From a virus: DNA of 32,884 nt. The notes under the pieces are model-generated. The model was not told where the DNA came from and made no database searches. It was given only the letters and a program-made list of their open reading frames with translations. Positions within the stretch are counted from its first letter, which is position 1. Each line of letters begins with the position of its first letter. Location of the stretch: the IMG/VR virus record IMGVR_UViG_3300025674_009551, positions 1-32,884 of that record; one strand, given 5' to 3'. Positions 1-32,884 of the stretch are shown here, in pieces. The position numbers were made by a program, and so were the translations under genes.

Positions 1-1518
1 TGTATAATTTGTTGCAGTTACAGCATCAACAAGCAATTTCATTTCATCAAAAAACTTTGACCAAGAAAGTAAAAATTTAACTAGGAGTGTAGCACTAGGT
101 ATTTCACTAATCTGCTTTCCTGGAAATTTATCTGATCCGGCTGAAAAGACATTTCCTAAATTACCTAATGTAGAAGAGAAATTTTCTTGATTATTTGCTT
201 CTAAAAAATAATGCGGAGGTATTAGTTTAGTTATAAGATTAGGATTGACTTCATCGTATTCACTCCCAGACGTCAACAATGTTGTATTTAAGTTTTCAAC
301 CGGAGTATAGTCAGGAAAAAGAACCGGGTGTCTATTGATAATTTCATTTTTGACAGGATTGTCAGAACCCGTAACTCTTGTAAAATTGTCTAAGTAATTA
401 TTGATTCTTGCATGAAGATTGCTTTTTGAACTATCTAGCAAAATAGATCTTGCTGAGTAGCTACCACTAGGTTCATTAAATTTATAGTATAGTTTTAAAT
501 AATCGTCAGGATAAACTGAGGTGTATTTTTCTTCTTTTAACTCTTTTATGTTTTTTGCATAGTGATAGTATCTCAATTCATCAATTGAACCTGAAAATGT
601 CTGCTGTTGATCAAAAATTACTTCATTAATTCTCACTTGTTCGCCAGAACCTATAACTAAATCAGCAGCTTCATAATACAGACTGTTAAAAACAGTGCTC
701 ATGCTAGACGAATATACCAAATCACCTATGACCAACTTTGTCTTTTCATCCCCTTCCGGATCATAAATTGCAGAGACATTAATAAACGAGCCTTTGTTAA
801 TTGAACCGGTAACATAAGAGAAATTAGAACCCGATGTAATACCAAAGACTAAAGTAGCATCTGACGTTGATAAAGAAGATGATAGTGCTAGTGTAAAATT
901 ATTTGATAGTGCTTGCTTTTTTTGAATAATAATTTGATTGTCATTTTGTTGTTTAGGTATCTTGCAAAAAAAAGAAATGGTCAAAGGTTCTTTTTTTGGA
1001 TCGAGTACAGCTTTAGCACTTTTTATACTAGACAACGAAGAAAATGTAGCACCAATACTGTCAGTTACATTAACATAAGTTCCATTTAAAGATGATTCAC
1101 CTTTTTGAGTTCCGGAAAAAACCATATATCCGACATTTTTAGGAAAAGAATCTAAAATATACTTTTCAAATCCAGTTAATTCATCTTCAAATATTTCTAT
1201 ATCTTTATTAGAACCATTAAAAGGATAAAAGTTAACCATTTTATCAAAAGCTTCGTTTACGCTAGCAACAGCTGAATGGAAAAAAGTGTGATTAGCAAAA
1301 TTTGAATAATCCACTCTTAGTTGTTGTGTTGAGACTAGAGACTTTTTGTCACCGTACCTAAACGATGCTGAACTTTCAATATTAGTATCGGCAAAAATAC
1401 TAAGACTATAGTCTTGATTGTCAGGTTTGCTTAGATAATTTCTTGTTTCATTTCTAAACTTAGGTTTAAATATACCTCCCGGTGAATTTCGATCTAATAG
1501 TTTTTTATTTCCTGTCAT
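1..1518 (-). CDS. Baseplate-operon structural protein with LamG-like domains (partial, runs off the left edge)
   Basis: An open frame of 506 codons begins with ATG at 1518 and is still open at base 1, so the C-terminus is missing. The start overlaps the stop of the upstream gene as TAATG, so the two are translationally coupled. From about residue 80 to 320 the protein looks like a concanavalin/LamG jelly roll, and the segment SGSIDELRYYHYAKN near residue 305 is the usual closing strand of LamG-type domains. A second unit begins near residue 340 with YYKFNEPSGSYS followed by LLDSS, a typical LamG opening. LamG folds often bind carbohydrate. Its place as the last visible gene of the baseplate operon suggests a virion surface protein, perhaps host-contacting. 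I do not recognise a T4 counterpart; a gp7- or gp10-like wedge role is possible but unsupported. Confidence 0.75.
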   Translation of the reverse strand, partial: MTGNKKLLDRNSPGGIFKPKFRNETRNYLSKPDNQDYSLSIFADTNIESSASFRYGDKKSLVSTQQLRVDYSNFANHTFFHSAVASVNEAFDKMVNFYPFNGSNKDIEIFEDELTGFEKYILDSFPKNVGYMVFSGTQKGESSLNGTYVNVTDSIGATFSSLSSIKSAKAVLDPKKEPLTISFFCKIPKQQNDNQIIIQKKQALSNNFTLALSSSLSTSDATLVFGITSGSNFSYVTGSINKGSFINVSAIYDPEGDEKTKLVIGDLVYSSSMSTVFNSLYYEAADLVIGSGEQVRINEVIFDQQQTFSGSIDELRYYHYAKNIKELKEEKYTSVYPDDYLKLYYKFNEPSGSYSARSILLDSSKSNLHARINNYLDNFTRVTGSDNPVKNEIINRHPVLFPDYTPVENLNTTLLTSGSEYDEVNPNLITKLIPPHYFLEANNQENFSSTLGNLGNVFSAGSDKFPGKQISEIPSATLLVKFLLSWSKFFDEMKLLVDAVTATNYT

Positions 1519-3062
1519 TATTCAACCCTAAACTTTGAAGCTGCATCAGTGATGACGGTGTCAAATCCTGCTTTTTTAACCAAAAAGTCAAAAACATAAG
1601 TTCTTCCTTTCGGAAGCGAGTCAACATAAAACTCAAAATACATACCAGAAGAATCTGTAGAAAGCCTATTAGATCCGTGTATCGTATCAAAATCTATTAT
1701 AATATCCCCTGTTTGGAAGTCTCTAACTCTATAATACATCTGGTGGTAAATTTGACTTTTCTTTTCAATCGGTAATTTCGTATAAGAAATTGATCTATCT
1801 CTGTCTTCAGAAAAAACTTTTATTTTAATTATGTCACCTACTTTATATGAATCTTTAAGATTAGTCACCGTTACAAGTATATTCTGTTGAAAATTATCAA
1901 AAGCTGTTCTAGCATTTTTAGATATTTTAATTGAAGAAGAGAGATACGTGATCGTCTCATCAGAAGAAGACCAAATTTCATCAAACTTAATTGATCCAGA
2001 AGTCTCTATATGCTTTTTGAGGCTGTCGCCGTTTACGCTTTCTGAAGAGAAGCTGCTAATTGCAAAAGAAGAAGAATAAACTCCAGCAATTCTATTCGTA
2101 CCTCTAAGCGCTTGCGAAACGTTAAAAGTTTTCTTAAAGCTACCAGAAACAAGCTTTAAAATCATGACATCTTCACCTGTCAACTGTGTTGCACCTTCGC
2201 CTGATAATATATTGGACGGAACACCAAAATGATAATTGTTTAAGTACAAAGATCCTGTGACGTCAAAGATAAAATCTTCGTGATTGTCTTGTAAGGAGTC
2301 ATCATATTTAACAATAAGTTTAGGTCTTATTGCTGTGTTTGAAGAATTTCTAGAAGCAAACCTCTTGACAAAATATGTTTTTTCATTTTTTTCATAACTT
2401 CCTGAAAATGCTATCAGGAATCCATAATCAGGAATCTGACCTGAAATTGTTCCTGATACTATTCTGGTTACATCGATCAATAGATCTTCTTCGCCTGTTT
2501 TAAAATACTGTACAGGACTTAGCGATACATTACTTGTTCCGCTAGGCCCAGACAAAGTTCCGCTAACAATTACGTCAATAAATGCATCACTTAAGCTACC
2601 TGATGCAGTGGCGCCTGGTAAGTTCCAAAGTGTCGCATTGCCTCCCAGTGTAGAAGCTGTTATATAATTAACTGTGCCTATATCTCTAAAAGAGCTTACG
2701 TCATACCCAGAACCTTCATCAAAGCTTTGCGAAAGAGGAAAAAGAATTAAATCAAAATTTGAAGGTGTTGTCTGACCACCATAAACATCATGTAGTTTGA
2801 CATAACATTTAAAAGTATCACTATTAATATCTATTTTACCTTCTGACTTCATATTTGTTATAGTACCAATATCAAACTTTAAAAGCAAACGAGAAATTTC
2901 TGTTTGAGGATCTTCAGACCCCGAAATAGCTGTCTCATTATAAATCTTAAATAAATCTAAAGTCCCGGCCTGACCTACATTGGCATCGGTAGCTCTAAAA
3001 GAATTATTGATAATTTTATTGGTTATATATGTGTCTTTTGATGCTGATAATATTCTGTACAT
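1518..3062 (-). CDS. Baseplate-operon structural protein with DNRLRE-like N-terminal domain
   Basis: This 514-residue protein follows gp6 directly, its ATG overlapping the gp6 stop as TAATG. The N-terminus has the pattern of DNRLRE/CBM96-like beta-sandwich domains: DTYI near residue 10, a Gly/Asn-rich loop, then the strand SRLLLKFDI near residue 58. The same domain contains DLILFPLSQSFDEGSGYD near residue 104 and LLIDVTRIV near residue 194. Ser/Gly/Thr-rich strand repeats such as VSGTLSG and VSGTISG continue the beta pattern. The C-terminal third (from about residue 400) looks like a separate Ig-like or fibre-attachment domain. There is no signal peptide or membrane segment. It is probably a virion tail component. 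No T4 homologue is obvious, and the DNRLRE call rests on motif resemblance only. Confidence 0.75.
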   Translation of the reverse strand: MYRILSASKDTYITNKIINNSFRATDANVGQAGTLDLFKIYNETAISGSEDPQTEISRLLLKFDIGTITNMKSEGKIDINSDTFKCYVKLHDVYGGQTTPSNFDLILFPLSQSFDEGSGYDVSSFRDIGTVNYITASTLGGNATLWNLPGATASGSLSDAFIDVIVSGTLSGPSGTSNVSLSPVQYFKTGEEDLLIDVTRIVSGTISGQIPDYGFLIAFSGSYEKNEKTYFVKRFASRNSSNTAIRPKLIVKYDDSLQDNHEDFIFDVTGSLYLNNYHFGVPSNILSGEGATQLTGEDVMILKLVSGSFKKTFNVSQALRGTNRIAGVYSSSFAISSFSSESVNGDSLKKHIETSGSIKFDEIWSSSDETITYLSSSIKISKNARTAFDNFQQNILVTVTNLKDSYKVGDIIKIKVFSEDRDRSISYTKLPIEKKSQIYHQMYYRVRDFQTGDIIIDFDTIHGSNRLSTDSSGMYFEFYVDSLPKGRTYVFDFLVKKAGFDTVITDAASKFRVE

Positions 3063-4906
3063 TATGAAATTCTCCCAACTATGTCTTCATCTGGATACTT
3101 TATTTCAAATATTCCTCCAGTTGGCGGAAAAAGATAACCTCTTTCTATGTTGCGTTGAGGGTCATAGTGATAGCTAGAATAAACATTCTTGCCCTTAATT
3201 CCTGTATTATTATTAAATGTGATGCTATTAATTGACTCAACATCGGGTGTACTCAAAATAAGCATTTCAATTTCGCCTATTTTAATAGGTTGATCAATTT
3301 GAAAATTGTCAATTTTGAAATAGTTTTTAATTTTAGCATTGATAGCAGATATAACTATTGAAGATTTTGCATCTTGATTAATAGTTACTATATAATTTAT
3401 TCCAATATTAATAATCGATGCATCAAGTATATCAATAGCATCTGAAACTATTCTAAACTTGCTTAAGTATTTTGACACGTTTTCTTTTAGTATGTCTGGT
3501 GAAATAATTAATTTTCCAGCAGAATCTTTTGACAGAATATAGAGTTGTGCAGCTTGAGGATTACTTGGATTATCTCTAACAGATGCTCTATAAACTCTTC
3601 CAAAATTATTAGGAAGCGAATATACTCTTGCCAAGAGATCTTCTCTAGACACAACTCTATTCTGAGCGCTTCTATTTAAAAGTGCAATCTGTCTTAATTC
3701 TTCGATAGAGGGTTCATCTAAACCTCCCAAGACGCCTTTTTTGTTATTACAGACAGCAGACGTTCTAATAGAAGTTGCATTAGTATTTGTCATTCCTGCT
3801 GGAAACTCTGTTATTAAAGTTGTTACTTTTGTTATCTGATTTGCAGTTACGTTATGATTCAATCCTCCACCCACTCTGTAATAAACAGTCAAGGTAGTAT
3901 TTCTAGGGCTTATTCCTAATGTTTGTGTTCCTAAAAATGATTGAGGATCTATAGTAACTTTATTAAGAACTTTCTTATCACCGTAGAGCGTAATGGCATG
4001 ATCTGATGGATCTGGAATTACATCTTCATCAAAAGTATCTTCTCTTCCAGACCCAAACAAAAGAGTCGTTACGCCCTCTGTAGAAGTTCTACTTTTAACA
4101 AATCTCTTTGGCGCATGAAGCATCTGAATTCTTTCATTTGCTAATTCTCTATCTGCGCGGCTATTAGGAAGTCTTTTGAAAATTGTATTTTGTGTAAGTG
4201 ATTCTACTTCATAATAATCATCACCGTCTGAATCTGTAACCCTTACTATTTCATTTACATCAGACTCGTCTATCGTAATTGTTCTAAAAGGAACATATGC
4301 ATCTGATATTGTAAAATTTTTAGTTTTTAATTGCGAGCTTGTAACTAGTTCTTCTCTTGTTACTAAGAAATTAACAGGAACTCCGCTAATCGTTTGATTG
4401 ATTGTATATTCGGCGACCAGATCTCCTGCTGTATCAACCTCAGCAAAATTTAAATCATTTGCTAAGTAAAACTTAATGCCTGATTTTGAAGTAAAGATTG
4501 ATTCTGCTTTTATTATAGGCATCATGTTCTTGTTAGGTACATACTCTCCGTTTTGTAAAACCGCAGGAATAGTTAGAGTTATTTGAACATATCCTAACGC
4601 GGGAGATTTTCCTATAATTTCAACACCTGCTTCTCTAACTAATCTTTCAATATTTACAGTTTCTACAGCTTTTTCTAAAGAGTTTTCATTAAATTGATGA
4701 TCAAGATAATATGACGTGACATCACCTACATAAGCAGCAATATCAATAAACATTCCTGCTAGTGAAGCATCTGTTGTATCTAAAATTACACCATCATAAT
4801 GCTGTGATACATATCTTTTTAAGTCGTTTTTCAAGCTTTGAAAATCACGACTGTTATAAGACATGTCTTTTTGTTTGTTGATTTCTTTTTTTATATTTTT
4901 TGCCAT
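3062..4906 (-). CDS. 6: Baseplate wedge protein gp6 (baseplate J-like)
   Basis: This 614-residue protein resembles T4 gp6 (about 660 residues), the baseplate J-family protein that forms the inner iris ring of the baseplate together with gp25 and gp53. The N-terminus has the typical opening: SRDFQSLKNDLKRY, then DTTDASLAGMFIDIAAYVGD and a YLDHQFNE segment at about residues 20-75. The middle contains the J-like region with PSIEELRQIALLNRSAQNRV near residue 398, followed by REDLLARVYSLPNNFGRV. It starts with ATG 3 bases after the gp25 stop. The gp25-gp6 order and tight spacing match other T4-like phages. Recognition of the family is secure. The exact fold boundaries are my estimate. Confidence 0.9.
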   Translation of the reverse strand: MAKNIKKEINKQKDMSYNSRDFQSLKNDLKRYVSQHYDGVILDTTDASLAGMFIDIAAYVGDVTSYYLDHQFNENSLEKAVETVNIERLVREAGVEIIGKSPALGYVQITLTIPAVLQNGEYVPNKNMMPIIKAESIFTSKSGIKFYLANDLNFAEVDTAGDLVAEYTINQTISGVPVNFLVTREELVTSSQLKTKNFTISDAYVPFRTITIDESDVNEIVRVTDSDGDDYYEVESLTQNTIFKRLPNSRADRELANERIQMLHAPKRFVKSRTSTEGVTTLLFGSGREDTFDEDVIPDPSDHAITLYGDKKVLNKVTIDPQSFLGTQTLGISPRNTTLTVYYRVGGGLNHNVTANQITKVTTLITEFPAGMTNTNATSIRTSAVCNNKKGVLGGLDEPSIEELRQIALLNRSAQNRVVSREDLLARVYSLPNNFGRVYRASVRDNPSNPQAAQLYILSKDSAGKLIISPDILKENVSKYLSKFRIVSDAIDILDASIINIGINYIVTINQDAKSSIVISAINAKIKNYFKIDNFQIDQPIKIGEIEMLILSTPDVESINSITFNNNTGIKGKNVYSSYHYDPQRNIERGYLFPPTGGIFEIKYPDEDIVGRIS

Positions 4907-4909
4907 GTA

Positions 4910-5404
4910 TTATCCGCCTGCCTGTAATGTTACTTCTAAAGCTTGATTTGTTATTCTTGCACTAGGAATATCATATTCAATTCTTAGTCTAACTCTAGCC
5001 ATTCCTTTTTCATTAATTTGTTGTTTTTCGCCTTTGTCAAGCTCAACCTCAGAAATTTCTTTAATTTCTATACCTGCCATATATCTCTGCACAGCTGTTT
5101 TAATCCTGTCGGTCATTTCTTCTTGCACACCTGGGTTTGAAGATAACTCAAACAAAAGCGAAGATAAGTCAGCGCCAAAACCATACAAACCTAATCTTTC
5201 ACCGGCATTTGTCAAGATTAAATTTTTAAGATTATCTTTTACTTGATTAATTGGATCATCATGCATGTCAAAAATTTGACGATCTTGATTATTTGAAAGA
5301 GGAGTTATAATTCCAATATCTCTTTTTTTCTTTGTAATTTTGTCTTCAGCTATGGCTCTATCTGTAGCTTTTACACCCGAGCTTTTAAATTTAAAACTTG
5401 CCAT
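4910..5404 (-). CDS. 25: Baseplate wedge protein gp25 (GPW/gp25 family)
   Basis: This 164-residue protein belongs to the gp25/GpW family, small sheath-initiator baseplate proteins. T4 gp25 is 132 residues; this one has a longer charged N-terminus. The family hallmark lies near residues 60-90: a LILTNAGERLGLYGFG stretch followed by LSSLLFE. The C-terminus is a two-strand unit (RVRLRIEYDIPSAR) that pairs with sheath-like proteins in the family. The start is ATG at 5404 with a clear AGAGGA ribosome binding site. It lies between a hydrophobic tail protein and gp6, the usual gp25-gp6 pairing. Identification is firm. Confidence 0.9.
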   Translation of the reverse strand: MASFKFKSSGVKATDRAIAEDKITKKKRDIGIITPLSNNQDRQIFDMHDDPINQVKDNLKNLILTNAGERLGLYGFGADLSSLLFELSSNPGVQEEMTDRIKTAVQRYMAGIEIKEISEVELDKGEKQQINEKGMARVRLRIEYDIPSARITNQALEVTLQAGG

Positions 5405-5455
5405 GTTTTCCTCTATATAATTATTCTCTAGATGAAAATGTTGTTAATTATTTGA

Positions 5456-6424
5456 CTATTCTAATCCTAATAGTCCACCTACACCAAAAGAAATTATTCC
5501 TTTGTTTATCATAAACCCTACAAAAGCAGTTACAAAAGCGATAACAACAATCTTAATAAAAGCAATTAAAGATGCTATTAATAAGATAGCGCCTCCTAAG
5601 ATTGATAATATAAATTGAATTACGGCAATAATCGCATTGATTACAAATTCAATTATGTAAATAATAAAATTAATAATACCTTTTATAAATTCTATTACTA
5701 ATTGAGCTATTTCCTGTATCAATGCAATTAAAGCATCTATAATACCTAGCATAATTTGTATAGGAATCCAATTGATTGAAGGAAATTGTGGATCAAAGTT
5801 TATAAAAGGATCAAAAGTAGGTAAGTCTAGACTTAAGGCAAAGTCAAAATCAAGTGTCGGTAATTCAATTTTAGGAGGAAATTCAACCTCAATTGTGGGT
5901 ATTTCAAACCCACAAACTGATTCTAGTTTTTCTGGAAGTCCATCGGAAGATATAGTTGGGTCTATTTCTACCAGCGAATTTGCAAATTCTTGATTTTCAC
6001 ATTCGGCAAGTTTATCCCAAGGTAGATTACTAAAATCTTCTAAATTTTCTAAAATCCAATTAATAGGGTCTGGTATGCCTATGTCTACAAGTATGTTTAA
6101 AAAAGGCTCTATAACGGGTGTTATGGGTATTGTAGGATCTTGAATTCCTGAATTGGGACCAGGTGGTAGCATTTTGTCAATAGCATCTATTGCGGCTACT
6201 AGTCCTCCTGACATTACAGGAAAAGGTTCGTCTTCTTTTCCTATTCTTTCTTTAACAGCTTCAGCTTGGGCAGCTTGAATTTCTTGAAGAGGCATGGGGA
6301 TAGGAATGGGAATTCCAAATATTTCTCCTCCGCCCGATTCAAGAGTTTTGACAACTTCATTTTGATATCTTGCCTTCCAAGTATCTTCATCTCCAAACTG
6401 CCCTAGTGTGCCTGTCAATGCCAT
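5456..6424 (-). CDS. Ile-rich hydrophobic protein in the baseplate operon
   Basis: The function of this 322-residue protein is not recognised. Residues 1-30 look soluble. Residues 33-50 are rich in Pro and Ile (IFGIPIPIPMP). Residues 95-215 are acidic and Pro-rich, with repeated Pro-hydrophobic-Asp/Glu units. Residues 220-305 are almost continuously hydrophobic and strikingly rich in isoleucine, enough for three or four membrane-spanning or amphipathic helices, with a glycine-rich end. The ATG follows a GGAG site. It lies between the spike (gp5-like) and gp25 genes, so it is probably made late and may be a virion component. A membrane-inserting or tail-tip role is an inference. A tape-measure or scaffold role seems less likely given the length. 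Some T4-like marine phages may carry a similar gene here, but I cannot confirm this. Confidence 0.7.
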   Translation of the reverse strand: MALTGTLGQFGDEDTWKARYQNEVVKTLESGGGEIFGIPIPIPMPLQEIQAAQAEAVKERIGKEDEPFPVMSGGLVAAIDAIDKMLPPGPNSGIQDPTIPITPVIEPFLNILVDIGIPDPINWILENLEDFSNLPWDKLAECENQEFANSLVEIDPTISSDGLPEKLESVCGFEIPTIEVEFPPKIELPTLDFDFALSLDLPTFDPFINFDPQFPSINWIPIQIMLGIIDALIALIQEIAQLVIEFIKGIINFIIYIIEFVINAIIAVIQFILSILGGAILLIASLIAFIKIVVIAFVTAFVGFMINKGIISFGVGGLLGLE

Positions 6425-6438
6425 TTTTTCTCCGGAGA

Positions 6439-8043
6439 TTATACTTGCGGAACTGCAATTAAAACTTTATTACTAAATATTCCTGTGGCAGGAGATAGAG
6501 GTTGCCCTACGAAACCCCCTGCTGTTGTTACTATTGTAGGAGATTCTACACTACCTTCTGTTCTTAAAGAATTAGCAGAAGCAACCAGACCACCTATTGC
6601 ATTATCAGATCCTAGCTTAAGAATTCCATTTTCTCCCGGTACAATTCTAATATCTCCTCCTGCTTCTAAAACAATTTTTGCGCCGCCGGAAGTATTTCCA
6701 AAAATAATAACATCACCAGAAGGAGTAAATTGAATACCACTCTGGCCTGAAAGATTTTGTATTTTAATAGTTTCTCCTCCGACTAATCTTGCATTTGTTC
6801 CAAATGCAATTAATGTTCCATAGTCATCTCGGCCGGTCGTATCTTGAGGTGAAGATGACATATCTGGTTCACCTTGATAGTCTGATATTCCTAGAATAGT
6901 ATCGATTGTTTTCGCGTTTGTAAGATAAACTCTTGCTGCACAATTCAATATATCAAAGTCGTTATTTTCTTCAAAAAATATTTCTTTTCCGGCAACATCT
7001 CTTGATTTTTCGTTTTCGTAGTATCTTAGATTTGCATCTTTTTGAACAGCTGACACTATGCTTAGTGTATCTTCTCCTTCTAAAGAAGGATTAGAAGCAA
7101 TATCATTAGAGGAGGATACCGTCTTCAATCCTAATATATCTGATTTTTTTCTTAAAATACATATATCAATAGCAGGTGATATGGGTTTTCTTTCAGGTAT
7201 CGAGTCTTCGATATTTGTATAGGGCGTAAAATATGCAGGGCTAAAAGAAGTTTCAGATTCTTCAAACTTTTCTTTTCCTAAATAAATATGTGAATTATTA
7301 GAGCCTTGGATTAGAAAGTCTCCACAGCCCTTTACTTGTCTAGGGACAGGTTCTCCAGTAAATTCTTCTCTATACGTAAGAGAGTCAGACATTATTTTTT
7401 GAAAATCAATATTTGCACCAGATGTGCTCCCACCATTAAAATGAACATAAGCATTAGGATTTTCAGACTCTTTTATATCTCTTACGTTATTCTCTCTTTG
7501 AGAAAAAGTAAAATTTACATCTTCTATCTGTCTATAAGAAGTTTGTCTACACATCCAGTAATAGGTATTTTCTATGTTTATAATCCATACTTGTTCTCCT
7601 GGCTTTACCGGTAGCGAGAAATGAGAAGAAAAAAACGGAAAGCATATGATAGAATTTGAAGCTCCTCCTGAATTTTTTGATTTTTTTCTGAAAGCTTTTA
7701 TTGAATTTGGTGGGATAAAATCAATAATTTCTGGTGATTCTAATAGCCATGGGCTTGCAATTGGATTTCCATCATCATCTTCACGAACCCTCCCAGACAA
7801 AACATCGCCTAACGTAATAGGATTTCCATTAAAAGTTGAGTTATTATCTACCCAAGGTTTATTAAAATATACAGTAGGATTTGAAATTACTTCTTCAACA
7901 ATAGCTGTTTCTATTTGCTGATTACTTTTATTTTGATTTCCTGATATTTTGTTGTTGATATAGTCATCTGTTCCGAAGCTAATTGTATTATCACCCTGCG
8001 CAGAACCTAAAGCACTTCGTCTACTGTGTTTTCTTACAGTCAT
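6439..8043 (-). CDS. 5: gp5-like baseplate hub / central tail spike, without lysozyme domain
   Basis: This 534-residue protein has a disordered N-terminus (about 60 residues), then an OB-fold-like part with FPFFSSHFSLPVKPGEQVWI and YYWMCRQ around residues 135-168, as in gp5/VgrG-type spike proteins. The C-terminal 120 residues contain short beta repeats of the spike helix type, for example IKIQNLSGQSGIQFTPSGD, then VIIFGNTSGG and KIVLEAGGDIRIVPG. I see no lysozyme catalytic signature such as the one in the middle of T4 gp5, so this version probably punctures the envelope without degrading peptidoglycan itself. Marine T4-like phages commonly have such a lysozyme-less gp5. It starts ATG at 8043, overlapping the upstream gene by ATGA, and precedes the hydrophobic tail protein by 14 bases. 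Confidence 0.8.
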   Translation of the reverse strand: MTVRKHSRRSALGSAQGDNTISFGTDDYINNKISGNQNKSNQQIETAIVEEVISNPTVYFNKPWVDNNSTFNGNPITLGDVLSGRVREDDDGNPIASPWLLESPEIIDFIPPNSIKAFRKKSKNSGGASNSIICFPFFSSHFSLPVKPGEQVWIINIENTYYWMCRQTSYRQIEDVNFTFSQRENNVRDIKESENPNAYVHFNGGSTSGANIDFQKIMSDSLTYREEFTGEPVPRQVKGCGDFLIQGSNNSHIYLGKEKFEESETSFSPAYFTPYTNIEDSIPERKPISPAIDICILRKKSDILGLKTVSSSNDIASNPSLEGEDTLSIVSAVQKDANLRYYENEKSRDVAGKEIFFEENNDFDILNCAARVYLTNAKTIDTILGISDYQGEPDMSSSPQDTTGRDDYGTLIAFGTNARLVGGETIKIQNLSGQSGIQFTPSGDVIIFGNTSGGAKIVLEAGGDIRIVPGENGILKLGSDNAIGGLVASANSLRTEGSVESPTIVTTAGGFVGQPLSPATGIFSNKVLIAVPQV

Positions 8044-8384
8044 TCAGATATCTCCTTGAAGATATCATCAGGAGATATTACGCCTGCAGCTTCTTCTTCT
8101 TTTGCAATTAATTCTGCAAGTCTCAATATCTGATCGTTAGACTTAGACATTCTTTCAAGATACTTTGTCATTATGGTCCCAAACTGTTGATGATTACTTA
8201 AATTTCCTTGAATCTGTAAAAGTAAGTCGTCAACAAGTATAGAAGCAGACGATCTGTCATCTAAAGCATTTTTATAAGCTTCTTTCCATAAAAGTTTTTT
8301 CTTATCTTTTGTATTTTCAAGTTCATCTAAAAGATCAGAAAAATCTTTTATTTTATCTTCAACAGTCTTTTCTTGCTTTTTCAT
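8040..8384 (-). CDS. 33: Probable gp33-like late transcription co-activator
   Basis: A 114-residue, mostly helical, charged protein encoded directly after the gp55-like gene. T4 gp33 (112 residues) binds the RNA polymerase beta-flap and, with gp55 and the sliding clamp, activates late promoters. Size and adjacency fit. The conserved-looking segment is MTKYLERMSKSNDQILRLAE near residues 73-92. The C-terminus carries an acidic-aromatic element, SPDDIFKEI, which could be a clamp-binding tail; T4 gp33 also ends in an acidic/hydrophobic clamp motif. I chose the ATG at 8384 rather than the TTG at 8396, because the latter overlaps the gp55 stop and has no better ribosome site. Sequence similarity to T4 gp33 itself is weak by eye. 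An unrelated T4-like accessory protein is the alternative. Confidence 0.55.
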   Translation of the reverse strand: MKKQEKTVEDKIKDFSDLLDELENTKDKKKLLWKEAYKNALDDRSSASILVDDLLLQIQGNLSNHQQFGTIMTKYLERMSKSNDQILRLAELIAKEEEAAGVISPDDIFKEISE

Positions 8385-8388
8385 TTTT

Positions 8389-9126
8389 TTACCCAAATAA
8401 AATAAAATGATCGTCTGTCTTAACTATCTCTCTGTAATATTTTCTTATATTAGAAAGTGATGAACTTAGCTGTTTAGGATTAAGTCCTGATATTTCTCTT
8501 AAATAAACAAAAACTGCTCGTTTGTTTAAAAACTCTATTTCTTCAATGTTCTTAAAAAGTGTTATTACGGCATTAATACAAAGCTTTTCATTTTCATTAA
8601 GTGGTTTAGATTTAATTTTTTGAAGCATATCTTTAAGAATATCTTTATCTTCTTCTCTAATAAAAATATCATCTTGAGAAGGTATTATTTGGTGAGATTC
8701 CACCATCTCTTTTTCAACATTGCTAAGACTCTGAATGTCATCTATAGAAACATTTCTTATCTTATTTTTCTGTGTTTTCTTTGCACCTGCTAAAAGATGA
8801 TTTTTAGCGCATGCATTAAAATAAGAAAAAGCTTTGCTTCCTTGTGAAGGATCAAACTTGTAAAGTGTTTCGTATAAAAAAGATACACAATCAGATTTAA
8901 GAATATAGAAATGATCTTTGTCTCTGCTAAAGCCGTAAATATATATTAAATTTTCTGAAAGCTTTTCAAAAGCAGACTTTATTTGAGATTCATAAATCTC
9001 ATGCTTTTCTTCTTCGCACTCTGTATTTTGATATTCTACGATTGCATCGTGAACGTCTACACCAAAATAAGGTTTAGACTTCTTCCGGCGCCTGATTGTC
9101 TTCTTTAATTTCAATTTTTCTCCCAT
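8389..9126 (-). CDS. 55: Late-transcription sigma factor gp55
   Basis: A 245-residue divergent sigma-70 family protein. gp55 recognises the TATAAATA-type late promoter -10 element and, tethered to the sliding clamp, redirects host RNA polymerase to late genes. The N-terminus (KSKPYFGVDVHDAIVEYQNT) lines up with the start of T4 gp55, which reads KYNYVNNKELLQAII. The sigma region 2-like core follows, with LYKFDPSQGSKAFSYFNACA near residue 100. The C-terminus ends in the short acidic-hydrophobic tail TDDHFILFG, positioned like the clamp-binding tail of T4 gp55. It is longer than T4 gp55 (185 residues). The frame extends to a TTG at 9156, but ATG 9126 is a simpler start. Either start overlaps the upstream membrane-protein gene by more than 50 bases. 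Confidence 0.8.
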   Translation of the reverse strand: MGEKLKLKKTIRRRKKSKPYFGVDVHDAIVEYQNTECEEEKHEIYESQIKSAFEKLSENLIYIYGFSRDKDHFYILKSDCVSFLYETLYKFDPSQGSKAFSYFNACAKNHLLAGAKKTQKNKIRNVSIDDIQSLSNVEKEMVESHQIIPSQDDIFIREEDKDILKDMLQKIKSKPLNENEKLCINAVITLFKNIEEIEFLNKRAVFVYLREISGLNPKQLSSSLSNIRKYYREIVKTDDHFILFG

Positions 9127-9403
9127 AACTTTCTGTAAGTTTATTTGCGACGACAATCAGAGACTCTCTTGACAATCTAATTTCGCTAACTACTCTTCTG
9201 ACTTCTGTAGAGTCAAAAAAAACAGGTATTTCAAGTATTTCTGACATTGATTTGTATCTTTCGTCTAACAAGTCTAAGCATTCTTCTATAGAATCTTCCA
9301 GATTAATCAATATCATAGAAAACCTAAAAAGTTTATTAAGGGTAAAAAGTAGAGAGGCAGCTAAGATGACTACGCAAATTGTAAGTATTTCAGTTAAACC
9401 CAT
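9074..9403 (-). CDS. Small N-terminally anchored membrane protein
   Basis: A 109-residue protein with one clear hydrophobic segment at about residues 4-22 (ILTICVVILAASLLFTL), followed by a helical, charged domain that would lie in the cytoplasm or periplasm. No family is recognised. Two starts are possible: ATG 9415, overlapping the upstream glycosyltransferase stop, or ATG 9403, two bases after it. The AAAGGA site is too close to the first and rather far from the second, so the choice is open. The 3' end overlaps the 5' end of the gp55 gene, which suggests coupled expression with the late-transcription genes. Confidence 0.6.
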   Translation of the reverse strand: MGLTEILTICVVILAASLLFTLNKLFRFSMILINLEDSIEECLDLLDERYKSMSEILEIPVFFDSTEVRRVVSEIRLSRESLIVVANKLTESYGRKIEIKEDNQAPEEV

Positions 9404-9405
9404 TT

Positions 9406-10581
9406 TTAAAAGCATTCCTTTAAAAATTTATCGTATTTTTTACAAATCTTATCTTTTGAAAACTTTCTTTGAACATCTTTTTTGAGGAGTCTAGATATTC
9501 TTTCTTGTTCTTCATAATTTGCTTTTAAAGTTTTAATATTTTTGATAAAAGAATCTTTGTCAGGTTCAGCCCAGCGGACTCCGTTTATGAATATTCTATT
9601 GTCAACTCTATTAACAGGAATTTCTTTAAGGTTGTAGTCAACTGTCAAAAATTTATCTTCTAAAAAGTCTAAATGACCAGACCATTTTGTAGCAATTACA
9701 GGTATTCCAGCAGCACTCGCTTCAACAAGAGGCAGACCATACCCTTCACCTCTTGTCGCTGTTACATAACCTTTAATCTTGCCTGATTTAAAAAGTGATG
9801 CTACTTCTAAGTTAGTCATATTACCGTGTATTAAGTGAACTCTAGGAAAATCTGACTTTCTAAATCTACTAATTATTTGCTGGATTGCCGATTTTGTCAT
9901 TGCTCTATCTTTAACTGATCCCTTACCTAAGCACGTCTTGACTATAATTCCTGCATCTTCTTGTCCTTCAAGCGCTTCAATTGACCATCCAATTGTATTT
10001 GCTAAATTTTTTCTATCAGATTGAGCGTCGGCTGATGTCAAAGTTCCTATTGTGAGAAGATTAAACTTTGTATCAAACTTAAATCTTTCATCCTTGATAT
10101 TTCTAAATTCTTTATCTTTCTTAGAAAGGTGAGTATTAAACCACTCAGGTATTACCGAAACTTTATTTTCAAAGACATTTCCAAATGTATTTTTAATTAC
10201 TTGATTAGTAAATTCTGAAGGTACTATTATTTTGTCCATTCTATTCATTTTATCAAACCAAGCAGGATTGCATCTATCGCTTTCTACCAGCGCAGTTACA
10301 CCTACATTAAATCTAGCTAAATTTTCATCCCACTCATCTGGTAGTTGAACTTGAAATGATAGATCAAACTTTGTGCCTTCAAAATTTTTTGATCGATCCA
10401 TTATTTTACCAAATATCCCATCTTCTGCGTTAGGATCGATTATCCACGGTGTAGCTCCCCATTGAAGTGCTTGCGTTGTTATATTAAAATCTTTTCTAGA
10501 CAACATCCATTCAAAAATTTGCCTTGAATGAACACCGTATCCGCTGTTTGTAAGGAGAGGGGCTCTCAAAAGTACGTTCAT
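9406..10581 (-). CDS. GT4-family glycosyltransferase
   Basis: A 391-residue GT-B-fold glycosyltransferase of the GT4 type. It transfers a sugar from a nucleotide-sugar donor with retention of configuration; the acceptor is unknown. The N-terminal domain opens with LLRAPLLTNSGYGVHSRQ, the Gly-rich loop typical of GT4. The C-terminal donor domain has the E-x7-E signature in GEGYGLPLVEASAAG (E279 and E287), followed by GIPVIATKWSGHLDFL. Length is normal for the family. It is the last gene of the glycan island, lying 10 bases after another GT4 gene and just before the gp55 group. Confidence 0.85.
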   Translation of the reverse strand: MNVLLRAPLLTNSGYGVHSRQIFEWMLSRKDFNITTQALQWGATPWIIDPNAEDGIFGKIMDRSKNFEGTKFDLSFQVQLPDEWDENLARFNVGVTALVESDRCNPAWFDKMNRMDKIIVPSEFTNQVIKNTFGNVFENKVSVIPEWFNTHLSKKDKEFRNIKDERFKFDTKFNLLTIGTLTSADAQSDRKNLANTIGWSIEALEGQEDAGIIVKTCLGKGSVKDRAMTKSAIQQIISRFRKSDFPRVHLIHGNMTNLEVASLFKSGKIKGYVTATRGEGYGLPLVEASAAGIPVIATKWSGHLDFLEDKFLTVDYNLKEIPVNRVDNRIFINGVRWAEPDKDSFIKNIKTLKANYEEQERISRLLKKDVQRKFSKDKICKKYDKFLKECF

Positions 10582-10591
10582 TTTTTATTCC

Positions 10592-11845
10592 TCAAAAAGT
10601 AAATTTTTCCCATGTTTTATAAGACTTAAATTCTTTGACAGCATCTAACATGCTTTGGTGCCACAAGTCAACTGTTTTTTGGTAAGAAAACTCTGTGTGT
10701 GCATAATCATAAACTTTTTTCTTAAGTTTTGATTTTTCTTCGGGATTTAAGTCATAAAGCTTTCTTAATGCTTCTGCTGCATCTTCAACGCTAGCATAAT
10801 CTTCGTAAATGTAAGGAACACTTTGACTTCCAACTAAAGTCTTTGCAACAATTGGTAATGCCACTCCATTTTCTGTGTTGTCTCTATGATCTACAATTTG
10901 TCTGGTTAAACCACCTGTTTGTGGTGCTATAATAGGAGTCCCTGTCATCATCGATTCAAGTGTAGAAAGACCGAATCCTTCTGCATAAGAAAGTGTAAAA
11001 CACGTATCTACAATGTTATAAATCACATTCATCTTGTCAAATTCAATTCTATCTCTAGAAAAGAAAACATTTTGCTCCAGCCCTAAAATCTTTGAAGTCT
11101 CAAAAAGATTAGGCCCTTCTTGGTCTGTAGGCTCTGTATGCATAATAAGCGTTGCATTTCGGTGTCCATAATCTTTCTCTAAATTATCTAAAAATATTTT
11201 CCATGTCAAAAGTGCATCATTTGGACGCTTTCTTTTTGCATTTCTATTAACCCACAGTGCAACAAAATGATCTTTTCTATCTTCTCCTAATAAAGAAATT
11301 TTATTGCTATTTACTAAATCTTCGTTCAATGGTCCATATAAATTATCTGGAATTGCATGTGGAATAAAAAAAGTCTTTTCTGAATGGGTGCCTTCTTCTT
11401 GAAGCATAGAATAAGTCATATGTGAGTGACAATTGATTTTATCAGTTGCTTGATAATAGAGATCGTTAAATTCAGGATAAGGATAGTTGTCCCAAACGTG
11501 CCACCATACTATGGGACACATCTGGTGAATTTCATCTTCTATTTCAAAAAGCCACGTAAAAAATCGAGGGTCTGTAAAGATAAAAAGAATATCAGGCTTT
11601 TCTGTTGCCAGAGTCACTCTAATAAGATCTGGGTTTCCAAATCCATCGATCGGCTTGATAATAAAATCTTCGTTGACAACGACAGTGTCATAATTAGTGT
11701 GCTTAATAGCAGCTCCGAACTGCCTAAAAGACCAGCAACCTTTTTTTAGCAATCCATTGATCAAATGCCTTGTCTGTGTACCAACACCGCTGGTTGACAA
11801 GGCATGATCAGAAAGAACTAAAACTTTATACTTTTTCTTATTCAT
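10592..11845 (-). CDS. GT4-family glycosyltransferase
   Basis: A 417-residue GT-B glycosyltransferase. The N-terminal Rossmann strand and Gly loop are VLVLSDHALSTSGVGTQTRH, residues 8-27. The donor-binding E-x7-E motif is in AEGFGLSTLESMMTG (E289, E297), followed by TPIIAPQTGGLTRQIVDH. A W-rich segment (IVWWHVWDNYPYP) near residue 112 resembles phage and viral GT4 proteins that act on short glycans. It starts at ATG 11845 behind an AGAGG site, and a candidate extended -10 promoter lies in the 47-base gap upstream. It pairs with the GT4 downstream. The acceptor is unknown. Confidence 0.85.
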   Translation of the reverse strand: MNKKKYKVLVLSDHALSTSGVGTQTRHLINGLLKKGCWSFRQFGAAIKHTNYDTVVVNEDFIIKPIDGFGNPDLIRVTLATEKPDILFIFTDPRFFTWLFEIEDEIHQMCPIVWWHVWDNYPYPEFNDLYYQATDKINCHSHMTYSMLQEEGTHSEKTFFIPHAIPDNLYGPLNEDLVNSNKISLLGEDRKDHFVALWVNRNAKRKRPNDALLTWKIFLDNLEKDYGHRNATLIMHTEPTDQEGPNLFETSKILGLEQNVFFSRDRIEFDKMNVIYNIVDTCFTLSYAEGFGLSTLESMMTGTPIIAPQTGGLTRQIVDHRDNTENGVALPIVAKTLVGSQSVPYIYEDYASVEDAAEALRKLYDLNPEEKSKLKKKVYDYAHTEFSYQKTVDLWHQSMLDAVKEFKSYKTWEKFTF

Positions 11846-11864
11846 TAAAACCTCTTTGATCTCA

Positions 11865-11873
11865 ATTATATCA
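11865..11873 (-). promoter_or_regulatory. Candidate extended -10 promoter for the two GT4 genes
   Basis: In the 47-base gap upstream of the 11845 start, the minus strand reads TGATATAAT, an extended -10 box (TG-n-TATAAT). No good -35 box is spaced at 17, as expected for extended -10 promoters. The same TGnTATAAT form occurs at 19799-19807. Called from pattern only. Confidence 0.35.
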
Positions 11874-11892
11874 AAAAAATTTTGTAGTTAAA

Positions 11893-12729
11893 TTATTTAC
11901 AGTGTTTTGTATTGTGATATTGACAATATTTGCAAGAGTTTCTGTTTTTTAGAAATATTTTTCTTCTGACACTTGATATCATACTATTTAAAACTTTAAC
12001 ACCTTTCGCAAGTGTCTTTGGTCCTGCTGACACCTTTACAAGCTGGCAGACTTTTCCCTTCTTTGCTCCACGGCCTAAAGTAATAAAAGCACACTTTATT
12101 TGATTGTGAGGAATACTGTGTTTCTGTGACCAGTAATATTTGTAAAGAATTAACTGAAGTTGCATTAGAAAGTCTTGCTTCTTTTCACTTCGCCAGCCTC
12201 CTTTCCCAGCTGTCTTCCAGTCAATGATCCAATATTCGTCTCCCTTGCCTCGCTTTTTAGGAACTTTGATAACTCCATCAATAAAACCCTTAAGAGATAA
12301 ATCTTTTCCTTCTACGGGCTCATATAAGTCTTCTTCGGCTGCATGCAAAGTCCATCCTGGAAACTCTTGATCTAAGAAAGGTACAACTTCATCCCACATG
12401 CTTTCAGCCCATTTGCACCATTCATCTAAAGGTGCGTAAGACTTTTTATACCAGTCAGGTTGTTTTTCTACCCATTCAGGATTGTCAAAGTCATATTTTT
12501 TCCAAGCTTCTCTTATGTCTGTTAACAACTTTTCTTTTGGAACTTCTTTTCTTTCTAAAAGAGTTTCACATCCTTCGTGAACAGCTGTTCCAAAGTCTAA
12601 ATAAGGACTTGGTTCAAACATATCGATCTTGTCAATATAAAGCAACTTATGACGATATGAGCATTCTTTCCAATGCTTGACTTCGGAAAAAGATACGTGT
12701 GGCTTTCCTGTTGGAAAATCTTGATTCAT
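11893..12729 (-). CDS. PD-(D/E)XK nuclease, Cas4/RecB-like, with probable 4Fe-4S cluster
   Basis: A 278-residue nuclease of the RecB/Cas4/AddB superfamily. Motifs in order: H51 in FGTAVHEG, D151 in LKGFIDGVI, D170-x-K172 in WIIDWKTA, then Q190/Q192 and Y196 in the QLQLILYKYYW helix. These form the metal-dependent DNA cleavage site. One Cys near the N-terminus (C23, KECSYRH) and three at the C-terminus (C266, C269, C277) match the one-plus-three layout that holds a 4Fe-4S cluster in Cas4 and AddB. This predicts exonuclease or 5'-end processing activity on DNA, perhaps in phage recombination or host DNA breakdown. Its location inside a glycan island is out of place functionally. A start-proximal hairpin may control it. 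Confidence 0.85.
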   Translation of the reverse strand: MNQDFPTGKPHVSFSEVKHWKECSYRHKLLYIDKIDMFEPSPYLDFGTAVHEGCETLLERKEVPKEKLLTDIREAWKKYDFDNPEWVEKQPDWYKKSYAPLDEWCKWAESMWDEVVPFLDQEFPGWTLHAAEEDLYEPVEGKDLSLKGFIDGVIKVPKKRGKGDEYWIIDWKTAGKGGWRSEKKQDFLMQLQLILYKYYWSQKHSIPHNQIKCAFITLGRGAKKGKVCQLVKVSAGPKTLAKGVKVLNSMISSVRRKIFLKNRNSCKYCQYHNTKHCK

Positions 12730-12731
12730 TT

Positions 12732-12753
12732 TAAACTCCTATAAAAGAGTTTA
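12732..12753 (-). promoter_or_regulatory. Small hairpin covering the ribosome binding site of the nuclease gene
   Basis: On the minus strand a 7-base stem, TAAACTC pairing with GAGTTTA, encloses an 8-base loop, TTTTATAG. The ribosome site AGGAG spans the loop end and the 3' arm, 6 bases before the ATG at 12729. This could mask the site and lower translation. The stem is AT-rich and weak, so the regulatory role is an inference. Confidence 0.3.
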
Positions 12754-12776
12754 GTTTAAAAAATGAATTTTTACAA

Positions 12777-13631
12777 TTAATCTTCAGAAACTGCACGACC
12801 TTTCATTTTTTCCCAGTCTCTATTTTTTCTTACCTCGTCATTCTTTTCTCTAGCAGACTCAAGAATTGTGGGATTTACGTTATTTTGAGTCATCAAGTAA
12901 ATCATTGCATCTAAGTCTTTTGGAAAGCAATGTCCGCCATATCCAAAGTCTCCATCAGGCCCTGGAACAGCAAGATGACTTTTTCCTATTCTTTTATCAA
13001 ACAAGGCGTATTCAGTTACTTTGTCATAATCAATTCCTAGCTCATTACAAATTTGATACATTTCATTAGCAAATGATACTTTGACAGATAGGAAATTATT
13101 AATAAAATACTTAACCATCTCGGCAGTTTGATATCCTGTCTTAATAATAGGAATATGTGGAAATGCTCTTCTAAACATAGTTTTAACTTGCGTCGTATAG
13201 GGGCGAGGGCCTCCTAAAATAATACGCGTCTGATTCTTAAAATCATCTATTGAATTAGCTTCTGTAAGAAATTCTGGGCTGAAAATAATATTAAGACTCT
13301 CAAAATCTTCATCAAGCTTTTGACATGTACCTGGAGAAACTGTTGACTTTATAACAACAATTGGATTCTTATTATAAACTGAAGCGATTGTGTTCAAAGT
13401 TGTAAGGGAACTTCTCACAATACTTAAATCACATTCTCCTGATTTTTTCATTGGTGTTGGTAGACACTGAAATATTATTTTACAATTCTGAACAATGCTC
13501 GCTGGCGTTGCCAACATTTCTTCTGGACATAAATCTTTTTTAAGATCGTATATAGAAACTGAATAGAAGTTTTTAAGACCTTCCCTAATTGCTGTTCCTA
13601 CAAAACCTTGGCCAATTATTCCTATATTCAT
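12777..13631 (-). CDS. UDP-glucose/GDP-mannose 6-dehydrogenase-like, lacking the C-terminal domain
   Basis: A 284-residue NAD-dependent nucleotide-sugar dehydrogenase, which would oxidise a UDP- or GDP-sugar to the uronic acid. The NAD-binding Rossmann motif is GQGFVG at residues 7-12. Other family blocks are CLPTPMKKSGECDLS (residues 56-70), VVIKSTVSPGTC (92-103) and FSPEFLTEANS (117-127), then K174 and N178. The catalytic cysteine is C235 in YGGHCFPKD. Typical enzymes are about 390-450 residues; this one stops just after the central dimerisation helix and lacks the C-terminal nucleotide-sugar-binding domain. All chemistry residues are present, so it may be a compact phage version rather than a broken gene. 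It starts the AT-rich sugar block next to WbqC-like and methyltransferase genes. Confidence 0.85.
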   Translation of the reverse strand: MNIGIIGQGFVGTAIREGLKNFYSVSIYDLKKDLCPEEMLATPASIVQNCKIIFQCLPTPMKKSGECDLSIVRSSLTTLNTIASVYNKNPIVVIKSTVSPGTCQKLDEDFESLNIIFSPEFLTEANSIDDFKNQTRIILGGPRPYTTQVKTMFRRAFPHIPIIKTGYQTAEMVKYFINNFLSVKVSFANEMYQICNELGIDYDKVTEYALFDKRIGKSHLAVPGPDGDFGYGGHCFPKDLDAMIYLMTQNNVNPTILESAREKNDEVRKNRDWEKMKGRAVSED

Positions 13632-13637
13632 TTATGT

Positions 13638-14231
13638 TTATCCTTTTATTATATTGTACAACATAGAATAGTAGTTTTTAACATCTGGATTGAAAAAATC
13701 TACTTTTATATTGTTGGATTTAAATGTGTTTAAGTCTAAATAGTCTATTCCGCTAGGTCCTGAGAGATATGTTGAAGCATTTGTTTCTTTGCAAATATTT
13801 AACAAAAGATCTGTCTTGCTTCCTTTTACATCTAAGCTCGATGCATAAATCATAGGAGTTTTAATATTAAGTTTTTGTCTACACCATTCAATAGAGCTCA
13901 TATTTATTTGAATTAACATATTTTGATTATAAATATTAGTCATGTCTATTGAAAAATTATTTTTGAGTTGTTTAATCGTTTTTGACTTCCATTTATTAAT
14001 TTGATCATCTACAGGTTTGATTTGATTAATTAATAAAGAATTGCTATTTTTTGGAACAGCAACACCAAACCATTCTTCTTCACCTCTTTTACTTAAAAAT
14101 TTATTTCTATTTTGAAAATAATTTTTTCTAAATTTGACATTATCTAATATTACAAAAAGATCTGCTGCTGCCATTTTTTGAAAAAACCCTTCGTAGGGAA
14201 AATGCTCAGGTTGATGAATTGTTACTTTCAT
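13638..14231 (-). CDS. WbqC-like family protein
   Basis: A 197-residue protein of the WbqC family, found in O-antigen and capsule loci. The hallmark N-terminus IHQPEHFPYEGFFQKMAAAD is followed by FVILDNVKF and the FQNRNKF block at about residues 5-44. A second conserved part, TYLSGPSGIDYLD, is near residue 153. The family is thought to help in amino-sugar or acyl-sugar assembly in surface polysaccharides, but its exact reaction is not settled as far as I know. It lies 6 bases upstream of the dehydrogenase gene and downstream of a methyltransferase gene, within a set of sugar-modifying genes. The family call is confident; the function is not. Confidence 0.8.
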   Translation of the reverse strand: MKVTIHQPEHFPYEGFFQKMAAADLFVILDNVKFRKNYFQNRNKFLSKRGEEEWFGVAVPKNSNSLLINQIKPVDDQINKWKSKTIKQLKNNFSIDMTNIYNQNMLIQINMSSIEWCRQKLNIKTPMIYASSLDVKGSKTDLLLNICKETNASTYLSGPSGIDYLDLNTFKSNNIKVDFFNPDVKNYYSMLYNIIKG

Positions 14232-14239
14232 TGTTATCT

Positions 14240-14986
14240 TTACTCTTTTAAAATTTTATCAGATGAATCTAATTGATTCCAACAAGTTTTATCTAAATCA
14301 AATTTCTTTTTATACACCAAAAGATTGTTGTAGACATGCATAAAGAGAATTTCATTTTTAAATTCTCTCGAGTCAATACCAGTATTCTTTTTTATGTTTT
14401 TTGATATTGGATGATCGTAGTTAGCTCTATTATTTGGTTTATTTTTAATTCTTTCATCTACAATGTTATAGGAAAATATATCTAGATCTAATGATCTAAT
14501 TCCTCTTATTATAAATCCATCCCACTCGTCTCTATTCTGAGGATATCCTAAAAAGTTGTTATGAAATGTCATACTAGTGTCTTCTATAAAATACAATCCG
14601 CCTGGCTTTAAATTCTTCCATAAAATTAAATAAGACATTATCATGTGATTAAAAACGTGGCTTCCGTCATCAATTACAATATCAAATTTAGTATTTTTAA
14701 TTTTTTCAAATGTTTTAGGGTCACTTTGATCACCGATTAAAATGTCAATGTTTAGAAGTTTATCTTTTTCTTTCAAACATTCAGGATTTAAATCTACGCC
14801 TATGATATTTGCATTTTTAAAATATTTTGACCAAAGTCTAAGTGATTCTCCATTTTTAACACCAATTTCTAATATATTAATTTCTTTATCTTTAATATCT
14901 TTAAAATAAAAGTCATAAATTGGAAAATAGTGTACAAATTTATCTGTATTAATCTTAAGTTCTTCTTTTTCTTCTTCTGTAAACAA
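14240..14986 (-). CDS. Class I SAM-dependent methyltransferase (sugar O-methyltransferase type)
   Basis: A 248-residue methyltransferase. The SAM-binding motif I is ILEIGVKNGESLRLW at about residues 38-52, with an acidic residue ending strand 2 in IIGVDLNPEC. FDIVIDDGSHVFNHMIMSY follows at about 102; its DDGSH block is typical of the TylF/macrocin-like metal-dependent O-methyltransferases and rhamnosyl O-methyltransferase relatives. KPGGLYFIEDT is motif III. It probably caps a sugar hydroxyl. The frame starts with TTG at 14986, preceded at 8 bases by GGAG, which overlaps the stop of the upstream deacetylase gene. No ATG is available before the catalytic core, so TTG is very likely the real start. 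Confidence 0.75.
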   Translation of the reverse strand: MFTEEEKEELKINTDKFVHYFPIYDFYFKDIKDKEINILEIGVKNGESLRLWSKYFKNANIIGVDLNPECLKEKDKLLNIDILIGDQSDPKTFEKIKNTKFDIVIDDGSHVFNHMIMSYLILWKNLKPGGLYFIEDTSMTFHNNFLGYPQNRDEWDGFIIRGIRSLDLDIFSYNIVDERIKNKPNNRANYDHPISKNIKKNTGIDSREFKNEILFMHVYNNLLVYKKKFDLDKTCWNQLDSSDKILKE

Positions 14987-14990
14987 TTAA

Positions 14991-15641
14991 CTATCTCCAT
15001 TTTAAAATTTTAAAACATTCTGAATATTTACTACTTGCCACAGCAAAATTTTCAATTTCATAAGCTTTGCCTATGTTATAATGAGACTCACTCTGCAGAT
15101 AATACCCTAAATTAGTATATGATTGTTCGTTGTTGACATTGTATACATCGCACATTTCTTTTTTAAGAAAATAATCTTCTTCACTTAATTCTATCCATAA
15201 GTTTGGTTTAAAATTGGTTGTGCTTGGTGAGTATACTGTAATATATCTATCTGTATATTTGAACAAACCCTTTGATATCATAGCAATTGCGACATGATCT
15301 GTATGGCAATCTTCTAAATCATGCGTCAACATGTCTATTTTAGTATTTTTAGAAAACTTTATTTGGCTGTAGAATTTATCTTTAAGCTTATCAAATTTTG
15401 TCATTAATATTCTCTGATTATACTCAAGATTAAAATAATTTATTTTTATGTCCGGGCATCTTAGTCTAATCTTTTCTAAGTTCTGACTCCAGAGTTGTTC
15501 TTTAGGTTGCCATTTCGTAGCTAAATAAAAATTAATCTCATCGTATTCTTTATAGTTTTTAAAAACATAAGAGAGGCAAGAAAGTTCTATATCATCAATA
15601 TGAGCTAAAAACACTATTAAGTTTCTTTTTAATTCAGACAC
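14991..15641 (-). CDS. PIG-L/LmbE-family deacetylase
   Basis: A 216-residue metal-dependent N-deacetylase of the PIG-L family, which removes acetyl groups from N-acetylated sugars such as GlcNAc conjugates. The N-terminal motif AHIDDIE (residues 13-19) is the AHPDDE zinc site with Ile in place of Pro. The second metal motif is HTDH at residues 113-116. The Rossmann-like fold between them fits, and length is normal. It starts at GTG 15641 with AAGGA 7 bases upstream. The gene overlaps the preceding glycosyltransferase by 13 bases and is followed within 4 bases by a methyltransferase gene. A free amino sugar made here could be a substrate for the neighbouring enzymes; that link is inference. 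Confidence 0.8.
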   Translation of the reverse strand: MSELKRNLIVFLAHIDDIELSCLSYVFKNYKEYDEINFYLATKWQPKEQLWSQNLEKIRLRCPDIKINYFNLEYNQRILMTKFDKLKDKFYSQIKFSKNTKIDMLTHDLEDCHTDHVAIAMISKGLFKYTDRYITVYSPSTTNFKPNLWIELSEEDYFLKKEMCDVYNVNNEQSYTNLGYYLQSESHYNIGKAYEIENFAVASSKYSECFKILKWR

Positions 15642-16591
15642 GCTAATATCCTTTCATAAGCTGATTGACAAGCAAAATCAATAGTCAGGTATTTTTTACC
15701 ATCTCTATAACAACTTTTTGATAAGCTATCATTATCTCTATTTAAAAATTGATTACATGCTGAATAAAACATTTCTCTATTTTTATTCTGATATATTGTA
15801 CAATACGGTTTGCAATACGTATTTATTAAAACTAAGTCATTAATTATGCAAGGTGTTCCTGCTCTAATTGACTCAAAAATAACTCTAGGCCCAGGATCAA
15901 AAGGTTGTGATGGTCTGGGGTCTGTTGTTAACATTGTTAGTTTTGAATTAAGAAACTCATAAGCCAGTTCATTTCTCGTCAATAATTTAAAATCACTTTC
16001 AATGCCTTTAGATGCAAGCTTTGAATGTAGATAGTTTGCATATTGTTGATTGTATATTTTTCCGGCAAATAAAAAGCTATATTCTTTAAAAGATTCAGCA
16101 TCAATTAAGTCAACAATTTCTTTTTGATTTTTATCACTTCCAATTGATGCCGGAACTATTATTTGATTTTTTCTATTCTTCCATTCAATAAAGTTTTTAT
16201 CAAAAACTTCTTGCATTTCTTTAACAGGTGCTTTGATTAATTCATTTTCTTCAAAAAAGAAATCACAATTTTTTTTATTATAATCAAAACCCATTGGTGT
16301 AACATTTATAACAATCGTATTGTTCGAACGATATTGATACCCATAAGACTGAAATGCATTATTTTTTGTAATTATTACATCAAATTTTATATTTTTTAAT
16401 AATTCTTTGTTGACAGGTTCAGCTTTTTTATCAATACCTTTGTGTATTGAACAAAAATTTCTTTTTCCTTTTTCAAACAAAGAAAAAACTTTTAAATTTT
16501 TCTCTGCAAAATAGTCAGGTAAAGTTTTTGCTTCAATTTGATTATTGTCAACTGGGAAATGTAAAAAAAGAAAGTTAAGATTTTTATTCAT
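15629..16591 (-). CDS. GT-B-fold glycosyltransferase-like protein
   Basis: A 320-residue protein that looks like a divergent GT-B glycosyltransferase. The C-terminal donor-binding half has DPGPRVIFESIRAGTPCIIN near residue 233, resembling the conserved Glu plus A-x-G-x-P block of GT4-type enzymes. The start of that half is marked by IIVPASIGSDKNQKEIV and FLFAGKIYNQQYANYL. The N-terminal domain is short and poorly conserved, beginning NLNFLFLHFPVDNN. No specific family can be named. It overlaps the HAD gene upstream by 8 bases and the deacetylase gene downstream, so it belongs to the same translation-coupled run. The substrate is unknown. Confidence 0.65.
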   Translation of the reverse strand: MNKNLNFLFLHFPVDNNQIEAKTLPDYFAEKNLKVFSLFEKGKRNFCSIHKGIDKKAEPVNKELLKNIKFDVIITKNNAFQSYGYQYRSNNTIVINVTPMGFDYNKKNCDFFFEENELIKAPVKEMQEVFDKNFIEWKNRKNQIIVPASIGSDKNQKEIVDLIDAESFKEYSFLFAGKIYNQQYANYLHSKLASKGIESDFKLLTRNELAYEFLNSKLTMLTTDPRPSQPFDPGPRVIFESIRAGTPCIINDLVLINTYCKPYCTIYQNKNREMFYSACNQFLNRDNDSLSKSCYRDGKKYLTIDFACQSAYERILACLN

Positions 16592-17006
16592 TTTTCTTCT
16601 GGACCTGGTTATTAATTTCTGTCAGGCACGACTTCCAATCAAAAAATCTAATGGCACGATCATCAATATAAAAAATGGCTCTTGGTTTTTCTGCTGTCAC
16701 ATCCTTTACGAATTTTGACATGTCATACTTTTCTAGCCACTCCCAAATTAACCGAATGCCTGTTTTTCCATTGACTAAAGGTCTGTCGCTTCTAGCTTTT
16801 GCACTGTATATTACAATTTCATATTTTTTAGATAGTATCTCTAGAGCATTATAAGATCCGGGAACTGGATCGTCATAAATAGTTCCATCATGATATCCTT
16901 TTGTACACGCGTGGATGACACCATCGAAATCTACACCTATTTGTTTAAACTCGTCCTCGAGCAATGTAGGCCTATTATCATTTTCATTGTATATTTTACT
17001 AATCAT
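16584..17006 (-). CDS. HAD-superfamily phosphatase-like protein
   Basis: A 140-residue HAD hydrolase. Motif I is VDFDGVIH with nucleophile D26 and D28. Motif II is the Ser of VIYSAKAR (S68). Motif III is K107 in TAEKPRA, and motif IV is the paired D115-D116 in FYIDDRAIRF. All catalytic residues are present. It is small and appears to lack a large cap, like polynucleotide-kinase-type or capsule-locus HAD phosphatases. In this context it could dephosphorylate a sugar phosphate, as KdsC does for Kdo-8-phosphate. A nucleotide phosphatase is the alternative. It starts at ATG 17006, overlapping the SDR gene stop by 8 bases. Confidence 0.75.
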   Translation of the reverse strand: MISKIYNENDNRPTLLEDEFKQIGVDFDGVIHACTKGYHDGTIYDDPVPGSYNALEILSKKYEIVIYSAKARSDRPLVNGKTGIRLIWEWLEKYDMSKFVKDVTAEKPRAIFYIDDRAIRFFDWKSCLTEINNQVQKKNE

Positions 17007-17688
17007 TAATATCCCTTAAGTCAAAAAAGCTTCCACTTTTTTGATCTGCAAGCATGTCTAAATTTTTAATTATTTTATCAGCAATTTCTTTTGATGATGG
17101 ATTTTTTCCGTATAAATCTTTAAATTTTTTAATTGAAGAAAATTTCGCTGTAGGGTTTTTGACAATTTGATCTTGCATTTTTGTTTGAATTATACCAGGT
17201 GCTAAACTTAAAAAATTTATATTTGTATTTTCTATAGCGTAGCATCTAATAAGTTGATTTAAAGCTGCCTTAGATAAACAATAAGAAAGCCAGCCGTCAT
17301 ATGCTTTAATAGAAGCACCTGATGATATCGCAATAATATTCTTAACTTCGATTTCAGAATTTAAAAAAATATCAATAATCAGTTTGTTTGCAAATAAATT
17401 GACTTGTAAAGCTTCTTGAAGATTTTTATTTTTTATCTTCGTAGCTTTTTCAATATCTCCTAAAATTCCTGCATTTAAAAATAAATAGTCTATAGGTTTA
17501 TCAAAATTATCAACAACTATTTGATTAAAAGTATTTTTAATATTTTCATCTGAATTGAAGTCACAAATATAATTGGTTTCTTTAGATTTGGATCTACTAA
17601 TACCTATTGTTTCATGGCCTAATTCTAGAAATTGATTTACTAGTGACTTTCCTAAGCCGGAGCTAGTTCCTGTTATTATTACTTTCAT
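16999..17688 (-). CDS. Short-chain dehydrogenase/reductase (SDR)
   Basis: A 229-residue classical SDR that uses NAD(P)H for reversible oxidation or reduction of a hydroxyl or keto group. Residues 7-14, TGTSSGLG, form the coenzyme loop. NAG at 72-74, S122/S123, and the catalytic Y136-x3-K140 (YCLSK) are all intact. An APGIIQT block follows near residue 188. The start ATG at 17688 overlaps the aldolase stop as ATGA, so the two are tightly coupled. It probably acts on the product of the neighbouring aldolase-like enzyme or on a nucleotide-linked sugar. The substrate cannot be told from the sequence. Confidence 0.85.
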   Translation of the reverse strand: MKVIITGTSSGLGKSLVNQFLELGHETIGISRSKSKETNYICDFNSDENIKNTFNQIVVDNFDKPIDYLFLNAGILGDIEKATKIKNKNLQEALQVNLFANKLIIDIFLNSEIEVKNIIAISSGASIKAYDGWLSYCLSKAALNQLIRCYAIENTNINFLSLAPGIIQTKMQDQIVKNPTAKFSSIKKFKDLYGKNPSSKEIADKIIKNLDMLADQKSGSFFDLRDIND

Positions 17689-18626
17689 TTTTGTATTATC
17701 TTTTCCATATTAAAAACATCTTTATCTATGCCTTTTATGTTCTTGCAAATTTCATCAAATAATTCAATTGTAATTTTATTTTTTTCTGCATGGTATGCAT
17801 AATAATCAGAAATACTATGCTTAGCAGTAATTACTCCATAAGGACTTTCTCTCATGGTAAATTTTTTCTCATTGCGAGCAATAAAACTCATTAAATTGAT
17901 TAATTCTTTATCTTCAATAACATTTTCTAATCTTAGATTTCCAACGCCTTTTCCCATTCCTCTTGTAGATGCATCGAAGCCTGTGAAACCAATACTCTTA
18001 AGCATTTTAAAATTACTATAAGCTTTCCCTCTATGGTCATGCAAGTGCATGCCCACCTTTATATTTCTTTCTCTTAAAACACTAACTGCATCTTTAAATC
18101 TTTTGCCGTCTAGTTCGAAATCAAGCGCACCGTGTGTATCTGCAAAGTAAACATAGTCTAGACTATAATTTTTTACTTTTTCTGCAACAAAATCTATTTC
18201 TGCTTTGCTATAATTTGAAATATTAAAAACATTAAGACTTACTTTTAAGCCTGTCTTATCTTTTAATCGTTGAATAAAAGGCAATGCATCATCAATATCA
18301 TTTTTTCTACTGCAAACTCTTATCATTCCAACAACATTTTGATTTTTATCTGGATATTCATTTAAATCTTTTTGACAATAATGATAATCTATCATTACAG
18401 CTACTTTCTTTTTTGGATTATCTCCAATGATTTCTACTAATTTTTCCATATTAAGATTATAAAATCTATTTTGACTCTTTGCTGTTTGCTTCCAATAACC
18501 CATTTCAACATAAGTTACGCTGCTGATGGAAGAAATTAGGTTGTAATATTCTCTTGCAACTTCTACTGGCCAGTCAAAATTAACGGCATGGCCGCCGTCT
18601 CTAAGGGTGACGTCAATCAATTCCAT
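17685..18626 (-). CDS. HMGL/DRE-TIM-type aldolase-like enzyme
   Basis: A 313-residue TIM-barrel protein of the DRE-TIM metallolyase family (HMG-CoA lyase, isopropylmalate synthase, 4-hydroxy-2-oxovalerate aldolase). The signature VTLRDGG is at residues 6-12. YFADTHG lies near 162, the metal-binding HLHDH at 194-198, and FDASTRGMGKGVGN near 217. These enzymes join or cleave carbon-carbon bonds next to a carboxylate or keto acid. The fold is certain, the substrate is not. Beside a CMP-sugar synthetase it may make or trim a keto-acid sugar. The frame reaches TTG 18632, but ATG 18626 has an excellent GAGGAG site 6 bases upstream, so it is the start. It overlaps the synthetase gene by 14 bases. 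Confidence 0.8.
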   Translation of the reverse strand: MELIDVTLRDGGHAVNFDWPVEVAREYYNLISSISSVTYVEMGYWKQTAKSQNRFYNLNMEKLVEIIGDNPKKKVAVMIDYHYCQKDLNEYPDKNQNVVGMIRVCSRKNDIDDALPFIQRLKDKTGLKVSLNVFNISNYSKAEIDFVAEKVKNYSLDYVYFADTHGALDFELDGKRFKDAVSVLRERNIKVGMHLHDHRGKAYSNFKMLKSIGFTGFDASTRGMGKGVGNLRLENVIEDKELINLMSFIARNEKKFTMRESPYGVITAKHSISDYYAYHAEKNKITIELFDEICKNIKGIDKDVFNMEKIIQK

Positions 18627-19308
18627 TTGCAACTCCTCTATAAACTATTTTTGCAAAATTTAAATCTTGTAAAGTATCAATTTCTATACCTTCGATATTG
18701 TCAATCTCATAAAGAAAGTTATTTTCTCCAAACCTATTCATGTTTTTCATAAATGTTTTCTTTGTGAATATAAAAAATGCACCATTTGAAAAACAAATCT
18801 TATCTAAGTCTTGTGTCCGCTGAACAACATTTGGATTAAAATTTATTGGGTTATCAAAAGATTTTAACCAGGCAAAGTCTTGTTTTGATGTAACAGAATG
18901 GACTGTGTCAAAACCTTCTTCTAAGATCTTAGCTGCACTGAAAATTGTTTTTGGTTTTAAAAAGGGTGAGGTTACATGTGTCAAGACAATTACCTCATTA
19001 TCATCATCTACAAAATTAGATAGAAAATTTTCAACCATTAGAAGTGCCGGGCTTAGACTATTATTTGGGTCATTCTCCATATCTATAAATTTTTTGTCTC
19101 TAAGATAAGCTGTTACACCAGACAGTTTTTCATCGCTATTGCACTCATCTATAACTTCTTGACTATCAGTATCTATAAAAATGTCAACATTAGAAAAGGC
19201 ATTGACTTCGTAGATTAAATGTTTCCATAGAGGCAATCCTCCAATCATCTTAAAATTCTTTCTTGGTACTCGAGATGAATCATTTTTAATATATGTAAAT
19301 ATTTTCAT
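18613..19308 (-). CDS. CMP-sugar synthetase (acylneuraminate cytidylyltransferase-like)
   Basis: A 231-residue GT-A-fold nucleotidyltransferase similar to NeuA/KdsB. These enzymes use CTP to activate sialic acid, Kdo or related keto-acid sugars. The N-terminal signature is IKNDSSRVPRKNFK followed by GGLPLW, with the usual Arg-x-Pro-x-Lys-Asn element at residues 13-18. FIDTDSQEVID follows at about 44, and LTHVTSPFLKP near residue 107 matches the conserved Thr-Ser-Pro block. The C-terminus contains EGIEIDTLQDLNFA, typical of the family end. It starts at ATG 19308, three bases after the YjbQ-like gene stop. The sugar substrate is unknown; no NeuB- or KdsA-type synthase is in the window. Confidence 0.85.
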   Translation of the reverse strand: MKIFTYIKNDSSRVPRKNFKMIGGLPLWKHLIYEVNAFSNVDIFIDTDSQEVIDECNSDEKLSGVTAYLRDKKFIDMENDPNNSLSPALLMVENFLSNFVDDDNEVIVLTHVTSPFLKPKTIFSAAKILEEGFDTVHSVTSKQDFAWLKSFDNPINFNPNVVQRTQDLDKICFSNGAFFIFTKKTFMKNMNRFGENNFLYEIDNIEGIEIDTLQDLNFAKIVYRGVANGID

Positions 19309-19311
19309 AAC

Positions 19312-19767
19312 TCACCCATTTAAAAATGTTAAAGATATTTCTCTATCTCTATTTGGATCAAGCTCAATAACAAAAACACTCTGCCATTTCCCAAGAATAG
19401 GTTTTCCGTCAATAACAGGAATTGATTCAGAAGTATTAAAGAATAAACTTCTAATATGACTATGACCATTAATGGGTTCGTCAATCGGGCAATCATTTCT
19501 AAGAGAAATTAAGTCATGAAGATATTTAATATTTTTATGATCCCCTTCAGGCTCTTTCCATTTTGGTGCCATTTTATCTAGAAAAAATCTTACATCAGCC
19601 TTATGCAATAACTCGTCCTCTAGAATTTTAATACAACATGTTGTATGCTTTGAAAATATGTTAACTAAACCATTTTTGTTTTCTTGAGAAGAACAAAAAT
19701 TAATAACTTCTTTTGTTATGTTTGTAAATAATTTATCTGTTTTTATTTGTAGTATTTGTCTTTGCAT
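19312..19767 (-). CDS. YjbQ family protein (UPF0047)
   Basis: A 151-residue protein of the YjbQ/UPF0047 family, small trimeric beta proteins; some members show weak thiamine-phosphate synthase activity but the true role is unclear. The conserved blocks are FSKHTTCCIKILEDE at residues 38-52, the INGHSHIRSLFFNTSESIPV run at about 99-118, and LGKWQSVFVIELD at about 125-137. His, Trp and Glu residues of these blocks are present. The frame begins with TTG 19785, but a promoter at 19799-19827 would start transcription near 19792, too close for that start, so ATG 19767 is chosen. It is the first gene of the promoter-led cassette and lies just before the CMP-sugar synthetase, an unusual place for YjbQ. 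Confidence 0.85.
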   Translation of the reverse strand: MQRQILQIKTDKLFTNITKEVINFCSSQENKNGLVNIFSKHTTCCIKILEDELLHKADVRFFLDKMAPKWKEPEGDHKNIKYLHDLISLRNDCPIDEPINGHSHIRSLFFNTSESIPVIDGKPILGKWQSVFVIELDPNRDREISLTFLNG

Positions 19768-19798
19768 CTTTTCTTTATTTACCAATTGTTTAATTAAT

Positions 19799-19827
19799 AT
19801 TATAACAGCTTTTTAATTAAATTACAA
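19799..19827 (-). promoter_or_regulatory. Sigma-70-type promoter upstream of the YjbQ/CMP-sugar cassette
   Basis: On the minus strand, TTGTAA (-35, 4 of 6 consensus bases) is followed after 17 bases by TATAAT (-10) with an extended TG, read as TGTTATAAT at 19799-19807. The -35 box overlaps the stop codon of the GT29-like gene. It would give a transcript starting near 19792 and covering the YjbQ-to-HAD run. This is one of the best promoter matches in the window. Confidence 0.5.
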
Positions 19828-20574
19828 AGAAAAGTATTCTTTCTTATTAAAACTTTCCATTTCTAGTATTTTTTTCATATGAGTATCAGGAAAAATCAAT
19901 TCTTTATTTTGTAAGTACAAGTTTTTAATAAATTCCCACTGATTTTTCTGAATGTGTCTTTTGGAATTTAATGCATTTTCTTCGATTTGACTTATTGACA
20001 AGTTTTTTTCATAATTTTCTTTTAAGTTTTCTATTCCTTCGCGGTATTCTTCAATCCAGCCATCTAGTAAAAAGCTAAAACCATATAAAGACATTTTTTT
20101 AGGTTTCATTGAAAACATGTGAAATATGGCTACGATTCCAGTATTTGGTTTACACTTAATTTGACTAGATAGAAAATTGTAAAAATTATAATCCACCATT
20201 TGTAAGCTTAATAAATCATTAAGTTTTTCTACATTTTGAAGATTTACTAAATTTGAAAGCTGATTTCCGTTTGCCAAACCACTCATGCTTGAATTAGGTA
20301 AACAAAAAACATTTTCAACACCTGCTTTTTTCCATTTTTCAGGATTAATAAATCCAAATTTTGGGCCACTAGATCCAGCGGGATCTTCTAAAAGGTGATG
20401 ATATAAAACATTAGCTTTCTTTCCTACAATTTCTTGCATAGCAGGATTAATAATATCAATCCCTTTGTTGATTCTTACTACAATATCATGTGAATCTATT
20501 TCATTTCCAAATTTAAAATTTTTTAAATATTTTGCTGATCCTACTAGGGCAACAGTTTTATTTTTAATGTCCAT
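19822..20574 (-). CDS. GT29 (sialyltransferase)-like glycosyltransferase
   Basis: A 250-residue protein resembling family GT29, the CMP-sialic-acid-dependent sialyltransferases. The L-sialylmotif-like region is VALVGSAKYLKNF followed by EIDSHDIVVRIN, residues 8-35. The S-motif-like element is KPNTGIVAIFHMFSM near residues 142-156, with SLYGFSF after it. A distal His and Glu (RHIQKNQWEFI near 206) fit the third motifs. The usual donor is CMP-linked acidic sugar, matching the CMP-sugar synthetase two genes downstream. The frame opens at ATG 20598, but ATG 20574 has AGGA 6 bases upstream and clears the neighbour, so it is preferred. There is no membrane anchor, unlike eukaryotic members. Confidence 0.75.
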   Translation of the reverse strand: MDIKNKTVALVGSAKYLKNFKFGNEIDSHDIVVRINKGIDIINPAMQEIVGKKANVLYHHLLEDPAGSSGPKFGFINPEKWKKAGVENVFCLPNSSMSGLANGNQLSNLVNLQNVEKLNDLLSLQMVDYNFYNFLSSQIKCKPNTGIVAIFHMFSMKPKKMSLYGFSFLLDGWIEEYREGIENLKENYEKNLSISQIEENALNSKRHIQKNQWEFIKNLYLQNKELIFPDTHMKKILEMESFNKKEYFSL

Positions 20575-20588
20575 GTTTATTCCTGATA

Positions 20589-21356
20589 TTAATACCATAC
20601 AGCTTGAGATATTAAAATTTTTTCATATTCTTCAATATCAGCTAAGTTATACTTAAACTTTCCATGATGAACTTCACTATCATAATGCAAGTGATAAATT
20701 CTAGGAGACATATGTTGTTCTCCAAATTCATGCTTAAATCTATCTTGTTTTTCTCTATTTGCTTTGCTTCTAATATTGTATTCAAAAGGAAAATGATGAA
20801 TTCTAACGTCACTATTCCAGAGTGCTATTCTTAGACTCACTTGATCCCATCCATTAGTTTCCCTAAAGTATTTGTAAAAATACTCTCTCCACATATTGAG
20901 AAAATTACTTGTTGATGCTGAATCGTTAAAAGCCATAATACCACCATTGACTTCAGAAAATGAATAAGGTATCGCAGCGTATTCCGGAACTATATTAGAA
21001 TATTTTGTTCTCTTTCTTGCATAGTCATTTGTAACAGCTACATCAAATCTTTCTAAAACTTCAAACATATCTGTTATGTTTCTAACAACTATTGTGTCTG
21101 AATCCATGTACACAGTATGTCTAAAAGGCGTCTGGGATATGAAATCTACTTTTGCTCTAATGTGCCTGGGTTCTATTTTTGCATATACATCTACTAAACC
21201 ATCAAAATCAGAAGTTCTTTCTCTATCAGTGTAAAGAGCTACGGGCTCATTATTAAATTTCTTAAGTGTTTTTATAGACATTAAGGCTTCTTTTGTGAAA
21301 GATTCTCCGAAGGCTATGTAAAGAAAACCTCTATCAGCTAACTTTTGAACAGACAT
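20589..21356 (-). CDS. GT-A-fold (GT8-like) glycosyltransferase
   Basis: A 255-residue protein with a GT-A nucleotide-sugar transferase fold. The metal-binding DxD motif is DSD at residues 85-87 in HTVYMDSDTIV. An N-terminal strand, GFLYIAFGESFTKEAL, is followed by SIKTLKKFNNEPVALYTD, as in GT8-type and related nucleotide-diphospho-sugar transferases. FSEVNGGIMAF near residue 133 and NGWDQVSLRIAL near residue 167 match the acceptor-side blocks of the family. The C-terminus is rich in His (YHLHYDSEVHHGKF), which resembles the metal-binding tail of GT8 enzymes. It lies directly after a GT-B gene without a gap. Donor and acceptor are unknown. Confidence 0.75.
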   Translation of the reverse strand: MSVQKLADRGFLYIAFGESFTKEALMSIKTLKKFNNEPVALYTDRERTSDFDGLVDVYAKIEPRHIRAKVDFISQTPFRHTVYMDSDTIVVRNITDMFEVLERFDVAVTNDYARKRTKYSNIVPEYAAIPYSFSEVNGGIMAFNDSASTSNFLNMWREYFYKYFRETNGWDQVSLRIALWNSDVRIHHFPFEYNIRSKANREKQDRFKHEFGEQHMSPRIYHLHYDSEVHHGKFKYNLADIEEYEKILISQAVWY

Positions 21357-22358
21357 TTATTCCTCTCTTAATTTTTGTATTTTTTGTAATAATTTATTTG
21401 CGTGTATATGCGGATTGTAATGTTTTTCAAACATCTTTTTGTTACTTTCTGCAATTTCATTTCTTAAATTGTGATCAGAAATCTTTTTAAATTCTCTGAT
21501 GTAGCTTAGGTGATCGTGTGCACATATAGTATAATCAGTTTTAGACATAAGTTCAAAACTACTTGGACTTATATCATGTATAACAGGAATTCCTAATTGA
21601 TAAAAAACATAAGCTCTTCCAGCATTTGTCTTATTTTTCATTCTTAGAAAATAGTCTGTATCATAAAGACCAAAATCAACAGAAGTTATTTTTTGTATAT
21701 CTTTTGAAAATAGACGAATATCAATTACGTTAGGAACTAATCCTATGTCGCAAGATTGAACTATGTCTACAAAATTTTCATCGTAACTAAACATTTTTAT
21801 ATCTACATTAGGTCTTCCAGCTTTCCATTTAAATTCTTTATTTCCTGTGATTACTTTTATTTTTACTTTTTTAATATTTTTGTCAAAGAATTCTATTGCT
21901 TCTTTTAAAAAAGGTTCAAATTTAAACAAGTGAGGATAATGACCGTGAAAACAAAAATCTAAGGTGTCTTTCTCTTCATGTTTTTTAATTTTAATCGATT
22001 CAAACTTTCTTTCTATTAAAGGGTAGATAAAAACATTATCATAGTAGCTCATAGATATGTATTCTTCAGGAGAACCTACAATTACAAAATCAATTGAGTT
22101 GTTGAAGAAGTTACAAGGAATATTTATAGCTCCAATTGTAGCTTCTGGTAAATGTTTTTTAATTTCATCTGCAGACTCAAAAGCTGATTTGCATAGTATT
22201 ATGACATCTACATCTTTTTCTAATATTAATTCTTTTACACTTGTAAATATTTTTGAATCACATTTAATTTCATTTAAAGTTCTAGAAAGATCTCTTACCC
22301 AAATTCTATAAGATCCAGAATTTTCATTAGGACTGAATGTTAAAAAATTAATTTTCAT
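21357..22358 (-). CDS. GT-B-fold glycosyltransferase-like protein
   Basis: A 333-residue protein that looks like a GT-B glycosyltransferase. It opens with the Rossmann strand INFLTFSPNENSGSYRIWV. A long linker leads to a second domain beginning TLDFCFHGHYPHLFKFEPFL near residue 134. The donor-site region has NKTNAGRAYVFYQLGIPVIH near residue 243, with AGR-x4-YQLGIPV resembling the GT4-type nucleotide-sugar pocket, but the E-x7-E pattern is not clear. No narrower family can be assigned. The start ATG at 22358 overlaps the methyltransferase gene by 11 bases. The substrate is unknown. Confidence 0.65.
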   Translation of the reverse strand: MKINFLTFSPNENSGSYRIWVRDLSRTLNEIKCDSKIFTSVKELILEKDVDVIILCKSAFESADEIKKHLPEATIGAINIPCNFFNNSIDFVIVGSPEEYISMSYYDNVFIYPLIERKFESIKIKKHEEKDTLDFCFHGHYPHLFKFEPFLKEAIEFFDKNIKKVKIKVITGNKEFKWKAGRPNVDIKMFSYDENFVDIVQSCDIGLVPNVIDIRLFSKDIQKITSVDFGLYDTDYFLRMKNKTNAGRAYVFYQLGIPVIHDISPSSFELMSKTDYTICAHDHLSYIREFKKISDHNLRNEIAESNKKMFEKHYNPHIHANKLLQKIQKLREE

Positions 22359-23616
22359 TTACTTCAAATCTAACCTTTGTTAAAACTTGGTGACTTGGCT
22401 GGCCACTTGCAGTCAATCCCACATCCCATATTTTAAATCCGTTTGAAGAATTTATAAGCGTAGCTATATCTTTAAAACAGCCAAATCTTACATCAAAATC
22501 ATCAAATACCCAAATAGGCGCTTTGTCTTTAGTCTGTTTGTTGATTAAATTAACAACATCTGTTATGACTGTATTTTCATCGTGAAGCCCATCAATATAG
22601 AACATTTCAATATCTTGTATACTGCTGTCTTCACCTAATTCTTTACTAGTTGCTTGATAATAGATACATTCATTTTCGTATTCTGCAATGTGTGTATTAC
22701 TTCTAACATCTCTCGGGTCACAGCTATAAACTTTCCCTTTTATTTCTTTTGCATATTCTCCAAAACTAAAGAATTGCCAGCCCTCAGCTGTTCCTACTTC
22801 AAGAATGTTTTTTACATCATGCATTTCAGCAATTCTAGTAAGATAATAGGCTCTTTTTTTAAGACCTTCCAATATGACTAGTCTTTTTTCTTGATCAAGT
22901 ATGTTAGCAGTATCTAGCTTTTTAGTTTGTATAGGAAGATTAATGTCATTCCACAATCTTTCATATGCTTCTGGTAAATCTATTGAGCTTAAATTACCGT
23001 ATTTTTCAAAAAGATTAGAAAGAATAGCGTCTTTTCTAAACAAAAGTTCTACGTTCATTCCTGCAAAATTAGGTATACCGTTATCATTAATTTGTCTAAC
23101 TGATAAACAGTAACTTCTATCAAAAAGAGTGACAATGTCAAAAAGTGGATTATTTATTTCAAAAACTGTATATTCATCTTGATTTAGTCCTAACTGTATC
23201 TGTAAATAAAAAAGACCATCATTCTTTAAAACTCTTTCAATTTCTGAAATCATCTTTTTAGGATCTATTGAATGATCCATAATGTTTGTATAGACAAAAT
23301 CAAAAGATTCATCTTCAAAATCTAAGTTGTGAATGTCTCCCTTTAAAACATAGGGCTCGTGAGGAACTATGTCTATTCCTATTGCTTCTTCTACACCTAT
23401 TTCTTTGAGCGCAACGACTTCTTGTCCTGTTCTAGCACCCAAACAAAGACATTTTTTGTCAGGAGTTAGAAAGTTTTTCAGCTTACTAAATTCTTGTTTA
23501 AATCCGTTAATCTTTAATCCCCACTCTTCTCCTAACCATTTTTCTCTCCTAACAGGATCTAAGGTTTTTTCTTTTTGATGATTAATATAACTTTCATAAT
23601 CTTTGTATTCTTTCAT
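22348..23616 (-). CDS. Double-domain SAM methyltransferase (two MTase domains fused)
   Basis: A 422-residue protein with two class I methyltransferase domains. Domain 1 (about residues 45-165) has CLCLGARTGQEVVALKEIG as motif I, GIDIVPHEP after it, and FDFVYTNIMDHSIDPKKMI with VLKNDGLFYLQI as later motifs, like Methyltransf_11. Domain 2 (about 250-400) has ILEVGTAEGWQFFSFGEYA as motif I, VYSCDPRDVRS, and FYIDGLHDENTVITDV, like the Methyltransf_24 group. Both keep recognisable SAM loops. Such fusions could methylate two positions of one sugar, or one half may be structural. It follows the GT4 gene with an ATGA overlap and precedes a GT-B gene. Confidence 0.75.
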   Translation of the reverse strand: MKEYKDYESYINHQKEKTLDPVRREKWLGEEWGLKINGFKQEFSKLKNFLTPDKKCLCLGARTGQEVVALKEIGVEEAIGIDIVPHEPYVLKGDIHNLDFEDESFDFVYTNIMDHSIDPKKMISEIERVLKNDGLFYLQIQLGLNQDEYTVFEINNPLFDIVTLFDRSYCLSVRQINDNGIPNFAGMNVELLFRKDAILSNLFEKYGNLSSIDLPEAYERLWNDINLPIQTKKLDTANILDQEKRLVILEGLKKRAYYLTRIAEMHDVKNILEVGTAEGWQFFSFGEYAKEIKGKVYSCDPRDVRSNTHIAEYENECIYYQATSKELGEDSSIQDIEMFYIDGLHDENTVITDVVNLINKQTKDKAPIWVFDDFDVRFGCFKDIATLINSSNGFKIWDVGLTASGQPSHQVLTKVRFEVNEN

Positions 23617-24548
23617 AATAGACTCCTAAAAATTTCTTTATATTTGTTTAAGCATTTTTCTGAATTTTCTTTAGCATTATTTTCGCCAGCAAAAGAAATT
23701 TTTCTATTTAAAGTTATTTCTGGCGGATTGTATAACTCAGTAGGCGAAAAATCCCAAGGTAATCCTTTCTCCAAGACTACATCAAATCCTTCACCGATTT
23801 CTTGTGTCCCTCCGGAGTTAGAACAAACTATTTTACAACCGTGGGCATATGCATCCACAACAACATTCGGGCAATGATCAAGATAGGCTAAGTGAACAAA
23901 GGTTGAAGAAGCATCATAAAGCTGTTTAAGCGTGTGATAGTCTACATTGCCTAACATAATAATCTGTTTATCATCATAATGTTTTTCTGACATCAATTGC
24001 TGAATTTTGTTCTTTTCTTCTTCTGAATATCCGGATCCTGCAACAATAAAAACTGCTTTTTCTGGCGCATTCTTAAGAAAATATCTTACGTTTTCTACCA
24101 ATCTCTTGTGAGGTCGCCAAGAAGAAGCGCAAGACCATATTTCTCTATCACCTAATTGTCTTTTAAACGTTTGATCTTTTATTATTTCTCCAAAATAAGC
24201 GTTGTGGACGACATGACTATTTGGATGAGGACCAAACCAATGTTCAGTTAAGTTTTTATTAAATTCAGATTGAAATATTACAGCATCTGCATTCTCATAA
24301 GAAGCTTTTATTGGAGCATTTTGATTTTTATAATCTTGTTTAGAGTTAAAATAAATTCCATCTAGTCTTAAAACCATAGGTTTTTTCTTTTGGATAGTCT
24401 GTTGTATGAGACAAAACTCTATGTCTGCTTCTTCTTGACTAGTTACATATATTTCTTTTTCTTCTAAAAGTTTTAAAAAAAGACTTCTGGTAAACTTATT
24501 AGGGCCACTATTGGAGTTTGGATTAAAATTATGAGTAAATACATTCAT
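23613..24548 (-). CDS. GT4-like glycosyltransferase
   Basis: A 311-residue GT-B protein. The N-terminus, FTHNFNPNSNSGPNKFTRSL, is a GT4-type Gly-containing loop. IWSCASSWRPHKRLVENV near residue 137 and FIVAGSGYSEEEKNKI start the donor domain. The catalytic region reads YLDHCPNVVVDAYAHGCKIV, in which the usual two Glu are replaced by Asp in D-x7-D (about residues 224 and 232). This variation may affect activity. The frame opens at ATG 24575, but the ATG at 24548 overlaps the upstream stop as ATGA and fits better. It lies between a GT2 and a methyltransferase gene. Confidence 0.75.
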   Translation of the reverse strand: MNVFTHNFNPNSNSGPNKFTRSLFLKLLEEKEIYVTSQEEADIEFCLIQQTIQKKKPMVLRLDGIYFNSKQDYKNQNAPIKASYENADAVIFQSEFNKNLTEHWFGPHPNSHVVHNAYFGEIIKDQTFKRQLGDREIWSCASSWRPHKRLVENVRYFLKNAPEKAVFIVAGSGYSEEEKNKIQQLMSEKHYDDKQIIMLGNVDYHTLKQLYDASSTFVHLAYLDHCPNVVVDAYAHGCKIVCSNSGGTQEIGEGFDVVLEKGLPWDFSPTELYNPPEITLNRKISFAGENNAKENSEKCLNKYKEIFRSLL

Positions 24549-25276
24549 TCTAAAAACCCTCGCTCTCTCAGCCATATTGCCATATCTCTTTGATTATAAG
24601 ATCTTTCATTATGAAACAAGTTAGGCTTTCTCAAGTCAATATTATAATGATAGCACACAACAGGAAGAAAAGCTAAAGGATCTTGATTTTCTAAGCACAT
24701 GTGAAGCAAAGGTAAGAATACAGCTTGATCACAAGCTATTTCTATCCAATTGCCATCTTTGTCAAAAAAATTTTGCTTAGGAACTCTTTTGAGTTTTTCT
24801 GCTCTAAATGTTTTAAGATGACTTGTGACCCAAGGATGCTTATAAACATCTTGATAAGGATCAAGAGGCCCTGATATGTTTTCATCTGTGTATGCCCATC
24901 TATGCTTAGTCCAAACAGCGGCAGTGTTATGCCTTGTGTATATTTCATCAAGCAAAAAAAGAGTATCATTTTCTGTTAACCAGTCTCCGCCGTCTAATCT
25001 ACAAACAACTTCATCGTCTTCAATATTTTCTATTTCTGCAATTGTATTTTTAGTTTCACCAAACTTTTCTTCTCTTCTGACTATTTTTATCCTTTCTCCT
25101 AGATCTAGTCTATTTGAAATATCAGATATTTTTTGACTAGTATCGTCATCAGAAACATCATCAATAAAAATTGCTCTCCAATTATCATATGATTGCGACA
25201 ACATAGAAAAAAGAGTCTTCTTAATGTCTTCTTGACAATTAAAAGCAGGCGTTAAAAATACAAACTTAGTGCTCAA
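24545..25276 (-). CDS. GT2-family glycosyltransferase
   Basis: A 243-residue GT-A glycosyltransferase of family 2 (inverting). The N-terminal signature is FLTPAFNCQEDIKKTLFSML, with AIFIDDVSDDDTSQKI after it. The metal-binding DxD-equivalent is in DEVVCRLDGGDWLTEND near residue 88. The middle has WTKHRWAYTDENI, and ACDQAVFLPL near residue 182 is probably the catalytic Asp region. Length is short but typical of single-domain GT2. It begins at TTG 25276 with AGAGG 5 bases upstream, so TTG is a well-supported start. It lies 2 bases after the cupin gene stop. Confidence 0.8.
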   Translation of the reverse strand: MSTKFVFLTPAFNCQEDIKKTLFSMLSQSYDNWRAIFIDDVSDDDTSQKISDISNRLDLGERIKIVRREEKFGETKNTIAEIENIEDDEVVCRLDGGDWLTENDTLFLLDEIYTRHNTAAVWTKHRWAYTDENISGPLDPYQDVYKHPWVTSHLKTFRAEKLKRVPKQNFFDKDGNWIEIACDQAVFLPLLHMCLENQDPLAFLPVVCYHYNIDLRKPNLFHNERSYNQRDMAIWLRERGFLE

Positions 25277-25278
25277 TT

Positions 25279-25611
25279 TTACCTCTTATAGTCATCTTCA
25301 ATTCTAACAATGTCATCTAATTCTGGAGTGCTTACTTCGCAAAGCATGACCGGTCTTTCACCGGCTCCAAATCTGTGAATATCTCCTGGCTTGACATGAT
25401 GTATCGATCCAGGTCCTAAGAACTGAAATGATTCAGAAGCATCAAGTTGTAATTTTAGTTCTCCTGCCATTACATAAATTGTCTCTTCTTTTTCTTTATG
25501 AAACTGTAGACTCATTCTAGAATTTGGATTGATGTGCAAAAACTTTGCAACGTATTTATCAGTTTTTGCCCATATGACTTCATATCCCCAAGGCTTTTCT
25601 ATTTTTTCCAT
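25279..25611 (-). CDS. Cupin protein, mannose-6-phosphate isomerase type II-like
   Basis: A 110-residue single cupin domain. It starts EKPWGYEVIWAKTDKYVAKF, the standard start of the mannose-6-phosphate isomerase/GDP-mannose pyrophosphorylase C-terminal cupin. Metal ligands are visible as Q36, H38, E43 and H79 in SLQFHKEKEETIYVMAGEL and KPGDIHRFGA. It could isomerise or bind a phosphosugar such as mannose-6-phosphate. Free-standing short cupins of this type are common in glycan loci. It lies between a small coiled-coil gene and a GT2 gene. Activity on a specific sugar is unproven. Confidence 0.75.
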   Translation of the reverse strand: MEKIEKPWGYEVIWAKTDKYVAKFLHINPNSRMSLQFHKEKEETIYVMAGELKLQLDASESFQFLGPGSIHHVKPGDIHRFGAGERPVMLCEVSTPELDDIVRIEDDYKR

Positions 25612-25615
25612 TTTT

Positions 25616-25930
25616 TCACTTATTAAGTTTAATTTCTTTAGTTTTGTTCAACATGTCAAGCACAGTTAAAATATCTTCTCTCTGCTTTTCTAATTCTTTG
25701 GCAACAAGAAGTATTAGACGTGATTCTTCTTCAATATTGATTAGCGAGCTAATGTTCGCCTTGAAAGGGTCACTATTTAGTTGAACTGATAGTACTTTTG
25801 ATCTATCAGCGATTCTTTCTAAACGCTGACGTAAGTCTGTTACTTTTGTATTGAAAGACCTTTGAGACTCAATAAAAGAGTTTGAAAGCGCTTGAAAAGG
25901 GCTCTGTTCAATTAGATCGTCATCATTCAT
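25616..25930 (-). CDS. Small helical coiled-coil protein, unknown function
   Basis: A 104-residue protein with no recognised family. It is acidic at the N-terminus (MNDDDLIEQSPF) and helical throughout, with heptad-like segments VTDLRQRLERIADR and LILLVAKELEKQREDIL suggesting a coiled coil. The frame extends to ATG 25948, but the ATG at 25930 has AAAGGA about 7 bases upstream and overlaps the upstream glycosyltransferase stop by 8 bases. It lies between a bifunctional glycosyltransferase and the cupin, so it may be an accessory subunit of the glycan machinery. That idea rests on location alone. Confidence 0.6.
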   Translation of the reverse strand: MNDDDLIEQSPFQALSNSFIESQRSFNTKVTDLRQRLERIADRSKVLSVQLNSDPFKANISSLINIEEESRLILLVAKELEKQREDILTVLDMLNKTKEIKLNK

Positions 25931-27845
25931 TTTCATTCCTTTTTTCAAATTTTATATCAGGTTGTGATACATTTACACGCATACTAGGTGTAGGTGTGTT
26001 AAAATTAACTTTTTTGTGAAAAATCCAGCCACCCATCTCGCTTTCAAGTTTTTCAGCCATGGCAGAAATATCTTGATCTGACACATCATTCCACGGTTTG
26101 TCAAAAAACATATTCTTTTCTGCCGTATCTTCTTGGTCTTCTCCGTACATACTTTGCCAAAATCTTGTCCAATAATTTTTATAATTGGAAATCTTTTGCT
26201 CAAGATTATACCAACTATAGTGATGAACACCTGGAAGCTGGTCTATGACAGAATTAAACCACTTCTCGTATTGATCAAGTGCATTTTGATTTCCTTGCAG
26301 TGCAGCAATTCTAGCATTATGAACATCTTGTGTGTAAAAAGAAGAAAATGGTATTCTAGCGCCCGTATCTTTGTCAATGTAATCACAAGAATCTGTTCCT
26401 GGAGCGGCATACATTTCACCATTATCATCGTATTGCCTGAGTTCTTGTGGTACACCATGCGTAATATGATCATGATTTCTGCTTAGACGCCACTTCCATG
26501 GGTTTACATCTACACGCACCTTTCCTTTGTCTCCCCAATACTCAATAACGGGAAGCGCAACTAAATGCATAGCTTTGGGAAGGTTTGCAGCAAATCCTTT
26601 AATTTTAACTGCATCATCTTGATGAACGACTTCATCGATATCTTGCTGCCAACACCATTCTCCTGAGCATAAGTTTCTAGCGTATGCCTTCATCTCTCCG
26701 TCAACTTTTACAGCAAATCTTTTATCAGAAGTATCTACTACTTTTTGATGCAATTTAATACGACTATCTCTATTAGCCCATTCTGTCAACATTTCAAAAG
26801 ATCCATCATCAGATCCACAATCAACTACTACTACTTCATCGCAGAACTGTAATAGTGACCCTATGGACTTTCTCCATGGGTATCCTTGAGACTCAACATT
26901 TCGGACTGTAGTATAACCACTTACTATTGGCATCTTTTCAATAAAGTTACTTATTCTCAACCAGAAACGGTTATGTGCATCTAAAAGATAAGCTTCAATC
27001 TTGTCTAGTTCTTGGCTGAACCATTCTTCTGAAGCGTGTTGAACATTTTCGTTGATGTCCAGTTCTAATCCTAAAAGCTTAGCTTCAATAACTAGTCTGG
27101 GACATGTATCGCCTCCAAGAGGTCTAAAACACAACCCCTTGTACTCTGAGAGCTTTCTAAGCAGGTCATGGTATGATAGTCCACCTATCATATCAAAATC
27201 AATCTGGGATTCACCCAGATACCTCTGTGTTTCTTCTACGCCCTTGATCCAAGAGTTGCTTTCTAAAACAGCAAACTTACCATTGTCGCTTTCTCTAGCA
27301 TTTCTAATTCTTTCAATTAATTCTAGATCAGAAACGTTAAATATCGAGCTTAGAACAGAAGACTTTTCTCCGCCTAAGAATGGAAATCTATCTGATTGTA
27401 ATTGCCTTTGTGCTTTAGACATGTAGAAGATGTGTTCTGCGCCTGCAAAGAAAGAAGACATAAACATTCCGAATTGTGTCTGATGACAGTCACATTCTTT
27501 TCCTTCTTCTGCTTTATGCTTTTCAATTGATCTGTATTTGCAGAACTTGTAATCATATTCTACAATGAAATAATTGCAATTGGCAACCACAGCAGGAACT
27601 AGATTGAGGTTCATGCTTCCATAATTAAAAAATACCCAAATCTTTTGAGTCCCAGCTGAAATATGTTCTTGCGTGAGATCTCTGCTCCTAAGAAAGAAAA
27701 CATCACCTAGCGGTGAAGTCTTCATTAACGCATCTGTTGACAACTCAGCACCGCCGGCGTATTCGTCTACATGCATGTCGGAGACAAAAACTATTGGACA
27801 GTTATTGAAATCTTTTGTTGAATTTTGACTAAACGGGCTCTTCAT
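25923..27845 (-). CDS. Two-domain glycosyltransferase (GT-B-like plus GT2)
   Basis: A 640-residue protein with two transferase domains. Residues 1-290 resemble GT-B/GT4: IVFVSDMHVDEYAGGAELST is the Gly loop, and RPLGGDTCPRLVIEAKLLGL near residue 241 is the donor site with Glu254. Residues about 309-500 form a GT2 domain: RNVESQGYPWRKSIGSLLQF, EVVVVDCGSDDGSFEML, and CSGEWCWQQDIDEVVH with the D402-x-D404 metal motif. The last 140 residues are helical and may bind acceptor or membrane. It is the first gene of the glycan island. It starts at ATG 27845 with AAGGAAAG upstream and is preceded by a good promoter. Confidence 0.8.
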   Translation of the reverse strand: MKSPFSQNSTKDFNNCPIVFVSDMHVDEYAGGAELSTDALMKTSPLGDVFFLRSRDLTQEHISAGTQKIWVFFNYGSMNLNLVPAVVANCNYFIVEYDYKFCKYRSIEKHKAEEGKECDCHQTQFGMFMSSFFAGAEHIFYMSKAQRQLQSDRFPFLGGEKSSVLSSIFNVSDLELIERIRNARESDNGKFAVLESNSWIKGVEETQRYLGESQIDFDMIGGLSYHDLLRKLSEYKGLCFRPLGGDTCPRLVIEAKLLGLELDINENVQHASEEWFSQELDKIEAYLLDAHNRFWLRISNFIEKMPIVSGYTTVRNVESQGYPWRKSIGSLLQFCDEVVVVDCGSDDGSFEMLTEWANRDSRIKLHQKVVDTSDKRFAVKVDGEMKAYARNLCSGEWCWQQDIDEVVHQDDAVKIKGFAANLPKAMHLVALPVIEYWGDKGKVRVDVNPWKWRLSRNHDHITHGVPQELRQYDDNGEMYAAPGTDSCDYIDKDTGARIPFSSFYTQDVHNARIAALQGNQNALDQYEKWFNSVIDQLPGVHHYSWYNLEQKISNYKNYWTRFWQSMYGEDQEDTAEKNMFFDKPWNDVSDQDISAMAEKLESEMGGWIFHKKVNFNTPTPSMRVNVSQPDIKFEKRNENE

Positions 27846-27863
27846 ATACTTTCCTTTATGAAA

Positions 27864-27891
27864 AGTATACTTTAGTGATAAAAAATGTTAA
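27864..27891 (-). promoter_or_regulatory. Sigma-70-type promoter at the head of the glycan island
   Basis: Minus strand: -35 TTAACA (5 of 6 consensus bases), 16-base spacer, -10 TATACT (5 of 6). The -35 box overlaps the stop of the tail-fibre gene, and transcription would begin about 12 bases before the ATG at 27845. This separates the glycan island from the fibre operon. It looks like a host-type rather than a late (TATAAATA) promoter. Confidence 0.5.
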
Positions 27892-28778
27892 CCTGTTTGT
27901 TCATTATACTCAAGAGTCAATGTATAAGTAATATCAAATTGAGGTCCGCCTCCGTTAGATCCTGGAGCGTTAGCCGGGTCGATTGCTACTAGAACTAGCC
28001 TATCTGCATCAAAAGTTCTATTCACGTCATTACTAAAGTCTAATTTTTGTACTACCCCCGGGTTAGTTCCAACTCCTGAAAAAGTTTTATTAGCAATTCC
28101 AGTTGCTTTGAATTGAGGGGGAGCAGCTACTAAAGTTGTAGTAAATTGTATTCTGTTTACGTTTGCGATAGACCCTGTAGAAATATAAACTCTTGCGTCT
28201 ACTTGGCCAGGTATATCATTTACACCTAAGACACCAGATCCTGAGAATGCTAAACGAAGATGCTTAACTTGTCCATTATGAGGCGTTGCAAAAACGTGCT
28301 TCATCAGCCCTGTTTTCCCTTGAGATGCATCTGCTACATCTCCGGGAGATCCTAAAGGTAGCAGCCTAGAATGACCTTCAGCTTCATTTTTATATATCAA
28401 AGATCCGTGAATATAAGCTAAACGTCCTACGGTTCCTGCTCCTGCTCTTGAAGTTCCAGCAACAGTAAATGCATTTGTATTTCCATCAAAAGTTAAATTA
28501 GTTTCTCCGGTAATATTCCCATCGCCTAGTGCAGTGACAATTCTATTATTACCATCATTACCTAAAGAAACTCCACCGCCGCCGGCGGATGCAATCGTAA
28601 TAGATCCATTTGAACCGGTTGTGATTGTTATATTTGAACCTTCTATTAGGTAAGAAGTTCCGTCGTGAAGTTGTGTTAGTGAGCCTGACAGTCTTTCTGC
28701 CTTATACTCAGTTGCATTTTCTAACGACGCTGTTGTTGCTGTTAATCTATTGCTATTAGAATCAAAGACATAACCCAT
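27888..28778 (-). CDS. Tail-fibre-like structural protein
   Basis: A 296-residue protein of tail-fibre style. The N-terminus has SGSLTQLHDGTSYLIEGSNI then TITTGSNGSITI, a short beta repeat common in fibres of marine T4-like phages. It continues with Gly/Ser/Thr-rich strands. The last third (from about residue 165) is a larger beta domain, HVFATPHNGQVKHLRLAFSG onwards, ending FDITYTLTLEYNE, possibly the tip that meets the host surface. There is no catalytic motif. It starts at ATG 28778 with AAGGAG upstream, 11 bases after the preceding fibre gene. Host-range role is inferred from style and context. Confidence 0.75.
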   Translation of the reverse strand: MGYVFDSNSNRLTATTASLENATEYKAERLSGSLTQLHDGTSYLIEGSNITITTGSNGSITIASAGGGGVSLGNDGNNRIVTALGDGNITGETNLTFDGNTNAFTVAGTSRAGAGTVGRLAYIHGSLIYKNEAEGHSRLLPLGSPGDVADASQGKTGLMKHVFATPHNGQVKHLRLAFSGSGVLGVNDIPGQVDARVYISTGSIANVNRIQFTTTLVAAPPQFKATGIANKTFSGVGTNPGVVQKLDFSNDVNRTFDADRLVLVAIDPANAPGSNGGGPQFDITYTLTLEYNEQTG

Positions 28779-28789
28779 ATTTAATCTCC

Positions 28790-30049
28790 TTATACTCTAC
28801 CGTCGCTCATAATGTACCATCTTGCGCCGGCGCCGGCGCCACCGTCACATATAAGCTGAACGCTTGTCCATGGAGTAGTTATTCTAAAAGTTGCGGCGTT
28901 ATCAATATATTGACCTGAATAAGCTACTATATCAATATAGTTAGAATTAGATACTTGATCTTTGCCCTTTATATAAATCTCTCTACCTAGACCGGCGACA
29001 TCAGCGCGGGGCAAGTTTATTATAAAAGCACCGTTTACATCTACTATGATATGATGATCATTTGATTCTACGTTGTAAGGGCCGGGAGCTGTTAGTATCT
29101 TAAATCTTCTTTGCACACCGTGATCTGTGTGCATAGTTCCTGATACTACTAGATCGCCTCCGAACAAAGATACACCAGAAATAGCGCTTGGAATTCCTCT
29201 ACTATCTATCGAGCCAGTTACAGTAAAACCAACATTACCGTCGTAGCTAGGACCAGAAGAAGGTGCAATTCCTGCTTCATTAGCAACAATAAATTGTCTG
29301 GCTTTTCTAAAATTGATATCGTCTGCAGTCGCATCAAATAAAGTAGCACCTCCTCCAACTGCAGATTTACCGTGAAGTGAGCCTGAAAAGACTACGTCGC
29401 CGCCGAAAAATATATTTGTCTGTGTGCCTGCATAGAGTCCTGTTGTTGCAGCACTTAAAGTACCTAGCTCTGCACGAGCACCACTAAAAAATGTGAAAGC
29501 ACGAGAATCAGCATTTGAAGCTTCAAAGGTATCGCCTAGCCCTCCAGCAATAGAAACAGAAGATGTGGTAACAAGAGAATTACCTCTATCAACCCAGTCT
29601 ACGTCAGATCCTCCGGCGGCTGCACCGCCGCCAAAGTTTGACCAGCTTCCGCCGTTATTTCTAAATTGCATTGTGCCTGCAGAAGATCTAAAGCCATAAC
29701 CTCCTACACCTTCTGTGTCTCCAAAATTTAAATATTGAGTACTGCCTACTGAGTTTGACAAATGCATGTCAAATCCTACAGTTAAAGGTGAACCTCCGTA
29801 TAAAGTTCCGGATATGACAACATCACCTCCAAAAAGAGTTACATCTTCTCTATTGGGTGTTTTTGTACCAGATACAAATAAGAAAACATCTGTACCTACA
29901 TCGCTTAACATGCTTGCAGGAATTCCACCCTCTTTATTGGTTGCGACTGAGCCACTATAAATTATGCCGCCTACGCCCTGAGAACCAATACCGCCAGAAA
30001 GAATAATCTTGGTTGTTTCTATTTGTGTTGCTCTAAAATCTTTTGCCAT
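28790..30049 (-). CDS. Tail-fibre-like protein with three GGD-x-V-x-SG repeats
   Basis: A 419-residue fibre-type protein, Gly/Ser/Thr-rich. It carries three copies of a short repeat of the form F-G-G-D-x-V-x-S-G-x-x (residues 72-85, 214-227, 295-308) separated by fibre segments. The C-terminus is a beta domain (IYIKGKDQVSNSNYIDIVAY, then WTSVQLICDGGAGAGARWYI), similar to the receptor-end domains of marine myovirus fibres. There is no enzyme motif and no signal peptide. GC content is higher than in the glycan genes. It starts at ATG 30049, 10 bases downstream of the small beta-protein pair. Confidence 0.75.
   Translation of the reverse strand: MAKDFRATQIETTKIILSGGIGSQGVGGIIYSGSVATNKEGGIPASMLSDVGTDVFLFVSGTKTPNREDVTLFGGDVVISGTLYGGSPLTVGFDMHLSNSVGSTQYLNFGDTEGVGGYGFRSSAGTMQFRNNGGSWSNFGGGAAAGGSDVDWVDRGNSLVTTSSVSIAGGLGDTFEASNADSRAFTFFSGARAELGTLSAATTGLYAGTQTNIFFGGDVVFSGSLHGKSAVGGGATLFDATADDINFRKARQFIVANEAGIAPSSGPSYDGNVGFTVTGSIDSRGIPSAISGVSLFGGDLVVSGTMHTDHGVQRRFKILTAPGPYNVESNDHHIIVDVNGAFIINLPRADVAGLGREIYIKGKDQVSNSNYIDIVAYSGQYIDNAATFRITTPWTSVQLICDGGAGAGARWYIMSDGRV
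29126..29836 (-). repeat. Three-copy internal protein repeat in the tail fibre gene
   Basis: Repeat units lie at 29795-29836, 29369-29410 and 29126-29167 and encode LFGGDVVISGTL, FFGGDVVFSGSL and LFGGDLVVSGTM. The spacing is unequal (about 430 and 240 bases). This is likely a modular fibre strand unit rather than a tandem DNA repeat. Confidence 0.6.
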
Positions 30050-30059
30050 AATAAAATCT

Positions 30060-30296
30060 CTAAATTGTTGCCGGTCTTATTATATATGTCACTCTTCCTG
30101 TGAATATTGCAGAAAAATTCAATCTTGCAGTTGAAGATGTAATATTAGAAGCAAATACGTTTACATCACCATTTGTGGATGCAGAGACAACAGGAGGAGA
30201 AGAAAAACCTGCAGATGAAAAATCAATATCAACATAATCAACACCAGACACATTGTCAGTACATGTGAATATTGTGAGATAAGGAATAGCGCTCAT
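30060..30296 (-). CDS. Small beta-sandwich virion-type protein, paralogue of the neighbour
   Basis: A 78-residue protein with strands and a conserved end: FSSPPVVSASTNGDVNVFAS, then ARLNFSAIFTGRVTYII. The pattern resembles short H-type-lectin-like or fibre-tip beta-sandwiches. The same end is found in the next gene upstream (FTGRV-x-x-II, LN-x-S), so the two are paralogues. The ATG overlaps the upstream stop as TGATG. It is placed between PhoH and fibre genes, so a virion decoration or host-binding role is plausible; no family is certain. Confidence 0.65.
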   Translation of the reverse strand: MSAIPYLTIFTCTDNVSGVDYVDIDFSSAGFSSPPVVSASTNGDVNVFASNITSSTARLNFSAIFTGRVTYIIRPATI

Positions 30297-30643
30297 CAGT
30301 CTTGACCTACGATAATAAAGTGCACCCTGCCTGTAAAAGGTGCACTAACAGAAATATTAAGTGCAGTTGTTGTTATAGAGGTTATATACGCATTTACATT
30401 TGCCTGATTGTTACTTTCTGAATCTACTGAAGTTACTGTTACTACAGGTACGTTAGTAAAAGAAACTGTCGAAGGATATGTATAAGTCTCAGGCCCGTCA
30501 GAATTTATAAAGTCTACATACCCAGCTATCATTTCAAATTCTTCATTTGCACAATATTCGTAAACAGGCTTCTTTCTGATGTACCTGTATACCTTTCGAT
30601 ATCTGTTTTTATCTTTTCTAGTAAACTTATATACTTTTGACAT
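30296..30643 (-). CDS. Small beta-sandwich virion-type protein with basic N-terminus
   Basis: A 115-residue protein. Residues 1-30 are strongly basic and aromatic (KFTRKDKNRYRKVYRYIRKK), then a beta domain: GYVDFINSDGPETYTYPSTV, SFTNVPVVTVTSVD, and ALNISVSAPFTGRVHFII. The C-terminal 75 residues resemble the whole of the 30060-30296 protein. The basic segment could anchor it to another virion protein or nucleic acid; that is a guess. It lies 10 bases downstream of PhoH and upstream of its paralogue. Confidence 0.65.
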   Translation of the reverse strand: MSKVYKFTRKDKNRYRKVYRYIRKKPVYEYCANEEFEMIAGYVDFINSDGPETYTYPSTVSFTNVPVVTVTSVDSESNNQANVNAYITSITTTALNISVSAPFTGRVHFIIVGQD

Positions 30644-30653
30644 ATCCTAAACC

Positions 30654-31997
30654 TTAAATGAGTTTTGCTGCTACTGCTGATAAATATGATCTTTCTCCCT
30701 TTTTTAGCTTGATATGTGCAGCAACTTTCTCATTTTTAAATTTTTCAGCAACAATTGTAAGACCATTAGACAAAGAATCTATGTATGGAGTATCAATTTG
30801 ATCTGTGTCACCCAACAAGACAATCTTTGAATTTTCACCAATTCTTGTTATGACTGTCTTAATTTCGTGAATTGTGGCATTTTGTGCCTCATCAAAAATC
30901 AAGAATGTGTCGCTAAATGTTCTGCCTCTCATATAGGAAAGTGGAGCAATTTCAATCTTTCCTTTCTCCATCATCATCTCAAAATAAGTAAGATCCTTAT
31001 CTTTGAAGGCATGCCTAAAGTTGTCCATAATAGGTGACATCCAAGGCGTCATCTTTTCTTTTAAGTCACCTGGCAAGAATCCAATATCTTTACCTACAGG
31101 CTGCACGTTTCTTGTTATAACAATCCTGTCATATTTTCCCTCATTAAGACCATGAACAGCTGTCATTAAAGTAATGAAAGTCTTTCCTGATCCTGCCAGC
31201 CCAGTGATTGTTACTAAATCTATCTTTTCATCTACTAGCGCATTTAAAGCGTATAGTTGCTCTCTGTTTCTAGAAGAAAAAGAATAAACAGACTTAAAGT
31301 CTTTTTCATTTTTAAGCTTGTGAATCCTGCCTTGCTTATAAACGCCTAAGAAAGAAGATCTATCGTGTCTAATGCATAAAAATTCATTTTCATGAAATTC
31401 TCTTTCAATATAGTCACTAACGTCTTCACAAAGTTCTTTTATTTCATCTTCAGTTAGATTTTCATTGTAAAGCATATCGATTATTTCTTTTGAGTCTACT
31501 TCAATATCCAAGTAACCCTTGTACATTTCATCATCAGACTCTAGGACTCTATCTCTGTAATAATCTTCTGCTTTTATACCTAAAGCATCACATTTTACTC
31601 TAAAGTTGATGTCTTTTGTGACAACAACTGTCTTTCTGTCAGGATTATTCTTTTTTGTATATAGAGCACAAGCAATTATCTGATTATCAGCACTTGACTT
31701 TTCTAAAAACTGTGGTATTTTATCAAATCCATTTAGTTCTACTCTTATTGTCTGATCATTGTTACGTATCTTGACTCCTTCATGAAGATTACCTTCTTCT
31801 CTTAAATCATCAAGATATCTGTTTACATATCTTGCTGCTTCTCCAACAACACCTGTCTTGTCTTTGAATCTATCTAGCTCATCTAATACTACAATTGGTA
31901 TAACAACATCATTCTCAGGAAAGGAATGGATTGATGCTTTATCATAAAGTAAAACATTAGTATCTATCACAAAAAGCTTTCTAGTGTTTTCTGACAT
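30654..31997 (-). CDS. phoH: PIN-PhoH ATPase (PhoH2-type)
   Basis: A 447-residue protein with an N-terminal PIN nuclease domain and a PhoH ATPase domain, as in PhoH2/YlaK. PIN acidic residues are D12 (FVIDTNVLL), E40 (VVLDELD), D104 (SSADNQII) and D129 (VTKDINFR). The ATPase has Walker A GLAGSGKT at 266-273, Walker B LIFDEAQ at 366-372, and sensor-like GDTDQID at 396-402. PhoH2 proteins elsewhere show RNA helicase and RNase activity. phoH is a common marine-phage gene, but its role in infection is unclear. It starts at ATG 31997 behind AGGAG, in a divergent promoter region shared with the plus-strand gene. Confidence 0.9.
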   Translation of the reverse strand: MSENTRKLFVIDTNVLLYDKASIHSFPENDVVIPIVVLDELDRFKDKTGVVGEAARYVNRYLDDLREEGNLHEGVKIRNNDQTIRVELNGFDKIPQFLEKSSADNQIIACALYTKKNNPDRKTVVVTKDINFRVKCDALGIKAEDYYRDRVLESDDEMYKGYLDIEVDSKEIIDMLYNENLTEDEIKELCEDVSDYIEREFHENEFLCIRHDRSSFLGVYKQGRIHKLKNEKDFKSVYSFSSRNREQLYALNALVDEKIDLVTITGLAGSGKTFITLMTAVHGLNEGKYDRIVITRNVQPVGKDIGFLPGDLKEKMTPWMSPIMDNFRHAFKDKDLTYFEMMMEKGKIEIAPLSYMRGRTFSDTFLIFDEAQNATIHEIKTVITRIGENSKIVLLGDTDQIDTPYIDSLSNGLTIVAEKFKNEKVAAHIKLKKGERSYLSAVAAKLI

Positions 31998-32008
31998 TTT
32001 TCTCCTAG

Positions 32009-32037
32009 TTGTTCTTTACAGAACTTGTGTTTATAAT
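32009..32037 (+). promoter_or_regulatory. Promoter of the plus-strand Cys-rich regulator gene
   Basis: TTGTTC at 32009-32014 (-35, 3 of 6), 17-base spacer, and TATAAT at 32032-32037 (perfect -10). An AGGAG ribosome site lies at 32054-32058, 6 bases before ATG 32065. This is a host-type sigma-70 promoter in form. Confidence 0.5.
32028..32035 (-). promoter_or_regulatory. Possible T4-late-type promoter element for phoH
   Basis: The minus strand reads TATAAACA, 7 of 8 matches to the T4 late consensus TATAAATA, about 30 bases before the phoH ATG. It overlaps the plus-strand -10 box, so the two promoters could compete. AT-rich sequence makes chance matches common. Confidence 0.25.
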
Positions 32038-32064
32038 ACTAAATATCATGCTTAGGAGTAAAAT

Positions 32065-32295
32065 ATGAAATGCTTTGATTATCACAATAAGACAAAAAAG
32101 AGTTGTGAAAAAATTAACTGTAGATACTGGATAGAATGCAAAGATGCACAAATGTGTTGTATAAATTTATGCAAAAATAGTTCTAATCTTACATTAGAAG
32201 ATGTAGGAAAAATATTTGGGGTTACAAGAATGAGAATATGTCAGATTGAAAAAGCTGCTATAAAGAAGCTTAACTCTGTAAAGAATAAAATTTAA
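32065..32295 (+). CDS. Small Cys-rich protein with sigma region 4-like helix-turn-helix
   Basis: A 76-residue protein, the only plus-strand gene. The N-terminal half has seven Cys (3, 14, 19, 25, 31, 32, 36) plus H7, a possible zinc- or iron-sulfur-binding module. The C-terminal part, LTLEDVGKIFGVTRMRICQI followed by EKAAIKKL (residues 42-69), is a clear sigma-70 region 4 helix-turn-helix, the domain that reads -35 boxes and touches the polymerase beta-flap. It lacks region 2, so it cannot act as a complete sigma. It may bind DNA or replace host region 4 on the polymerase. It has its own promoter and terminator, so it is a single-gene unit. Confidence 0.85.
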   Translation: MKCFDYHNKTKKSCEKINCRYWIECKDAQMCCINLCKNSSNLTLEDVGKIFGVTRMRICQIEKAAIKKLNSVKNKI

Positions 32296-32318
32296 AAATC
32301 TTTCTACGAAAATGAGGG

Positions 32319-32344
32319 AGCCCGGTGGATTTCTCCACCGGGCT
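32319..32344 (+). terminator. Strong rho-independent terminator after the plus-strand gene
   Basis: A perfect 11-base stem (AGCCCGGTGGA pairing with TCCACCGGGCT) with TTTC loop, followed by TTTCT. It lies 24 bases after the stop at 32295. In the opposite direction the T-run is weak, so it mainly ends the plus-strand transcript. Confidence 0.85.
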
Positions 32345-32374
32345 TTCTATTACTTAAAGACCATTATTATTTGT

Positions 32375-32557
32375 TTATTTATTTAATTCAATTGATTCTC
32401 TAACGAGATCGCTCGCTAACTTTTTAGCGTCTCTGAGTCCTCTTCTAACTCTTAGACCTGCTGACTTATTTCCACCTGAATGTTTTACTACATCATTTCT
32501 TAGAGACTCTACTAGAGTCAAAAGTTCTTCAAATCTTTCAATTAAAGTTTCATTCAT
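32375..32557 (-). CDS. Histone H1/Hc1-like small basic protein
   Basis: A 60-residue protein resembling the N-terminal domain of chlamydial histone Hc1 and related bacterial H1-like proteins. The recognisable part is GGNKSAGLRVRRGLRDAKKL (residues 28-47) followed by VRESIELNK, matching the NKAAAQRVR and RKESIKAEK pattern in Hc1. The first 25 residues form an amphipathic helix. There is no Lys-rich tail, so it is a short form. It could bind DNA, condense the genome, or alter host nucleoid; only the family is suggested. It has an excellent AAGGAG site 6 bases before ATG 32557. Confidence 0.75.
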   Translation of the reverse strand: MNETLIERFEELLTLVESLRNDVVKHSGGNKSAGLRVRRGLRDAKKLASDLVRESIELNK

Positions 32558-32567
32558 AATATTCTCC

Positions 32568-32816
32568 TTAGACTATGAGTTTTCTCTTTGATTTATTATT
32601 ATTATCTTCTTCTTCATCATTGTTAAACTTTTCTATAAAAATTTTCAATACAGTAGTTATATCTTTCATAGCTGTATTGCTTTCTAAAGTCATTGCAATA
32701 TTAAACATGATATCAATTTTTTGATCTTCTGTTATACCAAAATCAATTATTTTTTTTGCAATCTCTCTAGCTTCTTGTTTTCTTTTAGCTAGTTTTATAC
32801 TTTTAATATCAGACAT
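32568..32816 (-). CDS. Small charged protein of unknown function
   Basis: An 82-residue protein with no recognised family. The N-terminal half is basic and helical (KSIKLAKRKQEAREIAKKII), the middle is hydrophobic and helical (DIMFNIAMTL), and the end is acidic then basic (DEEEDNNNKSKRK). It starts at ATG 32816 with AGGT upstream and overlaps the preceding gene by 8 bases; the histone-like gene follows after 10 bases. Confidence 0.65.
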   Translation of the reverse strand: MSDIKSIKLAKRKQEAREIAKKIIDFGITEDQKIDIMFNIAMTLESNTAMKDITTVLKIFIEKFNNDEEEDNNNKSKRKLIV

Positions 32817-32884
32817 TTTTACCTACTAAGATTGTATTAATTTCTTTATTGAGTATTTTAATCTTATTTTCGCCGTCTATTTGT
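32809..32884 (-). CDS. C-terminal end of an upstream gene (partial)
   Basis: An open frame enters from the right edge and encodes 24 residues (DGENKIKILNKEINTILVGK is part of it) before a TGA at 32811-32809. It overlaps the next gene start by 8 bases, the usual packing here. Too short to identify. Confidence 0.5.
   Translation of the reverse strand, partial: QIDGENKIKILNKEINTILVGKNV

Follow-up and report, generated by a model that had tools for sequence, protein, structure and literature searches.

A conserved phage cassette pairing a CMP-sugar synthetase with a DRE-TIM aldolase and YjbQ

A fixed set of four genes carried by marine phages probably serves to build and activate a sugar resembling sialic acid by way of a carbon-joining enzyme other than the textbook one. 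The set consists of YjbQ, a CMP-sugar synthetase, a DRE-TIM aldolase and an SDR, in fixed order. It lies in a window of 32,884 nucleotides (the whole stretch of DNA analysed; positions 1-32,884 of IMG/VR record IMGVR_UViG_3300025674_009551), which is a fragment of a viral genome. The closest known kind is the CMP-nonulosonate/Kdo pathways. We favor, with some reserve, the reading that a pyruvate aldolase lets the cassette produce a 2-keto-3-deoxy sugar acid activated with CMP, a donor resembling those of Kdo or nonulosonates.

The locus has six intact ORFs, all on the minus strand, and two flanking genes:

16584..17006, minus strand: HAD-like small phosphatase (phrog_1238, 3.4e-12); accessory, outside the core
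16999..17688, minus strand: SDR oxidoreductase (PF00106); last gene of the core cassette
17685..18632, minus strand: DRE-TIM (HMGL-like) class II aldolase (PF00682); TTG start, likely true ATG at 18626
18613..19308, minus strand: CMP-sugar synthetase of the NeuA/KdsB/PseF superfamily (PF02348)
19312..19785, minus strand: YjbQ/UPF0047 (PF01894); first gene of the core cassette; TTG start, alternative ATG at 19767
19822..20598, minus strand: GT29 sialyltransferase-family protein (PF00777)
20589..22358, minus strand: two flanking glycosyltransferase-type genes; order kept beside GT29 in HpcH-type phages

The initial annotation had described the six genes as one tightly packed unit ending at 20574. 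The ORFs and their order stand, while 20574 is an internal ATG of the GT29 gene, whose ORF runs to 20598. The operon is supported too; the core genes in the window are spaced by +3, -20 and -4 bases. The true unit is the four-gene core; GT29 belongs to the locus, and the HAD gene is peripheral, being present among the DRE-TIM loci only in the window, L001 and L010. The families given to the aldolase, synthetase, UPF0047, GT29 and SDR proteins hold, with Pfam scores above the curated cut-offs.

The four genes occur in the same order in all 13 aldolase-bearing IMG/VR contigs found, which represent about nine lineages, the most distant at 35-40% identity. When the aldolase and YjbQ each served for an independent scan, both yielded the identical set of 13 contigs. 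This recurrence in every aldolase-bearing virus contig found is beyond chance. The divergence of the four core genes is correlated (r 0.76-0.96), and in 9 of 12 copies the synthetase and aldolase genes share a stretch of 8-26 bases. Among the INPHARED cultured phages there is no match to the window synthetase, the window GT29 or the L053 synthetase, and a single weak match to the aldolase (24.8%). A scan of one cellular genome collection with strict motifs, whose reach largely leaves out bacterial chromosomes, returned only two archaeal MAG contigs (L008 and L009). L008, from a Lokiarchaeota bin, is 97% identical in the synthetase and 88% in the aldolase to viral L011, and L009 has phage-like neighbour genes. 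Within the reach of that scan a cellular origin was rejected, and both contigs are probably mis-binned phage DNA. Otherwise, 59 genomes of the same archaeal phylum gave only weak DRE-TIM matches.

The aldolase scores 57.5 bits against HMGL-like PF00682 (cut-off 29). The residues Arg11, Asp12, His196 and His198 are invariant in 11 of 11 copies, so that the metal-binding Asp and HxH motif are kept. The initial annotation had allowed that structural matches might point to an unrelated substrate. The nearest PDB entries by both sequence and fold (AlphaFold model, pLDDT 83) are 3dxi, a putative aldolase from Bacteroides (BVU_2661), and then the pyruvate-dependent 4-hydroxy-2-oxovalerate aldolase 1nvm. 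The better match, 3DXI, carries no functional assignment, a point against the sugar-acid model. Since 3DXI and the 4-hydroxy-2-oxovalerate aldolases are its closest solved relatives, the enzyme is most likely to use pyruvate and not PEP, and it is probably a class II, pyruvate-dependent aldolase. It shares the DRE-TIM fold, the metal-binding Asp and the two His with DmpG/MhpE/BphI (TIGR03217), the nearest characterised structures, but is only 15-19% identical to them, lacks the acetaldehyde dehydrogenase partner and scores 48.4 bits against the equivalog model (cut-off 286). His15, which we take to be the catalytic-base His matching His21 in DmpG, is present in the window and is replaced by Phe in L004, L005, L009 and L050, which counts against the sugar-acid model.

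In support of the sugar-acid model, a bacterial polysaccharide locus on a Leisingera plasmid likewise has an HMGL-type aldolase next to a CMP-ulosonate synthetase and a HAD. The aldolase catalytic domain-containing protein of this locus and 3DXI are about 22-27% identical to the phage aldolase. Unlike the phage cassette, the locus has no YjbQ and its synthetase is of the KdsB type. A sialyltransferase-like domain fused to the Leisingera aldolase was considered and rejected, as its C-terminal half matched the phage MptE-like profile with an hhalign E of 0.063 and a probability of 0.9%. Literature searches on aldolase/CMP-synthetase pairings gave nothing relevant.

The synthetase scores 50.1 bits against CTP_transf_3 PF02348 (cut-off 22.6), and its profile matches the CMP-Neu5Ac synthetase 1qwj (8e-17) and NeuA enzymes. 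It falls far below the equivalog cut-offs for PseF (62 vs 205.7 bits) and kdsB (19 vs 155 bits). The nucleotide and metal residues Ser11, Lys17, Asn18 and Asp211 are invariant across the cassette copies. The P-loop Arg is replaced by Lys8 in all copies, another point against the sugar-acid model.

YjbQ scores 93 bits against UPF0047 PF01894 (cut-off 27) and 78.8 bits against TIGR00149 (cut-off 67.75). It is the constant partner in the cassette (13 of 13 contigs), with His47, His90, His110 and Trp134 invariant in 11 of 11 copies. The phage protein therefore passes the family cut-off and keeps the His residues, and what sets it apart is its tie to CMP-sugar genes. All that is known of YjbQ is a weak thiamin-phosphate synthase activity (Morett 2008, as cited in PMC11551756) and the rescue of pdxB by its overexpression, and the family is labelled as being of "unknown function" (PMC7954711). 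The phage cassette seems to give YjbQ/UPF0047 its first functional context. The SDR scores 87 bits against adh_short PF00106 (cut-off 26.6), and Gly7/11/13, Ser122/123, Tyr136 and Lys140 are invariant in 9 of 9 copies. The HAD protein matches no Pfam family and scores 17.3 bits against the EcbF/BcbF capsule phosphatase model TIGR01689 (cut-off 162). In other phages, SIS+HAD fusions lie beside the synthetase and HpcH genes, and their HAD half is a homologue of this protein (57-67%).

The GT29 protein scores 32.1 bits against PF00777 (cut-off 23), and a profile built with its phage relatives matches ST3Gal1 (2wml, 5.6e-11). Most relatives have a GT29 or sialyltransferase-like gene in the slot upstream of the cassette. 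The slot also holds a GT29 in L020/L021 (2.7e-27), as it does in HpcH-type loci, and elsewhere MptE-like or weakly GT29-like proteins; the model of one of the latter (the A8 family) was set aside at pLDDT 51.6. Judging from these matches, the GT29 protein is the probable user of the CMP donor. In plant RG-II, the likely CMP-Kdo transferase is a GT29 enzyme (PMC12168206).

No NeuB (PF03102), DAHPS/KdsA (PF00793) or HpcH (PF03328) was found in the window, for NeuB and KdsA in agreement with the initial annotation, and no NeuB/KdsA synthase was found in 7 of 9 relatives searched. As the window is a fragment, the rest of that genome may yet encode a synthase, which tells against the sugar-acid model. 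The other two (L002/L003) encode a separate NeuB away from the cassette, which also counts against the sugar-acid model. The nonulosonate route uses a NeuB-type synthase, an optional phosphatase, NeuA and a sialyltransferase. Like the sialic, legionaminic and pseudaminic acid pathways, the phage set has in one operon a NeuA-superfamily synthetase and a transferase of the GT29/sialyltransferase-like type, but a DRE-TIM aldolase, YjbQ and SDR take the place of the NeuB/SAF synthase. The PEP-dependent NeuB or KdsA that marks a classical nonulosonate or Kdo locus is thus absent from the window. The Kdo pathway (KdsD-KdsA-KdsC-KdsB) follows the same scheme, in which a 3-deoxy-2-keto acid is formed by condensation, dephosphorylated and activated with CMP, but in the phages KdsA is replaced by pyruvate-type aldolases, and a SIS isomerase is missing from the window set.

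Other phages with the same flanks have alternative content, namely GT29, CMP synthetase, an HpcH/HpaI pyruvate aldolase and SIS+HAD, which parallels the Kdo pathway. The flanking genes at 20589..22358 are 35-61% identical and in the same order in L053, L058, L059, L061, L064, L078 and L079. In L052 the nearest synthetase from outside the cassette is fused to a DAHP synthase and adjoins a DHQ synthase and an SDR; this suggests that L052 may make a carbocycle, and it is a further point against the sugar-acid model. Three unrelated carbon-carbon-bond enzymes therefore pair with one synthetase family, and the clades of the synthetase tree split by partner enzyme. The conserved cassette, the HpcH/HpaI swap and the DAHPS fusion strengthen the proposal of the initial annotation that the role of NeuB/KdsA is filled by a DRE-TIM aldolase.

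In the proposed pathway, the metal-dependent DRE-TIM aldolase (4-hydroxy-2-oxovalerate/3DXI type) would condense pyruvate with an aldehyde and so do the work of the PEP-dependent synthase. YjbQ would provide or reshape the aldehyde, or work on the aldol product, and the SDR would fix the oxidation state at one carbon. The HAD, where present, would strip a phosphate. The NeuA-type synthetase would then join the keto acid to CMP, and the neighbouring GT29 would move the sugar from the CMP donor onto a glycan, a task that in relatives would fall to a sialyltransferase-like/MptE-like protein. The sequences show the family memberships, the kept catalytic residues, the obligate linkage of the genes and the exchange of the aldolase for HpcH/HpaI or a DAHP-synthase fusion next to one synthetase family. 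From these we infer in what order the reactions run, that pyruvate is the donor substrate, that the product is a sugar and where it ends up. More tentatively, this may be a distinct phage route to a CMP-3-deoxy-2-ulosonic acid, in which the DRE-TIM pyruvate aldolase, together with a YjbQ devoted to the route, takes over from the PEP synthase. A single synthetase-transferase pair would then be combined with interchangeable carbon-carbon modules (DRE-TIM, HpcH/HpaI or DAHPS), and the sugar would be previously undescribed, possibly of the C7 heptulosonate type.

It is unlikely, though less so than the other alternatives, that the acid activated by the synthetase is carbocyclic or no sugar at all, with the aldolase, YjbQ and SDR making another acid (2-oxo or of the cyclitol type) that is donated from its CMP ester. 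The arrangement in L052, the many small acids that are DRE-TIM substrates and the lack of a sugar isomerase in the cassettes fit such an acid; however, a GT29/sialyltransferase-like transferase adjoins almost every copy, and the SIS domain and HAD phosphatase of the sister loci are as expected for sugar phosphates. The synthetase could also activate a standard ulosonic acid made by the host, with the aldolase serving as a lyase that degrades or recycles host sugar, or in a scavenging branch. Pyruvate aldolases are reversible, and host supply is compatible with a genome fragment and with the NeuB of L002/L003, but this is improbable since the aldolase goes strictly with its synthetase subclade, and two other carbon-carbon enzymes take its place elsewhere, including a DAHP synthase, which is biosynthetic. 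Slightly less probable again is a division in which the synthetase works with GT29 in one pathway and YjbQ, the aldolase and the SDR modify a different sugar, or the acceptor, of the same glycan. The locus has many further glycan genes, and the synthetase and GT29 are found elsewhere without DRE-TIM, YjbQ or SDR, yet the gene overlaps, the co-divergence and the match between synthetase clade and aldolase type argue for one pathway. A chance gathering of neighbours is very improbable, because the island between the baseplate genes and PhoH is glycan-dense but the order is fixed in all aldolase-bearing contigs found, across lineages whose flanking genes differ.

If the pyruvate-aldolase reading is true, such a route would be added to the CMP-ulosonic acid pathways, and one pathway step could be filled by three unrelated carbon-carbon-bond enzymes. 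It would also give a testable pathway role to YjbQ/UPF0047, a widespread (universal) protein family. That phages have GT29 transferases which look functional, along with synthesis of the matching donor, points to acidic sugars as a decoration of virions or of infected-cell surfaces in marine systems.

The window, a single IMG/VR virus record 32,884 bases long, is part of a T4-like phage genome. A glycan island on the minus strand lies between the baseplate genes and a PhoH-like gene, and includes the six genes of interest:

3062-4906, baseplate J/gp6
4910-5404, gp25
16584-17006, minus strand, HAD phosphatase
16999-17688, minus strand, SDR
17685-18632, minus strand, DRE-TIM aldolase
18613-19308, minus strand, CMP synthetase
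19312-19785, minus strand, YjbQ
19822-20598, minus strand, GT29 transferase
30654-31997, PhoH-like gene

The baseplate protein shares about 32% identity with its counterparts in Flavobacterium phage immuto and Microcystis phage Mel-JY01. The initial annotation had proposed that the six genes form a CMP-sugar pathway. All six are intact and contiguous, and the SDR, aldolase, CMP synthetase, YjbQ and GT29 score above their curated family cut-offs. The outline is largely right, but it missed a four-gene unit with a constant YjbQ and overrated the HAD. Elsewhere in the window, a UDP-glucose/GDP-mannose dehydrogenase (12777-13631) of only 284 aa has the N-terminal and central domains without the C-terminal domain, and the virus contig L001 has a similarly short one. 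The protein at 22348-23616 joins tandem Methyltransf_11 and Methyltransf_24 domains, and its homologue in the phage locus L067 is divided between two ORFs.

When the aldolase was searched against 2.9 million virus contigs, its relatives shared 87% and then 39-49% identity with the window copy. The order YjbQ - CMP synthetase - aldolase - SDR is constant wherever the full locus was read. An aldolase-profile scan and a separate YjbQ-profile scan returned an identical set of 13 contigs, or about nine lineages with near-identical pairs merged; the window and two MAG contigs are additional. In 9 of 12 copies the synthetase gene shares 8-26 bases with the aldolase gene, and the four cassette proteins diverge in step, their pairwise distances correlating at 0.76-0.96. 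The HAD, whose sole family support is the phage family phrog_1238, is found after the SDR in the window, L001 and L010 alone and is therefore accessory. The two MAG contigs, L008 (JABXKB010000183.1, Lokiarchaeota) and L009 (NZCQ01000021.1, Pacearchaeota), have the appearance of mis-binned phage DNA; in the synthetase, L008 shares 97% identity with a 163-kb viral contig. Bacterial parallels lie on plasmids and lack YjbQ: a Leisingera polysaccharide locus (HMGL aldolase - KdsB - HAD) and an Acuticoccus locus (HpcH/HpaI aldolase - acylneuraminate cytidylyltransferase - PGDH - HAD). The remaining plasmid aldolase matches have unrelated neighbourhoods.

The aldolase residues Arg11, Asp12, His196 and His198 are invariant (n=11 copies) and align with the DmpG residues that bind substrate and metal. 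Residue 15, which aligns with the catalytic base in DmpG, is His in most copies. It is Phe in a subclade (L004, L005, L009 and L050) despite intact metal ligands and cassette. The AlphaFold model (pLDDT 83) matches 3DXI best, followed by 4-hydroxy-2-oxovalerate aldolases, which are pyruvate enzymes; the curated model for the latter excludes the protein from that family (48 vs 286 bits). The closest solved relative of the synthetase is the CMP-Neu5Ac synthetase 1qwj (8e-17), with the P-loop Arg replaced by Lys in all copies. YjbQ retains His47, His90 and His110, and the SDR retains its Ser, Tyr and Lys.

A synthetase-profile scan gave 55 loci, including a sister group of phage loci with the layout GT29 - synthetase - HpcH/HpaI aldolase - SIS+HAD fusion (L053, L058, L059, L061, L064, L067, L078 and L079). 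These resemble the Kdo pathway with a pyruvate aldolase in place of KdsA. The L053 synthetase has no match among cultured phages. Window flanking genes (25923, 23613, 22348, 21357, 20589 and the GT29) keep the same order in several HpcH-type phages, and in L067 the genes beyond the slot (15629, 14991 and 13638) match as well; the difference is confined to the central cassette. In virus locus L052 (8001-9497), a synthetase 46% identical to that of the window makes up one fusion protein with a DAHP synthase (361 bits against a cut-off of 268), a phage link between CMP activation and DAHP formation; MptE-like, SDR and complete DHQ synthase genes lie just upstream. A DAHPS-family gene also adjoins the synthetase in L062 and L071. 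A maximum-likelihood tree of 48 synthetases unites all 14 DRE-TIM-linked copies in a group that includes or adjoins L052 (100/97), with the HpcH-linked copies as its sister (95/92); 3 of the 17 members of the latter have no HpcH within 4 kb. The type of partner enzyme therefore follows synthetase ancestry. From pyruvate or PEP, HpcH/HpaI enzymes and DAHP synthases make 2-keto-3-deoxy acids, and the simplest reading is that the DRE-TIM enzyme likewise forms such an acid. Another 3DXI-like DRE-TIM aldolase, on the 128-kb virus contig L032 (4354-6996), precedes two ORFs that by eye resemble transketolase halves; this is a separate kind of phage aldolase locus and has no CMP synthetase.

The claim that the window has no NeuB or KdsA holds: no NeuB, DAHPS/KdsA or HpcH family member was found in this 32,884-base fragment, nor in its longer relatives L001 (123 kb), L010 (80 kb), L011 (163 kb) or L012 (99 kb), records that are perhaps incomplete. 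L002 and L003 do carry a NeuB whose C-terminal part weakly matches a cupin; it lies downstream of the cassette by a few kb, which places two ulosonate-type systems within one glycan island.

The transferase slot lies upstream of YjbQ, adjoining it or, in some copies, one gene apart. It holds a GT29 in the window and in L020/L021 (2.7e-27), a weak GT29 relative (family A8) in L010 and L011, and an MptE-like protein in L002, L004, L005 and L050; the L005 protein also weakly matches a sialyltransferase phrog. Searched as a profile, the phage GT29 family hits ST3Gal1 at 5.6e-11. Bacterial GT29 proteins are found in marine Alteromonas, Idiomarina and Loktanella (PMC5811610). The plant GT29 protein MGP2/RCKT1 is likely the CMP-Kdo transferase of RG-II (PMC12168206), so a GT29 need not imply sialic acid.

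From homology and linkage, the most likely route is that YjbQ would help provide an aldehyde, which the DRE-TIM aldolase would condense with pyruvate to a 3-deoxy-2-keto acid. The SDR would adjust one carbon, the HAD, where present, may dephosphorylate, the synthetase would form the CMP donor and the GT29 would transfer the activated group. Overexpressed yjbQ bypasses pdxB in E. coli (PMC7954711). This and the DAHPS fusion hint weakly at a tetrose as the acceptor aldehyde, in which case the product would be a C7 acid; that is a guess, and the DHQ synthase near the L052 fusion calls for caution over it. The predicted phage system is a CMP-ulosonic acid pathway of a new form.
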